Source of the DNA: Taibaiella helva
Lineage (GTDB): Bacteria > Bacteroidota > Bacteroidia > Chitinophagales > Chitinophagaceae
Length of the DNA stretch: 64,000 nucleotides
Direction: 5' to 3'
Assembly: GCF_003545695.1 (NCBI RefSeq)
Contig: NZ_QUZZ01000010.1
Coordinates: 62,001-126,000 of the forward strand
Below, in pieces: positions 1 to 64,000 of this stretch (its first letter is position 1; the number at the start of each line of letters is the position of its first letter). The notes beneath the pieces were generated by a model. That model had not been told where the DNA came from. It saw only the letters and a list, made by a program, of their open reading frames with translations, and did not search any database. The position numbers and the translations under genes are program-made.

Positions 1-99
1 ACGGTAGAGACACATCGCTACAACCTGATGCAGAAGCTGGAGGCTAAAAACACGGCAAGCCTTATCCGCATTGCTACAGAGCTGGGCCTTCACTACTAA
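1..99 (+). CDS. LuxR-type regulator, C-terminal end only
   Basis: The reading frame is open from the first base of the window and stops at TAA 97-99, giving the last 32 residues of a protein. They read as the recognition helix and following helix of a LuxR/NarL HTH: a TVETHRYNLMQKL stretch followed by NTASLIRIATELGL. The start and any receiver domain lie outside the window. Two further NarL/LuxR response regulators follow within 2 kb, so this end belongs to a cluster of such regulators. The function of the whole protein cannot be judged from this fragment. Confidence 0.8.
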   Translation, partial: TVETHRYNLMQKLEAKNTASLIRIATELGLHY

Positions 100-131
100 C
101 GGACTTTAACCCGAATGCCCTGTCCGGCAGC

Positions 132-794
132 CTACCGGATGTGCCCCCGCATATACTGGGCTATCGCCTCGGCCTTGTTGTTTACCTGTAAGGTCTTGTA
201 CATCTTCTTGATGTGCGAGCGGATGGTTTCTACAGAAAGGAACATCTCGTTGGCGATCGCCTGATAGCTTTTCCCGTCCACCAGCTTCTGCAGTATTTCT
301 TTCTGGCGTTCGCTCAGGATCGTCGCTTTGCTGATACGCCCGCCCATCAGGTGGTTGACGATCTCGCGGGCAATTGATGGCGACATGTAGGAACCGCCCT
401 GGGCCACTACGCGTATGGCGGTAACGATCTCCTCCAGGCTGGCCTTTTTGGATAAGTAAGAGCAGGCCCCTGCGCAGAGCGCCTTCAGGATTACATCTTC
501 TTCTTCATACACCGTCAGGATCACAATGTTCAACTGCGGCATCTTCTGCAGGATAAGCGGGATAGCATCCAGCCCGGAGAGATGCGGAAGACCTATATCG
601 AGCAGGAGCACCCGTACCTGCTCTACAGGCGGCGGCGTATACCAGGGCTGGTTGAGAAACGCAACGGCGGAATCATAGACATCCTCCAGCTTCAGATCCG
701 GCTGGAGGGTGACGAATTTGGCAATAGTATCCCTGATGACTTTGGTGTCTTCAATGATGCTGACTCTTATTGGTATGATGGGTATTGGCTGCAC
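132..794 (-). CDS. NarL/LuxR-family response regulator
   Basis: Two-domain response regulator of 220 residues if the GTG at 794 is the start. The same frame continues to a TTG at 860, but those 22 extra residues precede the normal receiver start and overlap a repeated operator-like element, so I prefer the GTG. The receiver occupies about residues 10-125, with acidic pair E15/D16, phosphoacceptor D66 (LLLDIGLP), T94 and K116. A LuxR HTH follows at about 155-215 (LSERQKEILQKL, then SVETIRSHIKKMYK). It should bind DNA when phosphorylated by a histidine kinase, which is not next to it. It is divergent from the regulator at 1277, and the two share an intergenic region with repeats. The target is unknown. 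Confidence 0.85.
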   Translation of the reverse strand: MQPIPIIPIRVSIIEDTKVIRDTIAKFVTLQPDLKLEDVYDSAVAFLNQPWYTPPPVEQVRVLLLDIGLPHLSGLDAIPLILQKMPQLNIVILTVYEEEDVILKALCAGACSYLSKKASLEEIVTAIRVVAQGGSYMSPSIAREIVNHLMGGRISKATILSERQKEILQKLVDGKSYQAIANEMFLSVETIRSHIKKMYKTLQVNNKAEAIAQYMRGHIR

Positions 795-861
795 TGAACT
801 CTTTTTGTAAAAATAAACAGCTTTTCCAGGAATAAGCCGTTTCAGGAGTTTAGTTTGCAAA

Positions 862-879
862 TTTCACCCTTTAGGGTTA
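862..879. repeat. Operator-like repeat, copy 1
   Basis: TTTCACCCTTTAGGGTTA. The core ACCCTTTAGGGT is near-palindromic. The same 18-bp pattern (TTTCACCCTTTNGGGTTA) recurs at 941 and 1063, all in the region between two divergent response regulators. A DNA-binding site is inferred. Confidence 0.7.
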
Positions 880-940
880 GCGTAAAATAGGTGTATCTCC
901 GGCCTCCCGCCACCGTTAAAGTGTACAAATTGTTGGCAAT

Positions 941-1001
941 TTTCACCCTTTTGGGTTATTGGCATCCATGCAAACTTCCTTCAATTTTGCGCTATTGACA
1001 A
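941..1001. repeat. Composite operator-like repeat, copy 2
   Basis: This is a 61-bp unit: TTTCACCCTTTTGGGTTA (941-958), 27 bp of poorly conserved sequence, then TTTGCGCTATTGACAA (986-1001). The unit recurs at 1063-1123 with identical internal spacing and a 122-bp start-to-start distance. Conservation of both ends, but not the middle, suggests two protein-contact regions, for example an operator plus a promoter element. Confidence 0.65.
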
Positions 1002-1062
1002 TTGTAAGAATGGTAGGAAACCTTTTATCCCTGGAGAATAATTAACGGACCTGTAAGGCCAA

Positions 1063-1123
1063 TTTCACCCTTTGGGGTTATAGGCGGAGAATCGGACTTG
1101 CTGGAAATTTGCCCTATTGGCAA
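1063..1123. repeat. Composite operator-like repeat, copy 3
   Basis: TTTCACCCTTTGGGGTTA (1063-1080), 27 bp, then TTTGCCCTATTGGCAA (1108-1123). It has the same architecture as 941-1001. It is the copy nearest the regulator that starts at 1277, leaving about 150 bp of further upstream sequence in which I see nothing specific. Confidence 0.65.
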
Positions 1124-1276
1124 CAAAGTTATTGCTCTGCTACTTGCTTAAACCTGTAGCCAGACTAAGGAAAGCACCATTCCAATCCATCGCCGTGCAT
1201 TTCTATTGGTTGTTGTTGACCACAATTTCCGGATGCCGGTAATAGCATTACCAGGTTTAGTTTTATCAGCTCAATT

Positions 1277-1930
1277 ATGTCAGAAACCGTGTTGTCTTCC
1301 GGGCCATGCCCCGAAGTGATGATTGCAGATCATAGCCCTATTGTGCGTTATGGGATCAAATCCCTACTGAAGCAGCATTTCCCCGGAACTAAGGTCAGAG
1401 AAGCAGAATCGGGGCGACAGGTTATGGGGCACTACCATGAAAATACGGGCGGCGGCATTCTTGTTATTGATCCCAATCTGCCCGATGCTGACCCACAAAC
1501 GCTCATTCAGGGCATCCTGCTCCGAAAGCCGGACCTGCCGATCTTGGTGCTGAGCATCAGCAAAGAGGAGCTGTTTGGTCCGCTGTACCTGAAGATAGGC
1601 GCAAAGGGGTTTCTGAATAAACGTTGCCCCGAACAGGAAATCGTGCAGGCTGTAGGAATGCTGGTACAGGGGAAGCGTTATATCCGGATGGAAATGCAGG
1701 AATTGTATCTGGACTGCAGCCGCTGGTCAAGTCCCTATGAACGGCTAACCCGCAGGGAAAGGGAAGTGCTGAAATACCTGGTACAAGGAGAATCCGTCAC
1801 CAGCATCAGCCGGCGAACCAATAATTCCACGAATACGGTCTCGACACATAAATCCAATATTTTCAAGAAGCTGCGCCTCGGCAACCTGATCGAGCTCAAA
1901 TTGCTGGTCGACAGCCATCCGATAGATTAG
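1277..1930 (+). CDS. NarL/LuxR-family response regulator with altered acidic pocket
   Basis: 217 residues: receiver at about 12-135 and LuxR HTH at about 150-212 (LTRREREVLKYLVQGE, then NTVSTHKSNIFKKL). D65 (LVIDPNLP) is the likely phosphoacceptor, and the conserved S and K of the receiver are present. In NarL proteins the N-terminal pocket usually reads ADDHP. Here it reads A-D-H-S-P (D18 kept, the second acidic residue replaced by H19), which may change Mg binding or phosphorylation. It is divergent from the regulator at 132-794 across repeats that either protein might bind. The next gene starts 44 bp downstream. No partner kinase is adjacent. Confidence 0.85.
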   Translation: MSETVLSSGPCPEVMIADHSPIVRYGIKSLLKQHFPGTKVREAESGRQVMGHYHENTGGGILVIDPNLPDADPQTLIQGILLRKPDLPILVLSISKEELFGPLYLKIGAKGFLNKRCPEQEIVQAVGMLVQGKRYIRMEMQELYLDCSRWSSPYERLTRREREVLKYLVQGESVTSISRRTNNSTNTVSTHKSNIFKKLRLGNLIELKLLVDSHPID

Positions 1931-1974
1931 GACAGCCATCCCGTAGATTAACCTGTTATTTAATTCATGTTTAT

Positions 1975-2181
1975 ATGCAAGTTTTTATGGACCAGAACAA
2001 TCACAAATACTATGATGCCGTAAGGGCTTTAGCGGTAAAAGCTACAGCAAAGTATTTCCAGGTAACGGAAAGTTACGTGCGCATCTGTTTAAAGAACACT
2101 CCCCGCTCGGAAAGGAGCAAAAATATCCGCAGGTATTGCGAGGAAAAATACGGCGATCTGCAAAGGGTCCTGGAACAATGA
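1975..2181 (+). CDS. Small HTH-like protein of unknown function
   Basis: 68 residues, basic, predicted mostly helical. The middle (ATAKYFQVTESYVRICLKN) looks like a helix-turn-helix, and the C-terminus is charged (RSKNIRRYCEEKYGDLQRVLEQ). An alternative start is the ATG at 1987, four codons in. It lies 44 bp after the response regulator in the same direction and before a strong terminator at 2242, so the two may be cotranscribed. I do not recognise the family; a DNA-binding accessory protein is only a guess. Confidence 0.6.
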   Translation: MQVFMDQNNHKYYDAVRALAVKATAKYFQVTESYVRICLKNTPRSERSKNIRRYCEEKYGDLQRVLEQ

Positions 2182-2241
2182 CCGGTGGCAAGCTATGTGC
2201 ACCCCCGGTTTCCGGTAAAATAAAATACAGCAGATTTACTC

Positions 2242-2269
2242 AAAAAGCTGACCGCCGGTCAGCTTTTTT
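2242..2269 (+). terminator. Rho-independent terminator
   Basis: Near-perfect hairpin: AAAAAGCTGACCG at 2242-2254 pairs with CCGGTCAGCTTTTTT, closing a long GC-rich stem with a T-run. It would end transcription of the regulator/small-protein unit. The rest of 2182-2525 shows no other convincing feature. Confidence 0.85.
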
Positions 2270-2525
2270 CGCGTGTGTCCATTTTAATTGCCAGCGCTTC
2301 TTTTGCACAGACCGTAACCCGTAAACCGGGATTTTTAGCACAATCGGATAAGGTTTGCGCATGATCCGCACAATCCTCACTTTTTGGCCTTCGCCAGGCG
2401 GCAGTTAAGTGTATCGGAGAAAAAAATTTCCAGCATGGTTACGACAAGGCCTCGTGCTGCGGAAGTTTGAGATACTGAAACAGTTCAAGCTTGCTGATAA
2501 AATAAGGGTGTCTGCTAGCCACATG

Positions 2526-3413
2526 CTACTGCACCCTGCTGGTATCGGCTTCATGGCCGGGGCGGCAATAATCTTTTACCAGCGCATAATCCAGCATCTG
2601 CTTCAGCAGCTTGGTCCATAGCTCATCGGGGCGCTTGTATTTGGCAGGAACCTCGAGCGGCTCGTCAAACAGGGCATACAGCATAGCGCAGGATTGCCTG
2701 GCCTGGTCCTGGTTGAAAAAAGTATTTTTCCAGTAGGGAGCGATCTGGTCGAAGTTGATGGTGGCAATGCCGTTTTGGCCGTAGAGCAGCGGGGAAGGGG
2801 AGTAGGGATAACCGTATTGCTCCGGCTGCTGCCGGTCCTGCTCCCGGAACAGGGCATACATATGTTTCAGGTAATTGATGGTACGGAACTGTATCTCCCG
2901 GCAGCTTTCCGGTACCGGTGGCCGTATGCGCCAGTGGTTGAGGTTATAGCTGTAAGGATCGAGCGAATCGGGATATTGTACCGGGCTGCGGAGCAGCTTT
3001 ACTGAACGGGCCAGCGTTGATCCTACCTGGTCAAAGGCAGGACTGTTCCTGCCTGCCGCCTGCTCTACCTGGGAAGGCAGCGTATAGAAAACCACGAGGT
3101 GCTGTTCGTCATGAGCCTTAATGCTCATGCTGAATGAAGCGCCATAGTAGGCTTGAGGCCGCTTGCTGCTGAAAAGGATCGTATTGCTGTCAACCGGATC
3201 TTTTTTCCAATAGCCATAATCGAAATAGTCGGGAATGAAAAGGGTATAACGATCGTCTTTGCCCAGGTTGAGAAAAGAACGGGGATAGCCGGTGCCGGAA
3301 GATTCGCCTTCCTCGCAGAACAGCCACAGGCCTTCAAGAGGTGTTGTTTTTTTGCTGCCGCAGGACAGGAGCAGCAGGCCGAGGAAGGCCAGCAGGCTCA
3401 ACCGGGTTTTCAT
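2526..3413 (-). CDS. Uncharacterised lipoprotein
   Basis: 295 residues from the ATG at 3413. An in-frame ATG exists at 3464, but the signal peptide begins at MKTRLSLLAFLGLLLLSC, so 3413 fits. The lipobox LLLSC places Cys18 as the lipidated residue, giving export and membrane anchoring. The mature part contains repeated aromatic and proline-rich segments (FCEEGESS, YGYPYSPSPLLYGQNG) and no motif I recognise. It lies downstream of purB on the same strand, but a terminator (3467-3492) separates them, so it is probably transcribed on its own. Function unknown. Confidence 0.75.
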   Translation of the reverse strand: MKTRLSLLAFLGLLLLSCGSKKTTPLEGLWLFCEEGESSGTGYPRSFLNLGKDDRYTLFIPDYFDYGYWKKDPVDSNTILFSSKRPQAYYGASFSMSIKAHDEQHLVVFYTLPSQVEQAAGRNSPAFDQVGSTLARSVKLLRSPVQYPDSLDPYSYNLNHWRIRPPVPESCREIQFRTINYLKHMYALFREQDRQQPEQYGYPYSPSPLLYGQNGIATINFDQIAPYWKNTFFNQDQARQSCAMLYALFDEPLEVPAKYKRPDELWTKLLKQMLDYALVKDYCRPGHEADTSRVQ

Positions 3414-3466
3414 AGGATAAAAGGATTGATTAAGGTTCGCAAAAATATAAAAAGGAGATAACATAA

Positions 3467-3492
3467 AAATGCCGGCGCTGAAGCCGGCATTT
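3467..3492 (-). terminator. Terminator of purB
   Basis: Read on the minus strand, AAATGCCGGC pairs with GCCGGCATTT around a 6-nt loop, followed by a T-rich stretch. It lies 24 bp past the purB stop codon. Confidence 0.75.
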
Positions 3493-3515
3493 ACTCGAGG
3501 TATCTTTGGTTCTTA

Positions 3516-4865
3516 TTAGTATTCGGGATTAATGCCGGTATAATTCTGCGGTGTAATGGCCAGCAGCTCTTTTTTAACCTTGGCCGTTACATCCAGCGTC
3601 TCGATAAAGGCCTGCATGGTCTTTTTCGTAATGGCCTGCTGGCCGCGGGTCAGGTCTTTGAGTGCTTCGTAAGGTTTGGGGAATTGTTCGCGGCGAAGTA
3701 CGGTCTGGATGGCTTCGGCCACCACTGCCCAGTTGTTCTCAAGGTCCTCGTCCAGCTTAGCCTCATTGAGCACCAGTTTGCCCAGTCCTTTTTCAATAGA
3801 CCGGAGCGCCAGCAGGGAGTGGCCTACCGGTACACCGATATTGCGCAGTACCGTTGAGTCGGTAAGGTCGCGCTGCAGGCGGCTGACGGGCAGCTTCGCC
3901 GAAAGGTGCTCGTATAACGCATTGGCGAGGCCCAGGTTCCCTTCCGCATTTTCAAAGTCGATAGGATTGACCTTATGCGGCATAGCGCTGGAACCCACTT
4001 CGCCCTTTTTTGTCTTTTGCTTGAAATAGTCTGCCGACACATAAGTCCATATATCGCGGCAGAGGTCGACGAGGATCGTATTGATCCGCTTGAGCGCGTC
4101 AAAATGTGCCGCCAGGTTGTCGTAATGTTCGATCTGTGTGGTGAACTGCATCCTTTGCAGGCCCAGCGTTTCATTGACGAACCGGTTACCGAAGGTAATC
4201 CAGTCCTTTTTGCCGAAGGCTACATGATGTGCGTTGAAATTGCCGGTAGCGCCGCCGAATTTGGCTGCGTAGGGCACAAAGGAGAATAGCTCCACCTGGT
4301 TTTGCAGGCGTTCTACAAAGACCATAATCTCCTTACCGAGTGTTGTAGGAGAAGCAGCCTGGCCGTGGGTACGGGCCAGCATCGGGATCTTGCTCCAGCT
4401 CCTGGCCATCTTGTGCAGGGCAGAGATAATATTGAGCAGCGCGGGCATGTACACTTCTTCCAGCGCTTCTTTCCAGAGCAGCGGTATAGCAGTATTGTTG
4501 ACGTCCTGTGAAGTAAGGCCGAAGTGTACCCATTCGGCACAGGCCTCGCCACCCATCGCCAGCAGCTGTTCTTTGATGAAGTATTCGACGGCCTTAACGT
4601 CGTGGTTGGTTACCCTTTCCGTATCCTTTACCTGTTGCGCCTGCTCTTCCGTCAGGTTTTCATAGAGGGCGCGCAGCCGGGCAGGCTTTACTTTGGCGGG
4701 CAGCTTAAAAATACCGGCTTCAGCCAGCGCAAGAAAATACTCGACTTCCACGCGGATGCGGTACCGGATAAGACCGAATTCGGAGAAATAAGGCGCCAGC
4801 TCTTCCAGCTGCTTGCGGTAGCGGCCATCCACAGGGCTGATGGCGGAAAGGGGTGTCAAATTCAT
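3516..4865 (-). CDS. purB: Adenylosuccinate lyase
   Basis: 449 residues, the normal length for the short bacterial PurB. The fumarase/aspartase superfamily signature is clear (SSAMPHKVNPIDFENAEGN), as are the TSQDVNNTA and RTHGQAASPTTLGKE motifs that carry catalytic and binding residues. It cleaves SAICAR to AICAR and adenylosuccinate to AMP, both releasing fumarate, in cytoplasmic purine synthesis. It starts MNLTPLSAISPVDGRY, typical of the family. It is divergent from the DUF5686-type gene at 5199, and the shared region contains paired direct repeats. Confidence 0.97.
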   Translation of the reverse strand: MNLTPLSAISPVDGRYRKQLEELAPYFSEFGLIRYRIRVEVEYFLALAEAGIFKLPAKVKPARLRALYENLTEEQAQQVKDTERVTNHDVKAVEYFIKEQLLAMGGEACAEWVHFGLTSQDVNNTAIPLLWKEALEEVYMPALLNIISALHKMARSWSKIPMLARTHGQAASPTTLGKEIMVFVERLQNQVELFSFVPYAAKFGGATGNFNAHHVAFGKKDWITFGNRFVNETLGLQRMQFTTQIEHYDNLAAHFDALKRINTILVDLCRDIWTYVSADYFKQKTKKGEVGSSAMPHKVNPIDFENAEGNLGLANALYEHLSAKLPVSRLQRDLTDSTVLRNIGVPVGHSLLALRSIEKGLGKLVLNEAKLDEDLENNWAVVAEAIQTVLRREQFPKPYEALKDLTRGQQAITKKTMQAFIETLDVTAKVKKELLAITPQNYTGINPEY

Positions 4866-4950
4866 GGGTGCAAAAGTAAGTAATCCCGTTCAGAAGCCCC
4901 GCTGGTATGGGAAAATTCCACCGGGAAAGGCCGGGACGCGCTCTTGGTGC

Positions 4951-4988
4951 ATTTCTTAGACAAAAGACCTGATTTCTTCGACAAAAGA
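4951..4988. promoter_or_regulatory. Paired 17-bp direct repeats, 21 bp apart
   Basis: ATTTCTTAGACAAAAGA (4951-4967) and ATTTCTTCGACAAAAGA (4972-4988) differ at one base and start exactly 21 bp apart, which is two helical turns. They lie between divergent purB and the gene at 5199. Direct repeats with this period are the usual architecture of LytTR-type regulator sites (established for that family). Assignment to LytTR here is inference. Confidence 0.6.
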
Positions 4989-5000
4989 AAAGAAACAGCG

Positions 5001-5028
5001 TTGGTCGCCCCGCCGGCCGTATTGGTCG
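5001..5028. promoter_or_regulatory. Second 21-bp-spaced repeat pair
   Basis: TTGGTCG occurs at 5001-5007 and again at 5022-5028, also exactly 21 bp apart and 50 bp from the first pair. The repeated spacing in one intergenic region suggests the same kind of protein binds both pairs. The repeat is short, so chance is possible. Confidence 0.4.
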
Positions 5029-5198
5029 AATGGTATTGGAGGAAACCTTTTGCCGGGAGTATGTTTGCATAGGGAAATAAAAAAGGTTTATGCTGTAACC
5101 TTTGCCGCGCTGAACCGATTAAGCAACAAATTTTACCGAAATAGAGAATCTGCACTATCTTAACCCGCTGAATAAAAGGCCGAACAAACCTGCATACC

Positions 5199-7730
5199 AT
5201 GATTAAGAAACAAATGACCGCTACACTGCTCCTGCTCCTGACCGGCAATATCCTGTTTGCCGCAGTGATCAAAGGGCGCGTTACCGATGAAAACGGCGAA
5301 GGGCTGGCTTTCGCTACGGTACTGGAAAAAGGGACCACGAATGGTACATCGGCCAATGGCGATGGCTATTATACCCTGGAGCTCTCCGATGGCGCCCATA
5401 ATATTACGGCGCAGTACATCGGTTACCAGCCGCAGACCCGGCAGGTCAATACTGCATCGGTCAAGGAAGTCAACTTTAAGCTGAACCCGCAGACCCTTGA
5501 GGTAAGAGAAGTAACAGTAAAGGCCAATGGTGAAGACCCCGCCTATCCGATCATGCGTAAGGTGATTGAGAAAAGAAAGTATCACGCCGACCTGATCAGG
5601 ACCTTTGAAACAGATGTGTACCTGAAAGGCGTATTGCGCATGCGCAGTACACCCAAAAAGCTTTTGGGCATCAAGCTGAGCGAGGAAGACTACAAAGAGA
5701 TGAATGAAGGCGCCGGCCTCGATTCTGCCGGTAAAGGCGTGCTGTACCTGCTGGAGCAATATACACAGTACACGTATAAAGCACCATCAAAAGAATATAA
5801 CAGGGTCGTATCGATACGCCAGAGTGGCGATCCGCAGGGTGTGGGCTTTGCCACCATGCCGCCGATTACCAATATTTACGACAACAATGTCCCGATCATG
5901 CAAGGGCTGAACAAGCGGGGCTTTATATCTCCCGCCAACAGCAATGCCTTCCTGTATTATAAATATAAGTTCCTGGGCAGCTACTTGGACGGCGACCGCA
6001 TGATCAATAAGATACAGGTGATCCCCAAACGCAAGTTTGAACCGGTATTCAGCGGCTATGTATATGTCGTGGATGACGAATGGGTATTCCAGAGCGTCGA
6101 TCTCAGGCTAACTAAAGAGGCGCAGATGGACCTGCTCGATACCCTGAAGCTGGAGCAGACCTATATACCGATAGCCAAAGATCTGTGGATCATCCAGAGC
6201 CAGGTGATCTACCCGGTGCTGAGCCTGATGGGCTTTGAGGCAGCGGGTAATTTCGTGACCAGCTACAAGAACCAAAAGGTAAACCAGCCGGTCGACGAGC
6301 GACGCTTTGCCGGCAGGGTCATCTCTTCCTATGATACTGCAGCCAACGACCGTTCCATTGCTTATTGGGATACCATAAGGCCCATTCCCCTGGAAGCAGA
6401 CGAGGTCAGGGATTTCAAAGTGAAGGATAGTCTGTATACTTTCCAGAAAACAAAAGCCGATTCGCTGAATAAGATCCCCCATACCAACCTCGGTGTATCC
6501 GCTTTCCTGTATGGCGGCCCTTCCATTCGCCGGGGAAAGGATACCTGGACCATGCAGCCATTGATCAGCGCTATCAGCTATAATACCGTGGAAGGCCTTA
6601 ATGCCACATTGGACCTCGCCTGGACGCATCGCTTCAATAAGGACAAGACACTGACCACAGAGCTCCTTAACCGCTACGGCTTCAGCAATAAGCATTACAA
6701 CGCCCTGCTAAAGATGAACTATACTGTAAGTGATCCGAAATGGCGCGGGCGCTCCTGGCGTTTTCGCCTGGAAGGAGGGCAATACATCTACCAGCTCAAC
6801 AACGACAATCCCATTACGCCCTTCATCAACATGTCCTATACCCTGTTCGGCGGCGACAATTATATGAAGATTTATGAAAGCCGCCTGGGCAAGCTGAGCG
6901 TGTACCGCAACTGGGGCAATGGATTCAAAGCCTCGCTGGGCGCTTCCTATGAGCAAAGAATGCCGCTGGAAAATACTGCTGATTATACTTTCGGCGATAG
7001 TAAAAAGAAGAACCTCACGCCCAACCAGCCGGCTACTTTACCTTTGTTCGAAGAGCACAAGGCAGCTATTGTAACGGCATCAGTCAGTTACCAGCCTGGC
7101 TGGAGCTATATACAATATCCCAAGTATAAATCTCCCGTAGGCAGCAATGCGCCGGTGTTCACCGCCCGTTATACCAAAGGCATTCCTAACCTGTTCGACA
7201 GCAAAAGCGACTTCGATAAGTGGAGTGTCGAAATGGAGCACAGCCTCAACCTGCGCCTGCTGGGTACCGTTAATTACCGCCTGGTCGGCGGTGGCTTTTT
7301 CAACGACAACTATGTGGGTATCCCCGATATGAAACACCTGTTCGGCAACCAGACTTTCCTGGCTAATCCTTATCTCAACAGCTTCCAGCTGGCGCCCTAT
7401 TACCGGTTCAGCAATACCGCCGATCTTTACGGGCAGGGACACCTGGAATGGCACCTCAACGGCTGGCTCACCAACAAGATCCCCTTGTTCCGCCGGTTGA
7501 ACTGGCACCTGGTGGGCGGTTCCAATGTGCTGTATATCGACCAGGATAACTATTATGCAGAGGTCTTTGCCGGCCTGGAAAATATCGGGTTCAAGATGTT
7601 CCGCTTCGGTCGTGTAGACCTGGTGGCCGGCTATGAGAGCGGCCGTGGAAAACCTTCCGTTGGTGTCAGGATAGGCCTGGGCGAAGTGCTCTGGCAGATA
7701 TTGGGTATCAGCAACGGAAGAGGAGAATAA
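5199..7730 (+). CDS. DUF5686-type outer-membrane protein with carboxypeptidase-like regulatory domain
   Basis: 843 residues. The signal peptide (MIKKQMTATLLLLLTGNILFAA) is followed by a CarboxypepD_reg-like beta-sandwich at about 24-110 (IKGRVTDENGEGLAFATVLEKGTTNGTSANG). The long remainder resembles DUF5686: an N-terminal soluble part, then many amphipathic beta-strands ending at residue 843 (GVRIGLGEVLWQIL), predicted to form an outer-membrane barrel. This architecture is common in Bacteroidota next to TonB-linked systems, but no substrate is known. It is a single gene followed by a hairpin terminator, preceded by the paired repeats at 4951-5028 that probably control it or purB. Confidence 0.85.
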   Translation: MIKKQMTATLLLLLTGNILFAAVIKGRVTDENGEGLAFATVLEKGTTNGTSANGDGYYTLELSDGAHNITAQYIGYQPQTRQVNTASVKEVNFKLNPQTLEVREVTVKANGEDPAYPIMRKVIEKRKYHADLIRTFETDVYLKGVLRMRSTPKKLLGIKLSEEDYKEMNEGAGLDSAGKGVLYLLEQYTQYTYKAPSKEYNRVVSIRQSGDPQGVGFATMPPITNIYDNNVPIMQGLNKRGFISPANSNAFLYYKYKFLGSYLDGDRMINKIQVIPKRKFEPVFSGYVYVVDDEWVFQSVDLRLTKEAQMDLLDTLKLEQTYIPIAKDLWIIQSQVIYPVLSLMGFEAAGNFVTSYKNQKVNQPVDERRFAGRVISSYDTAANDRSIAYWDTIRPIPLEADEVRDFKVKDSLYTFQKTKADSLNKIPHTNLGVSAFLYGGPSIRRGKDTWTMQPLISAISYNTVEGLNATLDLAWTHRFNKDKTLTTELLNRYGFSNKHYNALLKMNYTVSDPKWRGRSWRFRLEGGQYIYQLNNDNPITPFINMSYTLFGGDNYMKIYESRLGKLSVYRNWGNGFKASLGASYEQRMPLENTADYTFGDSKKKNLTPNQPATLPLFEEHKAAIVTASVSYQPGWSYIQYPKYKSPVGSNAPVFTARYTKGIPNLFDSKSDFDKWSVEMEHSLNLRLLGTVNYRLVGGGFFNDNYVGIPDMKHLFGNQTFLANPYLNSFQLAPYYRFSNTADLYGQGHLEWHLNGWLTNKIPLFRRLNWHLVGGSNVLYIDQDNYYAEVFAGLENIGFKMFRFGRVDLVAGYESGRGKPSVGVRIGLGEVLWQILGISNGRGE

Positions 7731-7751
7731 AAAGAGATCATTAAAGGAAAC

Positions 7752-7784
7752 GCGACCGTAATCCACCATGAGGGTTACGGTCGC
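7752..7784. terminator. Hairpin terminator between convergent genes
   Basis: GCGACCGTAA (7752-7761) pairs perfectly with TTACGGTCGC (7775-7784). It sits between the ends of the convergent genes 5199-7730 and 7805-8074, so it may serve both. The T-tract is weak on either side. Confidence 0.65.
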
Positions 7785-7804
7785 TTTATATTAAAGACTT
7801 ATAG

Positions 7805-8074
7805 TTATAAAGGTTTTTGCTGCTCTGCTTCCCATTCTTCTGCCGAAAAATAGACTGTGTAGTGGCTGTCCATATCCAGCTTGTCGAGGATGTCGGGGGG
7901 ATTAGCATCACCGGAAAAGTGTATGAAATATTTATAGATCTGCTGCTCACTGTCGGTCACTTCCTGCAGGCCGCTATGGTGCAGCCGGTCCAGCTCTTCT
8001 TTCGTAATACCCAACAGGCGTGCCAGGTGCTGCTGCTCCTGTTCGCTCCAATGCCGCAATGCTTGTTCGTTCAT
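7805..8074 (-). CDS. Small hypothetical protein
   Basis: 89 residues, acidic and glutamine-rich, soluble. It reads MNEQALRHWSEQEQQHLARL, then LGITKEELDRL, then a more ordered C-terminus (YKYFIHFSGDANPPDILDKLD, SHYTVYFSAEEWEAEQQ). No signal peptide, membrane segment or recognised motif. It appears to be a monocistronic gene. Codon use matches its neighbours, so it is probably real, but no function can be given. Confidence 0.6.
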   Translation of the reverse strand: MNEQALRHWSEQEQQHLARLLGITKEELDRLHHSGLQEVTDSEQQIYKYFIHFSGDANPPDILDKLDMDSHYTVYFSAEEWEAEQQKPL

Positions 8075-8300
8075 AAAAAGATCATTCTTGTTCCTGCTAT
8101 AAACAGCCTGCTATCGAAATTGTTGCTCTTCAGGAGGCAAGGGGATAGATATCAGATACTGGATGTTAGATACCTGGAAGGACTGGCAGCAGGGAAAATG
8201 GTATGGGTGGTATGGTGACAACTTATTTTCAATAGTATCCGGGATCACTGCCATAGGGCTGTCAGTCGGTGGTTTTAGTTTTGCTTCCTAAACCCGGAAT

Positions 8301-8483
8301 ATGAGACCATTCTATCGTGTGCTGAGCTATGTCGTCATGATCCTGCAATCGCTGATCATCCTGGTATTGCTGTGCCGGCATTCCCCGGCGCGCCCTGGAA
8401 GAGAAGCCGATAAAGTAAAAGCGGCGGGCAATAACATCGCGAAAACAACTTTTCGTTGGGATTCTTGTTGGCACAATAATTAA
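8301..8483 (+). CDS. Possible small membrane peptide
   Basis: 60 residues with one hydrophobic segment near the N-terminus (VLSYVVMILQSLIILVLLC) followed by a basic, unstructured tail. It ends 11 bp before the SDR gene at 8495, so it could be a translated leader or small membrane protein of that unit. There is no homology signal I can recognise, and the gap 8075-8494 otherwise looks non-coding, so this may be a chance frame. Confidence 0.25.
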   Translation: MRPFYRVLSYVVMILQSLIILVLLCRHSPARPGREADKVKAAGNNIAKTTFRWDSCWHNN

Positions 8484-8494
8484 AACCACATACA

Positions 8495-9247
8495 ATGAGT
8501 CTCCTGAAAGATAAAGTAGCTATCGTGACCGGAGCAGGCTCCGGTATCGGCCTGGCCATTGCCCGGCAGTTTGCGGCAGAAGGTGCCAGAGTGATTGTAT
8601 CCGATGTGCAGGAAGCCCATGGCCTCGAAACTGTAGATACGATCCGCAAGGCTGGCGGCGAAGCTGTTTTTGTCAAGGCCGATGTCGCCGTGGCTGCTGA
8701 CCAGGAAAGGTTGGTAGCGCAAGCCGTTGAACAGTATGGCGGCCTGCATATCGCCTGCAACAATGCCGGTGTGGGCGGCCCTTCTGCGCCTACAGGCGAG
8801 TATCCCATAGCAGGGTGGGACAAGGTGATCGCGATCAACCTCAACGGCGTTTTCTATGGTATGCGCTACCAGATACCCGCTATGCTGAAGAGCGGCGGTG
8901 GCGCTATTGTCAATATTGCCTCGATCCTGGGCAGTGTGGGCTTTGCCAACAGCGTCGCCTATGTCGCCGCAAAGCATGGTGTGGTGGGCCTTTCCCAGAA
9001 TGCCGCGATCGAATATGCCCGGCAGGGTATCCGCGTCAATGCTGTAGGTCCGGGCTTTATCAAGACCCCTTTAGTGGAAGAGCATATGGACCGGGAAGCT
9101 CTGAAGTTCCTCGAATCGCAGCATCCCATCGGCCGGCTGGGCGAGGCATCTGAGGTGGCCGAGCTGGTAACCTGGCTCAGCTCTCCGAAAGCTTCTTTTG
9201 TCACCGGCTCCTATTACCCTGTCGATGGCGGCTACCTGGCCCGTTAA
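8495..9247 (+). CDS. Short-chain dehydrogenase/reductase
   Basis: 250 residues, the classical SDR length. Rossmann motif GAGSGIG at 13-19, NNAG at 89-92, catalytic S143, Y156 and K160 (YVAAK), and the C-terminal PVDGGYLAR end typical of 3-oxoacyl-ACP-reductase-like SDRs. D37 after the second strand (VIVSD) favours NAD(H) over NADP(H), a family rule. The substrate cannot be read from the sequence. A flavin acyl-CoA dehydrogenase follows 107 bp later in the same direction, so a role in acyl-CoA or related lipid metabolism is plausible but not shown. Confidence 0.9.
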   Translation: MSLLKDKVAIVTGAGSGIGLAIARQFAAEGARVIVSDVQEAHGLETVDTIRKAGGEAVFVKADVAVAADQERLVAQAVEQYGGLHIACNNAGVGGPSAPTGEYPIAGWDKVIAINLNGVFYGMRYQIPAMLKSGGGAIVNIASILGSVGFANSVAYVAAKHGVVGLSQNAAIEYARQGIRVNAVGPGFIKTPLVEEHMDREALKFLESQHPIGRLGEASEVAELVTWLSSPKASFVTGSYYPVDGGYLAR

Positions 9248-9354
9248 GCAAAATTGAAGTTGTGCGCCGGCCGTTCTTTCCCGAACGGCCTTAGGGCCAT
9301 AGGTCGCCAGGGCAACCATAATCCGTTTACACTGTTACCTGTAAAACGATCTTT

Positions 9355-10707
9355 ATGTTCAGCGCGATCAAAAATGCAATCCACCTTCTCCGGAATATGG
9401 ATTTTGCGGCGCTCGGCCGTATCTCTGAAAAAATAGACCTGCCCAAAGTAATGGAAACCGTAGCGGCTATGGACGATAAACAGCTGGCCGGCCTGATGAA
9501 AATGCTGGAGCGGGGCGGGGGAGCCCCAAAAGAGCTGCCACCCGTCGATGGTGATTTCTACGACCTCAGCCACCTGCTGAGCGAAGAGGACAGAGCATTG
9601 CAGCTGCAGGTAAGGGCCTTTATGGAAACAGAGATACAGCCCATTATCAACGAATACTGGCTGAAAGCAGAATTTCCTTTTGAAATCATGGAAAAGCTGG
9701 CAGCGCTTAATATCTGTGGGCTGACGTATGAAGGTTACGGTTGCCCCAACCGTTCTTTCCTGATGGAAGGTATCGTTGCCATGGAAATGGCGCGGATAGA
9801 TACTTCCATTTCCACCTTTTTCGGCGTGCAGAGCGGCCTGGCTATGGGCTCGATCTATTTGCTCGGCTCCGAGGAGCAGAAGCAGGAATGGCTGCCCGGT
9901 ATGCAGCAATTGAAGATCATGGGCGCTTTCGGCCTTACCGAGCCTGAGGTAGGCTCGGGTGCCGCCGGAGGGCTGACGGCCACCGCTAAACGGAACGGGG
10001 ATACCTGGATATTGAACGGACAAAAGAAATGGATCGGTAACGCCACTTTTGCCGATGTGGTGGTGATATGGGCCCGGGACCTCGACGATAATGAAGTGAA
10101 AGGCTTCCTGCTGCGCAAGGATACGCCGGGCTTCAGCGTGGAGAAGATGGAAGATAAAATGGCGCTCCGCGTGGTGCAGAACGGCCGCATTACCTTAACA
10201 GACTGTGCCGTAGCGGAAGCCGACCGGCTGCAGCTGGCTAGCTCTTTTAAAGATACGGCCAAAGTGCTGCGCATGACCCGCGCCGGTGTGGCCTGGCAGG
10301 CGGTGGGCTGCGCCCGTGGCGCCTACGAGCATGCCTTGCGCTATACCCGCGAGCGCAGGCAGTTTGGCCGCCCTATTGCCGCGTTCCAGCTGATCCAGAA
10401 CCACCTGGTCGAGATGCTGTCCAACCTTACCGCGATGCAAACGATGTGCTACCGCTTGTCCCAGCTGCAGGACGGGGATGTGCTGAAAGACGAGCATGCC
10501 TCGCTGGCCAAGGTCTTTTGCTCCCTGCGTACCCGCGATATTGTGAGCAAGGCCAGGGAAGTGATGGGCGGTAATGGTATCCTGCTTGAATATAATGTGG
10601 CGCGCTTTGTTGCCGATGCGGAAGCCATCTACTCTTATGAGGGGACCAAAGAGATCAATTCGCTGATCGTAGGCAGGGCCATTACCGGACATAGCGCCTT
10701 TGTATAG
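9355..10707 (+). CDS. Acyl-CoA dehydrogenase, glutaryl-CoA-dehydrogenase-like
   Basis: 450 residues. The FAD-dependent acyl-CoA dehydrogenase fold starts near residue 75. The FAD/substrate motif AFGLTEPEVGSG is present, and the C-terminal YEGTKEINSLIVGRAITG places the catalytic base at about E429, as in the glutaryl-CoA/isovaleryl group. About 60-70 extra residues precede the fold (MFSAIKNAIHLLRNMDF, KVMETVAAMDDKQLAGLMKML); these are helical and unusual for the family. The enzyme should oxidise an acyl-CoA at the alpha-beta position and pass electrons to ETF. Glutaryl-CoA as substrate is a guess. It is convergent with the CheB-like gene, 9 bp apart. Confidence 0.9.
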   Translation: MFSAIKNAIHLLRNMDFAALGRISEKIDLPKVMETVAAMDDKQLAGLMKMLERGGGAPKELPPVDGDFYDLSHLLSEEDRALQLQVRAFMETEIQPIINEYWLKAEFPFEIMEKLAALNICGLTYEGYGCPNRSFLMEGIVAMEMARIDTSISTFFGVQSGLAMGSIYLLGSEEQKQEWLPGMQQLKIMGAFGLTEPEVGSGAAGGLTATAKRNGDTWILNGQKKWIGNATFADVVVIWARDLDDNEVKGFLLRKDTPGFSVEKMEDKMALRVVQNGRITLTDCAVAEADRLQLASSFKDTAKVLRMTRAGVAWQAVGCARGAYEHALRYTRERRQFGRPIAAFQLIQNHLVEMLSNLTAMQTMCYRLSQLQDGDVLKDEHASLAKVFCSLRTRDIVSKAREVMGGNGILLEYNVARFVADAEAIYSYEGTKEINSLIVGRAITGHSAFV

Positions 10708-10716
10708 CCGTAGCGT

Positions 10717-11301
10717 TTAATGTGCTAGGAAGTGATTGATGGCCGAAGCGATGGCATAATCGGGCAGCAGGAGATCGGGCTGCAGCCTGGCCAGCGCGGC
10801 CAGCGGCATAGCGGACATTTCGGCATTACGCGGATCCTGGATAATGATCCGGCCGCCATGATAACGGATATATTCCAGCCCGGAGGCCCCGTCGCTATTG
10901 GCGCCGGACAATAGTACCGCCAGTAATCCAGGGCCGAAAGCTTCCGCTGCCGATTGAAAAGTAACATCTATGCTGGGCCGCGACCACAGCACTTTTTCCG
11001 AGGCATCCAGGGACAGGGAGCGATCGTTTTCGATCAGCAGGTGATAGCCGGCCGGCGCCAGGTACACAGTGCCGCATCTCAGGTCTTCCTTATCCTCCGC
11101 TTCTTTGACCGGGAGCGGACAGCGTTCCTTGAGCAACTGCTCCAGCGTGGAAACATCATTTTTGCGGTGCAGCACGATCACAACAGGAAAAGCCAGGCGG
11201 GCATCCAGCGCCGCCAGCATCGGCAGCAGCACTTTGAGGCTGCCGGCCGAACCGCCGATCACGGCGCATTGGCTTATCCTGCTCAGATCATTTTCCGCCA
11301 T
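10717..11301 (-). CDS. Stand-alone CheB-type methylesterase domain
   Basis: 194 residues covering only the CheB catalytic domain, with no receiver. Catalytic triad visible: S18 (IGGSAGS), H45 (VLHRKND) and D137 (SGANSDGA). The family hydrolyses glutamyl methyl esters on chemoreceptors and deamidates glutamine. No receptor gene is near, so the target could be a soluble or membrane protein of this signalling operon, such as the coiled-coil segment of the kinase at 12488. The gene overlaps the end of CheR by 19 bp, which implies translational coupling. It is the last gene of a five-gene minus-strand operon starting at 17202. Confidence 0.9.
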   Translation of the reverse strand: MAENDLSRISQCAVIGGSAGSLKVLLPMLAALDARLAFPVVIVLHRKNDVSTLEQLLKERCPLPVKEAEDKEDLRCGTVYLAPAGYHLLIENDRSLSLDASEKVLWSRPSIDVTFQSAAEAFGPGLLAVLLSGANSDGASGLEYIRYHGGRIIIQDPRNAEMSAMPLAALARLQPDLLLPDYAIASAINHFLAH

Positions 11302-12101
11302 ATCTTCTGTTCCGATACCGGTCTGAATTTTGCATTGGCCGGCGACAGGCGCAGCGATTCTTTGCTGCCCAGCGCCAGGAAGCCCAGCCGTTCGAGGCTG
11401 GTGTCAAATAGGTCAAAGACGCGCGCCTGGAGGTCCTTGTCAAAATAAATGAGCACATTGCGGCAGACGATCAGTTGGAATTCATTGAACGAGCTCTCGG
11501 CCGCAAGGTTATGGGTGGAGAATACCATATGCTTTTTGAAGGAAACATCAAACAGCACCTTATTGTTGCCTGCGGTATAGTAGGAAGAAAAGTCGTGCCG
11601 CCCTCCTGAAAGGATATAGTTTTCCGAGTATTGCTTCATATGCTGCATCGGGAAAACACCGCTGGCGGCCTGCTGCACGACGTGGGCATTGATATCGGTA
11701 GCATACAGGATCGACTTGTGCAGCAGGTTGGCTTCCCGCAGCAGGATGGCCATGCTGTACACTTCTTCACCGGTGGAACAGCCGGCATGCCATATCCTGA
11801 TGAAGGGGTAGGTGGCCAGCTGGGGCAGCACTTCGTTTCTGAGCGCCAGGTAAAAGGCCGGGTCCCGGAACATTTCCGTTACATTGACCGTGATCTGCTC
11901 GATGAAGCGATCGAAATAGCCGGCATCGTTCTTCAGCCGGAAGCGGAATTCGGCGAAGCTCGGAAACCGGTCCAGGACAAAGAGCCGGTTGATGCGCCGC
12001 TTGAGCGAGGCCTTGGCGTAGTCGTTGAAATCGTAGCCGTATATATCCTGGATATCGTACAGCAGCAGCGCCATCTCTTCATCTGTAACGGATAAGGTCA
12101 T
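11283..12101 (-). CDS. CheR-type protein-glutamate methyltransferase
   Basis: 272 residues from the ATG at 12101 (MTLSVTDEEMALLLYDIQ). The frame extends further upstream, but this ATG overlaps the TGA of the preceding receiver gene, as expected for coupling. N-terminal helical CheR domain (YGYDFNDYAKASLKRRINR), then the SAM-dependent methyltransferase with GCSTGEEVYSMAILL and CRNVLIYFD. It should transfer methyl groups from SAM to glutamates. Paired with the CheB-like esterase downstream, it forms a writer/eraser set without a recognisable chemoreceptor in the window. Confidence 0.92.
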   Translation of the reverse strand: MTLSVTDEEMALLLYDIQDIYGYDFNDYAKASLKRRINRLFVLDRFPSFAEFRFRLKNDAGYFDRFIEQITVNVTEMFRDPAFYLALRNEVLPQLATYPFIRIWHAGCSTGEEVYSMAILLREANLLHKSILYATDINAHVVQQAASGVFPMQHMKQYSENYILSGGRHDFSSYYTAGNNKVLFDVSFKKHMVFSTHNLAAESSFNEFQLIVCRNVLIYFDKDLQARVFDLFDTSLERLGFLALGSKESLRLSPANAKFRPVSEQKIWRKMI

Positions 12102-12484
12102 CGGGCGGCAGATAAATATCGGTTTAAGATCCCGGTCAGCAGGTCCATGTCTATAGGCTTGGCAATATAATCGGAGGCGCCGGCCCTGAGGCACTTTTCC
12201 CGGTCGCCGTGCATGGCCTGGGCGGTCACAGCGATCACAGGGAAATCCTTCAGGCTATCCTTGCCCCGGATCAGCTGCAGGGCCTGGTAACCGTCCATAT
12301 CGGGCATCATCATATCCAGCAGCATAATACCGACATTATCCTTATTGCCGATCATCTCGATCCCTGTTTGCGCATCCCCCGCGGTAAGCACTTCATAGCC
12401 GCGCGAACGCAGCACCAGGCTCAGCGCAAAAATGTTGCGTGTGTCGTCGTCTACGATCAGAATGCTTTTCCTGTTCTCTGTCAT
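12098..12484 (-). CDS. Single-domain response regulator
   Basis: 128 residues, a receiver alone: D12/D13 acidic pair, D57 phosphoacceptor (LLDMMMPDMDGYQ), K in ASDYIAKPID. It closely resembles the third receiver of the adjacent hybrid kinase (shared VTAxAMxGDREKCxxAGASDYIxKP) at protein and DNA level, so it probably arose by duplication of that domain. It lies 3 bp after the kinase stop codon and overlaps CheR. It could shuttle phosphate between the kinases and another output, or act as a phosphate sink. Confidence 0.93.
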   Translation of the reverse strand: MTENRKSILIVDDDTRNIFALSLVLRSRGYEVLTAGDAQTGIEMIGNKDNVGIMLLDMMMPDMDGYQALQLIRGKDSLKDFPVIAVTAQAMHGDREKCLRAGASDYIAKPIDMDLLTGILNRYLSAAR

Positions 12485-12487
12485 GCC

Positions 12488-15400
12488 TTATACATTACCT
12501 TGTTTGTCGTAAAGCCATACCCGCAGCAGCGAGATCAGCTGGTCGATGTCTACCGGCTTGGAAATATAATCGGAAGCGCCGGCGGCGATACATTTTTCCC
12601 GGTCGCCAAGCATAGCCTTTGCCGTAACGGCAATTACCGGTATATGTTTGAATACGGGATGCTGGCGTATTTTGGTAGTACTCTCGTAACCGTCCATCTG
12701 CGGCATCATCATATCCATCAGCACGATGTCTGTTTCGGGGTGTTGTTCCAGCTGCACCAGGGCCTCGGCGCCATCGGTAGCGGTGATCACTTTTACCTGG
12801 TGCTTTTCGAGCGCTTTTGTCAGCGAGAAAATATTCCGCACATCATCGTCGGCGATCAGCACGGTTTTTCCTTGCAGGATCTGCGACATGGAATCGGCGT
12901 TGTATCCCGGCTTGCGTTCGTCCTGCTTCTTTTCTTCAACAAGGTGCAGGAACAGGGCCACTTCATCGAGAATACGCTTATAGGAATGAGCGGTCTTTAC
13001 CACGATCGAATCGGCATACTGCCGGATGCGGCTTTCTTCGGCCGGCGACAGGTTCTTCCCCGTAAAGATAATGATGGGCACATCTTCCATGCCTTCGGTT
13101 GTCCTTACGGTTTCCAGCGTATCGTAAGCCGTACGGCCGGGGATGCCCATATCGAGGATCACGCAGTCGACCTGCTGGTCCTGCAGAATCTGTATGCTGC
13201 CGGAAACGCTGTGCTGTATGCTGGAGCTCACATGATACGTCTCCAGGAAAAGCGAAAGAGCCTGGGCATGCTTGGTATTTTCTTCCACGATCAGCACCTT
13301 TTGCGGACTGCGGTGCAGCGCTTCCTCCAGCTTGCTGAACATCTGCTTCATCTGCTCCAGCGCCACGGGCTTATTGATGAAATCCACCGCGCCATGCAGG
13401 CGGCTTTCCCGCCTGGCTTCCAGCGAAGACATGATGTGTACGGGAATATGGCGCGTCGCCGGATCGGATTTCAAACCGTCCATAACCTCCCATCCGTCCA
13501 TGACCGGCAGCTGGATGTCGAGCAATATCGCCTGGGGCCTGTATTCCCGCGCCATGTGCAAGCCCTGGTCGCCCCTTACAGCAACCAGTCCCTTGTAGTG
13601 CTGCTTGCGGGTAAATTGCAGCAAGGCTCCGGCAAAGGCGGTATCGTCTTCTACAATCAGGATCACCTTGTCGCCGGGCTGCAGGCTATTGCGGTCGTCG
13701 GCGATCTCGTCGGGGATCACCGCGGCCAGGTGTCTCGGCTTTTTGTCTGTTCTTTCCGGCATGCTGCTTTCGGTAAGCAATGGCGGCAGCATCGATTCGT
13801 TGCGGATGCTCTTTGCGGGACGCGCCATGGGCAGCACCAGGGTGAAGGTGCTTCCTTTGCCCGTTTGGCTGGATACAGTTACATCGCCGCCCATCAGCCG
13901 CGCCAGCTGGCGGCTGATCGACAGCCCCAGTCCTGTGCCGCCGTATTTACGTTTGGTAGAGCCGTCGGCCTGTGTGAAGGCTTCAAATACGACGTCCAGC
14001 TTATCGTCCGGTATGCCCACGCCGGTATCTTCCACAATGAACTGCATCATAGCGGGATCCTTAGGTGAAGGGCCCATGCGGAGCAGCACATAGCCGGAGG
14101 CGGTGAACTTAAGCGCATTGGACAACAGGTTCTTGATGATCTGCTCGAGCTTCATACGATCGGTCTCGATCACGGCCTGCTCATCCAGGTCGTTCTCTAT
14201 CCTGAACTCAATATGCTTTTCCCTGGCGACGGGCTGGAAAAGGCCGTTGAGCCCGGCTGTCAGCTCCGAGAGCGGCAGCGGCGCATAGTCCACATCCATT
14301 TTGCCTGCTTCGATCTTGGAAAGGTCCAGCAGCTCGTCGATAAGGTCGAGCAGGCCGCTACCCGAGTTGAAGATCACCCTGGCCGATTCCTTCTGGTCCT
14401 CGCTCAGGTTCTCCTCGTTATTTTCCGAAAGATAGCGGGACAGCAGCAGGATGGAATTCAGAGGCGTGCGCAGCTCATGGCTCATATTGGCCATGAACTC
14501 CGATTTGTAGCGGGTGCTTTGCTCCAGCTCTTCCGCCTTCTTCTGGATCTCCGAGTTCCGTTCGCTGATGATACGGTTGCGTTGTTCCAGCTCGAAGTTG
14601 CTCTGCTGCAGCTCTTCCTGCTGCACCTTCAGCTCTTCCTCCGAGGTCTGCAGCTTTTGTGTATGGGCTTCCAGCTCGGCGTTCATATTTTCCAGCTCGC
14701 CATGTTGGGCCTGCAGCTCTTCCGATTGGGCCTGGGTCTCTTCCAGCAGCTCCTGCAGCTTCTTATGATTGATAGCGCCGGTAATGGCAATCCCTGCATT
14801 CTGCGATACGGCTTTGATAAAGGCCAGGTCACGTTCGGTGTACAGCCTGATGGCGGCCAGCTCCAGCACGCCTATGGCCTGTCCTTCATTGAAGATGGGA
14901 AAGGCGATTACCGAGCGGGGCCTGATATTGCCCGTAGCATGGCTTACCGTTACATAATCAGGGTCTACATCTTCCAGGATGATCTCGCTTTCATTCAATA
15001 AAGCCTGTCCCACCACACCTTGTCCCACAGGGATCCTGCGGCGGGTGCTTTCCAGCAGGGAATAGCCGCTGGCCAGCACCAGGGCATCGTCTTCCCGCAG
15101 GTACAGCGCACCCACATGGCTGCCGGTATAGGCGGTTACATATTCGATGATCTGGTAGCAGAGCACAGGCAAGTCCTTTTCCCCTACCATTTTTTCATTG
15201 AGCTTCGCCATGCCGCTTTGCAGCCATTCATTATCGGATAGGCGGGTAAAGGAAAAGGACAGCGACTCGGCCATGCGGTTCAGGGCCAGTGCCAGGCTGC
15301 CCAGGGTATCTTTCTGCTTGTCGTCGATGCGTGTAGCATAATCTCCTTCTGCTATTTTCCCGGCAAGACCTTGTATCACATCGATGCGCCGGCTCATTTC

Positions 15401-16069
15401 GAGATCCTTCTCTTCAAGAGCATGCTGTAGGAGGCTTCGTTCGCGGATGTCCTTCAGTATCCGCATATAGAAGATCACCGACACCAGGATAGCCAGCAGC
15501 GCCGCTATGATGATCACCACCGGGGTATAGACCGCAAAACGTTGCTGGGTATCGATGCGGGCAGATAAGAGCCGGTTTTCTTCTGCTATCATACGGTTGA
15601 CCTGTGACCTTACGCTGTCCATGTAGATCTTGCCCGTCTTCATATCGCCATAGTCGATCGGCTGACTGTTCTTTTTCCGGTCGATCAGCAATTGCAGCCG
15701 GCTACCACGCCTGACCAGGGTTTCGCGCAGGATATTGCCATTAGTCTGCTGCTGCGGACTGTCGCCTGTGAGGCCGATGACTTTATCCAGGTTGCTCAGG
15801 GCCTTCTGGTAGGCGCCTTTGTAGGGTTCCAGGAAATCTTCGTCGCCGGTAAGCAGGAAGCCTCTCTGGCCTGTCTCTGCATCTTTAAGCTGGGAAATCA
15901 CGCTTTCCAGCATGAACCTGACCTCGTTGGTATGCTTGACCTGCCGCGCGCTTTCCAGCAGCTTCTGAATGCACAGGTAAGATAGCACCGAACTGATGAT
16001 CAGTAAGAGAATAGAGAGTCCGAAACCGATGCGCAGATTATTGTTGGTAGTAGTGTTCATGTTGTTCAT
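12488..16069 (-). CDS. Hybrid histidine kinase CHASE3-HAMP-GAF-HisKA-HATPase-REC-REC-REC
   Basis: 1193 residues. TM1 at 13-34, CHASE3-like periplasmic domain at about 40-180 (QLKDAETGQRGFLLTGDEDFL), TM2 at 182-203, HAMP at about 205-275, GAF at about 290-435, a Q/E-rich coiled coil at 436-520, HisKA with H531 (FMANMSHELRTP), HATPase at about 635-748 (VEDTGVGIPDD, GGTGLGL), then three receivers with D851, D973 and D1119. It would sense a periplasmic and a cytoplasmic signal and relay phosphate internally, probably on to the single receiver downstream. The order in the operon (REC-kinase, hybrid kinase, receiver, CheR, CheB) supports a shared pathway. The coiled coil is a possible methylation target of CheR/CheB. 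Confidence 0.95.
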   Translation of the reverse strand: MNNMNTTTNNNLRIGFGLSILLLIISSVLSYLCIQKLLESARQVKHTNEVRFMLESVISQLKDAETGQRGFLLTGDEDFLEPYKGAYQKALSNLDKVIGLTGDSPQQQTNGNILRETLVRRGSRLQLLIDRKKNSQPIDYGDMKTGKIYMDSVRSQVNRMIAEENRLLSARIDTQQRFAVYTPVVIIIAALLAILVSVIFYMRILKDIRERSLLQHALEEKDLEMSRRIDVIQGLAGKIAEGDYATRIDDKQKDTLGSLALALNRMAESLSFSFTRLSDNEWLQSGMAKLNEKMVGEKDLPVLCYQIIEYVTAYTGSHVGALYLREDDALVLASGYSLLESTRRRIPVGQGVVGQALLNESEIILEDVDPDYVTVSHATGNIRPRSVIAFPIFNEGQAIGVLELAAIRLYTERDLAFIKAVSQNAGIAITGAINHKKLQELLEETQAQSEELQAQHGELENMNAELEAHTQKLQTSEEELKVQQEELQQSNFELEQRNRIISERNSEIQKKAEELEQSTRYKSEFMANMSHELRTPLNSILLLSRYLSENNEENLSEDQKESARVIFNSGSGLLDLIDELLDLSKIEAGKMDVDYAPLPLSELTAGLNGLFQPVAREKHIEFRIENDLDEQAVIETDRMKLEQIIKNLLSNALKFTASGYVLLRMGPSPKDPAMMQFIVEDTGVGIPDDKLDVVFEAFTQADGSTKRKYGGTGLGLSISRQLARLMGGDVTVSSQTGKGSTFTLVLPMARPAKSIRNESMLPPLLTESSMPERTDKKPRHLAAVIPDEIADDRNSLQPGDKVILIVEDDTAFAGALLQFTRKQHYKGLVAVRGDQGLHMAREYRPQAILLDIQLPVMDGWEVMDGLKSDPATRHIPVHIMSSLEARRESRLHGAVDFINKPVALEQMKQMFSKLEEALHRSPQKVLIVEENTKHAQALSLFLETYHVSSSIQHSVSGSIQILQDQQVDCVILDMGIPGRTAYDTLETVRTTEGMEDVPIIIFTGKNLSPAEESRIRQYADSIVVKTAHSYKRILDEVALFLHLVEEKKQDERKPGYNADSMSQILQGKTVLIADDDVRNIFSLTKALEKHQVKVITATDGAEALVQLEQHPETDIVLMDMMMPQMDGYESTTKIRQHPVFKHIPVIAVTAKAMLGDREKCIAAGASDYISKPVDIDQLISLLRVWLYDKQGNV

Positions 16070-16086
16070 TGGTTGGCAGCGAAGGG

Positions 16087-17202
16087 TTAGTGCTGTTGCT
16101 TCAGGGGCAGGGTAAAGTAAAAGGTGGCGCCCTGGCCCGGCTCACTGTCGACGCCATAAGTACCGGCATGGCTGCGGATAATCTCGGCACAGATATAGAG
16201 GCCCATACCGAGCCCCTGGTATTTGTTGGAAGACTGCGCTACCCGGTAGAATTTCCCGAAAAGATTGGCCTGGTCGGCTTTACTGATACCGATGCCGGTA
16301 TCTCTGACACTTACCTTCAGCTGCTCGCGCTCACAGGCTACCGTTATATAAACCTTGTTGCTGCCGGGCGCATATTTGATTGCATTGGACAAATAATTCA
16401 GCAGCACTTGTTCGATCCTCATTTCATCAGCATAGAGCATCACATCGGCATAGCCGCTTCTCACGATCTGCCATTCGGGATTGGATCGCTGGAAAATATC
16501 GATCACATTGTCGAGAAAAGGCTCAAACTTGAAATGGCTGCAGCTGATCTCCAGTTTCCCGGAAGCCATCTTGGAAATGTCGAGCAGGTCGCCGATGAGC
16601 TGATTCAGCTTGTTGAGCTGGCTGGACGAGCGGTCGAGAAACCGCAGCGCATTGTCCTTCTGATTGTCCTGGACCGATAGCTCGGCCAGCTGCATATAAC
16701 CTTTTACCGAAGTCAGCGGCGTTTTGAGCTCATGGCTGGCAATGCTGATAAATTCATCTTTCTTGGCTTCTGCCAGCTTGCGTTGCTCGATTTCTTCCAG
16801 CAATTTATGCTGCATGCGGGACAGCTCGGTAGCTTGCTGGTGCAGCTTGATGAAGGTTCTTATCTTAAGTACCAGGATATCGGGATCGAAGGGCTTGACG
16901 AGGTAATCGTGCCCGCCCGAGGCGTAGCCTTTGGTGATGAATTGCTTGCTGATATTGACTGCAGAAAGAAAGATAATGGGCAGATCGCTGGTTCTGCTGA
17001 AGCCGGATATGGCCTCGGCTACTTCAAAGCCGTCCATGTCGGGCATCTGCACATCAAGAATCACCAGCTCATACTGTTGCTTCAGGATCTTTTTCAAAGC
17101 CTCTTCACCCGACAGGGCCGTATCAACCGTGAACTTATGCACCTCAAGCGTTTTTTTTAGGGCAGTAAGGTTCTCGGTTTTATCATCAACAATTAATATC
17201 AT
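16087..17202 (-). CDS. Receiver-histidine kinase hybrid
   Basis: 371 residues: an N-terminal receiver (D6/D7 pair, D50, K103), then HisKA with H157 (ISIASHELKTP), then HATPase with an N-box (LNYLSNAIKYAP), DTGIGISK and GLGMGLYI. No membrane segment, so cytoplasmic. In such REC-first kinases the receiver usually tunes the kinase activity. It is the first gene of the operon, 17 bp upstream of the large hybrid kinase, and may take phosphate from it. The start ATG at 17202 leads directly into the receiver. Confidence 0.93.
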   Translation of the reverse strand: MILIVDDKTENLTALKKTLEVHKFTVDTALSGEEALKKILKQQYELVILDVQMPDMDGFEVAEAISGFSRTSDLPIIFLSAVNISKQFITKGYASGGHDYLVKPFDPDILVLKIRTFIKLHQQATELSRMQHKLLEEIEQRKLAEAKKDEFISIASHELKTPLTSVKGYMQLAELSVQDNQKDNALRFLDRSSSQLNKLNQLIGDLLDISKMASGKLEISCSHFKFEPFLDNVIDIFQRSNPEWQIVRSGYADVMLYADEMRIEQVLLNYLSNAIKYAPGSNKVYITVACEREQLKVSVRDTGIGISKADQANLFGKFYRVAQSSNKYQGLGMGLYICAEIIRSHAGTYGVDSEPGQGATFYFTLPLKQQH

Positions 17203-17317
17203 GTCTGGGCGCGCGTGGAAAATCGGTTGCGTAAAAATACCGCTAATTTACGTGCAATTAAAAAGTCAGCAGCTATTAAAGCAGGCCATAACAGAGGCTT
17301 AAAGGCAATGATGCGCG

Positions 17318-17581
17318 TTACCGGATATGGTGCAGTAGCAGCTCTTTGAAGACAAGAATAGAATGTGAGGAAACCGCTTCCGCTTTGGGGCCATGACTCA
17401 ACTCTTCCGTGATACGTAAGGTCTCTTTAAGGAACTGCTGCTGTTCGTTGTTGTCGCTGAAGCATTGCAGGTAGCGGCCCAACAGTTCCGGCAGCTCCGG
17501 TAGTCTTTCGTGGGGAAGGCTATACCATTGTTGCGCAAGGTTGACAGCCTGGATCTCTATTTCCGATTTTAATGGGCTCAT
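17318..17581 (-). CDS. Small hypothetical protein
   Basis: 87 residues from the ATG at 17581 (MSPLKSEIEIQAVNLAQQWY). The frame is open further upstream, but that part overlaps a terminator hairpin and has no protein-like composition. Soluble and helical, with LPELPELLGRYLQCFSDNNEQQQFL and SSHSILVFKELLLHHIR. No motif recognised. It sits between the signalling operon and another small minus-strand gene. Function unknown. Confidence 0.55.
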   Translation of the reverse strand: MSPLKSEIEIQAVNLAQQWYSLPHERLPELPELLGRYLQCFSDNNEQQQFLKETLRITEELSHGPKAEAVSSHSILVFKELLLHHIR

Positions 17582-17650
17582 GAACGGATTTTTGGTTTTT
17601 ATGGGAAGGAATATTACATATTCCGGCCGAAATTGTTCGGGATGGGTATA

Positions 17651-17680
17651 AAAAAAGCAGCTCCTCGACAGGAGCTGCAT
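17651..17680 (-). terminator. Terminator of the gene at 17758
   Basis: GCAGCTCCT (17657-17665) pairs with AGGAGCTGC (17670-17678) around a 4-nt loop. Read on the minus strand it is followed by a run of seven T. It ends the transcript of 17758-17979. Confidence 0.85.
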
Positions 17681-17757
17681 TTGAACCAATCTCCATAACC
17701 AAATTGGAGAACCATCTTTATGCAGGCGCATGCAATAACATGCGATTAATTATCAGA

Positions 17758-17979
17758 TCAGGGATGCAGGGTAATAGCTGTGATTTTTCCCAGGAAAGTG
17801 CTGGCTACCGGGCGCAGGTTGCGGCGGTTGCAGGCGCGCCATAGGGCATTGATCTCCTGCTGACGCGTAAGAATATCCAGGAAAGAAAAATAAATGCGTT
17901 TCTCGGAACCCAGCCGGTTGGATCTGTAGCGGCCGAGGTAATTGGAAATGAGCTCGGATAGGGAAAAAGTACCAGTCAT
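17758..17979 (-). CDS. Small basic hypothetical protein
   Basis: 73 residues, strongly basic: SNYLGRYRSNRLGSEKRIYF, then LTRQQEINALWRACNRRNLRP. The charge pattern would suit nucleic-acid binding, but there is no recognised motif. A TATTTTTG box on the minus strand at 18045-18052 and a strong terminator at 17651-17680 frame it as an independent transcript, which supports it being a real gene. Confidence 0.55.
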   Translation of the reverse strand: MTGTFSLSELISNYLGRYRSNRLGSEKRIYFSFLDILTRQQEINALWRACNRRNLRPVASTFLGKITAITLHP

Positions 17980-18044
17980 TGTTTCTCGTTTTTTAGCTGA
18001 AGGTGAAACGCACGCTTGGCTAGCATTACAGGCATTTGGTACAG

Positions 18045-18052
18045 CAAAAATA
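18045..18052 (-). promoter_or_regulatory. Candidate -7 box
   Basis: Minus-strand TATTTTTG matches the Bacteroidota -7 pattern TAnnTTTG, 65 bp before the start of the gene at 17979. No well-placed TTG -33 element is seen. Confidence 0.35.
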
Positions 18053-18205
18053 GAGCGGGATTTTTATAAACCTCATACACAAAACGTGTACTTTAGCAGT
18101 TTTATTTCTATTTTATCGACCCTGTTGATTTCTTCTTTTTGGTAGTGGAAAGCTACGAAAATCAAGCTGGGCCGGATTTTAGGAGATATACTAATATTTA
18201 CCGCG

Positions 18206-18213
18206 TAGTTTTG
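18206..18213 (+). promoter_or_regulatory. Candidate -7 box of the capsule phosphatase gene
   Basis: TAGTTTTG matches TAnnTTTG, 63 bp before the ATG at 18277. The -33 TTG is not obvious. Confidence 0.35.
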
Positions 18214-18276
18214 TGAAAAAGGATAAGCGGAAAGGGATATCAGTTTCACGTTTAAAATAAAAGAAGCGCCCCCACC

Positions 18277-19032
18277 ATGTTCGGACTATTTAAAAAGAAA
18301 GCCCAGGCAACAGTCCCGCCTGTCGGGGGCGATTGGTCTTTCCTGGGCACCGATATGCATTCTCATTTCATTCCCGGCATCGATGACGGCGCCCAAACAA
18401 TGGAAGACAGCCTCGAACTGCTGCGGCAGATGAGTGCAGGCGGTTTCTCTAAAGTCGTGACCACACCGCATATCAGCGCCGACTATTTCCCCCGTAACAC
18501 GCGCGATAATATCCTGGAAGGCCTGGAAATGCTGGACGCAGCAGCCCGGCAGGAGCATATTCCCCTGGTGATCGAGGCTGCGGCCGAATATATGATCGAC
18601 GAGCGGTTCCTGGCGCAATTAAGACGTAGGGAGCCGCTGCTGTACTTCGGCGATCGTTATGTTCTTGTTGAAATGGGCTTTGTGCAGGCTTCTCCGTTAT
18701 TGCAGCCGGCCCTGTTTGAGCTGCAGGCTATGGGCTACCGCCCGGTGCTGGCGCATCCTGAACGGTACAACTACTATCATGCGCAGCCGTTGGAGCCGCT
18801 GATCCAGCTGAAGGAGAGTGGCTGCTACCTGCAATTGAATACTATCGCCCTAAGCGGCTATTATGGTGAAAATGTTAACATTATTGCCAATAAATTGTTA
18901 AATGAAGGCCTTTACAGCTTCCTGGGCTCAGATATTCACCATCGCCGGCACCAAAAAGCACTTAACACAATTTTAAGAAGTGAGTATCTACCGAGGTTAA
19001 TGCAAGCACCGTTATTAAATAATACAATTTGA
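18277..19032 (+). CDS. PHP-type protein-tyrosine phosphatase of capsule loci
   Basis: 251 residues, similar to CpsB/YwqE. PHP metal-binding motifs: DMHSHFIPGIDDGAQ near 27, TTPHIS near 66, EAAAEYMID near 107, HPERYNYY near 164 and GSDIHHRRHQ near 226. The family dephosphorylates C-terminal tyrosines of Wzc/CpsD kinases in the cytoplasm with metal-ion help. The matching kinase with ten tail tyrosines is at 24384-26798. It is the first gene of the capsule locus but is separated from the next by 470 bp, so it may have its own transcript. Confidence 0.92.
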   Translation: MFGLFKKKAQATVPPVGGDWSFLGTDMHSHFIPGIDDGAQTMEDSLELLRQMSAGGFSKVVTTPHISADYFPRNTRDNILEGLEMLDAAARQEHIPLVIEAAAEYMIDERFLAQLRRREPLLYFGDRYVLVEMGFVQASPLLQPALFELQAMGYRPVLAHPERYNYYHAQPLEPLIQLKESGCYLQLNTIALSGYYGENVNIIANKLLNEGLYSFLGSDIHHRRHQKALNTILRSEYLPRLMQAPLLNNTI

Positions 19033-19430
19033 ATATTGTATGCATCTTTCGATGTTTAATTTAATTTCAGATAATTCATAACTACCTACCTGATAACGGT
19101 ACATTAGGGGTTACGAAAATGTTGTTTTTGTGTTAAAAACGGAATAAATGTATGACAGTCGCAAATATCATGTACTTTTGTTAAGAACCTGGTGATTTGT
19201 TAAATCATCATCCTGAATCAGTCTACATAACCAATTGCTCAACCTAACCAATTGAGCGCCAAAAGAACCGTCATGAATACTTTAACCACCCCCGCCGGCC
19301 CGGCCGTATGCTTATTGGATAACCGAAGGCCTTATTTTTCCCTTTCTTCTTTTATTGTAGTGTAAGAACTGGCATAAAAACCGTTTTACCACCCTTTTTC
19401 TGTTTGTTCCGGTCAACGGAGCCAATTAAA

Positions 19431-19458
19431 GTATTTGTATTGTGATATATACAAATAC
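19431..19458. promoter_or_regulatory. Inverted repeat upstream of the capsule locus
   Basis: GTATTTGTAT (19431-19440) and ATACAAATAC (19449-19458) are perfect inverted 10-bp arms with an 8-bp spacer. The element lies 45 bp before the initiating transferase gene, in a 470-bp non-coding stretch (19033-19502) that probably holds the locus promoter. A regulator site is inferred; it lacks the GC stem and T-run of a terminator. Confidence 0.5.
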
Positions 19459-19502
19459 AAGAATGAGTGTAGTATTTCACAGGTTATCTAGAGCTAATAT
19501 TT

Positions 19503-20912
19503 ATGCCCAGAACGCTACGCCTCCTAAAGTGGTTCAACTTCATTCTTGATGTCGTCGCCCTCAACGCATCATTGTGGATTTCTTATGGCGTTTTTTCTGC
19601 AAGGAAAAGCATACAGCTTTTCCAGGTATTGCCTTACCTGCTGATCATCAATTTCGGCTGGCTCTTTGTGCAGTCCTTCTTTAAGATATACGATAATTAC
19701 CAGCACCGCAATTCGGTATCGATCTTCAGCCGGACGATCAAATCCTTTATTCTTTTCAGCTTCTGTCTGTCGCTTGTTTTTATGCTGAGCCTTCAGAACA
19801 GCTTCCTGCGGGGGATTCATTCGGCGCATCTTTACTTTTACCTGGGCGCCTGGGCATTGTTTGCCTACCTGCTGCTGCTGAACCGTATCGTGCTGCTGAG
19901 CATCCGTAAAAATATCAGGCAGAGCCTGCGTTACAGCAAGAAGAACATCGTGATCGTGGGGCAGAATTCTTCTTCCCGTACCTTATCTCATCTCTTCTCT
20001 GCCGATACCGTTTCGGACTACAACATCATGGGCATCTTTCATGATCAATATGAGAAGCGGGAAGATAATGCCCTGTACCGCGGCAGCACCACCGATTGCA
20101 TCCCTTTTATCCGCAACAACAGGGTAGATGAGATCTTCTGCACGTTGCCCGGCATCAGCAAAGAGAATGTCAATATCCTGATGCATGAAGCCGACCGCAA
20201 CCTTACCCGGTTCCGGCTGGTGCCCGACTACCAGGAGTATTTTCCCGGCAGTATCAGCATCGAGCTAATCGATAACATACCGGTAATGACCGGGAGAAAG
20301 GAACCGCTGGAAGACATACGCAATGCGGCTTTCAAGCGATGCTTCGATATCGCCTTCTCCCTGTTCGTGATCGTCTTTGTGCTCAGCTGGCTTATCCCGG
20401 TGCTGGGTTTGCTGATCAAACTGGAATCGCGGGGGCCGGTCTTTTTCAGGCAGCGTCGCTCGGGTCGCAGCAACCAGCCTTTCTACTGCCTTAAGTTCCG
20501 GAGTATGACTGTGAACAAGGAGGCCGATGCACGGCAGGCTACCAGGGGCGATGCACGAATTACCCGGCTGGGCGCTTTTATGCGCAAGACAAGTCTTGAT
20601 GAGCTGCCGCAGTTTTTTAATGTGCTGATCGGCAATATGTCGGTGGTGGGGCCGCGACCGCACATGCTGAAGCATACCGAAGAATACGCCATGCTGATCG
20701 ACAAGTTCATGGTGCGGCATTTCCTGAAGCCCGGTATTACAGGCTGGGCGCAGGTTACCGGTCTGCGCGGCGAAACCCGGACTACCGAGGATATGGCAAA
20801 AAGGGTAGAGGCCGACGTGCACTACCTGGAGCACTGGTCGATGCTACTTGATCTGAAGATCATCTTCCTTACCGTATGGAATATTTTCAAAGGCGATGAA
20901 AAAGCAATATAA
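19503..20912 (+). CDS. Undecaprenyl-phosphate sugar-phosphate transferase (polyisoprenyl-phosphate hexose-1-P transferase)
   Basis: 469 residues. Four to five N-terminal membrane segments at about 10-125, a CoA-binding-like Rossmann part at about 145-250 ([16 protein letters not shown]), a further hydrophobic segment at about 280-305, then the catalytic bacterial sugar transferase domain: [56 protein letters not shown]. WcaJ/CpsE-like. It transfers a sugar-1-phosphate from a UDP-sugar to undecaprenyl phosphate at the inner membrane and so starts repeat-unit synthesis. Which sugar cannot be told from the sequence. Confidence 0.95.
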
Positions 20913-20938
20913 AATCCTATAATCACCCCCTTTAACCA

Positions 20939-21730
20939 ATGCAGTACGATAACACAACCATTATGATGCACAGTAAGCAAAGGCAGTCGGACAAAGGCCG
21001 TAAAGCCTTGTTCCTGGCCGGTTTGCTCGCGCTTTCTTTCGGAAGCCGGCAGGCAAGCGCACAGGAAAGCAATGCCGCAGAAACCCCGGACAGCAGCACC
21101 GCAGCCGTAGCGGCGCCCGTTACCATTACCCATACGCCGGCCATCGGTATCACGCTGGGTAGCTCGGGACTTGGCATCCAGGGTATCTACCCGCTGAACA
21201 ATCAATTCAGCCTACGGGCCGGTCTAAGCTGGATTCCTACATTCAGCTATACCCGTGAAGACCAGGTAGGTACCACAAGGCTGGAGCAGAAATTCAAGAC
21301 CGGCTTTGTGAATATTCACCTGCTGGGCGACTATTACCTGCCGGTATGGCAAAAGCTCGGCTTCCGGGTTTCCGCCGGTCTGGCCTGGTTTGTACATGCG
21401 CAAAGCAAAGTGCGTTCGATCCCTGTAGGCGACTATTACTACGGCGATATCCAGATCAATGATGATCGTATGGGCGATATTAAAACGACGGTTAAACGTA
21501 GCGGCATCGCTCCTTATATAGGTGCCGGCTTCCTCAACCTGTTCTCTTCAGAGAAGCTGCAGCTTTCGCTTGACCTGGGTACTTATTACCTGCTGCCCGA
21601 GGCGAATGTAAAAATGGAAACGACCGGCTACCTTACGGGGAACGAGCGTAACCAGGAGCAGCTTAAAGAAAATCTTAAAGGTTACCGCTGGCTGCCGGTG
21701 GCGCAGGTGGGTCTCTATTATAAATTGTAA
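20939..21730 (+). CDS. Outer-membrane beta-barrel protein in the capsule locus
   Basis: 263 residues. The signal peptide ends near ASAQ (RKALFLAGLLALSFGSRQASAQ). An in-frame ATG at 20963 is an alternative start. The mature protein alternates polar and hydrophobic residues (GLGIQGIYPLNNQFSLRAGLSWIPTF, GFVNIHLLGDYYLPVWQKLGFRVSAGLAW) and ends in a beta-signal-like VAQVGLYYKL, as expected for an 8- to 10-strand barrel. It sits between the initiating transferase and the Wza-like exporter, 26 bp after the former, and is followed 37 bp later by a lipoprotein. A role in surface attachment or assembly is inferred from place only. Confidence 0.8.
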   Translation: MQYDNTTIMMHSKQRQSDKGRKALFLAGLLALSFGSRQASAQESNAAETPDSSTAAVAAPVTITHTPAIGITLGSSGLGIQGIYPLNNQFSLRAGLSWIPTFSYTREDQVGTTRLEQKFKTGFVNIHLLGDYYLPVWQKLGFRVSAGLAWFVHAQSKVRSIPVGDYYYGDIQINDDRMGDIKTTVKRSGIAPYIGAGFLNLFSSEKLQLSLDLGTYYLLPEANVKMETTGYLTGNERNQEQLKENLKGYRWLPVAQVGLYYKL

Positions 21731-21767
21731 TTCCGGTTAACCTATCATCCATATTAATTACACTACG

Positions 21768-23363
21768 ATGAAGAAAATATTTATTGCACTACTGGCTGTG
21801 GGCAGCATGCTGTTCACGCAATGTACCAAACCGACTGAAGGCTTCACGATCAGCATCAACCCTGACGTGTTTGATAATGTGGTTGCTGTAAAGTTCTATG
21901 ATGCGGCTAAACCCGGCGTTGCGCCCGCCAATATCAGGCTGACCATCTCCGGCGACAAGGCGCAATCTGTTTATGAGATCAGCGGGCACAAGATATTCAA
22001 TGTGGTGGACGGGATCATATCGCTCGGTCTGCTGCCTGCCGCGGCTCCGGCTGAAGGCCAGCCGGCTGTATTCGTGATCAATGCCGAAGCCGACGGCTAC
22101 CTGCCGGTGCGGGTGCCCGTGACCATCCTTGCCGGCCAGGCTTCCAAGCTGGTTACTATCAGCATGGTCAACCTGAACAACCCGCCTCCCGGTGTAACCG
22201 TGGTACAGAAAAGCACGACGCTGGCGGGTAGCGCAGTACCTGCAACTGAAGTGATCGCTACGCCAACAACGAACAGTCCTGTAGCGACCAGCGTGTCGCT
22301 GCCAGCCAATACACGCTTCAATGATGCCGGCGGTAACGCGATTACCGGGAACACGCTCAAAACAGTGATCGCTCATTTCAACACCCTGGAAGCTGCTTCG
22401 CTGAATGCTTTCCCCGGCAGCGGTTTTCACTCCGATGATATTACTGACGAGGCAGGCAATAAGGTAAGCGGTATCTTCCGCACTGCTGGTTTCTGCAATA
22501 TTGATATGAAGCTTGACGATAAAGAGGTAAAGACCTTCAGCCAGCCGGTGAATGTAACCATCGGCGTGCGCAATGACCAGATCAACCCCCGCACCGGCGC
22601 TGCCTTTGCGGCCGGCGATGTGATCCCCGTATGGAGCTACCAGATCGAGACCGGTAAATGGGTTTTCGAGAAGAATGGAACGATTACCAACAATGCGGGC
22701 AAGCTGGAAGTAGACTTTACCACTACCCACCTGACTTATTACAACCTGGCCTTCCTGGATAACGTATGTAGCGAAGCCAGGGCCACTTTCGTGACCGGCC
22801 TGCCTGCGGAAGAAAGCTTCCTTGTCGATATCTTCCCTGCCGGCGAAAGCACCATACCGGCTATTTCCGGCTACATCATGCAGGTAGCCAACAACGGCGT
22901 GGCTTCTTTTGAGAACGTGCCCCAGGGCAATGTGACCATGAAGATCTACCGCAATACCGCTGCCAACAGCCAGACCAACTGGAAGGTAAGGGAAGCGCAG
23001 CCCCTGGCCGTATACACCGGCCCGCTGTGCGGTACCCAGCCGACCATCACGCTGAATATTCCTGCGCTGACCACAATCCTGTTCGACATCGAAGGACGTT
23101 GTCCCGGCAACTCGGCCAATCCTTACGTACGGCCTTCGGTGGATGTATGGTATCGGATGAACAATACCGGCGAGTACCAGCTGTTGGGTCATGTAGACCA
23201 AGGTAAGTTCCAGACCACCAACCTGAACTATCATTCTGCCTATGACTTTAAAGTGATATGGGGTGGCAGCAGGGTGTACCTGAGGACCAAATATATCGAC
23301 AGCACCGCTTATACCCGTACGATCACTGTGCCGGAGAATGAGCAGCAGCACTTCTGTAACTAG
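21768..23363 (+). CDS. Large lipoprotein with beta-sandwich domains
   Basis: 531 residues. Lipobox LFTQC with Cys19 after a short signal peptide. The mature part looks like several beta-sandwich modules: about 25-130 (a carboxypeptidase-regulatory-like domain), a Pro/Thr-rich linker, then about 175-335 with IPVWSYQIETGKWVFEKNG and TTHLTYYNLAFLD, a pattern like that in CILP/FAM171-type extracellular modules, then about 340-430 and 440-530. No enzymatic motif. Probably outer-membrane and surface-exposed. It is paired with the barrel protein just upstream inside the capsule locus, an arrangement I do not know from described Wzx/Wzy clusters. Confidence 0.75.
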   Translation: MKKIFIALLAVGSMLFTQCTKPTEGFTISINPDVFDNVVAVKFYDAAKPGVAPANIRLTISGDKAQSVYEISGHKIFNVVDGIISLGLLPAAAPAEGQPAVFVINAEADGYLPVRVPVTILAGQASKLVTISMVNLNNPPPGVTVVQKSTTLAGSAVPATEVIATPTTNSPVATSVSLPANTRFNDAGGNAITGNTLKTVIAHFNTLEAASLNAFPGSGFHSDDITDEAGNKVSGIFRTAGFCNIDMKLDDKEVKTFSQPVNVTIGVRNDQINPRTGAAFAAGDVIPVWSYQIETGKWVFEKNGTITNNAGKLEVDFTTTHLTYYNLAFLDNVCSEARATFVTGLPAEESFLVDIFPAGESTIPAISGYIMQVANNGVASFENVPQGNVTMKIYRNTAANSQTNWKVREAQPLAVYTGPLCGTQPTITLNIPALTTILFDIEGRCPGNSANPYVRPSVDVWYRMNNTGEYQLLGHVDQGKFQTTNLNYHSAYDFKVIWGGSRVYLRTKYIDSTAYTRTITVPENEQQHFCN

Positions 23364-23475
23364 AAATAAAACTAATGTGGGTTCAGGCCTGTCAGGGCAA
23401 AATCTGAAGAGCATACCATAACGGGGGTATTATTCAGGGGGCCTGTTCCCGCATTACCTAAACAAGGACTAAAGC

Positions 23476-24351
23476 GTGAAGAACCCGATCCAGTTTATTC
23501 AAAAGCTAAAACGAAGAGTAACAGCAAAGCACAACGTTCCGCATCCAATACCGCTTTTCAGCATTGTCGCGTTCTGCCTCTTGTTCAGTTCCTGTGCCAG
23601 CTACAGGAACATTCCTTATTTTAAAAACCTTCCCGACAGCGGCACGGTGTACCGTAATGGCGTACAGATACCGGTAACGGCTTATGAGGATATTAAGATC
23701 TTACCCAACGATATCCTGAACATCACCATACAAACGGTGGATCCCGATATGAACAACATTATGGGGAGCGCCGACATCAGCACTGCCAATCCTGCTATTA
23801 ATCCTGCATTGAGCCGCCTGGATAAGGGACGCGATGCGGCACCCGGCTACCTGGTCAGCAGCGACGGCACTATAGAGCTGCCGATAGCCGGCGAGATCAA
23901 GGTGGGTGGCCTCAGCACGGCCGAAGCCAGGGAAGCGATCCGGCAGCGGGCCCTGAAGTACTACAAAGAACCCATTGTCAACGTACGTATCGTCAACTTC
24001 AAGGTAACCGTGCTGGGCGAGGTAACCGCGCCAGGATCTTACCTGATCAATGGCGAGAAAGCGACCATACTCGATGCGCTGGGACAGGCGGGCGATATGA
24101 GCATCTTCGGTAAGCGTACCAATGTGATCCTGGCCCGCCAGGAGAATGGGAAGCAGAAAATGGTACGGTTCGATATGAACTCGACCGACATCTTTCAATC
24201 ACCCTACTTTTATTTGCGTCAGGGCGACGTCTTGTATGTACAGCCCGGCAAAGGCAAAGCAGCTGCTAATGATGCCGCGATGTTGAGAACTTATACCATC
24301 ATCACTTCGGCGTTGTCGTTGCTGGTGATTGTGCTCACACGAACGAAATAA
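23476..24351 (+). CDS. Polysaccharide export lipoprotein, Wza-like
   Basis: 291 residues. A long N-terminal basic region, a hydrophobic segment, then lipobox LFSSC. The polysaccharide-export domain (YEDIKILPNDILNITIQTVDPDMN, GYLVSSDGTIELPIAGEIKVGG) is followed by an SLBB-like part (FKVTVLGEVTAPGSYLINGEKATILDALGQAGD) and ends with a hydrophobic helix (TYTIITSALSLLVIVLT). Wza homologues form the outer-membrane pore for capsule. It lies 32 bp before the Wzc-like kinase, the standard pairing. Confidence 0.93.
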   Translation: MKNPIQFIQKLKRRVTAKHNVPHPIPLFSIVAFCLLFSSCASYRNIPYFKNLPDSGTVYRNGVQIPVTAYEDIKILPNDILNITIQTVDPDMNNIMGSADISTANPAINPALSRLDKGRDAAPGYLVSSDGTIELPIAGEIKVGGLSTAEAREAIRQRALKYYKEPIVNVRIVNFKVTVLGEVTAPGSYLINGEKATILDALGQAGDMSIFGKRTNVILARQENGKQKMVRFDMNSTDIFQSPYFYLRQGDVLYVQPGKGKAAANDAAMLRTYTIITSALSLLVIVLTRTK

Positions 24352-24383
24352 AATTTAATCAAAGGGAGTATATCTGAGAATAC

Positions 24384-26798
24384 ATGCAACAGAACACGAT
24401 ACCCAATTCCGAATGGGATACTGTGACAGAGGAAAAAGGAGTGGATATCAGGAAGATCATGAGCAAAGCGCTGAGCCTTTGGCCCTGGATGCTGATCTGT
24501 GCGCTCGTAACCGGAACCGCAGCGTTCGTTTATCTTTATTTTTCTATTGCCGATTATAAGATCAATGCTAAGATACTGATCAAGGATGATGACAAGAAGA
24601 GCGGCGGCAGCATGGGCGATCTTTCTATGCTGAAAAGCGTGGGATTGCTGAGCGGGGCCAGCAACGTGGACAATGAGCTCGAGATCATCAAGAGCTTTAC
24701 GCTCATGAGCAAGGTGGTTGACGATCTGCAGCTGAATGTACTCTACCAGACCAATAAGGCTTTGAAGACGGTTGAGGTCTACGGTAAGCAGCTTCCTTTT
24801 TCCTTCCGTTTCCTCAATTTCAACCCGGCCGTGCTCCGGAAAGGCAACCAGCTCTATGCCGTCGAGTTCAACGGGGACAATGCCTTGTCGGTCAAAGACC
24901 AGGAGCAACAACAGAGCTATAAAGCAGGTTGGGGCGACACACTTTACCTGCCTGCCGGCACCGCGGTGGTGACACGCAATCCCGGCTTCAGGGGCAAACG
25001 CAACAACAAGTATGCGGTAATGGTGGCCGATCCCACAAGGGTGGCCTCTGGCTTCATGAAATCCCTGGAGGCATCGATCCCCAACAAACAGGTAAGCACC
25101 ATCGCCCTTAGCCTTCCTTACTCCGTACCCGAGAAAGGCGAAGCGATCATCAACACCCTGATCCGCGAGTACATGCAGGCCAATGTCGACGACAACAACC
25201 GCATTGCCGACAGCACTATGACCTTCATCGACGCGCGGCTGGTGGTTGTAGGCGATCAGCTGACCGACATCGAAAAGCAGATACAGAGCTTCAAGCAGCA
25301 GAATGAGCTGGCCGATCTGAGCGAGCAGGCCAAGGTGCTCATCTCCAATACCGGCGACTACACCAAACAGGTGGCCGAACAGGAAGTGCAGCTGAATGTC
25401 ATCGAATCGCTGGAGAAATACATACAGGAGAACAGCAGCAATACACGGGTAGTGCCGGCCTCTCTGGCTGTGCAGGACCCGACGCTGGCGGCGCTGATGA
25501 CCCAGTACAATGCCCTGCTGATGCAGCGTTCGCGCCTGATGTTGTCTTCCACTGAAAACAACCCGATGGTACAGAACATCGATGGTCAGCTGCAGGACCT
25601 GCGCGCCGATATGCTCCAGGGTATCTCTTCGGTGAAGCGTAGTGCGCAGGTAGCCCTTCGCTCCCTGCGCAGCAATGCAGGGCAGCTGGAAAGCCAGATA
25701 CGCCAGGTGCCGGCCAAGGAGCGGGTTTTCCTCGACTACAGCCGGCAGCAATCCATACGCCAGGAGCTCTATCTCTTCCTGCTGCAAAAGCGCGAGGAGA
25801 CAGCGATCTCGCGCTCTTCGACTATTGCCAACTCCCGTATCATCGATGCGGCCAAAGCAGACGAGTTCCCTTTCCGGCCCAAGAAGAAGCTGGTGATGGC
25901 ACTGGCCCTGCTTGCGGGCGCTTTCCTGCCCTTTGCCTATGCTTACGCCAGGGAGCTGCTGAACACCAGGCTGTCGGGGAAAGGCGATATCGAATCGAAT
26001 ACAACGATACCGATCATCGGCGAGATCGGGCACAACGAGGACAATACCTTTATGCTGGTCACCCATAAATCCCGTTCGGTGATCTCGGAGCAGTTCCGTG
26101 CGCTGCGGACCAACCTGCAATTCCTGCTTACCCATAAGGACGATAAAGTGATCATGATTACCTCGAGCATGAGCGGCGAGGGCAAGTCTTTTATCTCATC
26201 CAATCTTGCTGCCGTGCTGGCTATGGCCGACAAGAAAGTGGTGCTGCTCGAGCTCGATCTGCGTAAACCCAAGATCACCGCATCGCTGGGATTGGGCAGC
26301 CGCAAGGGTTTCAGCCAGTATGCCATCGGGCTGGCCACCATCGAGGAGATCGTACAGCCTTCCGGTGTGCACGAAAACCTCTACCTGGTCTCTTCCGGGC
26401 CGATACCGCCCAACCCCACCGAGTTGCTGCTGCATGAGCGCACCGGGCGGCTATTTGAGCAGCTTAAGGCTGACTTCGATTATGTGATCATCGATACGAC
26501 ACCCAATCTCGTTACCGATGCACAGCTGCTGAGCAGCTATGCACATGCTACCCTGTATATCGTGCGGGTGGATATAACCCGTAAGGAGCAGCTCAGGCTT
26601 CCCAACGCCCTTTACCGTGAAAACAAGATGCCGCACCTCAGCCTGGTGGTCAACGACATCAGGCAGAAGAAATATGGCGGCGGCTACTATGGTTATGGCT
26701 ATGGCTATGGTTACGGCTATGGCTACGGCGCTTACGCCGAAGATGAAAAGACCAGAAAGAGAAGCTGGGTAAGGGATCTGCTGGGCAGCAAATCCTGA
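24384..26798 (+). CDS. Wzc-like tyrosine kinase / chain-length regulator
   Basis: 804 residues. N-terminal Wzz domain with TM1 at about 33-56, a large periplasmic part with coiled coil at about 270-480 (VVGDQLTDIEKQIQSFKQQNELADLSEQ), a GNVR-like region, TM2 at about 505-525, then a cytoplasmic BY-kinase: Walker A SGEGKS with K601, Walker A' VVLLELDLRKP, Walker B YVIIDTTP. The tail (residues 764-784) holds ten tyrosines in GY repeats, the autophosphorylation cluster. It controls polymer length and export with the Wza-like protein, opposed by the PHP phosphatase at 18277. The tail DNA (26673-26735) is a hexamer-like tandem tract. Confidence 0.95.
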   Translation: MQQNTIPNSEWDTVTEEKGVDIRKIMSKALSLWPWMLICALVTGTAAFVYLYFSIADYKINAKILIKDDDKKSGGSMGDLSMLKSVGLLSGASNVDNELEIIKSFTLMSKVVDDLQLNVLYQTNKALKTVEVYGKQLPFSFRFLNFNPAVLRKGNQLYAVEFNGDNALSVKDQEQQQSYKAGWGDTLYLPAGTAVVTRNPGFRGKRNNKYAVMVADPTRVASGFMKSLEASIPNKQVSTIALSLPYSVPEKGEAIINTLIREYMQANVDDNNRIADSTMTFIDARLVVVGDQLTDIEKQIQSFKQQNELADLSEQAKVLISNTGDYTKQVAEQEVQLNVIESLEKYIQENSSNTRVVPASLAVQDPTLAALMTQYNALLMQRSRLMLSSTENNPMVQNIDGQLQDLRADMLQGISSVKRSAQVALRSLRSNAGQLESQIRQVPAKERVFLDYSRQQSIRQELYLFLLQKREETAISRSSTIANSRIIDAAKADEFPFRPKKKLVMALALLAGAFLPFAYAYARELLNTRLSGKGDIESNTTIPIIGEIGHNEDNTFMLVTHKSRSVISEQFRALRTNLQFLLTHKDDKVIMITSSMSGEGKSFISSNLAAVLAMADKKVVLLELDLRKPKITASLGLGSRKGFSQYAIGLATIEEIVQPSGVHENLYLVSSGPIPPNPTELLLHERTGRLFEQLKADFDYVIIDTTPNLVTDAQLLSSYAHATLYIVRVDITRKEQLRLPNALYRENKMPHLSLVVNDIRQKKYGGGYYGYGYGYGYGYGYGAYAEDEKTRKRSWVRDLLGSKS
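26673..26735 (+). repeat. Tandem GGY-TAY hexamer tract encoding the tyrosine tail
   Basis: Six successive GGY TAY codon pairs (26691-26726), flanked by glycine and tyrosine codons. In-frame slippage would add or remove Tyr-Gly units without a frameshift. Confidence 0.7.
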
Positions 26799-26877
26799 TC
26801 TTTTACCAGCGCACAGATAAAAGCGATACTCGGGTTTAACCAGGAAATAAAGGACCGGACCTGGCTATTGAAGCAAC

Positions 26878-28242
26878 ATGATACAAGCGATAAAATATAA
26901 GTTATCGGGGCTGCTGAAGCGGGAAGATCAGCGATCGGATAAGATTCTGAAGAATGTTATCCTGTCTTTCGGCGTCAAAGCCGGCAGCATCCTGGTAGGG
27001 TTGCTGCTGGTACCGCTGACGATCAATTACATCAACCCGGTTCAGTATGGGATATGGCTGACCATCAGCTCGGTCGTGAGCTGGATGAGCTTTTTCGATA
27101 TCGGTATGGGCAATGGCCTGCGCAATAAACTGGCGGCGGCTATCGCGCTGGGCGAGTACGATAAGGCGAAGAAATATGTGAGCACGACTTACCTGCTGCT
27201 ATCTTTTATCGCCGCAGGTGTATTCCTCTTATTCCTTATTCTTAGCCCTTTGTTCGATTGGAACAGTATTCTGAATATTCCTGTTACCATAAACGAAAAC
27301 ATACGGCTGATCATTACAATTGTGATCGGAGCGTTCTGTATGCAATTTGTAGTGCAGCTGATCAATGTCGTATTAACAGCATTGCACGAACCTGCCCTTG
27401 CAGGACTTATTTCTTTTATCGGGCAGCTGGCTTTATTGATCGGCATTCTCATTCTAAAGCAATTGGTACCCGGCAGTCTTCATGTGTTGGTGTGGCTGCT
27501 CACACTTATCCCTTTGTCTGTGCTCCTCATTGCGAGTCTGTACTTGTACCGGACCACTTTAAAGGGAGTGGCTCCGGAGATCAAAAAGATCGATATCCGG
27601 CAGGCAGGCGGTATATTGAACACCGGCAGTATATTCTTCCTGATCCAGATCGGTACGCTGGTACTGTTCCAAACAGATAACATTGTTATTGCTAAAGTGC
27701 TCGGGCCGGAATCGGTTACCCGTTTCAATGTTTCCTACAAACTGTTCTCGGTCGTTATTATGGTTTTCACTATTGTGATCACCCCCTTCTGGAGTTCGGT
27801 TACCGACGCTTATACCAAGCAGGATTTTGATTGGCTGAAGCGTTGCCTGGTAAAGATCAACCGGTTTTGGCTTGCCTCCTCGTTCGTTATCGTGCCTTTT
27901 TTGGTTCTGTTTTCAGGCCCTGTCTACGTTCTATGGCTTGGGAAAGCAGTGGCCGTTTCACCGGTACTTTCTGTTTGCATGGGCCTTTATGTAATTGGCT
28001 ATACCTGGGTAATGGCCAATTGTTATTTTCTCAACGGTTTTGGAAAGCTGAGAATTCAGTTGATTCTGTACGCCATTGTTTGTGTGCTGAATCTGCCGCT
28101 TGCGGTTTATATGGGAAAAACCTGGGGACTTCCGGGAATTGTGCTTGCAAACGTTATCCTTCTTTTGGTTATGGGAGCAACGTTAACGATACAGTCAAAT
28201 AAAATTGTCCGTGGAAAGGCCACAGGCCTTTGGAATAAATAG
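26878..28242 (+). CDS. Polysaccharide flippase, Wzx-like
   Basis: 454 residues with 12 or more hydrophobic segments and the N-terminal pattern of MATE-like polysaccharide transporters (GVKAGSILVGLLLVPLTINYINPVQYGIWLTISSVVSWMSFFDIGMGNG, quoted here only as residues about 31-80). The family flips undecaprenyl-linked repeat units across the inner membrane. Its base composition is visibly more AT-rich than purB or the signalling operon, a usual sign of the serotype-specific core of such loci. It is followed 6 bp later by the acetyltransferase. Confidence 0.92.
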   Translation: MIQAIKYKLSGLLKREDQRSDKILKNVILSFGVKAGSILVGLLLVPLTINYINPVQYGIWLTISSVVSWMSFFDIGMGNGLRNKLAAAIALGEYDKAKKYVSTTYLLLSFIAAGVFLLFLILSPLFDWNSILNIPVTINENIRLIITIVIGAFCMQFVVQLINVVLTALHEPALAGLISFIGQLALLIGILILKQLVPGSLHVLVWLLTLIPLSVLLIASLYLYRTTLKGVAPEIKKIDIRQAGGILNTGSIFFLIQIGTLVLFQTDNIVIAKVLGPESVTRFNVSYKLFSVVIMVFTIVITPFWSSVTDAYTKQDFDWLKRCLVKINRFWLASSFVIVPFLVLFSGPVYVLWLGKAVAVSPVLSVCMGLYVIGYTWVMANCYFLNGFGKLRIQLILYAIVCVLNLPLAVYMGKTWGLPGIVLANVILLLVMGATLTIQSNKIVRGKATGLWNK

Positions 28243-28248
28243 CAATAT

Positions 28249-28848
28249 ATGAGCTCCTTTTTAGGGAAGGTTATTAAACCTGCTTCAAACATTGGCAAAG
28301 GGTGGTTATATGCGCTTAATTATATAACCATCAAATACAAAAAGGTCAGCTACGCTTCCTTTCCAAGGATCAGTGGACGGCTGCTTATTTCCAATAAGGG
28401 ACACCTTGCAATCGGCAGCAGCGTAACTTTTACCAGTGACCCCGCAGCCAATATGGTCGGGCTCTTCAAGCCCTGCAGCCTTGCGGTATTGGCCGGAGCA
28501 ACGCTGGAAATAGGTGATCATAGCGGCTTTTCAGGTGTCTCAATCTATTGCAGCAAAAAAATAAGCATTGGCAGCCATGTGAATTGTGGTGGCAATGTGT
28601 GTATCTGGGACAATGATTTTCACCCGCTACATTACCTGGATCGAAGAGCTGATGATCGCTCTAAAATCGGCGCAGCTCCCATTATGATAGGCGATGATGT
28701 ATTTATCGGCGCTAACTCGATTATTCTGAAAGGTGTTACTATAGGCGCCAGGGCTATTGTCGGCGCAGGTAGTGTGGTCACTAAAAATATTCCGCCCGAT
28801 GAAATATGGGCGGGCAACCCTGCTAAAATGATCAGAAAAGCAAGCTAA
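28249..28848 (+). CDS. Hexapeptide-repeat acyltransferase
   Basis: 199 residues with left-handed beta-helix hexapeptide repeats (LAIGSSVTFTS, LEIGDHSGFSGVSIY, IMIGDDVFIGANSIILKGVTIGARAIVGAGSVV) and the usual end WAGNPAKMIRKAS. The WDNDFHPLHYLDR loop supplies the catalytic histidine expected in WbbJ/LacA-type O-acetyltransferases. It probably O-acetylates a capsule sugar with acetyl-CoA in the cytoplasm. The TAA stop overlaps the next ATG by one base (TAATG), so translation is probably coupled. Confidence 0.9.
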   Translation: MSSFLGKVIKPASNIGKGWLYALNYITIKYKKVSYASFPRISGRLLISNKGHLAIGSSVTFTSDPAANMVGLFKPCSLAVLAGATLEIGDHSGFSGVSIYCSKKISIGSHVNCGGNVCIWDNDFHPLHYLDRRADDRSKIGAAPIMIGDDVFIGANSIILKGVTIGARAIVGAGSVVTKNIPPDEIWAGNPAKMIRKAS

Positions 28849-30212
28849 TGCTCGGTTTATTACTGCTCATATTGTCCATTTACTGTTTTCAGAAGGGTAA
28901 GTTTTATCCTTCCCTGATGCTGTTTTTCCTGTTTGTGACCAACGGCTTCCAGGTTATACCGGTAAACTGGCTGATGTTCGGACTTCCCCTGGATAAGGGA
29001 AGCGATTTGGGTATATTGTATACTGCCGTGTTATTTGTGATGAACCGGCGGCGCATGAAGTTGATCACACAACGCTTCCCGGTATTTAAGCTTTCCGGTT
29101 ACCTGATACTTTTTGTTCTCGCCGATGTAGCTTACAGTCTGTTTATACTTGACTATTCCCTTGCCAATGTTTTACAAGTCTTCCGGCCTTACCTTATTTT
29201 TCTTATTGTTCCTGTTTTTTTTGGTGTCCCCCAGGATGATTTAAAAAAGGCATTGAACAGTGTGGCCTTCATCACCGTTTTTCAGAGTGTGTTATTCTTG
29301 TTGCAGATCGCTTCGGGGATTACGATCCTGTTGTCTGCATCGGGAGATGCCAATGTCCACACGGGACTTGTAGAAGGAACCTCGTACATGCGTTTCTACA
29401 ATGCTCCCATGTTCCTGAATGCAGCGTTATTCTACTTTCTCTTTGTATACCGGTTTAAGAATACCACGCTGAAATACCTTGTATGGGGGATTTTGTTTCT
29501 GACTGTGATCGGACCGATGCATCGTTCGCTGATGCTGACGATCATTGCTGTTATTTCCGTTTATCTGCTCCTGAAGAAGAGCTCGGGCAAAGGAGCATTG
29601 TATCTGTCAGCTATAGGCCTCGGTATTTATGCATTGTCCTTTATCGATGTGGTAGGCAATCGATTGAATGATGCCTTTACCGATATGTACGCTACATTCA
29701 ACAGCAATCTTTCGGTGCAATACATCGATATCAACGATAACAACCTTACTTTCAGGGTAGGCCACTTTATTGAACGTTTTCAATATGTGATCCAATCTTT
29801 TGACCGTTGGCTCTTTGGCATTGGCATGATCAGCGATAACGCTGCTTATGCGGCAAGGTTGCCTTTTCAATTCGGGCTGGTGTCCGAAACAACAGGTAGA
29901 GTAGCGCAGATTGATACAGGTGACATTACCTGGTCGCCATTGATGCTAAACCTCGGCATTTTCGGGGCCGCCTTTTATTTCTTTTTGTTTGTTAGATACA
30001 TGATTTTCTTTTACCGGAAAACCAGTGCCAGCGCTTATGCTGTTGTCGGTTTTTTGCTTATTCTGGCATCCTTTCTTACCTCAATGGCCGGTACCGAGCT
30101 AATGAGTACAGGCTTTCGTACTATGGTTTTGCTACTGATGGTAATAGCAGCAAAGGACTATTGGAGCCGGATGAGGAATTCGCAAATTCAAAAAAAATAC
30201 TATGCAGCCTGA
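28848..30212 (+). CDS. O-antigen/capsule polymerase, Wzy-like
   Basis: 454 residues, about 10-12 hydrophobic segments with one large loop at about 280-360 (NSNLSVQYIDINDNNLTFRV and following), the layout of Wzy/ligase proteins. Sequence signatures in this group are weak, so the call rests on topology and on position between flippase, acetyltransferase and glycosyltransferases. It would join repeat units on the periplasmic side. AT-rich compared with flanking genes. Its end overlaps the next gene by 11 bp. Confidence 0.8.
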   Translation: MLGLLLLILSIYCFQKGKFYPSLMLFFLFVTNGFQVIPVNWLMFGLPLDKGSDLGILYTAVLFVMNRRRMKLITQRFPVFKLSGYLILFVLADVAYSLFILDYSLANVLQVFRPYLIFLIVPVFFGVPQDDLKKALNSVAFITVFQSVLFLLQIASGITILLSASGDANVHTGLVEGTSYMRFYNAPMFLNAALFYFLFVYRFKNTTLKYLVWGILFLTVIGPMHRSLMLTIIAVISVYLLLKKSSGKGALYLSAIGLGIYALSFIDVVGNRLNDAFTDMYATFNSNLSVQYIDINDNNLTFRVGHFIERFQYVIQSFDRWLFGIGMISDNAAYAARLPFQFGLVSETTGRVAQIDTGDITWSPLMLNLGIFGAAFYFFLFVRYMIFFYRKTSASAYAVVGFLLILASFLTSMAGTELMSTGFRTMVLLLMVIAAKDYWSRMRNSQIQKKYYAA

Positions 30213-30966
30213 TATAAAAGTATCGATCATTACGCCCTCCTATAACCAGGGGCAGTTTATTGAGGAAACCATACAGTCGGTGCTCATGCAGACCTACCGC
30301 AATATTGAATACATCCTGGTGGATGGCGGTTCTACCGACGATACGATGGCCGTGGTGGAACGCTACCGCGACCGTATCGATATCGTGATCCATGAGAAAG
30401 ACAAGGGCCAGAGCGATGCCATCAACAAAGGCTTTCGCCTGGCGACCGGTACATTGGCCGGTTGGATCAACTCTGATGACCTGCTGAAGCCTTTCTGCGT
30501 GGAAGAGATCGTTAGCCTTTATCGTCAAAACCCGGAAGATGCCATTTTTTATGGTGCATTACTGGACATTATCGACGGCGACGGCGTTAAAAAGGAAACA
30601 CGGCGGTTGGAGATCGGCAGCAGGGAAGCGTTGCTGAATAAGAATTATAACGTAGTGCAGCCCGGCTCTTTCTATAACCTTGAAATAATGAAATCAATCG
30701 GCTTTGTCGATGAGACCATTCATTACTGTATGGACCTCGACCTGTGGCTGCGTTTGCTGCAGCACGGCGGCATTAAATTTTGCCAGGAAAGGCCGCTGGC
30801 TGCGTTCCGGATATGGGAAGAGAGCAAGACGAGCACCGGGAAGCGAAAATTCCTGAAAGACATCGACCGCATACTTGCCAGGCATCATGCCTCGCTTTGG
30901 TCGGCCAACAGAATGCGGATCAAATGGTATGATCTGAAAGCTATTGTAAAAGGTATGGTTAATTGA
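30202..30966 (+). CDS. Family 2 glycosyltransferase
   Basis: 254 residues, GT-A fold: VSIITPSYNQGQFIEETIQSV at the N-terminus, VDGGSTDDT, then the metal-binding NSDD at about 92-95. A later CMDLDLWLRLLQHG segment supplies the expected acidic residues near the acceptor site. It adds one sugar to the growing lipid-linked repeat unit in the cytoplasm; donor and acceptor unknown. It overlaps the polymerase gene and is 4 bp from the next transferase, so one transcript. Confidence 0.93.
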   Translation: MQPDIKVSIITPSYNQGQFIEETIQSVLMQTYRNIEYILVDGGSTDDTMAVVERYRDRIDIVIHEKDKGQSDAINKGFRLATGTLAGWINSDDLLKPFCVEEIVSLYRQNPEDAIFYGALLDIIDGDGVKKETRRLEIGSREALLNKNYNVVQPGSFYNLEIMKSIGFVDETIHYCMDLDLWLRLLQHGGIKFCQERPLAAFRIWEESKTSTGKRKFLKDIDRILARHHASLWSANRMRIKWYDLKAIVKGMVN

Positions 30967-30970
30967 ATTC

Positions 30971-32008
30971 ATGAATATCGCACACCTCATATTCTCTTTA
31001 AATACTGGCGGCACGGAAACCATGCTCGTCGATATCCTTAACCGGCAGTCGGAAAGCCATTCGGTAGCCTTGTTCATTATCAATGACCAGGTCAACGAAG
31101 GGCTGCTGCAGCAGATCAGCGGGAAGGTAAAGGTAGTGCGGCTGAACAGGAAAGAAGGCGCCAGGAACCCGATGCCGCTGCTGCGGCTCAACCGGGCGTT
31201 ATGGCGTTTTGATCCTGAAGTGATCCATTGCCACAATCATAAAGCGGTCAATATGCTGCGGCTTTCGCTCAGGAAGAAGGCTCTGCTGACCCTGCACACC
31301 ACCAATGTGCCGGTGACCAACTTGAAAAAATATGCGAAGCTGTTTGCCATCTCCAGGGCTGTTCAAACGGATGTTCATAACCGTTCCGGGCTTTCAACGC
31401 AGGTTATTTATAACGGTGTGGACTTTGATGCCGTAGTGGAGAAAAAGGGCCCCGCCGATCCTGCCGTATTCCGCATTGTTCAGGTGGGCCGCCTGGATCA
31501 TGAAGTGAAAGGGCAGCATATTCTGCTCGAAGCATTGAAAATATTGAAAGAACAGGGACATAATCATATACGGCTGGATTTTATTGGCGAGGGCGTATCA
31601 ACCCTGCACCTGGTACAGCTGAGAGCGGCTCTGGGGCTGGATGACGTTGTACGTTTCCTGGGCGCACGTGACCGGAAATATATTTATCAGCATTTGCAGG
31701 ATTATAATTTATTAGTGCAACCTTCTTTTGTTGAGGGATTCGGTCTGACTATTGTTGAAGCGATCGCCGCGGGATTGCATGTACTCGTGTCCGACCTCGA
31801 CGGGCCCATGGAAATTATTAGGGCTGCGCAGCGGGGTGACTATTTCAAGACTGGAGATTCGCGTTCGCTGGCCGGAAGTATTAATGCCATTCTTGAAAGA
31901 AAGGTGGAGACAACGATACCGCCCGCCGCCAAGTTGTATGTCCGTCAAAACTTTGATATAGCGCATACAGTAAACCATTATCTGAATGCTTACAAAACTT
32001 TAAAATGA
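30971..32008 (+). CDS. Family 4 glycosyltransferase
   Basis: 345 residues, GT-B fold: N-terminal FSLNTGGTETMLVDIL, then VQVGRLDHEVKGQHILLEAL at the start of the nucleotide-sugar domain, then PSFVEGFGLTIVEAIAAGLHVLVSDLDGPMEI with the EGFGLTIVEA donor-binding motif (E-x7-E). A retaining transferase in capsule repeat-unit synthesis. The stop codon overlaps the next start (ATGA). Confidence 0.93.
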   Translation: MNIAHLIFSLNTGGTETMLVDILNRQSESHSVALFIINDQVNEGLLQQISGKVKVVRLNRKEGARNPMPLLRLNRALWRFDPEVIHCHNHKAVNMLRLSLRKKALLTLHTTNVPVTNLKKYAKLFAISRAVQTDVHNRSGLSTQVIYNGVDFDAVVEKKGPADPAVFRIVQVGRLDHEVKGQHILLEALKILKEQGHNHIRLDFIGEGVSTLHLVQLRAALGLDDVVRFLGARDRKYIYQHLQDYNLLVQPSFVEGFGLTIVEAIAAGLHVLVSDLDGPMEIIRAAQRGDYFKTGDSRSLAGSINAILERKVETTIPPAAKLYVRQNFDIAHTVNHYLNAYKTLK

Positions 32009-33084
32009 GCGCAAGCCAGAATCATATATTGATCACAGTGCCCAATTTAAGCCAGCCAGGTGGTGTAGCGTCCTTGTACAATATCCTCGGCTTAGATGGC
32101 AAGGATGGGGTGTCGTATTTCGATGTACACAACGGAGCCAAACGCTCGGGCATTATGCGTTACCTGCAGCTTGCAAACTGTTTCCGGGATTTCTACAGGC
32201 AGACAGGCAAGGCAACGGTGGTGCACATCAACCCTTCTTTGGATAAAAAAAGTTTTATCAGGGATGGTATTTTCACTGGTTTAGCAGCACGTTGCAAGCG
32301 AAAGAAAGTATTGGTTTACTGGCACGGATGGAAGGAGCCCTTTGAGAAAGAGTTGCAGAGTAGTAGGTGGATGCGTTCTTTTTTTATGCATACTTTCGGA
32401 AAAGCTGACCGGCATGTTGTATTGGGCCGCATTTTCGAACAGAAGCTTTCCGCGCTCGGAATCGATAAGAAGAAAATCAAGATAGGGCGCAATGCTGCCG
32501 ACGACTCAGGCGTAGCTGTATCCTACAGGAAGCAGTTTATAAGTACTCCCTTTCGGGTACTCTATTTATCGCGCATAGAAAAAGATAAAGGGATTTACAT
32601 CGCCATTGAAGCCGTGAAAATGCTTCGCGAAAAATGTGATGTCCACCTACTTATTGCCGGATCAGGTTCGGAAGAACAATCGGCAAGGGCCCTTGTAGCA
32701 GAGCAGTCGCTGGATTATATCCACTTCGCCGGATATGTGACCGGTGCAGATAAGCATAAACTGCTTGAAACTGCCGACCTGCTTCTTTTGCCGTCGCTGA
32801 GCGAAGGGTTGCCCATCAGTATTCTTGAGGGTATGCTTTATGGATTGCCCATTGTTTCCAGCCCTGTTGGTGGTATTCCTGATTGGATAAAAGATGGCGA
32901 GAACGGTGTGTTGGTGAACGACTGGAATGCCAGTGAATATTCTGTTGCTATTGGAAGTCTATTGAATGATTTGCAGATCTGTAGTCAAATGTCGGAACGT
33001 AACAGACAAAAGGCATTGGAAAGCTTTACCCCGCATGCCGTAAGGGAATGGCTTTTTCAAAATTACCGGGAATTAAACTCTTAA
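32005..33084 (+). CDS. Family 4 glycosyltransferase
   Basis: 359 residues, GT-B fold: VPNLSQPGGVASLYNIL at the N-terminus, LYLSRIEKDKGIYIAIEAVKML, then PSLSEGLPISILEGMLYGLPIVSSPVGGIPDWI. The E-x7-E motif is present (EGLPISILE). Second GT4 enzyme of the locus, translationally coupled to the first. The gene is AT-rich and seems foreign in composition to its downstream neighbour. The sugar specificity is not visible. Confidence 0.92.
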   Translation: MSASQNHILITVPNLSQPGGVASLYNILGLDGKDGVSYFDVHNGAKRSGIMRYLQLANCFRDFYRQTGKATVVHINPSLDKKSFIRDGIFTGLAARCKRKKVLVYWHGWKEPFEKELQSSRWMRSFFMHTFGKADRHVVLGRIFEQKLSALGIDKKKIKIGRNAADDSGVAVSYRKQFISTPFRVLYLSRIEKDKGIYIAIEAVKMLREKCDVHLLIAGSGSEEQSARALVAEQSLDYIHFAGYVTGADKHKLLETADLLLLPSLSEGLPISILEGMLYGLPIVSSPVGGIPDWIKDGENGVLVNDWNASEYSVAIGSLLNDLQICSQMSERNRQKALESFTPHAVREWLFQNYRELNS

Positions 33085-33123
33085 TGATCAACACTCCCTC
33101 ATTCCAATCGAAACGACAAACGC

Positions 33124-34296
33124 ATGAGCCAGCAGTACGATACGATACAAGCTTCCTTCGAGCAGCTGAAAGCATATTGCGAGCAGGAAGATTTTAAAGG
33201 CTGGGATCCCTACGACGGCTTAAACAGCAAGCTGTTCCGTGCTTTGCCCTGGGTATCGCGCCGGAAATGGCCGCGCCTGGCCTGGATCCAGCTGTTCAAG
33301 CGTTCGCCGGTCAACCTCCGGCGCATTACAGGAGTGGCCAAAGATTATAACCCCAAAGGGCTGGGCCTTTTCCTGTCCGGCTATTGCAACCTTTATCAGA
33401 AACAGCCACAGGAGCAATATATAACTACGATTAAGTACCTGGCGGATAAGCTGCTGACCCTGCAATCGCAGGGATGGTCGGGCGCCTGCTGGGGCTACAA
33501 TTTTGACTGGCAGGCCCGGGCTTTCTTTCAACCGAAGTATACGCCTACGGTGGTCGCCACCACCTTTATTGCTTATAGCCTGATGGATGCTTACGAGGTC
33601 ACGGGCGAGCAGCGTTACCTCGATGCGGCGATCAGCGCGCAGCACTTTGTACTGAAAGACCTTAACCGTACTTACGACGACGAGGGTAATTTTGCTTTCT
33701 CCTATTCGCCTGAAGATCGCACCCAGGTGTTCAATGCATCGCTGCTGGGTAGCCGGCTGCTGTCACGTATTTACCATTACACGGGTAATGCCGCTCTCCT
33801 GGATGCGGCACGACGCTCTATACTTTTTTGCTGCCGGCACCAGCACGCCGATGGCTCCTGGTCTTATGGCACCCTGCCTTTTCACCAATGGATCGATAAT
33901 TTCCATACCGGCTACAACCTGGAATGTATCAGGGAGTACCGCAAGTACTCGGGCGATACAAGCTTCGACAGCCATGTGGATAAAGGGCTGGCCTATTACC
34001 TGGAAACCTTTTTTACCGCAGAAGGCATTGCGAAATACTATAGCAATAAGACTTATCCTATCGATATCCACAACACGGCGCAGCTGGTTGTTACCTTATC
34101 GCGGCTGGATGTGCTGGAGCAGCACCGGCATATGGTCGATACCAGCCTGCTCTGGTCTATCGTACACATGCAGGACAAAAAAGGATACTTCTATTTCCAG
34201 ATGAAGAACCGCTACAGCAGCCGTATTCCCTATGTACGCTGGGCACAGGGCTGGATGTTTTACGGGATGACAGAATATTTAAAAAATAAGACCTGA
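33124..34296 (+). CDS. Alpha/alpha-toroid protein of the capsule locus
   Basis: 390 residues without signal peptide. The sequence shows repeated helical pairs with aromatic motifs (SGYCNLYQKQPQEQYITTIKYLADKL, WSGACWGYNFDWQARAFF, GNAALLDAARRSILFCCRHQHADGSWSYGTL, IDNFHTGYNLECIREY, WAQGWMFYGMTEYL), as in (alpha/alpha)6 barrels of glycoside hydrolases, epimerases and lyases. Conserved W, Y, H and D residues in the loops suggest a carbohydrate pocket. Homologues appear in other polysaccharide clusters, and I do not know a proven activity. A polymer-modifying or repeat-unit-processing enzyme is inferred. GC content returns to the level of flanking genes here. Confidence 0.7.
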   Translation: MSQQYDTIQASFEQLKAYCEQEDFKGWDPYDGLNSKLFRALPWVSRRKWPRLAWIQLFKRSPVNLRRITGVAKDYNPKGLGLFLSGYCNLYQKQPQEQYITTIKYLADKLLTLQSQGWSGACWGYNFDWQARAFFQPKYTPTVVATTFIAYSLMDAYEVTGEQRYLDAAISAQHFVLKDLNRTYDDEGNFAFSYSPEDRTQVFNASLLGSRLLSRIYHYTGNAALLDAARRSILFCCRHQHADGSWSYGTLPFHQWIDNFHTGYNLECIREYRKYSGDTSFDSHVDKGLAYYLETFFTAEGIAKYYSNKTYPIDIHNTAQLVVTLSRLDVLEQHRHMVDTSLLWSIVHMQDKKGYFYFQMKNRYSSRIPYVRWAQGWMFYGMTEYLKNKT

Positions 34297-34350
34297 TGAC
34301 CTGATATAAAGCAAGTAAAGAACCATTTCATAACCAATCTTCAAGAACCA

Positions 34351-35511
34351 ATGTTATCCCCCCACGCTAACCCGCGCAGGAAGGTGCTGCTGGTGTTCGG
34401 CACCCGTCCGGAAGCCATCAAGATGGCCCCTTTATACCTGGAGCTGAGCAAACATTCCGGCGAGATCGATGTGGCGGTATGCCTTACCGCCCAGCACCGG
34501 GAAATGCTCGACCAGGTCATCCGGTTTTTCGGCATACCGGCGCATTACGATCTTAACCTGATGAAGCCGGGACAAAACCTGTACAGCCTCACCGCTGCCA
34601 TCGTAGAAGGTATGAAGCCGGTGCTGGAAGATTTCAGGCCCGATTATGTGTTTGTCCACGGCGACACCACGACTTCAATGGCTGCAGCCCTGGCTGCTTT
34701 TTACAGCGGCGCTAAAGTAGGCCATGTGGAAGCAGGCCTGCGTACCGGCAATAAATGGTCGCCCTTCCCTGAGGAGATGAACCGTAGCCTTACCGGCCGT
34801 ATCGCCGATATCCACTTCGCGCCTACGCAGCAATCCCGCGAAAACCTGCTCCGGGAAGACATTCCGGAACGGCATATCCTGGTGACCGGCAATACGGTGA
34901 TCGATGCGCTGCAGCATGGTCTTAGCCTTATCGAACGGGCCGAGCCGGAGTCGGTGCAGGTGCTCAGCCGGCAGCTACCGCTGCACCGCGATATCATCCT
35001 GGTGACCGGCCACAGGCGCGAAAACTTCGGCGAAGGATTCCTGAACATCTGCCGGGCTTTAAAGCGTATTGCGGAACAGGCCGATGCGGAAATCATCTAC
35101 CCGGTACACCTCAATCCAAATGTACAGGGGCCGGTATACGAATTACTTTCGGGTATCCCGAATGTGCACCTGATCGAGCCGCAACCCTATGAATCTTTTA
35201 TCTGGCTTATGAACCGCGCCCGGCTGATCATTACCGACAGCGGCGGGGTACAGGAAGAAGCGCCTTCGCTGGGTAAGCCGGTGCTGGTAATGCGCGATAC
35301 CACGGAGCGACCGGAAGCGGTCAGCGCCGGTACGGTCATCCTGGTGGGCACCGATGAAGAACGGATCGTCAGCGAAACGCTGAACCTGCTTTACGATACA
35401 GAACGTTACGACCGTATGGCCAGGCTGCACAATCCTTATGGCGACGGACAGGCTACAAAAAGAATCGCTCAATTTTTACTAACGAACCATAAACATGAAT
35501 ACGTCTCCTAA
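34351..35511 (+). CDS. wecB: UDP-N-acetylglucosamine 2-epimerase (non-hydrolysing)
   Basis: 386 residues. Motifs of the family: [18 protein letters not shown] at the N-terminus, [38 protein letters not shown], and [25 protein letters not shown] near the C-terminus. It interconverts UDP-GlcNAc and UDP-ManNAc in the cytoplasm. The gene overlaps wecC by 17 bp, so the two enzymes together supply UDP-ManNAcA for the capsule. Confidence 0.96.
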
Positions 35512-36712
35512 ATTTGAACATATTTGCGTGGTAGGCCTCGGCTATATCGGTCTGCCCACGGCTGCATTGCTGGCCAATCGCGGTTTCCAGGTACACGGCA
35601 TGGACATTGTACCCCGGGTGGTCGACACCATTAATTCCGGTGCGATCCACATTGTGGAACCCGAGCTGGATACCTTTGTTGCAGCTGCGGTGAACAGCGG
35701 GAAGCTGAAAGCCGCTACAGAGGCCGCGCCTGCCGATGTCTTCATCCTGGCAGTGCCCACTCCTTTTCATGAAGGCTATCAACCCAACATTGACTACGTG
35801 ATCCAGGCGACACGTTCCATTGCACCTTTCGTCAGAGAAGGTAACCTGGTTATTCTGGAATCTACCTCACCGGTAGGTACGACGGAGAAAGTGGCGGAAG
35901 TGCTGGCGGAAGAAGGCATCGACATCGCTAAGGTTTTCGTTGCACATTGTCCCGAGCGCGTGCTGCCCGGCCACGTGATGCAGGAGCTGATCGCCAACGA
36001 CCGTGTCGTAGGCGGTGTTAATGCCAGATCGACGGAAGCTGCCGTAGCCTTCTACCGGAAGTTTGTAAGCGGTGAAGTGCTGGCCACCGATGCCAAGACG
36101 GCAGAGTTGTGCAAGCTGGTCGAGAATTCCTATCGTGATGTCAATATTGCGTTTGCCAATGAGCTCTCTATGATCTGCGAGACCGCCGGGATCAATGTAT
36201 GGGACCTGATCACGCTGGCCAACCGCCATCCCCGTGTCAATATCCTGAAACCCGGACCTGGCGTGGGCGGACACTGTATTGCTGTTGATCCCTGGTTCAT
36301 TGTAGCAGCCTATCCGGGACAGGCCCGCATTATCAGAGCGGCAAGGGAGATCAACGATTACAAGACCGAGTGGGTCATTGAACGGATCAAAAATGAAGCC
36401 TTGTCCTTCGAGCTGGCCATCAAGCGCAAGCCCGTGATTGCCTGCCTGGGCCTGGCTTTTAAGCCCAATATCGACGACCTGAGAGAAAGCCCTGCGCTGG
36501 AAATCTACAAGGCGCTGAAGCAAACGGACTTTAAGATCCTGCCGATAGAACCCAATATTTCCAGCCTGGAAGGCGATGAGCTGTACTCCAAAGAATACGC
36601 GATAGAGCATGCCGATATCCTCTGCTTCCTGGTAGCGCATAAGGAGTTCAATAACCTGCTGAATGGCAAAAACCTTTCTTTAAAAACGGTACTCAACTTC
36701 ACCGGCGTATGA
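35495..36712 (+). CDS. wecC: UDP-N-acetyl-D-mannosamine dehydrogenase
   Basis: 405 residues. N-terminal NAD-binding motif ([20 protein letters not shown]), the [12 protein letters not shown] segment, and catalytic C261 in [16 protein letters not shown], plus the C-terminal UDP-binding part ([20 protein letters not shown]). Oxidises UDP-ManNAc to UDP-ManNAcA with two NAD. Overlap with wecB upstream and ATGA overlap with the WecG/TagA-like gene downstream indicate one unit. The neighbouring WecB favours ManNAc over glucose as substrate. Confidence 0.95.
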
Positions 36713-37482
36713 CGGCACTTAAAGGGGATATCGCTACCATAGCGCTTATGGATTGCCCCATCCACAGCCTTACCATGGCCGAAACAGTAGGCCATATCGA
36801 CCGGGCGATCGCAGAAAAGCGGCCGCTGCACCATGTTGTGGTCAACGTAGCCAAGCTGGTCAATATGCAACGTAATCCCGAGCTGAAAGCCTCTGTGGTG
36901 GCCAGCGACATTATCAATGCCGACGGTCAGGGTGTAGTATGGGCTGCCCGCCTGCTGGGGCGGCCTTTGCCGGAGCGTGTGGCGGGTATTGACCTCATGA
37001 GCAACCTCGTCGCGCTGGCGCATGAAAAGGGTTACCGCATCTTTTTTTTCGGCGCAAAAGAAGAGGTGGTCCGCAAGGTGGTGGATAAATATACCGGACA
37101 GTATTCTCCGGATATTATCGCGGGTTATCGCAACGGTTATTATACCGTAGCGGAAGAGCCTGCCATTGCGCAAAGCATCGCTGCCAGCAAAGCCGATATT
37201 CTTTTCGTTGCCATCACCTCGCCCAAGAAGGAGATCTTCCTGAACCAGTATAAGGACATCATTCAAACGCCTTTCATTATGGGTGTGGGCGGCTCATTCG
37301 ATGTGGTATCGGGAATCACGAAGCGGGCGCCGCTGTGGATGCAGCGCGCCGGTTTGGAATGGTTCTTCCGGGTGCTGCAGGAGCCGGGCCGTATGTGGAA
37401 GCGCTACCTGGTTACCAACACGCTTTTCCTGGGCTACCTGGTCAAAGAATGTTTCCGGAAAAGAAAAACTGCTGTGGTATAA
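36709..37482 (+). CDS. WecG/TagA/CpsF-family glycosyltransferase
   Basis: 257 residues, GT26. Typical motifs: HHVVVNVAKLVNMQRNPELK, IINADGQGVVWAARLLG, RVAGIDLMSNLVALAHEKGYRIFFFGAKEEVV, and FIMGVGGSFDVVSGITKRAPLWMQ. In WecG the donor is UDP-ManNAcA; next to wecB and wecC this is the most likely donor here, giving a ManNAcA-containing repeat unit. Membrane-associated through the C-terminal basic/aromatic helix (EWFFRVLQEPGRMWKRYL). Confidence 0.92.
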   Translation: MTALKGDIATIALMDCPIHSLTMAETVGHIDRAIAEKRPLHHVVVNVAKLVNMQRNPELKASVVASDIINADGQGVVWAARLLGRPLPERVAGIDLMSNLVALAHEKGYRIFFFGAKEEVVRKVVDKYTGQYSPDIIAGYRNGYYTVAEEPAIAQSIAASKADILFVAITSPKKEIFLNQYKDIIQTPFIMGVGGSFDVVSGITKRAPLWMQRAGLEWFFRVLQEPGRMWKRYLVTNTLFLGYLVKECFRKRKTAVV

Positions 37483-37500
37483 ATCAATCAAGCCAACACG

Positions 37501-38982
37501 ATGAGGAACAAAGGAGGGGTGCTGCTGTTACTGCTCGGCTTAGCCGCCGGGATCGCAAAGGGACAGGAGCCGGTCGATACGGCCGGCCGGTTACATTACG
37601 GGCTTGCGGCCATGGCCATCGGTACCACCAACGGACAGGTCCCTTTCTGGATGAGAAGCAATCAATACGGCAGCATCCCCCTGGATGGTGCTTCTGCTGC
37701 GCTCTCCGGTTATGTGTACCGCGATTACAGGAATAAGGAACGGGACTGGAAGCCTGATTGGGGCGGAGCCGTGGACGCCCGCGCCAATTTCGGCAACCGG
37801 GTGCAATTTATCCTCATGGAGGCTTATCTTAAAGCGAGGCTCAATATCTTTGAAATAAAAGCCGGCCGCTCCCGCGACCGGATGGGGCTTGTGGACAGCA
37901 ACCTGTCGAGCGGCGCCTTTTCCTCTTCCGGTAATGCGCTGGGTATTCCAAAGCTGGAATTCAGTATTCCTGAGTATTGGACGGTACCTTTTACTGCAGG
38001 TGTGCTGTCGGTAAAAGGCAATTTCGCTATAGGCTATATCGGCACTATCGGTACGGAGACCAATCAGTATATGCCCGGCGTCGGCGCCCGCACCTGGTAC
38101 CATCAGAAGTCCCTTTATGGCCGTATCGGGAAGGAGCAGTGGAAAGTCCGGCTTTTCGGCGGCTTCAACCACCAGGTGTTCTGGGGGGATGAGAACAAAT
38201 ATTTCCGGGAGTGGGATCTTGCGCCTTTGCCTACTGCTTTAAGGGCGCTGACCGGCACCACCTATCATGGCTCTAAGGTGGGCAATCACCTGGGCTCCAT
38301 CGACCAGGGCATCGAGATTGATCTGGAGCAGGTCCGTATCAATGCTTATCACCAGTTCTTTTACGATGTGGGCGGACTGTATCATCTCAACAATGTAAAG
38401 GACGGGCTGTGGGGACTCAGCTTCAGTAACAATGGGAAGCTGGGCACGCAGGTAGCCGGCTGGCAGAAGGTGCTGGTCGAATTTCTCTATACCAAGAGCC
38501 AGGGTGGGGAGCCCAGCGCCAAGGTCACACCATCCGGAGACGAAAACTATTACAATGGCATGTATACTGAAGGCTGGACCTATCAAAAGGAAAACCTGGG
38601 CTCCCCGCTGCTGACCAACCGGCAATATATGCGAAAGGAACTGCCGCATGGCAGTGTTAATGACTATATCGTAAACAACCGGGTGATCGCTTTCCATGCC
38701 GGGATCATGGGTTATTTATGGAATTGGTCGGTTACCGCTAAAGCAACCTATTCGCTCAATTATGGCACCTGGGGCTCCAGCCCTTACGGGCATTCCGGCG
38801 CCGACATCCGCAACCCCGGCCCGCCGCCCTATTTTACGGAGGTAAAGCAATTCAGCGCCTATCTTGAAGCGTCGCGATCATTGAAAAATGGTTTCAGCAT
38901 CGGCTTTGCACTGGCCGGCGATAAAGGCGGGCTGCTGTATAACAGTATCGGCGGTATGATCCGACTGAGCAAAGGGTGGTGA
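37501..38982 (+). CDS. Capsule assembly outer-membrane protein, Wzi-like
   Basis: 493 residues. Signal peptide (LLLLLGLAAGIAKGQ), then a barrel-like alternation of strands with FEIKAGRSRDRMGL and SGSNAL-like loops, similar to the Wzi family. E. coli Wzi is an outer-membrane lectin that anchors exported capsule. Last gene of the locus, 18 bp after the GT26 gene, and consistent with surface attachment rather than release. The function is drawn from the family and position. Confidence 0.85.
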   Translation: MRNKGGVLLLLLGLAAGIAKGQEPVDTAGRLHYGLAAMAIGTTNGQVPFWMRSNQYGSIPLDGASAALSGYVYRDYRNKERDWKPDWGGAVDARANFGNRVQFILMEAYLKARLNIFEIKAGRSRDRMGLVDSNLSSGAFSSSGNALGIPKLEFSIPEYWTVPFTAGVLSVKGNFAIGYIGTIGTETNQYMPGVGARTWYHQKSLYGRIGKEQWKVRLFGGFNHQVFWGDENKYFREWDLAPLPTALRALTGTTYHGSKVGNHLGSIDQGIEIDLEQVRINAYHQFFYDVGGLYHLNNVKDGLWGLSFSNNGKLGTQVAGWQKVLVEFLYTKSQGGEPSAKVTPSGDENYYNGMYTEGWTYQKENLGSPLLTNRQYMRKELPHGSVNDYIVNNRVIAFHAGIMGYLWNWSVTAKATYSLNYGTWGSSPYGHSGADIRNPGPPPYFTEVKQFSAYLEASRSLKNGFSIGFALAGDKGGLLYNSIGGMIRLSKGW

Positions 38983-39153
38983 TAGGGTGAATTTTGTGCA
39001 TAATTAATTAATGTCTATATTTTTATTAATTGATTGTCAGTTTGTAAGGTATGATGTAATCGTATAAAATATTATATAGCTGTAAAATGGTGATTCCTGG
39101 CATAGTTTTAGCGGCAGCAATTATGTGTTGTTAGACCTATAAAATGAACCACT

Positions 39154-39405
39154 ATGAATTTTAAGATCGCTCTGTCAGCCAGGAACTTTTACTCCGATCA
39201 TTTCGCCGACATCCGCCTGAATCCCGAACAGTTTGCTGCAGAGATGAAAGCAGCAGCAGGCACCTATCTTTTTCTTGAAGACCGCATCTGCTTCCTGAAT
39301 GAAGTGCTCCGGCTGGGTCGCCAGGATCTCGATAGCCGCTGCCCACCCATCTATCATACCGAAGAGCAGAACCGGACCTTGCTGGAATCGATAAGCTTGT
39401 TTTAA
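39154..39405 (+). CDS. Small hypothetical protein
   Basis: 83 residues, soluble, no recognised motif: MNFKIALSARNFYSDHFADI, EQFAAEMKAAAGTYLFLEDRICFLNEVLRL, TLLESISLF. It has its own AT-rich 170-bp upstream region and a strong terminator 69 bp downstream, so it looks like a short independent gene. Function unknown. Confidence 0.6.
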   Translation: MNFKIALSARNFYSDHFADIRLNPEQFAAEMKAAAGTYLFLEDRICFLNEVLRLGRQDLDSRCPPIYHTEEQNRTLLESISLF

Positions 39406-39473
39406 CGCACGTATACCGGGCACAAGACATTTCCCGCTATGGTGTATCAAAACACCGCAGTAGTTTGTATAGT

Positions 39474-39513
39474 AAAGGGCTGTCCCAAAAAATTTTTGGG
39501 GACAGCCCTTTTT
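39474..39513. terminator. Strong bidirectional terminator
   Basis: AAAGGGCTGTCCC and GGGACAGCCCTTT form a long stem with an A/T-rich upper part (AAAAATTTTT). T-runs exist on both strands. It lies between the convergent genes ending at 39405 and 39564. Confidence 0.9.
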
Positions 39514-39563
39514 CATAGCAGACTTGATTACCTGTCCGGCCTGCTATGGGACTACAGAAAGCC

Positions 39564-41522
39564 TTAAGGCTGCTGCACCATTACTTTTTGCTGGAAGCGG
39601 GTGCCACCGGTTTCCAGCTGGAGCAGGTACATACCGGTGGGCATCTGCTGCAGGGAAATATCGAAGTTGTTCTTGCCTTCCGCGCTGTTTACCGTATAGC
39701 CGGCGATCTTTCTGCCGGCCAGGTCGGTAAAAGTAATCTGTGCCGTACCGGCGCTGGCACCGCTCCAGCGTACATGCAGCAGGTCGCGGGCGGGGTTGGG
39801 ATATACGCTGAAGCCGGCATCAGCCGCAAGGCTGCTTACATTGCTCAGACCGCCCTGCTGTGGCGGCATACCGGCATTGAAGCAGAAGGTCTTCACTTCC
39901 TGGCTGGCGAATTGACCGCCGCTGGCCAGCACGGTATTCGTTGCATTGTCCTTTAGCGAATAAGAGCCGTTGCCGTAGGAGCAGCAGATCCCATCGCCAT
40001 AGGCGTCCAGCATGGTCAGCGTATAGCAGCCATTGGGCAGGCAAAGGGGTACGGTAATGGTGGAACCATCGGGGGAGCTGCCATAGGTGCCGCCGGAAGC
40101 CACTATCGTTGAGGCGCTGTTTTTGATGTTCCAGCTGGTCTCTTCAGGATAGTTGTCCAGCACTATGGTCAGGGTTGCGCTGTTGGCGGTGCAGCCGCCG
40201 GTCCCGCCACAGGCGGTCAGGCAGGTGGCCGCGCTCACCCGGTTACGGATCAGATTGCCGGGCTGTGTGCCGAAGCCGTTGTTGAAATTGATGCCGGTTG
40301 AGGTCAGGTGGCAATAGCTCATGATGGTGCCGCCATTGGTGGGCGCCGGGCCGGGAGCACAGCCGCCCTCGGTTGTATAGCAGTTGTCCAGCGCGCCGCC
40401 TACCCAGCTGCAGCTTTGGGTATGCGGTGACCCCAGGTTGTGGCCCATCTCGTGGGTCATGACCTCTACTGACCAGGAATAGGTGGGCACGGTGCTGTAG
40501 CTGCTGTAGATATTGCTGTAAGCATAGCGGTATGAGTTATTGCACAGCACATCCACCCAGGCTACGCCGCCGATGTTCTGACCGCCAAGGGCCGCCAGGT
40601 GGGCAATGTCGCCGTTAAAGGTGGTACGTGTGGTACGGAATGTATTGAGAGCAGTGTTAGAGTTGGTGGTGGAGTAGGGATCCTGGCTGGTCCATACCAT
40701 CACCTGTGAGATTGCAGTAGTGATCGACTCGTTGGCGTACAGTACCGCCAGGTTGTTGAATACTGCAGTAATGAAATTGGTCGCGCCGGTTACGCCGCCT
40801 TTGTTCGTATTCATCGCATAGTCGCATTCGAGGAATACCTTTACACATTTATCAGCAGTACCCCTGGCCGCCGTGTTCATGTATTCCCGCATTTTCTCCG
40901 TATAGCCCAGGGGCTCGATAGCCTGGCAGGGCGGCAGGGCGGGAGCGCGCAGCTTATTGTCGGAATACAGGATATAAGCGTTGTCGTTGCCTTCGGCCTG
41001 CAGTTTTCCCAGCACCAGGTTACCTTTATCCGGTGTTGCAGCAATACCGATAATCTCGTTCTCAAATATGCTGATGGCCACCGTGGTTTGCGGCATGCCT
41101 TTGATCACGCCGCGGTAATATACGCCTGGAGTATAGGCTACTGCTTTGTTGATGTCTTCGCTGGTGCTGACAAAAAAACTTTTATCCAGCGGGCTTTGCT
41201 GTACCAGCTCCAGCTCCAGCGGTGCATCCGAGGCTACCGGTATGCTCAGGGTCAGCGCATCAGGATGCTCGCGGAAGAGGCGCAGGGTTTGTTCGGGCGC
41301 CAGCTGCAGGTAAGTGGCATCGCTCACTACCTGGTCGCTGGCCCTTTTGGCCTGACCCTGTTCTTCCCGGAAGGGGGAATAAGTCCGGGTGAAAAGACCT
41401 TGTGCTTGTGCACGCGTTACTTGCTGGTCGATAGGACGGGTGCCGGTTTGTGCCAGGGTTACTCCGGCGCATAAGCACAGGCCGATACCCAGGAGCAGGA
41501 TGGATACACGTTGTTTTTTCAT
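39564..41522 (-). CDS. Secreted zinc metalloprotease with T9SS sorting domain
   Basis: 652 residues from the ATG at 41522 (MKKQRVSILLLGIGLCLCAGVTLAQ signal peptide). A longer frame begins at 41597 but lacks signal features upstream. Propeptide at about 25-200, then a reprolysin-like zincin: H357-E-x2-H361-x5-H367 (HEMGHNLGSPHTQSC), with cysteines for disulfides. A second module at about 450-560 (CTANSATLTIVLDNYPEETSWNI) and a C-terminal T9SS type A domain (FSVYPNPARDLLHVRW to FQQKVMVQQP). It should be exported by Sec, then carried over the outer membrane by T9SS. The substrate is unknown. Confidence 0.93.
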   Translation of the reverse strand: MKKQRVSILLLGIGLCLCAGVTLAQTGTRPIDQQVTRAQAQGLFTRTYSPFREEQGQAKRASDQVVSDATYLQLAPEQTLRLFREHPDALTLSIPVASDAPLELELVQQSPLDKSFFVSTSEDINKAVAYTPGVYYRGVIKGMPQTTVAISIFENEIIGIAATPDKGNLVLGKLQAEGNDNAYILYSDNKLRAPALPPCQAIEPLGYTEKMREYMNTAARGTADKCVKVFLECDYAMNTNKGGVTGATNFITAVFNNLAVLYANESITTAISQVMVWTSQDPYSTTNSNTALNTFRTTRTTFNGDIAHLAALGGQNIGGVAWVDVLCNNSYRYAYSNIYSSYSTVPTYSWSVEVMTHEMGHNLGSPHTQSCSWVGGALDNCYTTEGGCAPGPAPTNGGTIMSYCHLTSTGINFNNGFGTQPGNLIRNRVSAATCLTACGGTGGCTANSATLTIVLDNYPEETSWNIKNSASTIVASGGTYGSSPDGSTITVPLCLPNGCYTLTMLDAYGDGICCSYGNGSYSLKDNATNTVLASGGQFASQEVKTFCFNAGMPPQQGGLSNVSSLAADAGFSVYPNPARDLLHVRWSGASAGTAQITFTDLAGRKIAGYTVNSAEGKNNFDISLQQMPTGMYLLQLETGGTRFQQKVMVQQP

Positions 41523-41637
41523 AAAACAAGTTTTGGTGTGAATAATGTTGGTGTGAATAATGATGGTGTTACAAGCGCCGGCTACCTCCAACCGCATCGT
41601 GCGCCCTTACCTGCAAAAGGTGGGTATGCGGGGGCTG

Positions 41638-41656
41638 TTACAGGCAATACCTGTAA
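41638..41656. repeat. Palindrome upstream of the metalloprotease gene
   Basis: TTACAGGCAATACCTGTAA: 7-bp arms with a 5-bp spacer, 116 bp before the start of the protease gene. TGTTACAGG recurs at 41764. Possible operator. Confidence 0.4.
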
Positions 41657-41820
41657 GTTTAAACGAATAAAGATCTGGATGGAGTAAGCAGTTTCCGGTA
41701 AAAGCGAACAATTGGTTTTAAGATAACCGGCGTTTAACAAATATATCCTATTTTCAGGCAAAATGTTACAGGTAAAAGCCTGAAAGGCTTACCAGGCTTA
41801 TGTTTCGGCTTGTCGATCCG

Positions 41821-41836
41821 GCCTAAAGCTTTAGGC
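41821..41836. repeat. Perfect 16-bp palindrome
   Basis: GCCTAAAGCTTTAGGC, with no interruption. It lies in the 476-bp non-coding stretch 41523-41998, which also has the 41638 palindrome and an 8-bp-arm inverted repeat at 41893-41915 (AATCTTTT/AAAAGATT). No gene is seen in the stretch. Confidence 0.45.
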
Positions 41837-41998
41837 GCTAAGTGTTTGTGTCTTCACCATTGCATCGCCAATGTATGGTTTTAACGGAGTATAATCTTTT
41901 TATAAGGAAAAGATTAAGATAATTAATGCGAAATGAAATTTTACACTTCTAAAGTGAGAAATATACCTCGCCTGACTGCGGATAGCGTTCCTGAAGGC

Positions 41999-44356
41999 TC
42001 AGATAAATTTTACCCTGATCTGCAGGTTGCTGTTCCTGCCCTTATCGTCGGTACAGGAAACTTTGATCTCGTTGCCGGCAGGAATAAAGAACAGCTTTTC
42101 TTCTTTGGCGCAGTGCCCCAGGTAACGGTCGTTGATATACCAATATACCTTTTGCACATCGCTCCCGGCGGCGCAGCTGAGCTGAAGCTGCTGCTTGCCC
42201 TTGTCTGTGATAAGATAGGTGGCGCCTTCGGTGAGTGAGTTGATCACAGGGGCCTTTCCTTCAAAGTAGCGGCTGCAGGCGGGATTATGCTCTGGTATCC
42301 GGTCATAGGTAATGTGCCGGGAATCGTAGTAGGCAGCCAGCTCGGGATCGATATCAGGGAAGCTTTTGATCTTATAGCCCACTGCCGGGAGGCAGCTGGT
42401 GCAATAAGAAAAGCGCTCGTCGGCCGACAGGTAAGCCTCTTTCAAATGCCGGCAGGGCGCATTGTCCGAAATGCCGGGCAGATAGCAGTCGGTAAGCGTG
42501 GCGGTGCAATACTCGCCCGGAACTTTGCCGGTCTCAGCGCACACCAGCCGGAAGGCCAGTTGAGGAGGGGCAGCCTGCCAATCTTCCCGTCCGTTGCGGT
42601 CGATGGCGCCGAACAGCTGGAAGAGCAGGGGCGTGGCCGTGCCGGCCCCATTGAGCTCCGGCGCGCCCTGGCCCGAAAAATTACCGATCCATACGGCTAT
42701 CGTATATCGCCTGTTGTAACCGATGCTCCAGGCATCGCGTCGGCCATACGAAGTACCGGTTTTCCAGGCCACGCGCGGTATGTTAGCAGCATTGGCAAAG
42801 TTGTTGGGCAGGTCCGGGCGGCGCAGCTCCGACAGGATCTGCGTGAGCATATAATTGGCGCCGGGGCTCAGCAGCCTCAGGCTGTCTTTGTCAGAAAGAT
42901 TTTGTTCTTTGCCCATACGCCATTGCAAGGGGCGGTAAAGTCCTCCATGGGCAAAGCAGCAGTACAGGGAAGCCATCTCGTCGAGCCGCACGCCGCAGCC
43001 GCCCAGGATCATGGACAGGCCCAGCTTTTTGCGGCTGCGCCACACCGATTGAAAGCCTGCGGCATGCAGCTCATTCACAAAAACAGGTGTGCCGAGCTGG
43101 TTCAGCAGTTTCACGGCCGGTATATTCAGCGATTGCCTCAAAGCTTCCTCTACCGTCACCTTACCCCGGAAATCCAGGTCGTAGTTTTCCGGCGCATAGC
43201 CTTTCATATCTATAGGCACATCGTTAATGACCGTTTTGGGTGTGGCAAAACCCTTATCGAAAGCCAGCCCGTACAGCAAGGGTTTCAGCGCGCTGCCCGG
43301 AGAACGCAGCGCCTGTACGCCGTCGACCTGGCCATGATGCTCCTTGTCAAAAAAATCGGAAGAGCCGATATAGCCTTTTACCTGCCGGTTGCGGTTGTCG
43401 ATGATGATCACTGCTGCATTGTGGATCTGGTGCAGCTTTAATGCCGAAACATATTGGGCGGTCAGCTCTTCGGCTTTGCGCTGTAGCCCCGCGTCGATCG
43501 TAGACGTGATATCCAGCACACCCGGGTAAGCCCGCCGCAACCGCAGCGCCAGCTGTGGCGCAGTACGGGGCGCGTTGTGCCGGTAAGCGTCCAGCGGCTC
43601 GGCCAGGGCATCGCGAATAATGTCGGGCGCAAACAACCCGGCTTCGCCGAAACGCTTCAGCCATTTGTTCCGCACGGTTACGATACGATCATTGTCTTTG
43701 CCTACCACCAGCGAGTTAGGCCGGTTGGGAATCACGCTCAGCGCGGTCAGCTCGGCCAGGGACAATTGATCCGGTGTTTTGCCGAAGTACAGCAGCGATG
43801 CAGCCTTCACCCCCTGTATGTTGGAGCCGTAAGGCACCAGGTTCAGGTACAGCTGCAGGATCTGGTTTTTGGAGTAATGCCCTTCCAGCTGCAAGGCCCG
43901 GAACATCTCAACCATTTTGTTGGTATAGGTCCGTTTACCGGGCGACAGCAGGCGGGCCACCTGCATGGTGATCGTAGAGGCGCCCGAAGTCCGCTTCAGG
44001 TGGAAGAGGTTGTTCCAGGCCGCTCTCACAACTGCCAGGGGATTGATGCCGGCATGGCGGTAAAAATATTTATCCTCCTTGAATACGATGGCCTGCCGCA
44101 ACTCGGGCGTGATCTCCTCCAGGGTAGTAAACATGCGCCATTGCTGGTCGCGGGTAAGAAACATATACAAAGGTGTGCCGTCGGCTGCGCGCACCAGGGG
44201 AGCATACTCGGGATTGGGCCTTAGCGGGAAAAGCACGTCCAGTAAGGCAAACAGGGAACATAGTCCCAGCACGACATGAAAGCTCCGTTTCAGGAATTTT
44301 TTTCGGATGCCGTGATGAAGCGGCGGCGATAGTTGTTGCCGGAAGCGGTTAAGCAT
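41999..44356 (-). CDS. pbpC: Penicillin-binding protein 1C
   Basis: 785 residues. N-terminal membrane anchor at about 25-45, GT51 transglycosylase with E94 (VFKEDKYFYRHAGINPLAVV) and the KRTYTNKMVEM and LNLVPYGSNIQGVKAA motifs, transpeptidase with SPGSALK (S355, K358) and WKTGTSYGRRDAWSIGY, and a C-terminal BiPBP_C-like beta-domain from about 690. It polymerises and crosslinks peptidoglycan; in E. coli PBP1C the transpeptidase is less well defined. Monocistronic here. Its upstream region (44357-44619) is AT-rich. Confidence 0.94.
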   Translation of the reverse strand: MLNRFRQQLSPPLHHGIRKKFLKRSFHVVLGLCSLFALLDVLFPLRPNPEYAPLVRAADGTPLYMFLTRDQQWRMFTTLEEITPELRQAIVFKEDKYFYRHAGINPLAVVRAAWNNLFHLKRTSGASTITMQVARLLSPGKRTYTNKMVEMFRALQLEGHYSKNQILQLYLNLVPYGSNIQGVKAASLLYFGKTPDQLSLAELTALSVIPNRPNSLVVGKDNDRIVTVRNKWLKRFGEAGLFAPDIIRDALAEPLDAYRHNAPRTAPQLALRLRRAYPGVLDITSTIDAGLQRKAEELTAQYVSALKLHQIHNAAVIIIDNRNRQVKGYIGSSDFFDKEHHGQVDGVQALRSPGSALKPLLYGLAFDKGFATPKTVINDVPIDMKGYAPENYDLDFRGKVTVEEALRQSLNIPAVKLLNQLGTPVFVNELHAAGFQSVWRSRKKLGLSMILGGCGVRLDEMASLYCCFAHGGLYRPLQWRMGKEQNLSDKDSLRLLSPGANYMLTQILSELRRPDLPNNFANAANIPRVAWKTGTSYGRRDAWSIGYNRRYTIAVWIGNFSGQGAPELNGAGTATPLLFQLFGAIDRNGREDWQAAPPQLAFRLVCAETGKVPGEYCTATLTDCYLPGISDNAPCRHLKEAYLSADERFSYCTSCLPAVGYKIKSFPDIDPELAAYYDSRHITYDRIPEHNPACSRYFEGKAPVINSLTEGATYLITDKGKQQLQLSCAAGSDVQKVYWYINDRYLGHCAKEEKLFFIPAGNEIKVSCTDDKGRNSNLQIRVKFI

Positions 44357-44619
44357 AGGATCAGGTCAGGTCCCTGGCAGGGCGGGATTAAAGGTACGGG
44401 ATTTCGGAAGGAAGCGGAAGGCTGCTGGTTTTAATAGAGGTTTTACGAGGAGTGCGCAGGTGGCGTACCCCGCATTTTTATGTAGCAAATTCAATTGTAG
44501 GTACCTGTGTATGGTTAATTAGTGTTAATCGTTGTTAATTCTAATTTATTGTTTAAAATAACATTTTAAATTTAGGATTATTTATTTCACCAATTTGTTT
44601 AATTCCTCAATGCAATCTT

Positions 44620-45693
44620 ATGAAAAAAACATTACTCGGCCTTCTGGCTTGTAGCCTTGCAGGCGGCCTTTGGGCCCAGACGCCCCAACAGAAAACACGC
44701 GCCGTAATCCTGGATTTCAGCGAAACCTGGTGCCCGCCCTGCGGTGCTTATGGTGTAGCTGTGGGCGACCAGCTGAATACTGAGCTGGCCAGCAGCGATA
44801 AAGGATACCTGATCGGTGTGAAGAATTCAAGCACACCCAGCACGATCAACGCTTTGGGCGGCAGCGCGCTGGCCTCGAATTTTGCCATACAGGGCGTGCC
44901 TACCTTTATCATCAATAAAGCTTCTGTACACGATGGGGTTACCGGCAACAACAGCGGCGATGTGCAGCGGATGATGGGTAAAGTGACCACAGCCACCGGT
45001 ACGGCAGCAGTAGCGAGCGCTGCCGCCAATATTGCCATTAGCGGTAATACGATTACCGTCAATGCAAAAGCTAAATTCTGGTCGGCAGCTACCGGGCAAT
45101 ATTACATGTCCGTTTTCCTGACCGAGAATGATATTGAAGCCGATCAGAACAGTGCGCCCAGCAACCCCACCAAGCATCCGCATGTGCTGCGGGGTGCAAT
45201 GGCTACTTCAGGCACTGCACTGGCCGGTACGCCCTGGGGAGAGCAGATCGGAACCGCCAGCATTGCTGCAAATGCCGAATTTACCAAGACTTTTAAAGTG
45301 GATATCAACAGTGGTTGGAATAAAGCCAAGCTGGAAGCTTATGTTATCCTTTTCAAAATGGAAGGCGGCAAGTACGAGATCATCAATGCCGAAAAAGCCA
45401 AGAGCGCTACCACAGGTATCAACGAGCTGGCCAATGTAGCACAGGTTGGTATCTATCCCAATCCCGCCTCCCAGACCGCGGTTTTGTCCATTACCGCCAG
45501 CGCACAGCAAACGGTCAATATTCACATTACCGATATGCTGGGCCGCAATGTTTATACCCGTGAAAACAATAACCTCGGCAAAGGGGAAAATCGCTTTACC
45601 CTGCCTTTAAGCCCATTGGGTGCAGGCTTTTACAATGTAGTGATCAGCGGCGAGAATGGTCGTATCGTGCAACGTCTTTCCGTGGAAAAATAA
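44620..45693 (+). CDS. Omp28-like thioredoxin-fold protein with T9SS sorting domain
   Basis: 357 residues. Signal peptide ends at GLWAQ. A thioredoxin-like domain follows with LDFSETWCPPCGAYG, the CxxC motif of Omp28-related Bacteroidota proteins, then a beta-rich middle region, and a C-terminal T9SS type A domain (VGIYPNPASQTAVLSI to RIVQRLSVEK). Expected to be surface-anchored or secreted. A disulfide/redox role is possible from CPPC, but the family is not well defined biochemically. Confidence 0.9.
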   Translation: MKKTLLGLLACSLAGGLWAQTPQQKTRAVILDFSETWCPPCGAYGVAVGDQLNTELASSDKGYLIGVKNSSTPSTINALGGSALASNFAIQGVPTFIINKASVHDGVTGNNSGDVQRMMGKVTTATGTAAVASAAANIAISGNTITVNAKAKFWSAATGQYYMSVFLTENDIEADQNSAPSNPTKHPHVLRGAMATSGTALAGTPWGEQIGTASIAANAEFTKTFKVDINSGWNKAKLEAYVILFKMEGGKYEIINAEKAKSATTGINELANVAQVGIYPNPASQTAVLSITASAQQTVNIHITDMLGRNVYTRENNNLGKGENRFTLPLSPLGAGFYNVVISGENGRIVQRLSVEK

Positions 45694-45735
45694 GAGCGGC
45701 ATTTGTCAAGAAATGCTTCGCCGGGGCTCATCCGG

Positions 45736-45764
45736 AATATCCCTGCCTGCATGGCGGGGATATT
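45736..45764 (+). terminator. Hairpin terminator
   Basis: AATATCCC (45736-45743) pairs with GGGATATT (45757-45764), followed by a short T-rich stretch. It lies 43 bp past the stop at 45693. Confidence 0.7.
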
Positions 45765-45947
45765 TGTTTACAGACGGATGGCTGCGATTGTGCTACAGGC
45801 AAAAAAGATATGTCGCTACCGGCCGGAGGGCTTGTCATAACATGGCTACGTATAGGTCATCTTCTTTGGTATAATGAACTGTCAGTAATAAGTAGTATGG
45901 TAGATCATAAAATAAAAAATGAAATAATTAATCAGGATAATATTTTT

Positions 45948-45955
45948 TAAATTTG
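45948..45955 (+). promoter_or_regulatory. Candidate -7 box
   Basis: TAAATTTG matches the Bacteroidota TAnnTTTG pattern 37 bp before the ATG at 45993, in a very AT-rich stretch. No clear -33 TTG. Confidence 0.45.
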
Positions 45956-45992
45956 GCAGGAATAAATATTTACCTAAACACAAAAACATTTT

Positions 45993-46994
45993 ATGGCAGT
46001 CAATTTTAAAAAGGCGGGTGCAGCAGCACTCATGCTCGTTTTGCTCGGCGGCAGCGCATCGGCGCAATATATCGGCACTACAGACCTGTCTACAGGCGTT
46101 CAGAACGGCACCTCGAACATGATCCCCTATGCATCGCCTGACGATACCTGGCAAGTCGCAGGACCCGGAGCTGTGGGTGGCCCTGACAGGCCAGGCGCTT
46201 ACTGGCCAGCTTATGTCTGTTCCAATTTAAACGGCTCATGGGCTGTAAGCAACTGTGCACGCTGGATCACCCCTTACCTGGAAGCAGGTGGCATTGAGCC
46301 TTCTGCCGGTGCTTACGCCGGTTTGTGTACTTATCGTCGGAGTTTTAGTATGGATTATAGCTGTATGGATTGGGCGCAGGTCAATTTTTCTTATATCGGT
46401 GGCGATAATAATGTTACCGGCTTTAAAGTTAATGGACATGCCTATACACTTAATCCATCTTCCGGCAACGACTACAATCCATTAGCTCAAAATATTTCTT
46501 TCAGTGTTGATCCAAGCCACTTGCATCCCGGCAGCAACGTCATTACAATCGATGTGTATAACAATGATATTTTTACCGGCTTTTATGCCTGTGGAGGCAT
46601 TACTATGAGCTTTTGCGCCGGCCTTAAACCGGAAGCGGAACAGGCTACGGCAGTAAGTGGAAGCGACCTGGTACTCTATAATGAAGCGGGTCCGGTTCCT
46701 ATGGCCTTTAAACAGGATCGCTCTATGGGTAACCAGCCGAGCGTAATCGGGGATAAGCAAGGCATTGAAGTGTATCCCAATCCCAGCAATGGCCGATTCA
46801 TGATTAAAATGAACAAGGCAATTGAGGGGGAAGCGACGATACTGGATTTCACCGGCAGAAGTGTCTACCGGGTACGCCTGCAGGACGCTGTTACTTCTTA
46901 CCCGATAGATCTTTCCGCCTTGTCTAAGGGGATCTATATCCTTTCCGTCCGTACGCCCGGGGAAACCTATACACAGAAAATCACCCTGAAATAA
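45993..46994 (+). CDS. Secreted protein with T9SS sorting domain
   Basis: 333 residues. Signal peptide (AGAAALMLVLLGGSASAQ). The middle (about 25-205) is a cysteine-containing beta-sandwich-like region (CSNLNGSWAVSNCARWITPYLEA, CTYRRSFSMDYSCMDWAQVNFSYIGGDNNVTGFKVNG, LHPGSNVITIDVYNND), reminiscent of galactose-binding-like jelly rolls seen in adhesins and glycan-binding proteins. The T9SS type A domain is at the C-terminus (EVYPNPSNGRFMIKMN to YTQKITLK). Glycan or surface binding is inferred. Its own promoter and terminator suggest a single gene. Confidence 0.85.
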   Translation: MAVNFKKAGAAALMLVLLGGSASAQYIGTTDLSTGVQNGTSNMIPYASPDDTWQVAGPGAVGGPDRPGAYWPAYVCSNLNGSWAVSNCARWITPYLEAGGIEPSAGAYAGLCTYRRSFSMDYSCMDWAQVNFSYIGGDNNVTGFKVNGHAYTLNPSSGNDYNPLAQNISFSVDPSHLHPGSNVITIDVYNNDIFTGFYACGGITMSFCAGLKPEAEQATAVSGSDLVLYNEAGPVPMAFKQDRSMGNQPSVIGDKQGIEVYPNPSNGRFMIKMNKAIEGEATILDFTGRSVYRVRLQDAVTSYPIDLSALSKGIYILSVRTPGETYTQKITLK

Positions 46995-47010
46995 AAAGCA
47001 GTACATAGGT

Positions 47011-47045
47011 ACAAAAGCGCTCCACAACCGGTGGGGCGCTTTTGT
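47011..47045. terminator. Terminator between convergent genes
   Basis: ACAAAAGCGC..CCAC pairs with GTGG.GCGCTTTTGT (long stem with a 5-nt loop), with T-rich flanks on both sides. It serves 45993-46994 and perhaps the convergent phosphorylase gene. Confidence 0.85.
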
Positions 47046-47075
47046 ATATACGCTCTTAAAAACGATACAGCTGTT

Positions 47076-47948
47076 TCAGGCTATGCCGGCAAGGATCTCC
47101 AGCGACTTTCGGATCATATGGTCGATAGCCCCGGGTGCATTTTCGGAGAAGGTCCTGGCCTGGCGGTTGGCGACGATCGTATTGATCGAAAGACAATGAT
47201 GCCCCATCAGCTTGCCCAGCCCGTAAATGGCCGAGGTTTCCATCTCGAAATTGGTGATGCGGTGCATGCCGCTCCTGAAAGTGGATAAGGTATCGACGAG
47301 GTTAGGGAAGGCCAGGGGCAGCCGGAGCCGCCGGCCCTGCGGTGCATAGAAGCCGGGGCAGGTAACGGTGATGCCATGGGTATAGCCTTCGCTGAAGTGA
47401 TTGAGCAGGCGCACCGACCCCTCTGCAACATAGGGTTGTATCGGGTTGCCGCCAAGCAGGGTATGGTTCTGGAAATCGTTCAGCACATAAGCTTCCTCGG
47501 CGTTGTTCTCGAACCGGTAGTAGTGCAGCAGGTTGTCGAGCCCTATGCCGAAGGTCGAAGCCACGAGGCTATCGACGGGCAGATCTTCCTGCAGCGAGCC
47601 GGAAGTACCCATGCGGATAATAGTAAGGCTGCGTGGGTGCTCCTTGGGCGTGCGTGTCGTAAAATCGATGTTGACCAGTGTATCCAGCTCATTCAGGGTA
47701 ATGTCGATATTGTCGGGGCCTATGCCGCTGCTGACAACGCTTAGTCTTTTGCTACCGATATAGCCGGTATGGGTAACAAATTCACGATGTGCCTTGCGGT
47801 GCTCTATGCGGTCAAAATATTTGGATACCTCGGGTACGCGTCCGGGGTCGCCTACCGTGATCACCGTGTCGGCGATCTCATCGGGATGGACGTCCAGGTG
47901 GTAAATGCAGCCCGAAGGCGTAATGATCAGTTCGGAATTACCTATCAT
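47076..47948 (-). CDS. Nucleoside phosphorylase, uridine-phosphorylase-like
   Basis: 290 residues from the ATG at 47948 (MIGNSELIITPSG); the frame also has an ATG at 47975. PNP/UDP family motifs: ITVGDPGRV at the phosphate site, YIGSKRLSVVSSGIG, RMGTSGSLQEDLPV, and NFEMETSAIYGLGKLMGH carrying the ribose-binding Glu and Met. It cleaves a nucleoside with phosphate to ribose-1-phosphate and base in salvage. Uridine is the best guess from overall similarity, but purine nucleosides cannot be excluded. Confidence 0.9.
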   Translation of the reverse strand: MIGNSELIITPSGCIYHLDVHPDEIADTVITVGDPGRVPEVSKYFDRIEHRKAHREFVTHTGYIGSKRLSVVSSGIGPDNIDITLNELDTLVNIDFTTRTPKEHPRSLTIIRMGTSGSLQEDLPVDSLVASTFGIGLDNLLHYYRFENNAEEAYVLNDFQNHTLLGGNPIQPYVAEGSVRLLNHFSEGYTHGITVTCPGFYAPQGRRLRLPLAFPNLVDTLSTFRSGMHRITNFEMETSAIYGLGKLMGHHCLSINTIVANRQARTFSENAPGAIDHMIRKSLEILAGIA

Positions 47949-48126
47949 CAGCGTTAAAATAATTGAGGTGTACAAGATCGGAAGTCAAAGTAAGCAAATA
48001 TCGCGCAGAGGATAAAGCGAAGAGATTATCCGTTTGTTATCAATGAAAAATAAGCTTAAAGAATATTTGAGAAACTGTTTGGAAAGTGACGATTCCTTAT
48101 TACCTTTGCCCACCTTCAAAGCAAAA

Positions 48127-48197
48127 GGTATCGTGGCCGAGTGGCTAGGCTCAGCTCTGCAAAAGCTGCTACAGCGGTTCGAATCCGCTCGATACCT
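48127..48197 (+). tRNA. tRNA-Cys (GCA)
   Basis: A 71-nt cloverleaf. Acceptor GGTATCG/CGATACC, D-arm GCC/GGC with AGTGGCTA loop, anticodon stem CAGCT/AGCTG with loop CTGCAAA (anticodon GCA), T-arm AGCGG TTCGAAT CCGCT. The unpaired discriminator is T at 48197, the U73 identity base of tRNA-Cys. CCA is not encoded. smpB follows 148 bp downstream. Confidence 0.96.
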
Positions 48198-48345
48198 CGA
48201 GGTAATCGTCCCGCTGTTCAATCCGGCGGGATTTTTTTGAGCAAAATTTTTTTACCCTTACACAACCAAGTTGTGTTGCCTGTGTTAGTGAGAGGTTTTG
48301 AAACGTTAACAAAGCCTCAAAATACAGCAAGATCCCACAAATCTC

Positions 48346-48813
48346 ATGGCCAAACCCAATAGCACATCCGGCAAAGGCGTCTATCTGAAGAACAAGCCGG
48401 CCACCTTCGAATACAGCATCGAAGACAAGCTTACTGCGGGTATCGTGCTTACCGGATCAGAGATCAAATCGGTAAGGATGGGTAAGGTGAGCTTCAACGA
48501 CAGCTATTGTTTCTTTCACAAGGATGAGCTGTGGATCAGGAGCCTTCACATCGCCGAATACGTCAACGCCGGCTATGCCGGTCATGATCCTACCCGGGAG
48601 CGGAAGCTGCTGCTCAACCGGAAAGAGATCCGGAAATGGCAGCAGAAGATCAAAGAAAAGGGCTTTACCATCGTTCCCCTGTCGATGTATATCAATGAGA
48701 ATGGCTTTGCCAAGCTGGATATAGGCCTTGGAAGAGGCAAGAAGCTCTACGACAAGCGCGAGACCATTAAGAACCGCGAAGCGGAACGCAGCATGAAAAG
48801 CGGTGATTGGTAA
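48346..48813 (+). CDS. smpB: SsrA-binding protein
   Basis: 155 residues. Family motifs: NKPATFEYSIEDKLTAGIVLTGSEIKSVR at the N-terminus (quoted as residues 17-45), FNDSYCFF, YAGHDPTRERKLLL, and a basic tail KLYDKRETIKNREAERSMKSGDW. SmpB binds tmRNA and the empty decoding site to rescue stalled ribosomes. The start is preceded by an AT-rich stretch after tRNA-Cys. Normal length. Confidence 0.97.
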   Translation: MAKPNSTSGKGVYLKNKPATFEYSIEDKLTAGIVLTGSEIKSVRMGKVSFNDSYCFFHKDELWIRSLHIAEYVNAGYAGHDPTRERKLLLNRKEIRKWQQKIKEKGFTIVPLSMYINENGFAKLDIGLGRGKKLYDKRETIKNREAERSMKSGDW

Positions 48814-48928
48814 TACAGATAAGATGGTTTAATAAATTATTATCAGATTGGTAGATATTTTATTATCCGCTTGTTTTGTATCCTTTTTTGATATATTAAC
48901 AATTTGTTGTAATCTTATTATCATTTTC

Positions 48929-48963
48929 TTGATAAAGGTTCTTTATAAAGAAGTTTATTTTTG
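48929..48963 (+). promoter_or_regulatory. Candidate promoter
   Basis: TTG at 48929-48931 and TATTTTTG at 48956-48963 match the Bacteroidota TTG/TAnnTTTG promoter layout, with a slightly long spacing of 24 bp. It would drive the small peptide at 48993 and the lipoprotein at 49134. Confidence 0.45.
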
Positions 48964-48992
48964 GCACAAATTTTGTGTAGCTACATGTCTAT

Positions 48993-49085
48993 ATGCAGGC
49001 TATGAAAATCAATGGTAAACTTTTGCTGGCAATCTTGTTGACCCTTTGCGCTTTTGGCGTTGCCGGCTTCGCTGCTTTTCGATAA
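48993..49085 (+). CDS. Possible 30-residue hydrophobic peptide
   Basis: Short frame starting MQAMKINGKLLLAILLTLCA and ending FAAFR. A basic N-terminus is followed by one hydrophobic helix, so it looks like a lone signal peptide or single-pass peptide. It lies 30 bp after a candidate -7 box and 48 bp before a lipoprotein gene on the same strand. It could be a leader peptide, a small membrane protein or a chance frame. Confidence 0.35.
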   Translation: MQAMKINGKLLLAILLTLCAFGVAGFAAFR

Positions 49086-49133
49086 AAACACCAACAAAAA
49101 ATACGAACAATAACACTTACAAAAACAATAATT

Positions 49134-49586
49134 ATGAAAAAAGCACGTCTGATCTTAGCTGTTTCTTTACTGACGGTAGGTACTTTTGCCGCGGTTACAT
49201 TCTCATCCTGCTCCAAAGACGATGTTTGCCCTGTCGGCTATACGGGTAAAGACTGTAAAACATTGGTGCGCGACGGTTTTCTGGGCACCTGGAAAGGAAC
49301 GGATATTTGTACCAGTGGAAGCTACAATGTAACGCTTAGTGTAAACCCCTCCAGCTCCAGCGAAATAAATGCATTGATTAATAATGTCGCTGGTTTTGGT
49401 AACAACGTTACAATTACCGGAACGGTAACCGGTGATAACACTTTGCAATTTACCAACCAGGACGTTGGCGGATCGCGTACACTGAGCGGTACCATGACCT
49501 TTAGCGGAACCAGCATGTCCTTCAGTTATAAGGTGCAGGGCATTAATGATGCCGACGATTGTAATGGTTCATACAATAAATTGTAA
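49134..49586 (+). CDS. Small lipoprotein with EGF-like cysteine segment
   Basis: 150 residues. Signal peptide with lipobox FSSC (Cys26). Right after it is CPVGYTGKDCKT, the end of an EGF-like motif common in Bacteroidota lipoproteins. The rest is a beta-rich domain (FLGTWKGTDICTSGSYNVTLSV, VTITGTVTGDNTLQFTNQDVGG, SGTMTFSGTSMSFSYKV), like lipocalin-type lipoproteins. Location outer membrane or periplasm; function unknown. A terminator follows at 49641. Confidence 0.8.
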   Translation: MKKARLILAVSLLTVGTFAAVTFSSCSKDDVCPVGYTGKDCKTLVRDGFLGTWKGTDICTSGSYNVTLSVNPSSSSEINALINNVAGFGNNVTITGTVTGDNTLQFTNQDVGGSRTLSGTMTFSGTSMSFSYKVQGINDADDCNGSYNKL

Positions 49587-49640
49587 GCGATTTGGAAAGA
49601 ACGGCTGCTCTTAATAAGGGATAAGTTGTTTGTAAATAAT

Positions 49641-49676
49641 AAAAATCCCCGGCTGCTAAAGGCCGGGGGATTTTTT
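49641..49676 (+). terminator. Strong terminator
   Basis: TCCCCGGC (49646-49653) pairs with GCCGGGGA (49662-49669), flanked by A5 and T6. It ends the lipoprotein gene. The rest of 49587-49905 holds only another terminator. Confidence 0.92.
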
Positions 49677-49854
49677 GTGAAGACCTTGTGCAATATTTTG
49701 TATCGGGAAGTAGCTGCGAGGCCCCTTAAATTTTGCTTGTTCTCCTGTCAATTTTTTTGCGGGCAGGTAACACCATATCCGTCGGGGGAGGGGTAATATA
49801 ATTTCCTTTTGAAATGGCATAGGTAGGTTGTGTAGACATGAATCCAATAGGCAC

Positions 49855-49889
49855 AAAAAAGAACCTGCTTCAGCAGGTTCTTTTTTTTT
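49855..49889. terminator. Terminator of the gene at 49906
   Basis: GAACCTGC (49861-49868) pairs with GCAGGTTC (49873-49880) around TTCA, with A-run and T-run on both sides, so it works on either strand. It lies 16 bp past the minus-strand stop at 49906. Confidence 0.92.
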
Positions 49890-49905
49890 AAAAAAGTTAA
49901 TGACA

Positions 49906-50370
49906 TTAATTAGCTCCGGGACGATCAGATACGGACTTGGGTGCTTCTTTGCTTTGTGTTCCGTTTTTATTGTGTGTGGCATCCGTTGCCCCTGGTCTGT
50001 ATGAAGGGCTTGTTTTGTCAATTACCGACTCTTTTTTGGGATCATCAGTTACGGTCTCCTTCTTGGTGATGGTTGTTTTCTTACCACCGTTGCTTTTCTT
50101 CACTACGGTAGTAGTTGTTGTCTTTTTAGTAGCCGCGATCACAGAATCGATCACACGTATAGAATCGGCTTTACGCGCTTCATCAGCTGCTTTGGCATTG
50201 ATAGTAGAATCGTTCTGCGCTTTAAGGGCAGCCTGGGCCGAATCCATTTTCGCTTTTGCAATAGAATCTGCCTGGGCCGCAGTGTAAGAACCTTCTTGGT
50301 TGTTACCGCCGTTACATGCTGCAAAAGCTACAGCTGTTGCAGCAGCTAAAATCAAAAGGCTTTGTTTCAT
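49906..50370 (-). CDS. Low-complexity lipoprotein
   Basis: 154 residues. Signal peptide with lipobox AFAAC (Cys19). The mature part is a helical Ala/Lys/Asp/Gln-rich segment (AAQADSIAKAKMDSAQAALKAQNDS), then a Thr/Lys-rich low-complexity stretch (KKTTTTTVVKK, KKTTITKKE), then a Pro/Ser-rich tail with two RPGA(T/N) motifs. It could span the periplasm or bind peptidoglycan, but nothing catalytic is visible. Confidence 0.75.
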   Translation of the reverse strand: MKQSLLILAAATAVAFAACNGGNNQEGSYTAAQADSIAKAKMDSAQAALKAQNDSTINAKAADEARKADSIRVIDSVIAATKKTTTTTVVKKSNGGKKTTITKKETVTDDPKKESVIDKTSPSYRPGATDATHNKNGTQSKEAPKSVSDRPGAN

Positions 50371-50401
50371 AAACTGTTATTTTTTGTTAGAGGTTGTATA
50401 G

Positions 50402-50436
50402 CAAAAATAATACCAATTATTTAGGGAATAAAACAA
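50402..50436 (-). promoter_or_regulatory. Candidate promoter
   Basis: On the minus strand TTG (50434-50436) and TATTTTTG (50402-50409) resemble the Bacteroidota promoter pattern, with a 24-bp spacing, 32 bp before the ATG at 50370. Confidence 0.4.
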
Positions 50437-50563
50437 TGTCCATAAAAGTTTAGAGAAAAACCATTAAAGTATTTCTAAAACGGGAAAATAGCTTATTGGT
50501 TTCCGGGGCTACCGTTATGGAATATGCGGCAGTATGCATCATTGCTGTAAAATAAAGACGCTT

Positions 50564-51127
50564 ATGGCTATCATCCGGCTCCCCGAGCCCTGCGCTGTAT
50601 CCTGGATGGACATGGCTCCGGCCGCCGGCGGCCGTTTCTGCAGCCAATGCAGCCAGGTGGTCATCGACTTTACCCAATGGACGCCGGAGGCTACCCTGGC
50701 ATACCTCCGACAGCACCAGGGCGCCTGCGGCCGCTTTCGTAAGGACCAGCTGGACCGCACCATTCCCGAACCGGAAGTCTTCATCACCCGGCTGAACGAA
50801 TCCGTGTTGCCGTTCCGCTCCCGTATAGCGCTGGTGGTGGTCTTTGTGTTCGCGATCATGAGCAGCTCCTGCCATACGGAAGCCGTAGGCGATCGGTCGG
50901 CGGTTCCCGAAGAACATACTGCTGTACAGCCAACGACGGGACTGCCCCTGGTGCAGGCCGTTTCCCAGCCCGATACCGTACCAGCGCCGCGCAAAGCAAA
51001 ATTGAAAAACAAGCCGGCGCCGACTGTAGCAGAACCTGTAATCGCAGTACCCATGGAAAATATGGGCGGCGTTCCTGTGATCGAGGAGGAAAGGCCGGTA
51101 GTGCAGTCACCCGATAGCCTGCAATAG
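50564..51127 (+). CDS. CxxC-containing single-pass membrane protein
   Basis: 187 residues from the ATG at 50564 (MAIIRLPEPCAVSW); a further in-frame ATG lies at 50534. The N-terminus contains C-x17-C-x2-C in a RFCSQCSQVVIDFTQW context, a pattern seen in other Bacteroidota membrane proteins of unknown function. One membrane helix at about 93-110 (IALVVVFVFAIMSSS), then a Pro/Ala/Val-rich tail that would be periplasmic. The cysteines could bind a metal or form a disulfide. It is on the same strand as the cluster downstream, but 144 bp from the next gene. Confidence 0.7.
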   Translation: MAIIRLPEPCAVSWMDMAPAAGGRFCSQCSQVVIDFTQWTPEATLAYLRQHQGACGRFRKDQLDRTIPEPEVFITRLNESVLPFRSRIALVVVFVFAIMSSSCHTEAVGDRSAVPEEHTAVQPTTGLPLVQAVSQPDTVPAPRKAKLKNKPAPTVAEPVIAVPMENMGGVPVIEEERPVVQSPDSLQ

Positions 51128-51271
51128 CGCTTATACGGATATGTCCTCACAAGGGCACATCTGCAGGGAAACCGGTACGGATTTACATTCTCCTGTTTCG
51201 CAATTGTTCAGACAAGTTAAGTTTGTGTCCGCAATCAAAAGCATCACGGTTTATTTTTCATTTAACAGCAA

Positions 51272-51688
51272 ATGATGAAGATCGAAAATCCTCAAAACAG
51301 GTCCCTGCAGGAAGTATTGTCCCGGCTGGCGTCCAAGTACCCTGGCGCAGAGATCAAAAAGCCCTTTCTTACGCCACGTACGATCATCGCACCGCGGGAG
51401 AATTTCAAATTCCTGGTACGGGACCGTTCGCAGTTCTTCCGGGTCGATTTTACCCCGCCGGCGCTATGGATCGTTGCGGCCATCGTGCTGAGCTCCGTAC
51501 TCGTTTCCGCCATCCTGAGCCTTATTTACGGCCAGTTCGTATTCGGCTTCGGAGGCGTGCTTTGGATCCTGCTGAGCCTGCTGATCGTAAAAGCGATCTT
51601 CAAAAGCAGGAATAAAGCGAAATTCGACGCCTTTTATACCGATCTGCAGCATGCTGTTAACAGCAACGATGAATCCTCGATATTTTGA
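51272..51688 (+). CDS. Small two-helix membrane protein
   Basis: 138 residues. A polar N-terminal part of about 65 residues, two membrane helices (LWIVAAIVLSSVLVSAILSLIY and FGGVLWILLSLLIVKAIF), and a charged tail. No motif recognised. It is the first of three small uncharacterised genes spaced 27-41 bp apart ahead of the molybdenum-enzyme operon. Confidence 0.65.
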   Translation: MMKIENPQNRSLQEVLSRLASKYPGAEIKKPFLTPRTIIAPRENFKFLVRDRSQFFRVDFTPPALWIVAAIVLSSVLVSAILSLIYGQFVFGFGGVLWILLSLLIVKAIFKSRNKAKFDAFYTDLQHAVNSNDESSIF

Positions 51689-51728
51689 TTGTTCAGCCCC
51701 TTACCCACACCTTTAAACAACCCAACCG

Positions 51729-52136
51729 ATGCCCTGCTACGCAATGAACCGGGTACTTTCCGGGATTGATGAGATCGAGGCAGCATTCAGAAGAATTACC
51801 GGAGACCGTTACCGTTATGTGACCGCACATGATGGCGACGGCTCCGGTTTGTCGGGTCGTGCCGGGCACAACCGGCTGCTGGTACAGCAAAATGCCTATC
51901 ATGGCGTAGAGATCTGCTTCCTGGAGAAAAACGGCAGGCAGTTCCTCACCACTGCCTGGGTAAGCCCCAATGTCGTGCTGGGCTCCCTGCTGGGCAAAAA
52001 CGGGTTACTGGACCGCTTTGTAGGCCGGTCAATCTTCGGTACCCGGAGGCAGCTGGTTATCGATGTGAACAACGTCATCGTCAGCGCTTTTCCTGTCACG
52101 GTGCTGGATTCCGGTATGCCGGGCCACAAAAAGTAA
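51729..52136 (+). CDS. Small hypothetical protein
   Basis: 135 residues, soluble. Begins MPCYAMNRVLSGIDEIEAAF; a second in-frame ATG is at residue 6. Contains GIDEIEAAFRRITGDRYRY and LVQQNAYHGVEICFLEKNGRQFLTTAWVS. No motif I recognise. Located 40 bp after the membrane protein at 51272 and 26 bp before the next gene, so cotranscription is likely. Confidence 0.6.
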   Translation: MPCYAMNRVLSGIDEIEAAFRRITGDRYRYVTAHDGDGSGLSGRAGHNRLLVQQNAYHGVEICFLEKNGRQFLTTAWVSPNVVLGSLLGKNGLLDRFVGRSIFGTRRQLVIDVNNVIVSAFPVTVLDSGMPGHKK

Positions 52137-52162
52137 GCAGGCCCGCTTTATTAAACCAAGAC

Positions 52163-52603
52163 ATGAACAATTTCCAGGTTTCTTTCTGCGATCCCTTTCA
52201 ATCTGGTATCACCGGGTACGGTGAAAAGAGCCGTATTGAAGTGATCCCCTTATACCACACCATACCCTGGCTGCAGCTGAATGAGGCAATCTATACCCGG
52301 CATGATGAGGTCGTGAATGATTTCTGGTTCCTGGAGGTCAGCTACCAGGACCAGGACGGTCTGAAGCATACCCTGAACCTCTCTCCGGAATATGTGACCG
52401 GAGCGGGACCGGGGCGCGAAGACCTGCGGTTCACCCTCCGCTATATCCGTCCCAGGATGCGCAAGCGCCTGTTTGGGGGCGAGAAGCTGGATAAACATTA
52501 TGTGACCGAACGCGAAGACAATAACGAGGAGCAAACCCTGAATTGCCTTATCGCGTTTATGGACCAGGACGTCGTTTTCCTGGAACGCTACCTGGAAGCA
52601 TGA
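52163..52603 (+). CDS. Small hypothetical protein
   Basis: 146 residues, soluble, acidic C-terminus. Reads MNNFQVSFCDPFQSGITGYG, then IEVIPLYHTIPWLQLNEAIY and FWFLEVSYQDQDGLKHTLNL. No signal peptide or known motif. Third of the row of small genes before the membrane protein at 52691. Confidence 0.6.
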   Translation: MNNFQVSFCDPFQSGITGYGEKSRIEVIPLYHTIPWLQLNEAIYTRHDEVVNDFWFLEVSYQDQDGLKHTLNLSPEYVTGAGPGREDLRFTLRYIRPRMRKRLFGGEKLDKHYVTEREDNNEEQTLNCLIAFMDQDVVFLERYLEA

Positions 52604-52690
52604 GGCCCGGAGAAGCCTGCATAACTAATCATAGCCATATCTTCTTAATACGGTATTTTTGTGCCGGAGCATTATCTGTCTCCGGTATCC

Positions 52691-53746
52691 ATGAGCATCC
52701 TGCCTTCCGACCACCAGCCACAGGCCGTCACCCGGCTCACCGCGTTATGGGCGCTGAATGAAAGCGGCCTGGGCGGGCTGATGTTTGCCCTTAAGATCCC
52801 TTTCACCGGTATTTTTGTCGGCGGCTTTGCCGTAGTGCTGATCGGGCTCATTGCCTGGTACAGCAGGTTCAGCTTTAAAGCCATAATGAAAGCCACGGTG
52901 CTGGTGCTGATCGTTAAGGCCACAGTAAGCCCGCATGCACCGCCGCCGGCCTACCTGGCGGTAGCTTTCCAGGGGCTGCTCGGCGCTTTGCTCTACAGTA
53001 ATATCCGCAGCTTTACGCTGGCCTCTCTGCTGCTGGCGCCGCTGGCGATGCTGGAGTCGGCGCTGCAAAAGCTGATCGTGCTCACACTGATCTACGGAAA
53101 TTCGCTGTGGACTGCGGTAAACCGCTTGTTTGAAGGCGTTAGCCGTGATTTTTTCCTGCCGGCGCATGTTCCTTTCAGCTATGGTATCATTGGCTTGTAC
53201 CTGCTGCTTTACCTGGTATGGGGGCTGGTTACCGGTTGGTATGCCGCCGGGCTTCCCGGCCGTATCGGCAGGCATGCCGATGAAGTGCTGCTGTTCTACC
53301 GCAGCCGGCCGGCGGAAGAACGCCAGGTGCTGCAGGCTATGCGGCGCAGGCCTTTCCGGCGTTGGCTGATACCTGTCTTATTGCTGCTGTTTATTATCGC
53401 GGTATTACTTTGGGGTAACCGAAACCCTGGCAGCTTTGCAGGCTACATCGTCCTGCGCAGCATGGCTATGGTTATCCTGCTGTTCTTTGTGTTGCGTCCC
53501 TTGCTCAACCGGCTGATCCTTTACTGGCTGCGTACCCGCGACAGCGGTACCCGGCAGCAGGCCGCAGAGCTGATCGGTATGCTGCCCGGGCTGCAGCGCT
53601 TCCTGCGGCCCTCCTGGCAGCTGGCCCGCAACCATGGCGGCAAAATACGCCGGCTGTCTTTTTTTATCCTGAGCCTTGTTATTCTTTCCCTTTATGAAGA
53701 AGCCCGACCTGATCCATATCCTGGCCGGCCCGGTACGCTCGGGTAA
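52691..53746 (+). CDS. Polytopic membrane protein of the molybdenum operon
   Basis: 351 residues from the ATG at 52691; the frame is also open upstream to 52661. About six hydrophobic helices in the first 190 residues (FALKIPFTGIFVGGFAVVLIG, VLVLIVKATVSPHAPPPAYLAVAFQGLLGALLY, IGLYLLLYLVWGLVTGWYAAG), then a polar part and two or three more (WLIPVLLLLFIIAVLLWG, GYIVLRSMAMVILLFFVLRPLLN). The N-terminal half reminds me of ECF transporter S components, but I see no proof. The gene overlaps the NTPase start, so the two are translated together. Uptake or transfer of a cofactor component is a hypothesis from context. Confidence 0.65.
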   Translation: MSILPSDHQPQAVTRLTALWALNESGLGGLMFALKIPFTGIFVGGFAVVLIGLIAWYSRFSFKAIMKATVLVLIVKATVSPHAPPPAYLAVAFQGLLGALLYSNIRSFTLASLLLAPLAMLESALQKLIVLTLIYGNSLWTAVNRLFEGVSRDFFLPAHVPFSYGIIGLYLLLYLVWGLVTGWYAAGLPGRIGRHADEVLLFYRSRPAEERQVLQAMRRRPFRRWLIPVLLLLFIIAVLLWGNRNPGSFAGYIVLRSMAMVILLFFVLRPLLNRLILYWLRTRDSGTRQQAAELIGMLPGLQRFLRPSWQLARNHGGKIRRLSFFILSLVILSLYEEARPDPYPGRPGTLG

Positions 53747-54188
53747 GACAACACAGCTGCAACGCTGGCTGGAAAGCGGCGTCAGCGCTGCCGGTATCCT
53801 GACACCCGATGCCGAAGGCGTTCGTATGCTTTACGATATCGGGCGGAAGCAATATCATCGCTTCGAAGTATCCGAAACCTATGGGGGGGAAAAAGTGACC
53901 ATCGGCCGGTTCTGCTTTGCCCGGCAGGCTTTCGACCGGGGCAAGGCCATACTGGAGCGCCCTTATCCCGCCACTGCCGCCTGGCTGGTCATCGACGAGG
54001 TAGGAAAGCTGGAAATAGCACAGGGAGAGGGCTGGGAGCCCATGGTCCTGCGCAGCATAGCTGCCTGCCGGGAAGGCCGCCTGGGCTGCCGTTTGCTGCT
54101 GGTGGTACGGGATAGCCTGCTGGGGCAGGCCTTGCGGAAATATGACCTGGAAACATCGGCGGTGATCACCACGCAATTTCCCTTATGA
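53694..54188 (+). CDS. P-loop NTPase, THEP1-like
   Basis: 164 residues from the ATG at 53694; an alternative in-frame start is at 53676. Walker A GPVRSGKTT at 12-20, and a Walker B/acidic segment AAWLVIDEVGKLEIAQGEGWE, the DEVGK-E pattern of THEP1-type nucleoside triphosphatases. It starts inside the end of the membrane protein gene and overlaps mobA by ATGA. In this setting it may power the membrane protein or help in cofactor handling. No helicase or kinase motif is seen. Confidence 0.75.
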   Translation: MKKPDLIHILAGPVRSGKTTQLQRWLESGVSAAGILTPDAEGVRMLYDIGRKQYHRFEVSETYGGEKVTIGRFCFARQAFDRGKAILERPYPATAAWLVIDEVGKLEIAQGEGWEPMVLRSIAACREGRLGCRLLLVVRDSLLGQALRKYDLETSAVITTQFPL

Positions 54189-54796
54189 CAGATCCATCCT
54201 GCATCGGCATCGTGGTCTGTGGCGGGCAAAGCCGCCGCATGGGGCAAGACAAAAGCCTGATGATCTATCACGAGCTGCCGCAACGTTACCACCTGGCGGC
54301 GATGCTGCAGTCCTGCTGTAACAAAGTGCTGCTTTCGCTCAACCCGGTACAGGAAGACAATAGCGCATACCCGGTGCTGGTGGATGCCGCGCCCTATCAC
54401 TACGCCGGCCCGGCAGCCGCTCTGCTGACGGCGTCGGCCGCTTTTCCGGGGCGTGATTTCCTGCTGCTGGGCTGCGATTATCCCTTGCTGGATGAACAGG
54501 AGCTTCATCGTTTTATAAAGACCTTGCAACAACAAACTATTGCGGCGGCCTTTTATAATGAAGCGGCTGGGCTCTATGAGCCGCTCCTGGCCTACTATTC
54601 AGCCGCCGCTGCCCACCTGCTGCACGCGCAATACCTTGAGGGGCAGAGCTCCCTGCAGCGGCTGCTGCACAAGGTCGGCGCCGATCGCTATTTTCCGGGG
54701 CACAGCGATACCATCTTCAGCGCCGATAACCCCGATGCTGCGCGGCAAGCCCGGGTGCTGCTGGCTCAAAGAAAAAAGGGCGGGGACCTGCAATAA
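54185..54796 (+). CDS. mobA: Molybdenum cofactor guanylyltransferase
   Basis: 203 residues. N-terminal nucleotidyltransferase motif GIVVCGGQSRRMGQDKSLM, then DAAPYHYAGPAAALLTAS and LLGCDYPLLDEQELHRF with the metal-binding Asp. MobA transfers GMP from GTP to Mo-molybdopterin to give the (bis-)MGD cofactor used by the DMSO-reductase family, to which the FdhF/YdeP-type enzyme four genes downstream belongs. ATGA overlap with the NTPase gene. Confidence 0.88.
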   Translation: MTDPSCIGIVVCGGQSRRMGQDKSLMIYHELPQRYHLAAMLQSCCNKVLLSLNPVQEDNSAYPVLVDAAPYHYAGPAAALLTASAAFPGRDFLLLGCDYPLLDEQELHRFIKTLQQQTIAAAFYNEAAGLYEPLLAYYSAAAAHLLHAQYLEGQSSLQRLLHKVGADRYFPGHSDTIFSADNPDAARQARVLLAQRKKGGDLQ

Positions 54797-54822
54797 TGCG
54801 GAACTAATCCTACTTTTGGTTT

Positions 54823-55656
54823 ATGCTGAAGGACTGCGTTGCGAAGACCGGCATTATCCGGGTAAGCGGCTGCCGGCAGGCGGTAGCAGAGGATGTGCTG
54901 GCGGTGGAAGAGCCGCTGGAGATCCGGCTGCTGTATCACGATCCGCAACCGGTATTGCGCAAGCTATCGGTAACGATGCGTACACCCGGCCATGATGCCG
55001 ACCTGGCTGCAGGCTTCCTGTTTACCGAAGGCATTCTGCAAAGCAACGCCCAGATCGAAGCGCTGACCCAACCGGAGGAGAACGTCATACAGGTAGCGCT
55101 GGTTCCCGGGGCCAGGCCCGTGCTCTCCCGGGCGGACCGCAATTTTTATACGACTTCCAGCTGCGGCGTTTGCGGCAAGTCCAGCATCGATGCGATACGT
55201 ACGGTATCGGCTTATGCCGAGCAGCCTGATACGCTTTCGGTCCCGGCTGCGCTGCTGTACCGCTTGCCGGAGCTATTGCGGGCACAGCAGGAAGTATTTG
55301 AAAGCACCGGTGGCCTGCATGCTTCGGCTTTGTTTGATACAGAAGGCAGGTTCCTCGACCTGAGAGAGGATGTGGGGCGGCACAATGCCCTGGACAAGCT
55401 GATCGGCGCGGCTTTCAGGGTACAGCGCCTGCCACTGGACCAGGTGATCCTGCTGCTGAGCGGAAGGGCCAGCTTTGAGCTGGTGCAGAAGGCTGCCATG
55501 GCGGGCATCCGCGTGGTTGCTGCTGTGGGCGCGCCTTCCAGCCTGGCAGTAGCGCTGGCGGAAGAGCAGGGGATGACCCTCGCCGGCTTCCTGAGAGAAG
55601 AACGTTTTAATATTTATACCGGCGGGCATCGGATCACTTTTCCTGCCGGCGCTTAA
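54823..55656 (+). CDS. fdhD: Formate dehydrogenase accessory sulfurtransferase FdhD
   Basis: 277 residues. Signature TTSSCGVCGKSSIDAI with C114 and C117, the CxxC needed for sulfur transfer from IscS to the molybdenum cofactor. Also the ATLAAGFLFTEG-like start (ADLAAGFLFTEGIL) and VGRHNALDKLIG and LSGRASFELVQKAAMAGI motifs of the family. It should sulfurate the bis-MGD of the enzyme at 56037. 26 bp after mobA, 8 bp before the next gene. Confidence 0.95.
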   Translation: MLKDCVAKTGIIRVSGCRQAVAEDVLAVEEPLEIRLLYHDPQPVLRKLSVTMRTPGHDADLAAGFLFTEGILQSNAQIEALTQPEENVIQVALVPGARPVLSRADRNFYTTSSCGVCGKSSIDAIRTVSAYAEQPDTLSVPAALLYRLPELLRAQQEVFESTGGLHASALFDTEGRFLDLREDVGRHNALDKLIGAAFRVQRLPLDQVILLLSGRASFELVQKAAMAGIRVVAAVGAPSSLAVALAEEQGMTLAGFLREERFNIYTGGHRITFPAGA

Positions 55657-55664
55657 ATGGTTTT

Positions 55665-56033
55665 ATGAAAATAAGGATCAAAGGAAATTCAGTGCGTTAC
55701 AGGCTGTCCAAAACAGATGTTGCCCTGCTGACCGAACAAGGTTATTGTGAAGAGCAAACGGTTTTCGGACCTTCGACGCTGACCTATACCCTGGTGCGCA
55801 AAGCAGAGAATGACGGGCTGACGGCCACCTATACTGATCATAAAATTACCGTAGCTATACCGGATGCCCTGCTACAGGGCTGGGCCGATAACCAGGTGGT
55901 GGGCTTTGACCGGCATATGCCTTTAGGTAATGATGCTTCCCTGTACCTGCTGGTCGAAAAGGATTTCAAATGCCTGGACGATACTACCGAAGATCAATCC
56001 GATAACTACGACAACCCCAACCAAACCTGCTGA
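55665..56033 (+). CDS. Small protein between fdhD and fdhF-like gene
   Basis: 122 residues, soluble, beta-rich. MKIRIKGNSVRYRLSKTDV, TYTLVRKAENDGLTATYTD, VAIPDALLQGWADNQVVGFD, and an acidic tail. Related small proteins appear next to FdhF/YdeP genes in Bacteroidota as far as I recall, without a known role. The spacing of 8 bp upstream and 3 bp downstream suggests a dedicated accessory or chaperone. Function unproven. Confidence 0.7.
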   Translation: MKIRIKGNSVRYRLSKTDVALLTEQGYCEEQTVFGPSTLTYTLVRKAENDGLTATYTDHKITVAIPDALLQGWADNQVVGFDRHMPLGNDASLYLLVEKDFKCLDDTTEDQSDNYDNPNQTC

Positions 56034-56036
56034 TCT

Positions 56037-58376
56037 ATGGAAGAGGAGCTGAGTGCCTTGCCCGATGCGGAAAACCCGGAGGAATTCACCGGCCTGAAGC
56101 TGGGCCGGATCAAAAAAACGGCGGCCGGCGTACCGGCGGTGCTGTCTGCATTTAAAATGATGCTTTCCGAAGCCGGGCTCTTCCGGGGCAACAAAGCCTT
56201 GTCCCATCTCAATAAAAAAGGCGGCTTTGACTGTCCCAGCTGCGCCTGGCCCGATCCTGACGATGAGCGTTCCGGCATTGCCGAGTATTGCGAGAACGGC
56301 GCCAGGGCTGTGGCAGAAGAAGCAACAACCAAAAAGCTGACACCGACATTTTTTGCCGAACATTCCGTATCCGATCTTTCGCTGCTTTCCGATTACGAGA
56401 TCGGCGGCAAGGGACGCATTGCGCAGCCCATGTACCTGCCCAAAGGGGGCAGCCACTACCAGCCTGTCACCTGGAAAGAGGCTTTTGAAAAGATCGCTTT
56501 GCACCTCAATATCCTGTCTTCGCCCGACGAAGCGGCCTTCTATACTTCGGGTCGCACCAGCAATGAGGCTGCTTTCCTGTACCAGCTGTTTGTAAGGGAA
56601 TACGGTACCAATAACCTTCCCGATTGCAGCAATATGTGCCACGAGAGCAGCGGCGTGGCGCTGGGCGAATCGCTGGGCATCGGTAAAGGCTCGGTAAAGC
56701 TGGAAGATTTTTATGAAGCGGAAGTGATCCTGATCCTGGGCCAGAATCCCGGGACCAACCATCCGCGTATGCTGTCGGCGCTGCAAAAGGCCAAACGTAA
56801 CGGCGCCACCATTATTTCAGTCAATCCCCTGCCGGAGACAGGCCTTATGCGCTTCAACAATCCGCAGCAGCTGAAAGGCGTGCTGGGAATAGATTCGGCG
56901 CTTACCGATCTTTTCCTGCAGGTGCGTATCAATGGCGATATGGCTTTGCTGCAGGCGATCAGCCAGCTTTTGTTTGAAGAAGAGCTGCGGCATCCCGGTA
57001 CCGTATTCGATCCCGCTTTCATAGACAAGCATACGGAAGGTTATGCCGCCTACGCCCAACATATAGCTGAGCTCGATTTCCATGCGCTGGTGCAGGCATC
57101 GGGTGTGGCGGAAGATGAGGTGCGGGAAGCGGCTGCACTGCTCCGCAATAAAAAGAAGATCATCGCCTGCTGGGCTATGGGCCTTACCCAGCACAGGAAT
57201 GCGGTGGATACGATCAAGGAGGTCGTTAACCTGCTCTTGCTTAAAGGCAGCATTGGTAAGCCCGGCGCCGGTACCTGCCCGGTGCGTGGGCACAGCAATG
57301 TGCAGGGCGACCGCACCATGGGCATCTATGAAAAGCCTTCCGAGCGCTTCCTGCAGGCGATCGCCGGGCAGTTCGGCTTTACGCCGCCGCAGAAGCATGG
57401 TTATGATGTGGTGGAGAGCATCAAGGCGATGCATGAGGGCAAGGTGAAAGTGTTTATCGCCATGGGCGGTAATTTCCTGAGCGCAACCCCCGACACGGTA
57501 TATACGGCGGAAGCCCTCCGCCGCTGCAGGCTTACCGTTCATGTGTCGACCAAGCTGAACCGGAGCCACCTGGTGCACGGCGGGGAAGCGCTGATACTGC
57601 CCTGCCTGGGGCGGAGCGATAAGGACATGATCAATGGCGAAAACCAGTTTGTGACCTGCGAGAATTCCATGGGTGTGGTGCAGGCTTCCAAAGGTGTGCT
57701 GAAACCGGTATCGCCCAGGCTGCTGAGCGAGCCGGTGATCGTAAGCCGCATGGCCCGCGCGGTGCTGGGTGGCTTCAGTAAGGTGAACTGGGAAAAGTAT
57801 GCCCAGCATTACGACAATATCCGAGACGATATCGAAAAGACCATACCCGGCTTTGAAGATTATAACCGCAGGGCACGTGAGGACGGCGGCTTCTACCTTC
57901 CCAATTGCAACCGCGACGGCCGCTTCGATACCTTCAGCGGCAAGGCGCAGTTCAATATCGCCCAGCCGGAGCATATGGCGCTGGCCGATGACGAGCTGAT
58001 GATGATGACCATCAGGAGCCACGATCAGTTCAATACGACCATCTACGGGCTCAATGATCGTTACCGGGGTATTTATAACGAGCGCAGGATAATCCTCATG
58101 AACCAGGCCGATATGAACGAACGCGGTCTGCAGCAGGGCGATGTGGTCGACCTGTTCAACCACTACGGTGGCAGCACGCGCGTAGCCCATAAATTTATTG
58201 TGGTGCCTTATCCTATACCCCGGAAATGTACCGCTACCTATTTTCCCGAAGCCAATGTACTGGTGCCTGTAGACAGCGTTGCCGACAAAAGCAATACGCC
58301 TACTTCCAAAATGGTGATACTTACCTTGCGTAAGCATGAGGAACTGCCGGCTTCCTTCACAGGTAGCCAGGCATAG
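56037..58376 (+). CDS. FdhF/YdeP-type molybdopterin oxidoreductase
   Basis: 779 residues, DMSO-reductase superfamily. N-terminal cysteines C66-x2-C69-x15-C85 (DCPSCAWPDPDDE), spaced differently from the 4Fe-4S motif of classical formate dehydrogenases. MGD-binding parts: YTSGRTSNEAAFLYQLF, NLPDCSNMCHESSGVALGES, LILGQNPGTNHPRML, GAGTCPVRGHSNVQGDRTMG, and the C-terminal molydopterin-dinucleotide-binding region with QFNTTIYGLNDRYRGIYNERR. No twin-arginine signal, so cytoplasmic. No UGA-Sec is seen. It may oxidise formate or another small substrate; YdeP-type proteins are poorly characterised. Confidence 0.92.
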   Translation: MEEELSALPDAENPEEFTGLKLGRIKKTAAGVPAVLSAFKMMLSEAGLFRGNKALSHLNKKGGFDCPSCAWPDPDDERSGIAEYCENGARAVAEEATTKKLTPTFFAEHSVSDLSLLSDYEIGGKGRIAQPMYLPKGGSHYQPVTWKEAFEKIALHLNILSSPDEAAFYTSGRTSNEAAFLYQLFVREYGTNNLPDCSNMCHESSGVALGESLGIGKGSVKLEDFYEAEVILILGQNPGTNHPRMLSALQKAKRNGATIISVNPLPETGLMRFNNPQQLKGVLGIDSALTDLFLQVRINGDMALLQAISQLLFEEELRHPGTVFDPAFIDKHTEGYAAYAQHIAELDFHALVQASGVAEDEVREAAALLRNKKKIIACWAMGLTQHRNAVDTIKEVVNLLLLKGSIGKPGAGTCPVRGHSNVQGDRTMGIYEKPSERFLQAIAGQFGFTPPQKHGYDVVESIKAMHEGKVKVFIAMGGNFLSATPDTVYTAEALRRCRLTVHVSTKLNRSHLVHGGEALILPCLGRSDKDMINGENQFVTCENSMGVVQASKGVLKPVSPRLLSEPVIVSRMARAVLGGFSKVNWEKYAQHYDNIRDDIEKTIPGFEDYNRRAREDGGFYLPNCNRDGRFDTFSGKAQFNIAQPEHMALADDELMMMTIRSHDQFNTTIYGLNDRYRGIYNERRIILMNQADMNERGLQQGDVVDLFNHYGGSTRVAHKFIVVPYPIPRKCTATYFPEANVLVPVDSVADKSNTPTSKMVILTLRKHEELPASFTGSQA

Positions 58377-58445
58377 TCCGGCCGCGCCCGGTTTAATGCT
58401 GCCCGGCCCGGGCATTCTGCTTACATTTGGGTGCGTATATTGTCC

Positions 58446-59546
58446 ATGGACCAAAGCCAGCATACTTTAAGGAAGATCATCCATATCGACATGGATGCTT
58501 TCTATGCTTCCGTAGAGCAGCGAGACCATCCCGAATACCGGGGCCGGCCTATCGTGGTCGGCGGTGCGCCCGACCGGAGAGGCGTTGTGGCTACAGCCAG
58601 CTATGAGGCCCGCAAGTTTGGTATCCGTTCGGCAATGTCGAGCCGCAAGGCGCAGCAGCTTTGCCCCGAAGTCCTTTTTGTTGTTCCCAGGTTCGATGTC
58701 TATAAAACCGTCTCCCGGCAGATCAGGGACATCTTTCACCGTTATACCGACGTCATTGAGCCGCTGTCGCTCGATGAAGCTTTTCTTGATGTGACCAGCG
58801 ACAAGCAGGGCATCGGTTCCGCGCTCGAGATTGCCGGTCTTATCCGGAAAGCGATCAGGGAAGAACTGCAGCTTACCGCTTCTGCCGGCGTATCGGTCAA
58901 TAAGTTTGTGGCAAAGATCGCATCGGACATGAACAAGCCCGACGGGCTTACGTTTATCGGTCCCTCCCGGGTCGTTGCTTTTATGGAGCAGCTGCCGGTA
59001 GAAAAATTCTTTGGCGTGGGCAGGGTAACGGCGGAAAAAATGAAGCGTATGGGTTTGTTCACCGGCGCCGATCTGAAACGGTTATCCGAAGAAGAGCTGA
59101 TCCGGCATTTCGGTAAATCCGGAGGCTTTTATTACCGCATGGTGCGGGGCATAGACAACCGGCCGGTACAGCCGCACCGCGAGATCAAATCGGTGGCTTC
59201 CGAAGATACTTTTGAACGGGACCTGGACCAGCCGGAAGACCTTGACCGGGAGCTGGAGAAGATCGCGGGCAGGGTAGTGCAGCGGCTGCAGCGCTACGAG
59301 CTCAAAGGCCGCACCATTACGCTGAAAGTAAAGTTCGGCGATTTCAAACAGCTGACCCGCAACCAATCTTATCCTCAGCCGGTCAGCGATTACGATACCA
59401 TCCTCGATGCAGCCAGGACACTGCTGCAGCGCCTCGACCTGGAAGGCCGGAAAATACGGCTGCTCGGCATCTCGCTGTCTCATTTCGAAGCGCCGGGCAG
59501 CGGCCCGGAAAAGCCGGGCGCTACCCAACAGTTGACGTTATTCTGA
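58446..59546 (+). CDS. dinB: DNA polymerase IV
   Basis: 366 residues from the ATG at 58446; a GTG at 58431 is possible. Y-family motifs: KIIHIDMDAFYASVEQRDHPEYRGRPIVVGG (residues about 10-40, with the metal-binding Asp), SLDEAFLDVTSD with the catalytic acidic pair, TASAGVSVNKFVAKIASDMNKPDG. The C-terminal QLTLF is a beta-clamp-binding motif. Translesion synthesis, error-prone. It stands alone from the molybdenum operon by 69 bp. Confidence 0.96.
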   Translation: MDQSQHTLRKIIHIDMDAFYASVEQRDHPEYRGRPIVVGGAPDRRGVVATASYEARKFGIRSAMSSRKAQQLCPEVLFVVPRFDVYKTVSRQIRDIFHRYTDVIEPLSLDEAFLDVTSDKQGIGSALEIAGLIRKAIREELQLTASAGVSVNKFVAKIASDMNKPDGLTFIGPSRVVAFMEQLPVEKFFGVGRVTAEKMKRMGLFTGADLKRLSEEELIRHFGKSGGFYYRMVRGIDNRPVQPHREIKSVASEDTFERDLDQPEDLDRELEKIAGRVVQRLQRYELKGRTITLKVKFGDFKQLTRNQSYPQPVSDYDTILDAARTLLQRLDLEGRKIRLLGISLSHFEAPGSGPEKPGATQQLTLF

Positions 59547-59605
59547 AGATGACCCCGTTCCCGTTCAGTCTTGGGCGAAAGCCAGTATCTTTAGGCAAAA
59601 AAGAC

Positions 59606-60106
59606 ATGATCGTAAAAACACTACTGGGTGAGTTCCTGCACGAAGCAGAGAATACCCGCCGCCTGCTGAAAGCCATTCCAGACAGCGCTTTGGGCTGGAA
59701 GCCTGCTGAGCACAGCTGGACTACGGCGCAGCTGGCCTCACATATCGCCGAAATCTATAACTGGTACCCGGTTACACTGCAGCAAAAGGTATTTGATATG
59801 GGCAATTACCGTTATGACAAAGGCGATATCAGCAATATGGCCACCATTGTGGCTAAGTTTGAAGAAAATGTAAGTAAAGCGCAGGAAGCATTGCAGTCGG
59901 CGAGCGAGGAATCGATGATGGAGACCTGGCGCATGGAACGCGAAGGTCAGCTGCTGATGCCTGAGCTGCCCCGTGCAGCAGTAGCCCGCGGTTTCCTGAT
60001 GAATCACCTGTACCATCACCGGGGCGAGATGATCGTTTACCTCAGGTCGACCGGCAACAGGGTTCCCGGCTTATACGGGCCGGTATGGGAGGACCGCCAG
60101 TCTTGA
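59606..60106 (+). CDS. DinB-fold putative metal-dependent protein
   Basis: 166 residues from the ATG at 59606 (MIVKTLLGEFLHEAENTRRL); the open frame from 59549 adds a region that looks non-conserved. A four-helix DinB/YfiT-like fold with the three-histidine metal site H46 (LASHIAEIYNW), H134 and H138 (FLMNHLYHHRGEMIVYLR). The family includes thiol-dependent S-transferases, but the substrate is unknown. It follows the polymerase gene by 59 bp; the shared name DinB is coincidental. Confidence 0.85.
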   Translation: MIVKTLLGEFLHEAENTRRLLKAIPDSALGWKPAEHSWTTAQLASHIAEIYNWYPVTLQQKVFDMGNYRYDKGDISNMATIVAKFEENVSKAQEALQSASEESMMETWRMEREGQLLMPELPRAAVARGFLMNHLYHHRGEMIVYLRSTGNRVPGLYGPVWEDRQS

Positions 60107-60800
60107 CAGCCTGGTCTGCCAGGACAGGGGAGAACTTGCAGCCGGGATCGCTACATGGATTCGTGATTTCATGCTTTTTTTCTTTGTTAGTTTCTATTTT
60201 GTTGATAACTAGCAGCTTGATTTTGACTATCCCTTCTGGTAAGGACGATAATCTGTTTTTGGCACGCTTTTTGTTCTTATAATCTTGGTTAAATTTTCAT
60301 AACACCATCCTCTGGTGTGTTTGGTTTATTGGTTTTTGGTTTCGCCCTCCCTCCAAGGAGGGCTACCTTTTTGGGGTATGTCCTGATGAAAATCCGGGGG
60401 CATCGGTTCAGAGCCCAGAGGATGGAACGCTTCACTCTTATGGGTGTACTTGTACCCCACCTGCACGGTCAGGCTGGTCGGGACGGGCAATGCCTGAACG
60501 GCGGCAGGTTACAGATTTTTCTTAACTGCTTGATTTTGCTTCTACGGAGCAAGTTTATGTTTGTTCATGGTGATGCTACAAACGTTTGGCTCCTACGGAG
60601 CTGTAGCGTGGACGGACAGTACAGCTGTCATCCAGGCCGCTGTCGCGTCCCCGACCGGCTTGCCGGGTGAGGCTCGAGTGAGCCAAACGTTTGTACGCAA
60701 TAAGGAATCGCGTTCTTACCTCGTAGGAGCAAAACAAAAAAGAAGGAGGATACCGTGCTCAATTGCCGGATGTACAGGGCAAACCTTTCCGCAGCCCTAT
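60107..60800. repeat. Non-coding palindrome-rich stretch
   Basis: About 700 bp without a supportable gene. ACAAACGTTTGGCTC (60578-60592) and GAGCCAAACGTTTGT (60680-60694) are perfect inverted 15-bp arms 87 bp apart. CTACGGAGC occurs twice (60542-60550 and 60593-60601), and CCCTCC..GGAGGG forms a small hairpin near 60350. This looks like repetitive-extragenic-palindrome material, perhaps a remnant of a repeat family present elsewhere in the genome. Confidence 0.55.
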
Positions 60801-60802
60801 AC

Positions 60803-60834
60803 CAAAAAAGTCCCGCAGCAAACCGCTGCGGGAT
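60803..60834 (-). terminator. Terminator of the PKD protein gene
   Basis: TCCCGCAGC (60811-60819) pairs with GCTGCGGGA (60825-60833). On the minus strand it is followed by a T6 run. It lies 25 bp past the stop at 60859. Confidence 0.9.
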
Positions 60835-60858
60835 CTTCTGATGAAAATTCAAAACATG

Positions 60859-63744
60859 TTATTGCTTCACAAAGCGCCAGGAGCCTTGCTGCGGGCCGCT
60901 GACCACACGGAAGGTGTACACGCCCTGTGCGAGTGTGCTGACGTCGACTTTTTGCGGGTTTTGGGTAATGATTACTTTTTGCAAACATTTGCCGGTGACG
61001 TCGAAGAGCGCCAGTTCGGTACCCGGCTGCGCCCGTTCGACAATAACGGTTTGCAGCGCCGGGTTGGGATAAAGCAGGATATCCGTTGTGCTGGTAATGT
61101 TGTCTATGCCTACACCATTTTGAACGGTAACCTGCCGGCAGTTGCTGTCCACGCCGCAGGTATTGCTGCTCTCGACACAAATCCTGTAGTCGCCTGCGTT
61201 ACTGTAGGTATGGCTTGCCGTGGCTCCTGTTGCCGACTGGCCGTCGCCGAAACGCCATTTGATCGCAATTGCCGGCGTGGTACCGGTATAGGTGAACTGC
61301 AGCGCTTTCCCGTTGGCAGTATAGCTGAAATCGGCTTCAGGCGGGGGACAGGTGAGGGTTACCGGCTGGCATGCAGTATCGCTGCCGCAACCTTTATAGG
61401 CGATCAGGCAAATGGTATAGGTGCCGGCGGTATTATAGTTATAGCTGGCAGTATTGCCGGTAGCCGTTTGTCCTGGGGCAAAGATCCAGCGGACACTATC
61501 TACTGGTGTGCTACCGGTGTAGCTTACATTGACGGTAGTATTGCTGGCGCTGTGCGTAAAGGCAGCGTTGGGTTGGGGACAGCTGATGGTCACCGGCTGG
61601 CAGGTGGTATCGCTGCCGCAGCCCCTGAATGCCCTTACGCAGATGGTGTAGGTTCCGGCTGTATTGTAATTGTAGCTGGCGGTATTGCCGCTAGCAGTCT
61701 GTCCCGGTGCAAAGACCCAGCGGATGCTGTCTGTTGGGGTGCTGCCGGTATAGGTCACATTCACTGTAGTATTGGTTATGGTATAGCTGAAGCTGGCATT
61801 GGGTTGCGGACAGGTGATCACTACAGCCTGGCAGCTTGTGTCCCTGCCGCATTCTTTATAGGCGATCGCGCAAACGGTGTAGGAGCCGGCTGTGCCATAG
61901 TTATACGACGCAGTATTGCCGCTAGCCGTTTGTCCCGGTGCAAAGATCCAACGGACGCTGTCTACAGGTGTGCTGCCCGTATAGGTTGTATTGACCGTAG
62001 TGTTGGCGATGGCATAGGTAAAAGCTGCTGTGGGTTGGGGACAGGTGATATTAATGGGCTGACAGCTTTGGGTACCGCCGCAGGCATTATAGACGGTAAG
62101 GCATACGCTATGGTTGCCTGTGCTGAAGGTATGGCTGGGGTTAAGCGCAGTGCTGGTGCCGCCGTCGCCGAAGTTCCAGCGTACGCTGTCGGCGCCGGGT
62201 GTGCCCGTGTAGGTAAAGTTCACCAGGCCCGCGGCATTGGGCGTCGTATGGGTAAATGCCGATACCGGCGGTGTACAATTGCAGTTGTAGCCATACTTGG
62301 CGAGGAAAAAGTCGGTAGGGCCGCCATGGGTCTTGTAGCCCGAATTGCCCAGCCAGATGCTGTCCTTCATAGCGCCGCCGATATAAATATTATCATTGAA
62401 GCAGGCAATTTCTACGCCATTTTCTCCGCCTCCTTGTCCTGCAGGATCATTGTTGCGGATGTAATCCATCTTCTGGACATTGCCCATCGTATCCAGGATC
62501 ACAATGGGGATCTTGCCGGTAACGCCGGGTGTCGTCATTGAATCGTTCCCGATGATAATATCTTTAGCAAAACCGGTAATGATCAGTTTGCCATTGCTTA
62601 AGTTTTCATACATAGTAGTAGGGCCCGAGCCGGCAATGCCGATGCCGTCGATCTCTTTTCTCCAGATAAGATTATTGCTAAGGTCCATCTTCATCAGGAA
62701 GCCGAACCGGCCGAGGCTGCCGCCGGGGTTGATAAAGCTTTGACCTTTGAACGTACAGTCGGCACCGAAATAGCTCCCGAAATAATATTGCGCATTGCCG
62801 TACCGGAAGCCGCAGGCCTTTTGGCCTATGTATGCCATACCGGTTGTAGTGAAGGTATCCAGGGCAATCAGGTTTCTTGATGCATCAAAAGTGGCTACAC
62901 CGTAGGAACCGGTCTGCGACTCGTCTACGATAGGAACATAAAGGGTATTGCTGGGCTCATGGAGGGAACAGGGATTGTCCATATTGATGATCACCATCGA
63001 GTCGTTGATAGGAAGTCTGGTGGCGCTTAGCAAGTTGCCCTGCGGCGTATAGACAAAATCGTAAATACCCCGCTGGCTGATAACGGAAGGCATAAGCGGC
63101 ACACCGCTGGCCCTGACCACCTTGATGTAATGGACCAATGTATCGCGGAGCAGCAGCTTGCTGTAGTCATTGCCCAATGCAGCGGCGGAATTGATGGAAT
63201 TATCGCCCAGGGTCCGCATCCATTGGTAATGGCCGGAAGTGTCGTACTTAATGAGCCAGGAGCTGTAGAAGCTGGAGCTCATGGTGCTGTCGGGACCAAA
63301 ATAACGGATATTGGTGGTGCCTCCGCCGGGCGATGAGCCGGAAATATAAACATTACCGTCTTTGCAGGTTAGCCCCGCAAACCGGATATCGTTGGTGCCC
63401 TCCAGTATTTTTCCCCAACGGATACGCCCTTCGCAATTATAGCTGAGCAAGGCTGTTTTGGCCCGGAACTGCTGTGCGAGACCGGTTTGGATAGGAAAGG
63501 TAATGCTGTCGATCGTGATGCTGCCGTATCCCATCAATTCGGTGAGCATGTAGACATTGCCGTTTGCATCTGTAGCTACTTCCTTTGGCAATTCTCTAGC
63601 TGTATAGCCTGATGGAGCGGTAAGCGCAGTGCCTCCTCCCGATACCCATTTACCTTGCTGCGCGTGCGTGGAAAACGTTCGGGGTACGAACAAAGACAGG
63701 CATAGGAAACATGCCTTTATTGAAAAGTGTAGCTTTTTTGCCAT
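60859..63744 (-). CDS. Large PKD-repeat protein with T9SS sorting domain
   Basis: 961 residues. Signal peptide (MAKKLHFSIKACFLCLSLF to STHAQQ). N-terminal part at about 30-490 is a beta-propeller-like region of the SBBP/YD type (EGTNDIRFAGLTCKDGNVYISGSS). Then PKD modules from about 495: one with WNFGDGGT, three near-identical 77-residue units without the usual WxFGDG (they read WIFAPGQTA), one more with WRFGDGQS, and a T9SS type A domain (ILLYPNPALQTVIVERA to QGSWRFVKQ). Secreted, probably surface-exposed and adhesive, but no ligand is visible. The three units are encoded by 231-bp tandem DNA repeats. Confidence 0.93.
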   Translation of the reverse strand: MAKKLHFSIKACFLCLSLFVPRTFSTHAQQGKWVSGGGTALTAPSGYTARELPKEVATDANGNVYMLTELMGYGSITIDSITFPIQTGLAQQFRAKTALLSYNCEGRIRWGKILEGTNDIRFAGLTCKDGNVYISGSSPGGGTTNIRYFGPDSTMSSSFYSSWLIKYDTSGHYQWMRTLGDNSINSAAALGNDYSKLLLRDTLVHYIKVVRASGVPLMPSVISQRGIYDFVYTPQGNLLSATRLPINDSMVIINMDNPCSLHEPSNTLYVPIVDESQTGSYGVATFDASRNLIALDTFTTTGMAYIGQKACGFRYGNAQYYFGSYFGADCTFKGQSFINPGGSLGRFGFLMKMDLSNNLIWRKEIDGIGIAGSGPTTMYENLSNGKLIITGFAKDIIIGNDSMTTPGVTGKIPIVILDTMGNVQKMDYIRNNDPAGQGGGENGVEIACFNDNIYIGGAMKDSIWLGNSGYKTHGGPTDFFLAKYGYNCNCTPPVSAFTHTTPNAAGLVNFTYTGTPGADSVRWNFGDGGTSTALNPSHTFSTGNHSVCLTVYNACGGTQSCQPINITCPQPTAAFTYAIANTTVNTTYTGSTPVDSVRWIFAPGQTASGNTASYNYGTAGSYTVCAIAYKECGRDTSCQAVVITCPQPNASFSYTITNTTVNVTYTGSTPTDSIRWVFAPGQTASGNTASYNYNTAGTYTICVRAFRGCGSDTTCQPVTISCPQPNAAFTHSASNTTVNVSYTGSTPVDSVRWIFAPGQTATGNTASYNYNTAGTYTICLIAYKGCGSDTACQPVTLTCPPPEADFSYTANGKALQFTYTGTTPAIAIKWRFGDGQSATGATASHTYSNAGDYRICVESSNTCGVDSNCRQVTVQNGVGIDNITSTTDILLYPNPALQTVIVERAQPGTELALFDVTGKCLQKVIITQNPQKVDVSTLAQGVYTFRVVSGPQQGSWRFVKQ
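61346..62038 (-). repeat. Three tandem 231-bp repeats (77-residue PKD units)
   Basis: Units start at 61346, 61577 and 61808 with an exact 231-bp period; the next similar boundary is at 62039. Each encodes one degenerate PKD module beginning CPQP. The high DNA similarity suggests recent duplication or gene conversion, and unit number may vary between strains. Confidence 0.85.
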
Positions 63745-63774
63745 TCGGGGTTTGGTTTGGTCCTATAAAAATAA

Positions 63775-63810
63775 AATAACAAAACCGCTTAGACAAGCGG
63801 TTTTGTTATT
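63775..63810 (-). terminator. Terminator of the following T9SS gene
   Basis: AATAACAAAACCGCTT (63775-63790) pairs perfectly with AAGCGGTTTTGTTATT (63795-63810) around AGAC. It lies 17 bp past the minus-strand stop at 63827, with a T-rich tail on either strand. Confidence 0.9.
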
Positions 63811-63826
63811 TTTTTAGGTACTAAGA

Positions 63827-64000
63827 CTAGTGGGTTACAGACAATCGTTGAACGTGCAGGGTCTCTCCGTCCGCCTCCATGCGGATCAGGTACATACCCG
63901 ATATCCATTCGTGGGTTCCCATAATCCATTTACCTCTGGACTCAGTTACCTTATGCTCTGCTACTTTGCGTCCGGCAATGTCGTACACTACGATCGAGCG
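63827..64000 (-). CDS. T9SS sorting-domain protein, C-terminal end only
   Basis: The frame is open to the window edge and stops at 63827, giving the last 57 residues. They read SIVVYDIAGRKVAEHKV, then WISGMYLIRMEADGETLHVQRLSVTH, a T9SS type A sorting domain. The rest of the protein lies outside. It is immediately upstream of the PKD protein on the same strand but separated from it by a terminator, so the two T9SS cargo genes are neighbours but not one transcript. Confidence 0.85.
   Translation of the reverse strand, partial: RSIVVYDIAGRKVAEHKVTESRGKWIMGTHEWISGMYLIRMEADGETLHVQRLSVTH

Follow-up and report, generated by a model that had tools for sequence, protein, structure and literature searches.

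The purB-DUF5686 intergenic region

The window analysed here, a stretch of 64,000 nucleotides of Taibaiella helva DNA, contains a group of short direct repeats between two divergent genes, purB and a gene of the DUF5686 family, and these flanking genes were confirmed as the earlier note had named them. The features of the region are the following:

3516-4865, minus strand: purB, adenylosuccinate lyase (Lyase_1 + ASL_C), the divergent neighbour of the array
4871-4878, minus strand: -7 box of purB, TACTTTTG, 5 bp before the ATG; the distal pair is 77 nt away
4956-4964, minus strand: distal outer half-site, plus-strand letters TTAGACAAA, minus-strand reading TTTGTCTAA
4977-4985, minus strand: distal inner half-site, plus-strand letters TTCGACAAA, minus-strand reading TTTGTCGAA, 21 bp from the outer one
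4986-5000, no strand: gap of 15 bp between the opposed pairs, around the centre at 4993
5001-5009, plus strand: proximal outer half-site, TTGGTCGCC
5022-5030, plus strand: proximal inner half-site, TTGGTCGAA, ending 29 nt before the -7 box
5060-5067, plus strand: -7 promoter box TATGTTTG (TAnnTTTG) facing DUF5686, with a predicted transcription start near 5072
5199-7730, plus strand: CarbopepD_reg_2-DUF5686 protein of 843 aa, outer-membrane, the probable target gene

Two direct repeats, both with the 21-bp spacing and at the positions described earlier, are found here: a 17-bp one, ATTTCTTAGACAAAAGA (4951-4967) and ATTTCTTCGACAAAAGA (4972-4988), identical at 16/17 positions, and a second one, TTGGTCG at 5001-5007 and 5022-5028, identical at 7/7. 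A 16/17 direct repeat was reached in 0/1000 dinucleotide-preserving shuffles of 4851-5128 (278 bases; distances of 17-149), the best shuffled repeat being 15/17, in 3 shuffles. The earlier note treated the two pairs separately; their positions and spacing stand, but TTMGACAAA is the TTGGTCG motif in opposite orientation, and we therefore deal with one motif in four copies, two on the minus strand (4956-4985) reading TTTGTCKAA and two on the plus strand (5001-5030) reading TTGGTCGNN, with the symmetry centre of the four half-sites at 4993. Each pair has a 9-12-9 bp geometry with a 12-bp spacer, and the distal one fits TTNGACNAA-N12-TTNGACNAA without mismatches. Taken as a 16-mer, the first repeat has no second genomic copy at 0-1 mismatches and stays at control level at up to 2 mismatches (27 vs 31 matches); the evidential weight is in the pair geometry, rather than in the long identity of the first repeat.

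TAnnTTTG is the -7 box of Bacteroidota, and in a flavobacterium it occupies -12 to -5 (PMC9723704). Counted from the predicted box in this way, the proximal pair of the DUF5686 promoter would span about -71 to -42, with its centre near -57. AgrA direct-repeat pairs are centred near -60 (PMC4227749). According to our analysis, the DUF5686 promoters of all four Taibaiella genomes (G000, which is the window genome, G001, G002 and G003) carry the 21-bp pair, then exactly 29 nt, then TAnnTTTG, while single half-sites vary by one or two bases. The conservation that the earlier note asked about was thus found, and this conserved spacing, facing DUF5686, lends support to its suggestion that the array may control that gene. 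The inverted distal pair is present at DUF5686 in the window (gap 15) and in G002 (gap 14), and absent from G001 and G003. Since purB has its own -7 box at the start codon, and none 27-31 nt beyond the distal pair, it is probably not a target.

We also observed that in G002 (L002:1667-1963, G002:C23) about 200 extra bases lie between purB and the array as compared with the window, the distance to DUF5686 being kept and the distance to purB not. With its box only 5 bp from the ATG, purB mRNA is probably nearly leaderless (window 4863-4878), and the TACTTTTG box also precedes purB in G001-G003. No paper under the name DUF5686 was found in the literature searched.

Recurrence of the motif and its targets

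A composite pattern, consisting of the pair, 29 nt and TAnnTTTG with up to 3 mismatches, gave 11, 10, 11 and 11 matches in the four Taibaiella genomes and 0, 1, 3 and 0 for its reversed control. The pattern had been derived from the DUF5686 arrays, which account for six of these 43 matches, leaving 37 vs 4 for the control, and the matches are not independent, as orthologs recur and one array can match on both strands. The further pairs that the earlier note proposed to look for do exist, at roughly ten similar promoters per Taibaiella genome vs 0-3 in the control. In 15 other genomes the pattern was at or below control (29 matches vs 45 reversed). Searched by itself and allowing up to 2 mismatches, the TTGGTCG pair had 43 matches vs 138 for the reversed pattern, and is informative only once the geometry is added. 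With at most 1 mismatch, the TTNGACNAA pair was likewise not above control overall (8, 5, 8, 12 vs 5, 6, 10, 8); the perfect TTNGACNAA pairs number 13, all of them in promoters of the target set, although the one at G002:C21:103066, belonging to an S9 peptidase ortholog, was identified only after the match. Some composite matches resemble chance or unrelated sites, for instance G000:C11:44241, and C28:513453 has no clear gene downstream.

The genes behind these promoters include, apart from DUF5686, an ABC ATPase with a permease (ABC3), a DrrA-like ABC exporter whose -7 box has one mismatch, small secreted proteins, often in tandem, and histidine-kinase/LytTR operons, to which G003 adds an OMP_b-brl_3/TonB-type protein and an M16 peptidase. 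The TTGGTCG pair scan also led to an S9 peptidase, which has one pair with 28 nt to the box in G000 and G002.

Opposed four-site arrays

For the layout of the sites we picked 21 TTNGTC-type promoters from the TTGGTCG-pair and composite matches, excluding unclear matches and the LytTR-operon variants with other motifs. An inverted pair scoring at least 12/14 lies within 110 nt upstream in 12 of the 21, always with a gap of 13-15 or 24-25, whereas the remaining 9 score at most 9/14. The background is 61 inverted pairs per 685,672 positions on both strands of Taibaiella DNA, the arrays and overlaps included, or 47 when counted as distinct. Together with G002 ABC3, which was found by pattern, 13 arrays were tabulated with the period fixed at 21. 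GTC is invariant in 52/52 of their half-sites, partly by selection, and the distal half-sites are nearer to TTTGTCGAA than the proximal ones. TAnnTTTG stands at exactly 29 nt in 11/13 arrays; the other two, ABC3 of G000 and G002, have no exact box there and a one-mismatch box at 29 and 28 nt. Two strict four-site patterns, one for each of the gaps 13 and 15, were run over 147 family genomes including 3 Taibaiella, G001 being outside this sample, and matched in Taibaiella only (2 genomes for gap 13, 3 for gap 15) with zero control matches; these patterns miss arrays within the genus, such as G002 SP, and are therefore not fully sensitive.

What is new relative to the earlier note is that the pairs form a single opposed four-site array, at a defined distance from the promoter and with targets that recur. 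We would tentatively suggest, at somewhat short of an even chance, that the quartet serves as a one-promoter LytTR complex, in which two dimers face each other across a gap of 13-15 or 24-25 bp and the consensus-strength distal pair loads the weaker proximal one by protein contact or DNA bending. If the quartet is cooperative, the SP31 promoter, with a gap of 24-25 in G000 and G002 and of 13 in G001, would present a natural change of about one helical turn.

Link to LytTR regulators

G000 has 27 LytTR domain matches. The proximity of a LytTR gene, which the earlier note wished to see checked, holds only in part: none was found within the window and the sole one on its contig is situated about 26 kb ahead of the array, but several of the similar promoters stand on LytTR operons. 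At least 13 of the 43 Taibaiella composite matches are located up to 3.5 kb upstream of a LytTR gene (at least 3/11, 4/10, 4/11 and 2/11 in G000, G001, G002 and G003), and for G000 the 3/11 compare with about 0.2 expected by area, by our own arithmetic. A TTKGTCG pair at 12/14 or better occurs in only 4 of the 27 LytTR upstream regions.

In a motif-free search of the same 27 regions, for 9-mers repeated at periods 16-28 and placed 27-31 nt before TAnnTTTG, a 21-bp period accounted for 15 matches (3 loci in 5 registers each), a 20-bp one for 3 (1 locus) and a 23-bp one for 1, with zero at the other periods of that range; as only 3 loci appear at 21 bp, 24 of the 27 regions gave nothing at that period by this rule. 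The three loci carry other half-sites, TTTAYCGAA, CGTCGGAAA and TTNGTATAA, as would be expected if each LytTR protein had its own variant of one geometry. LytTR operons with these half-sites, repeated every 21 bp and at a similar distance from TAnnTTTG, were noticed at L213:3500-6356 (G000:C28:406074), L140, L124, L228 and L231, a LiaF-like/kinase/LytTR operon among them. Such varied half-sites within one geometry suggest a LytTR specificity code that may be readable.

Published LytTR sites are 9-bp repeats separated by 11-13 bp, in most cases 12, and located immediately upstream of the promoter, and their length, spacing and promoter position are conserved while sequence conservation is low (PMC6193735). 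The half-site consensus found here, TTNGTCNAA, departs from the ACCNCTTAN-like consensus reported in that source. Taken together, the published 9-12-9 geometry, the conservation and the recurrence on LytTR operons speak for the LytTR-type arrangement that the earlier note had proposed.

RR31 as a candidate regulator

The candidate that we favour, RR31 (G000:C31:138877-139653), joins a receiver to a LytTR domain (PF00072, 71.3 bits; PF04397, 76.5 bits) and is encoded on a different contig from the window. Each of the other Taibaiella genomes has a single close ortholog of it (82, 93 and 76% identity), the best other full-length match being at 54% among the matches listed; this conservation agrees approximately with the restriction of the quartet to the genus. 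Its operon, two histidine kinases followed by RR31, exists in each of the four genomes. Upstream of it there is everywhere a TTYGTCGA pair, with a degenerate third half-site 21 bp further on and a TAnnTTTG located 48-49 nt past the pair; the full quartet is there in 3/4 genomes, the distal pair missing in G003. A PDB sequence search with RR31 had only receiver-domain matches among 60 of the 127 obtained.

Proposed regulation and alternative explanations

The motif, its geometry, conservation, recurrence and link to LytTR operons are seen in the DNA itself; from them we infer that a protein would bind here and would activate rather than repress, and we propose its identity and the cooperation of the pairs on the same grounds. 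We suggest, with a probability of about 0.83 for the reading as a whole, that the array at 4956-5030 is probably a LytTR upstream activating sequence for DUF5686, with four half-sites of the consensus TTNGTCNAA, most likely used by RR31 and with the distal pair as an anchor. A phosphorylated LytTR response regulator would bind each 21-bp direct-repeat pair as a dimer, and the proximal pair would let it contact RNA polymerase at the TATGTTTG promoter. The inverted distal pair, near consensus, would probably anchor the complex and, with the DNA bent, assist the loading of the weaker proximal pair. RR31, standing behind two histidine kinases whose operon bears the same motif, appears the most likely regulator, and its regulon would span ABC exporters, small secreted proteins, peptidases and DUF5686.

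The regulator could instead be another LytTR paralog, or several of them sharing sites, such as the kinase-LytTR pairs on C30 or C5, whose operons have upstream the pairs TTGGTCAGT/TTGGTCTAA (C30) and TTTGTCGGT/TTGGTCGGC (C5), close to TTGGTCGCC/TTGGTCGAA of the window. With such near-identical motifs on these LytTR operons RR31 is not proven as the regulator; nevertheless, among the LytTR operons looked at, the others having been compared unsystematically, the opposed quartet occurs on that of RR31 only (3/4 genomes), and none of the 13 perfect TTNGACNAA pairs is at the C30 or C5 operon, which leaves a paralog a realistic but clearly less likely candidate. It would be less plausible still that a regulator of a different family, for example of the AraC or LuxR type, uses these direct repeats two turns apart. 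Direct repeats are common among activators and the window itself encodes two LuxR-type response regulators (132-860 and 1277-1930), but the motif recurs on LytTR operons, LytTR being the operon class looked at, and its 9-12-9 geometry is the LytTR geometry (PMC6193735); we regard such a regulator as improbable.

The inverted distal pair, with purB divergent from DUF5686, might be taken for a separate promoter element of purB, as in agr P2/P3, giving no help to DUF5686. The SP31/kinase-RR31 locus would agree with this, since in its three arrays the distal pair faces a second promoter, with an outward box at 48-49 nt, a degenerate third half-site and a divergent kinase operon behind. Outside these three arrays, however, there is no box at 48-49 nt, and TAnnTTTG was found 27-31 nt beyond the distal pair in 0/13; the other outward boxes are that of purB in the window and those at 17 and 52 nt in G003 ABC3. 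With no outward box at the usual places, the distal pair is thus left without its own promoter in 10/13 arrays. The next gene on the distal side, moreover, is co-oriented with the target, not divergent, in 4/4 ABC3 and 3/4 SP arrays, and a separate purB element seems to us unlikely. A chance or neutral repeat, a hairpin or a terminator would be the least probable of all: short arms could pair weakly, but the shuffles failed to reproduce the repeat, the spacing is conserved and the motif recurrent, both flanking genes run away from the array, and no T-run follows it. We keep to the LytTR activating sequence as the preferred reading.

Comparison with known systems and significance

Promoters of the Streptococcus mutans HdrRM/BrsRM type share with the array two 9-bp direct repeats, a mostly 12-bp spacer, the promoter-adjacent position and positive autoregulation of the LytTR operon (PMC6193735). 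They differ from it in the half-site, which here is not ACCNCTTAN-like, in the Bacteroidota -7 box and in the second, inverted pair, and RR31 is a receiver-LytTR protein with histidine kinases. Closer by phylum are the LRS-like operons of Bacteroides thetaiotaomicron and B. ovatus, LytTR operons with repeats upstream of a TATCTTTG box, but there the repeats are of 11 bp with an 11-bp spacer and another sequence, the regulators have transmembrane segments, and a single pair is listed (PMC6193735). The agr P2/P3 region of Staphylococcus aureus with AgrA resembles the array in having pairs centred near -60, two of them in one intergenic region with divergent promoters (PMC4227749); unlike here, each agr pair has its own promoter, and this one-promoter-per-pair layout is not found in the window, where the sole outward box belongs to purB.

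Direct-repeat LytTR sites are already known and the opposed quartet layout is new. If true, the one-promoter complex tentatively suggested above would be a cooperative LytTR module of a kind not found in the literature passages available to us. These held no LytTR binding motif for Chitinophagaceae, with only the two Bacteroides entries, and the literature searched had no paper on LytTR with Chitinophaga, nor on Taibaiella with a response regulator. With the half-site defined, its distance to the -7 box of the phylum nearly constant and the targets few, a LytTR regulon becomes open to direct testing, and the DUF5686 family would be linked with a two-component system, along with exporters, peptidases and small secreted proteins.

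Two further observations concern the genes themselves. The ABC3 gene of G003 (L220:3955-7662), under a four-site array, encodes an ABC-2 permease of 1235 aa that carries a peptidase M1 domain at its C terminus. Behind other four-site arrays (L209:2826-3535, L207:3195-3560, L221:2180-3247, L223:2490-3204) we noticed a family of proteins of about 100 aa, often in tandem, with secretion-signal-like N termini, the one best match being a sub-threshold DUF3244 (E 0.0047).
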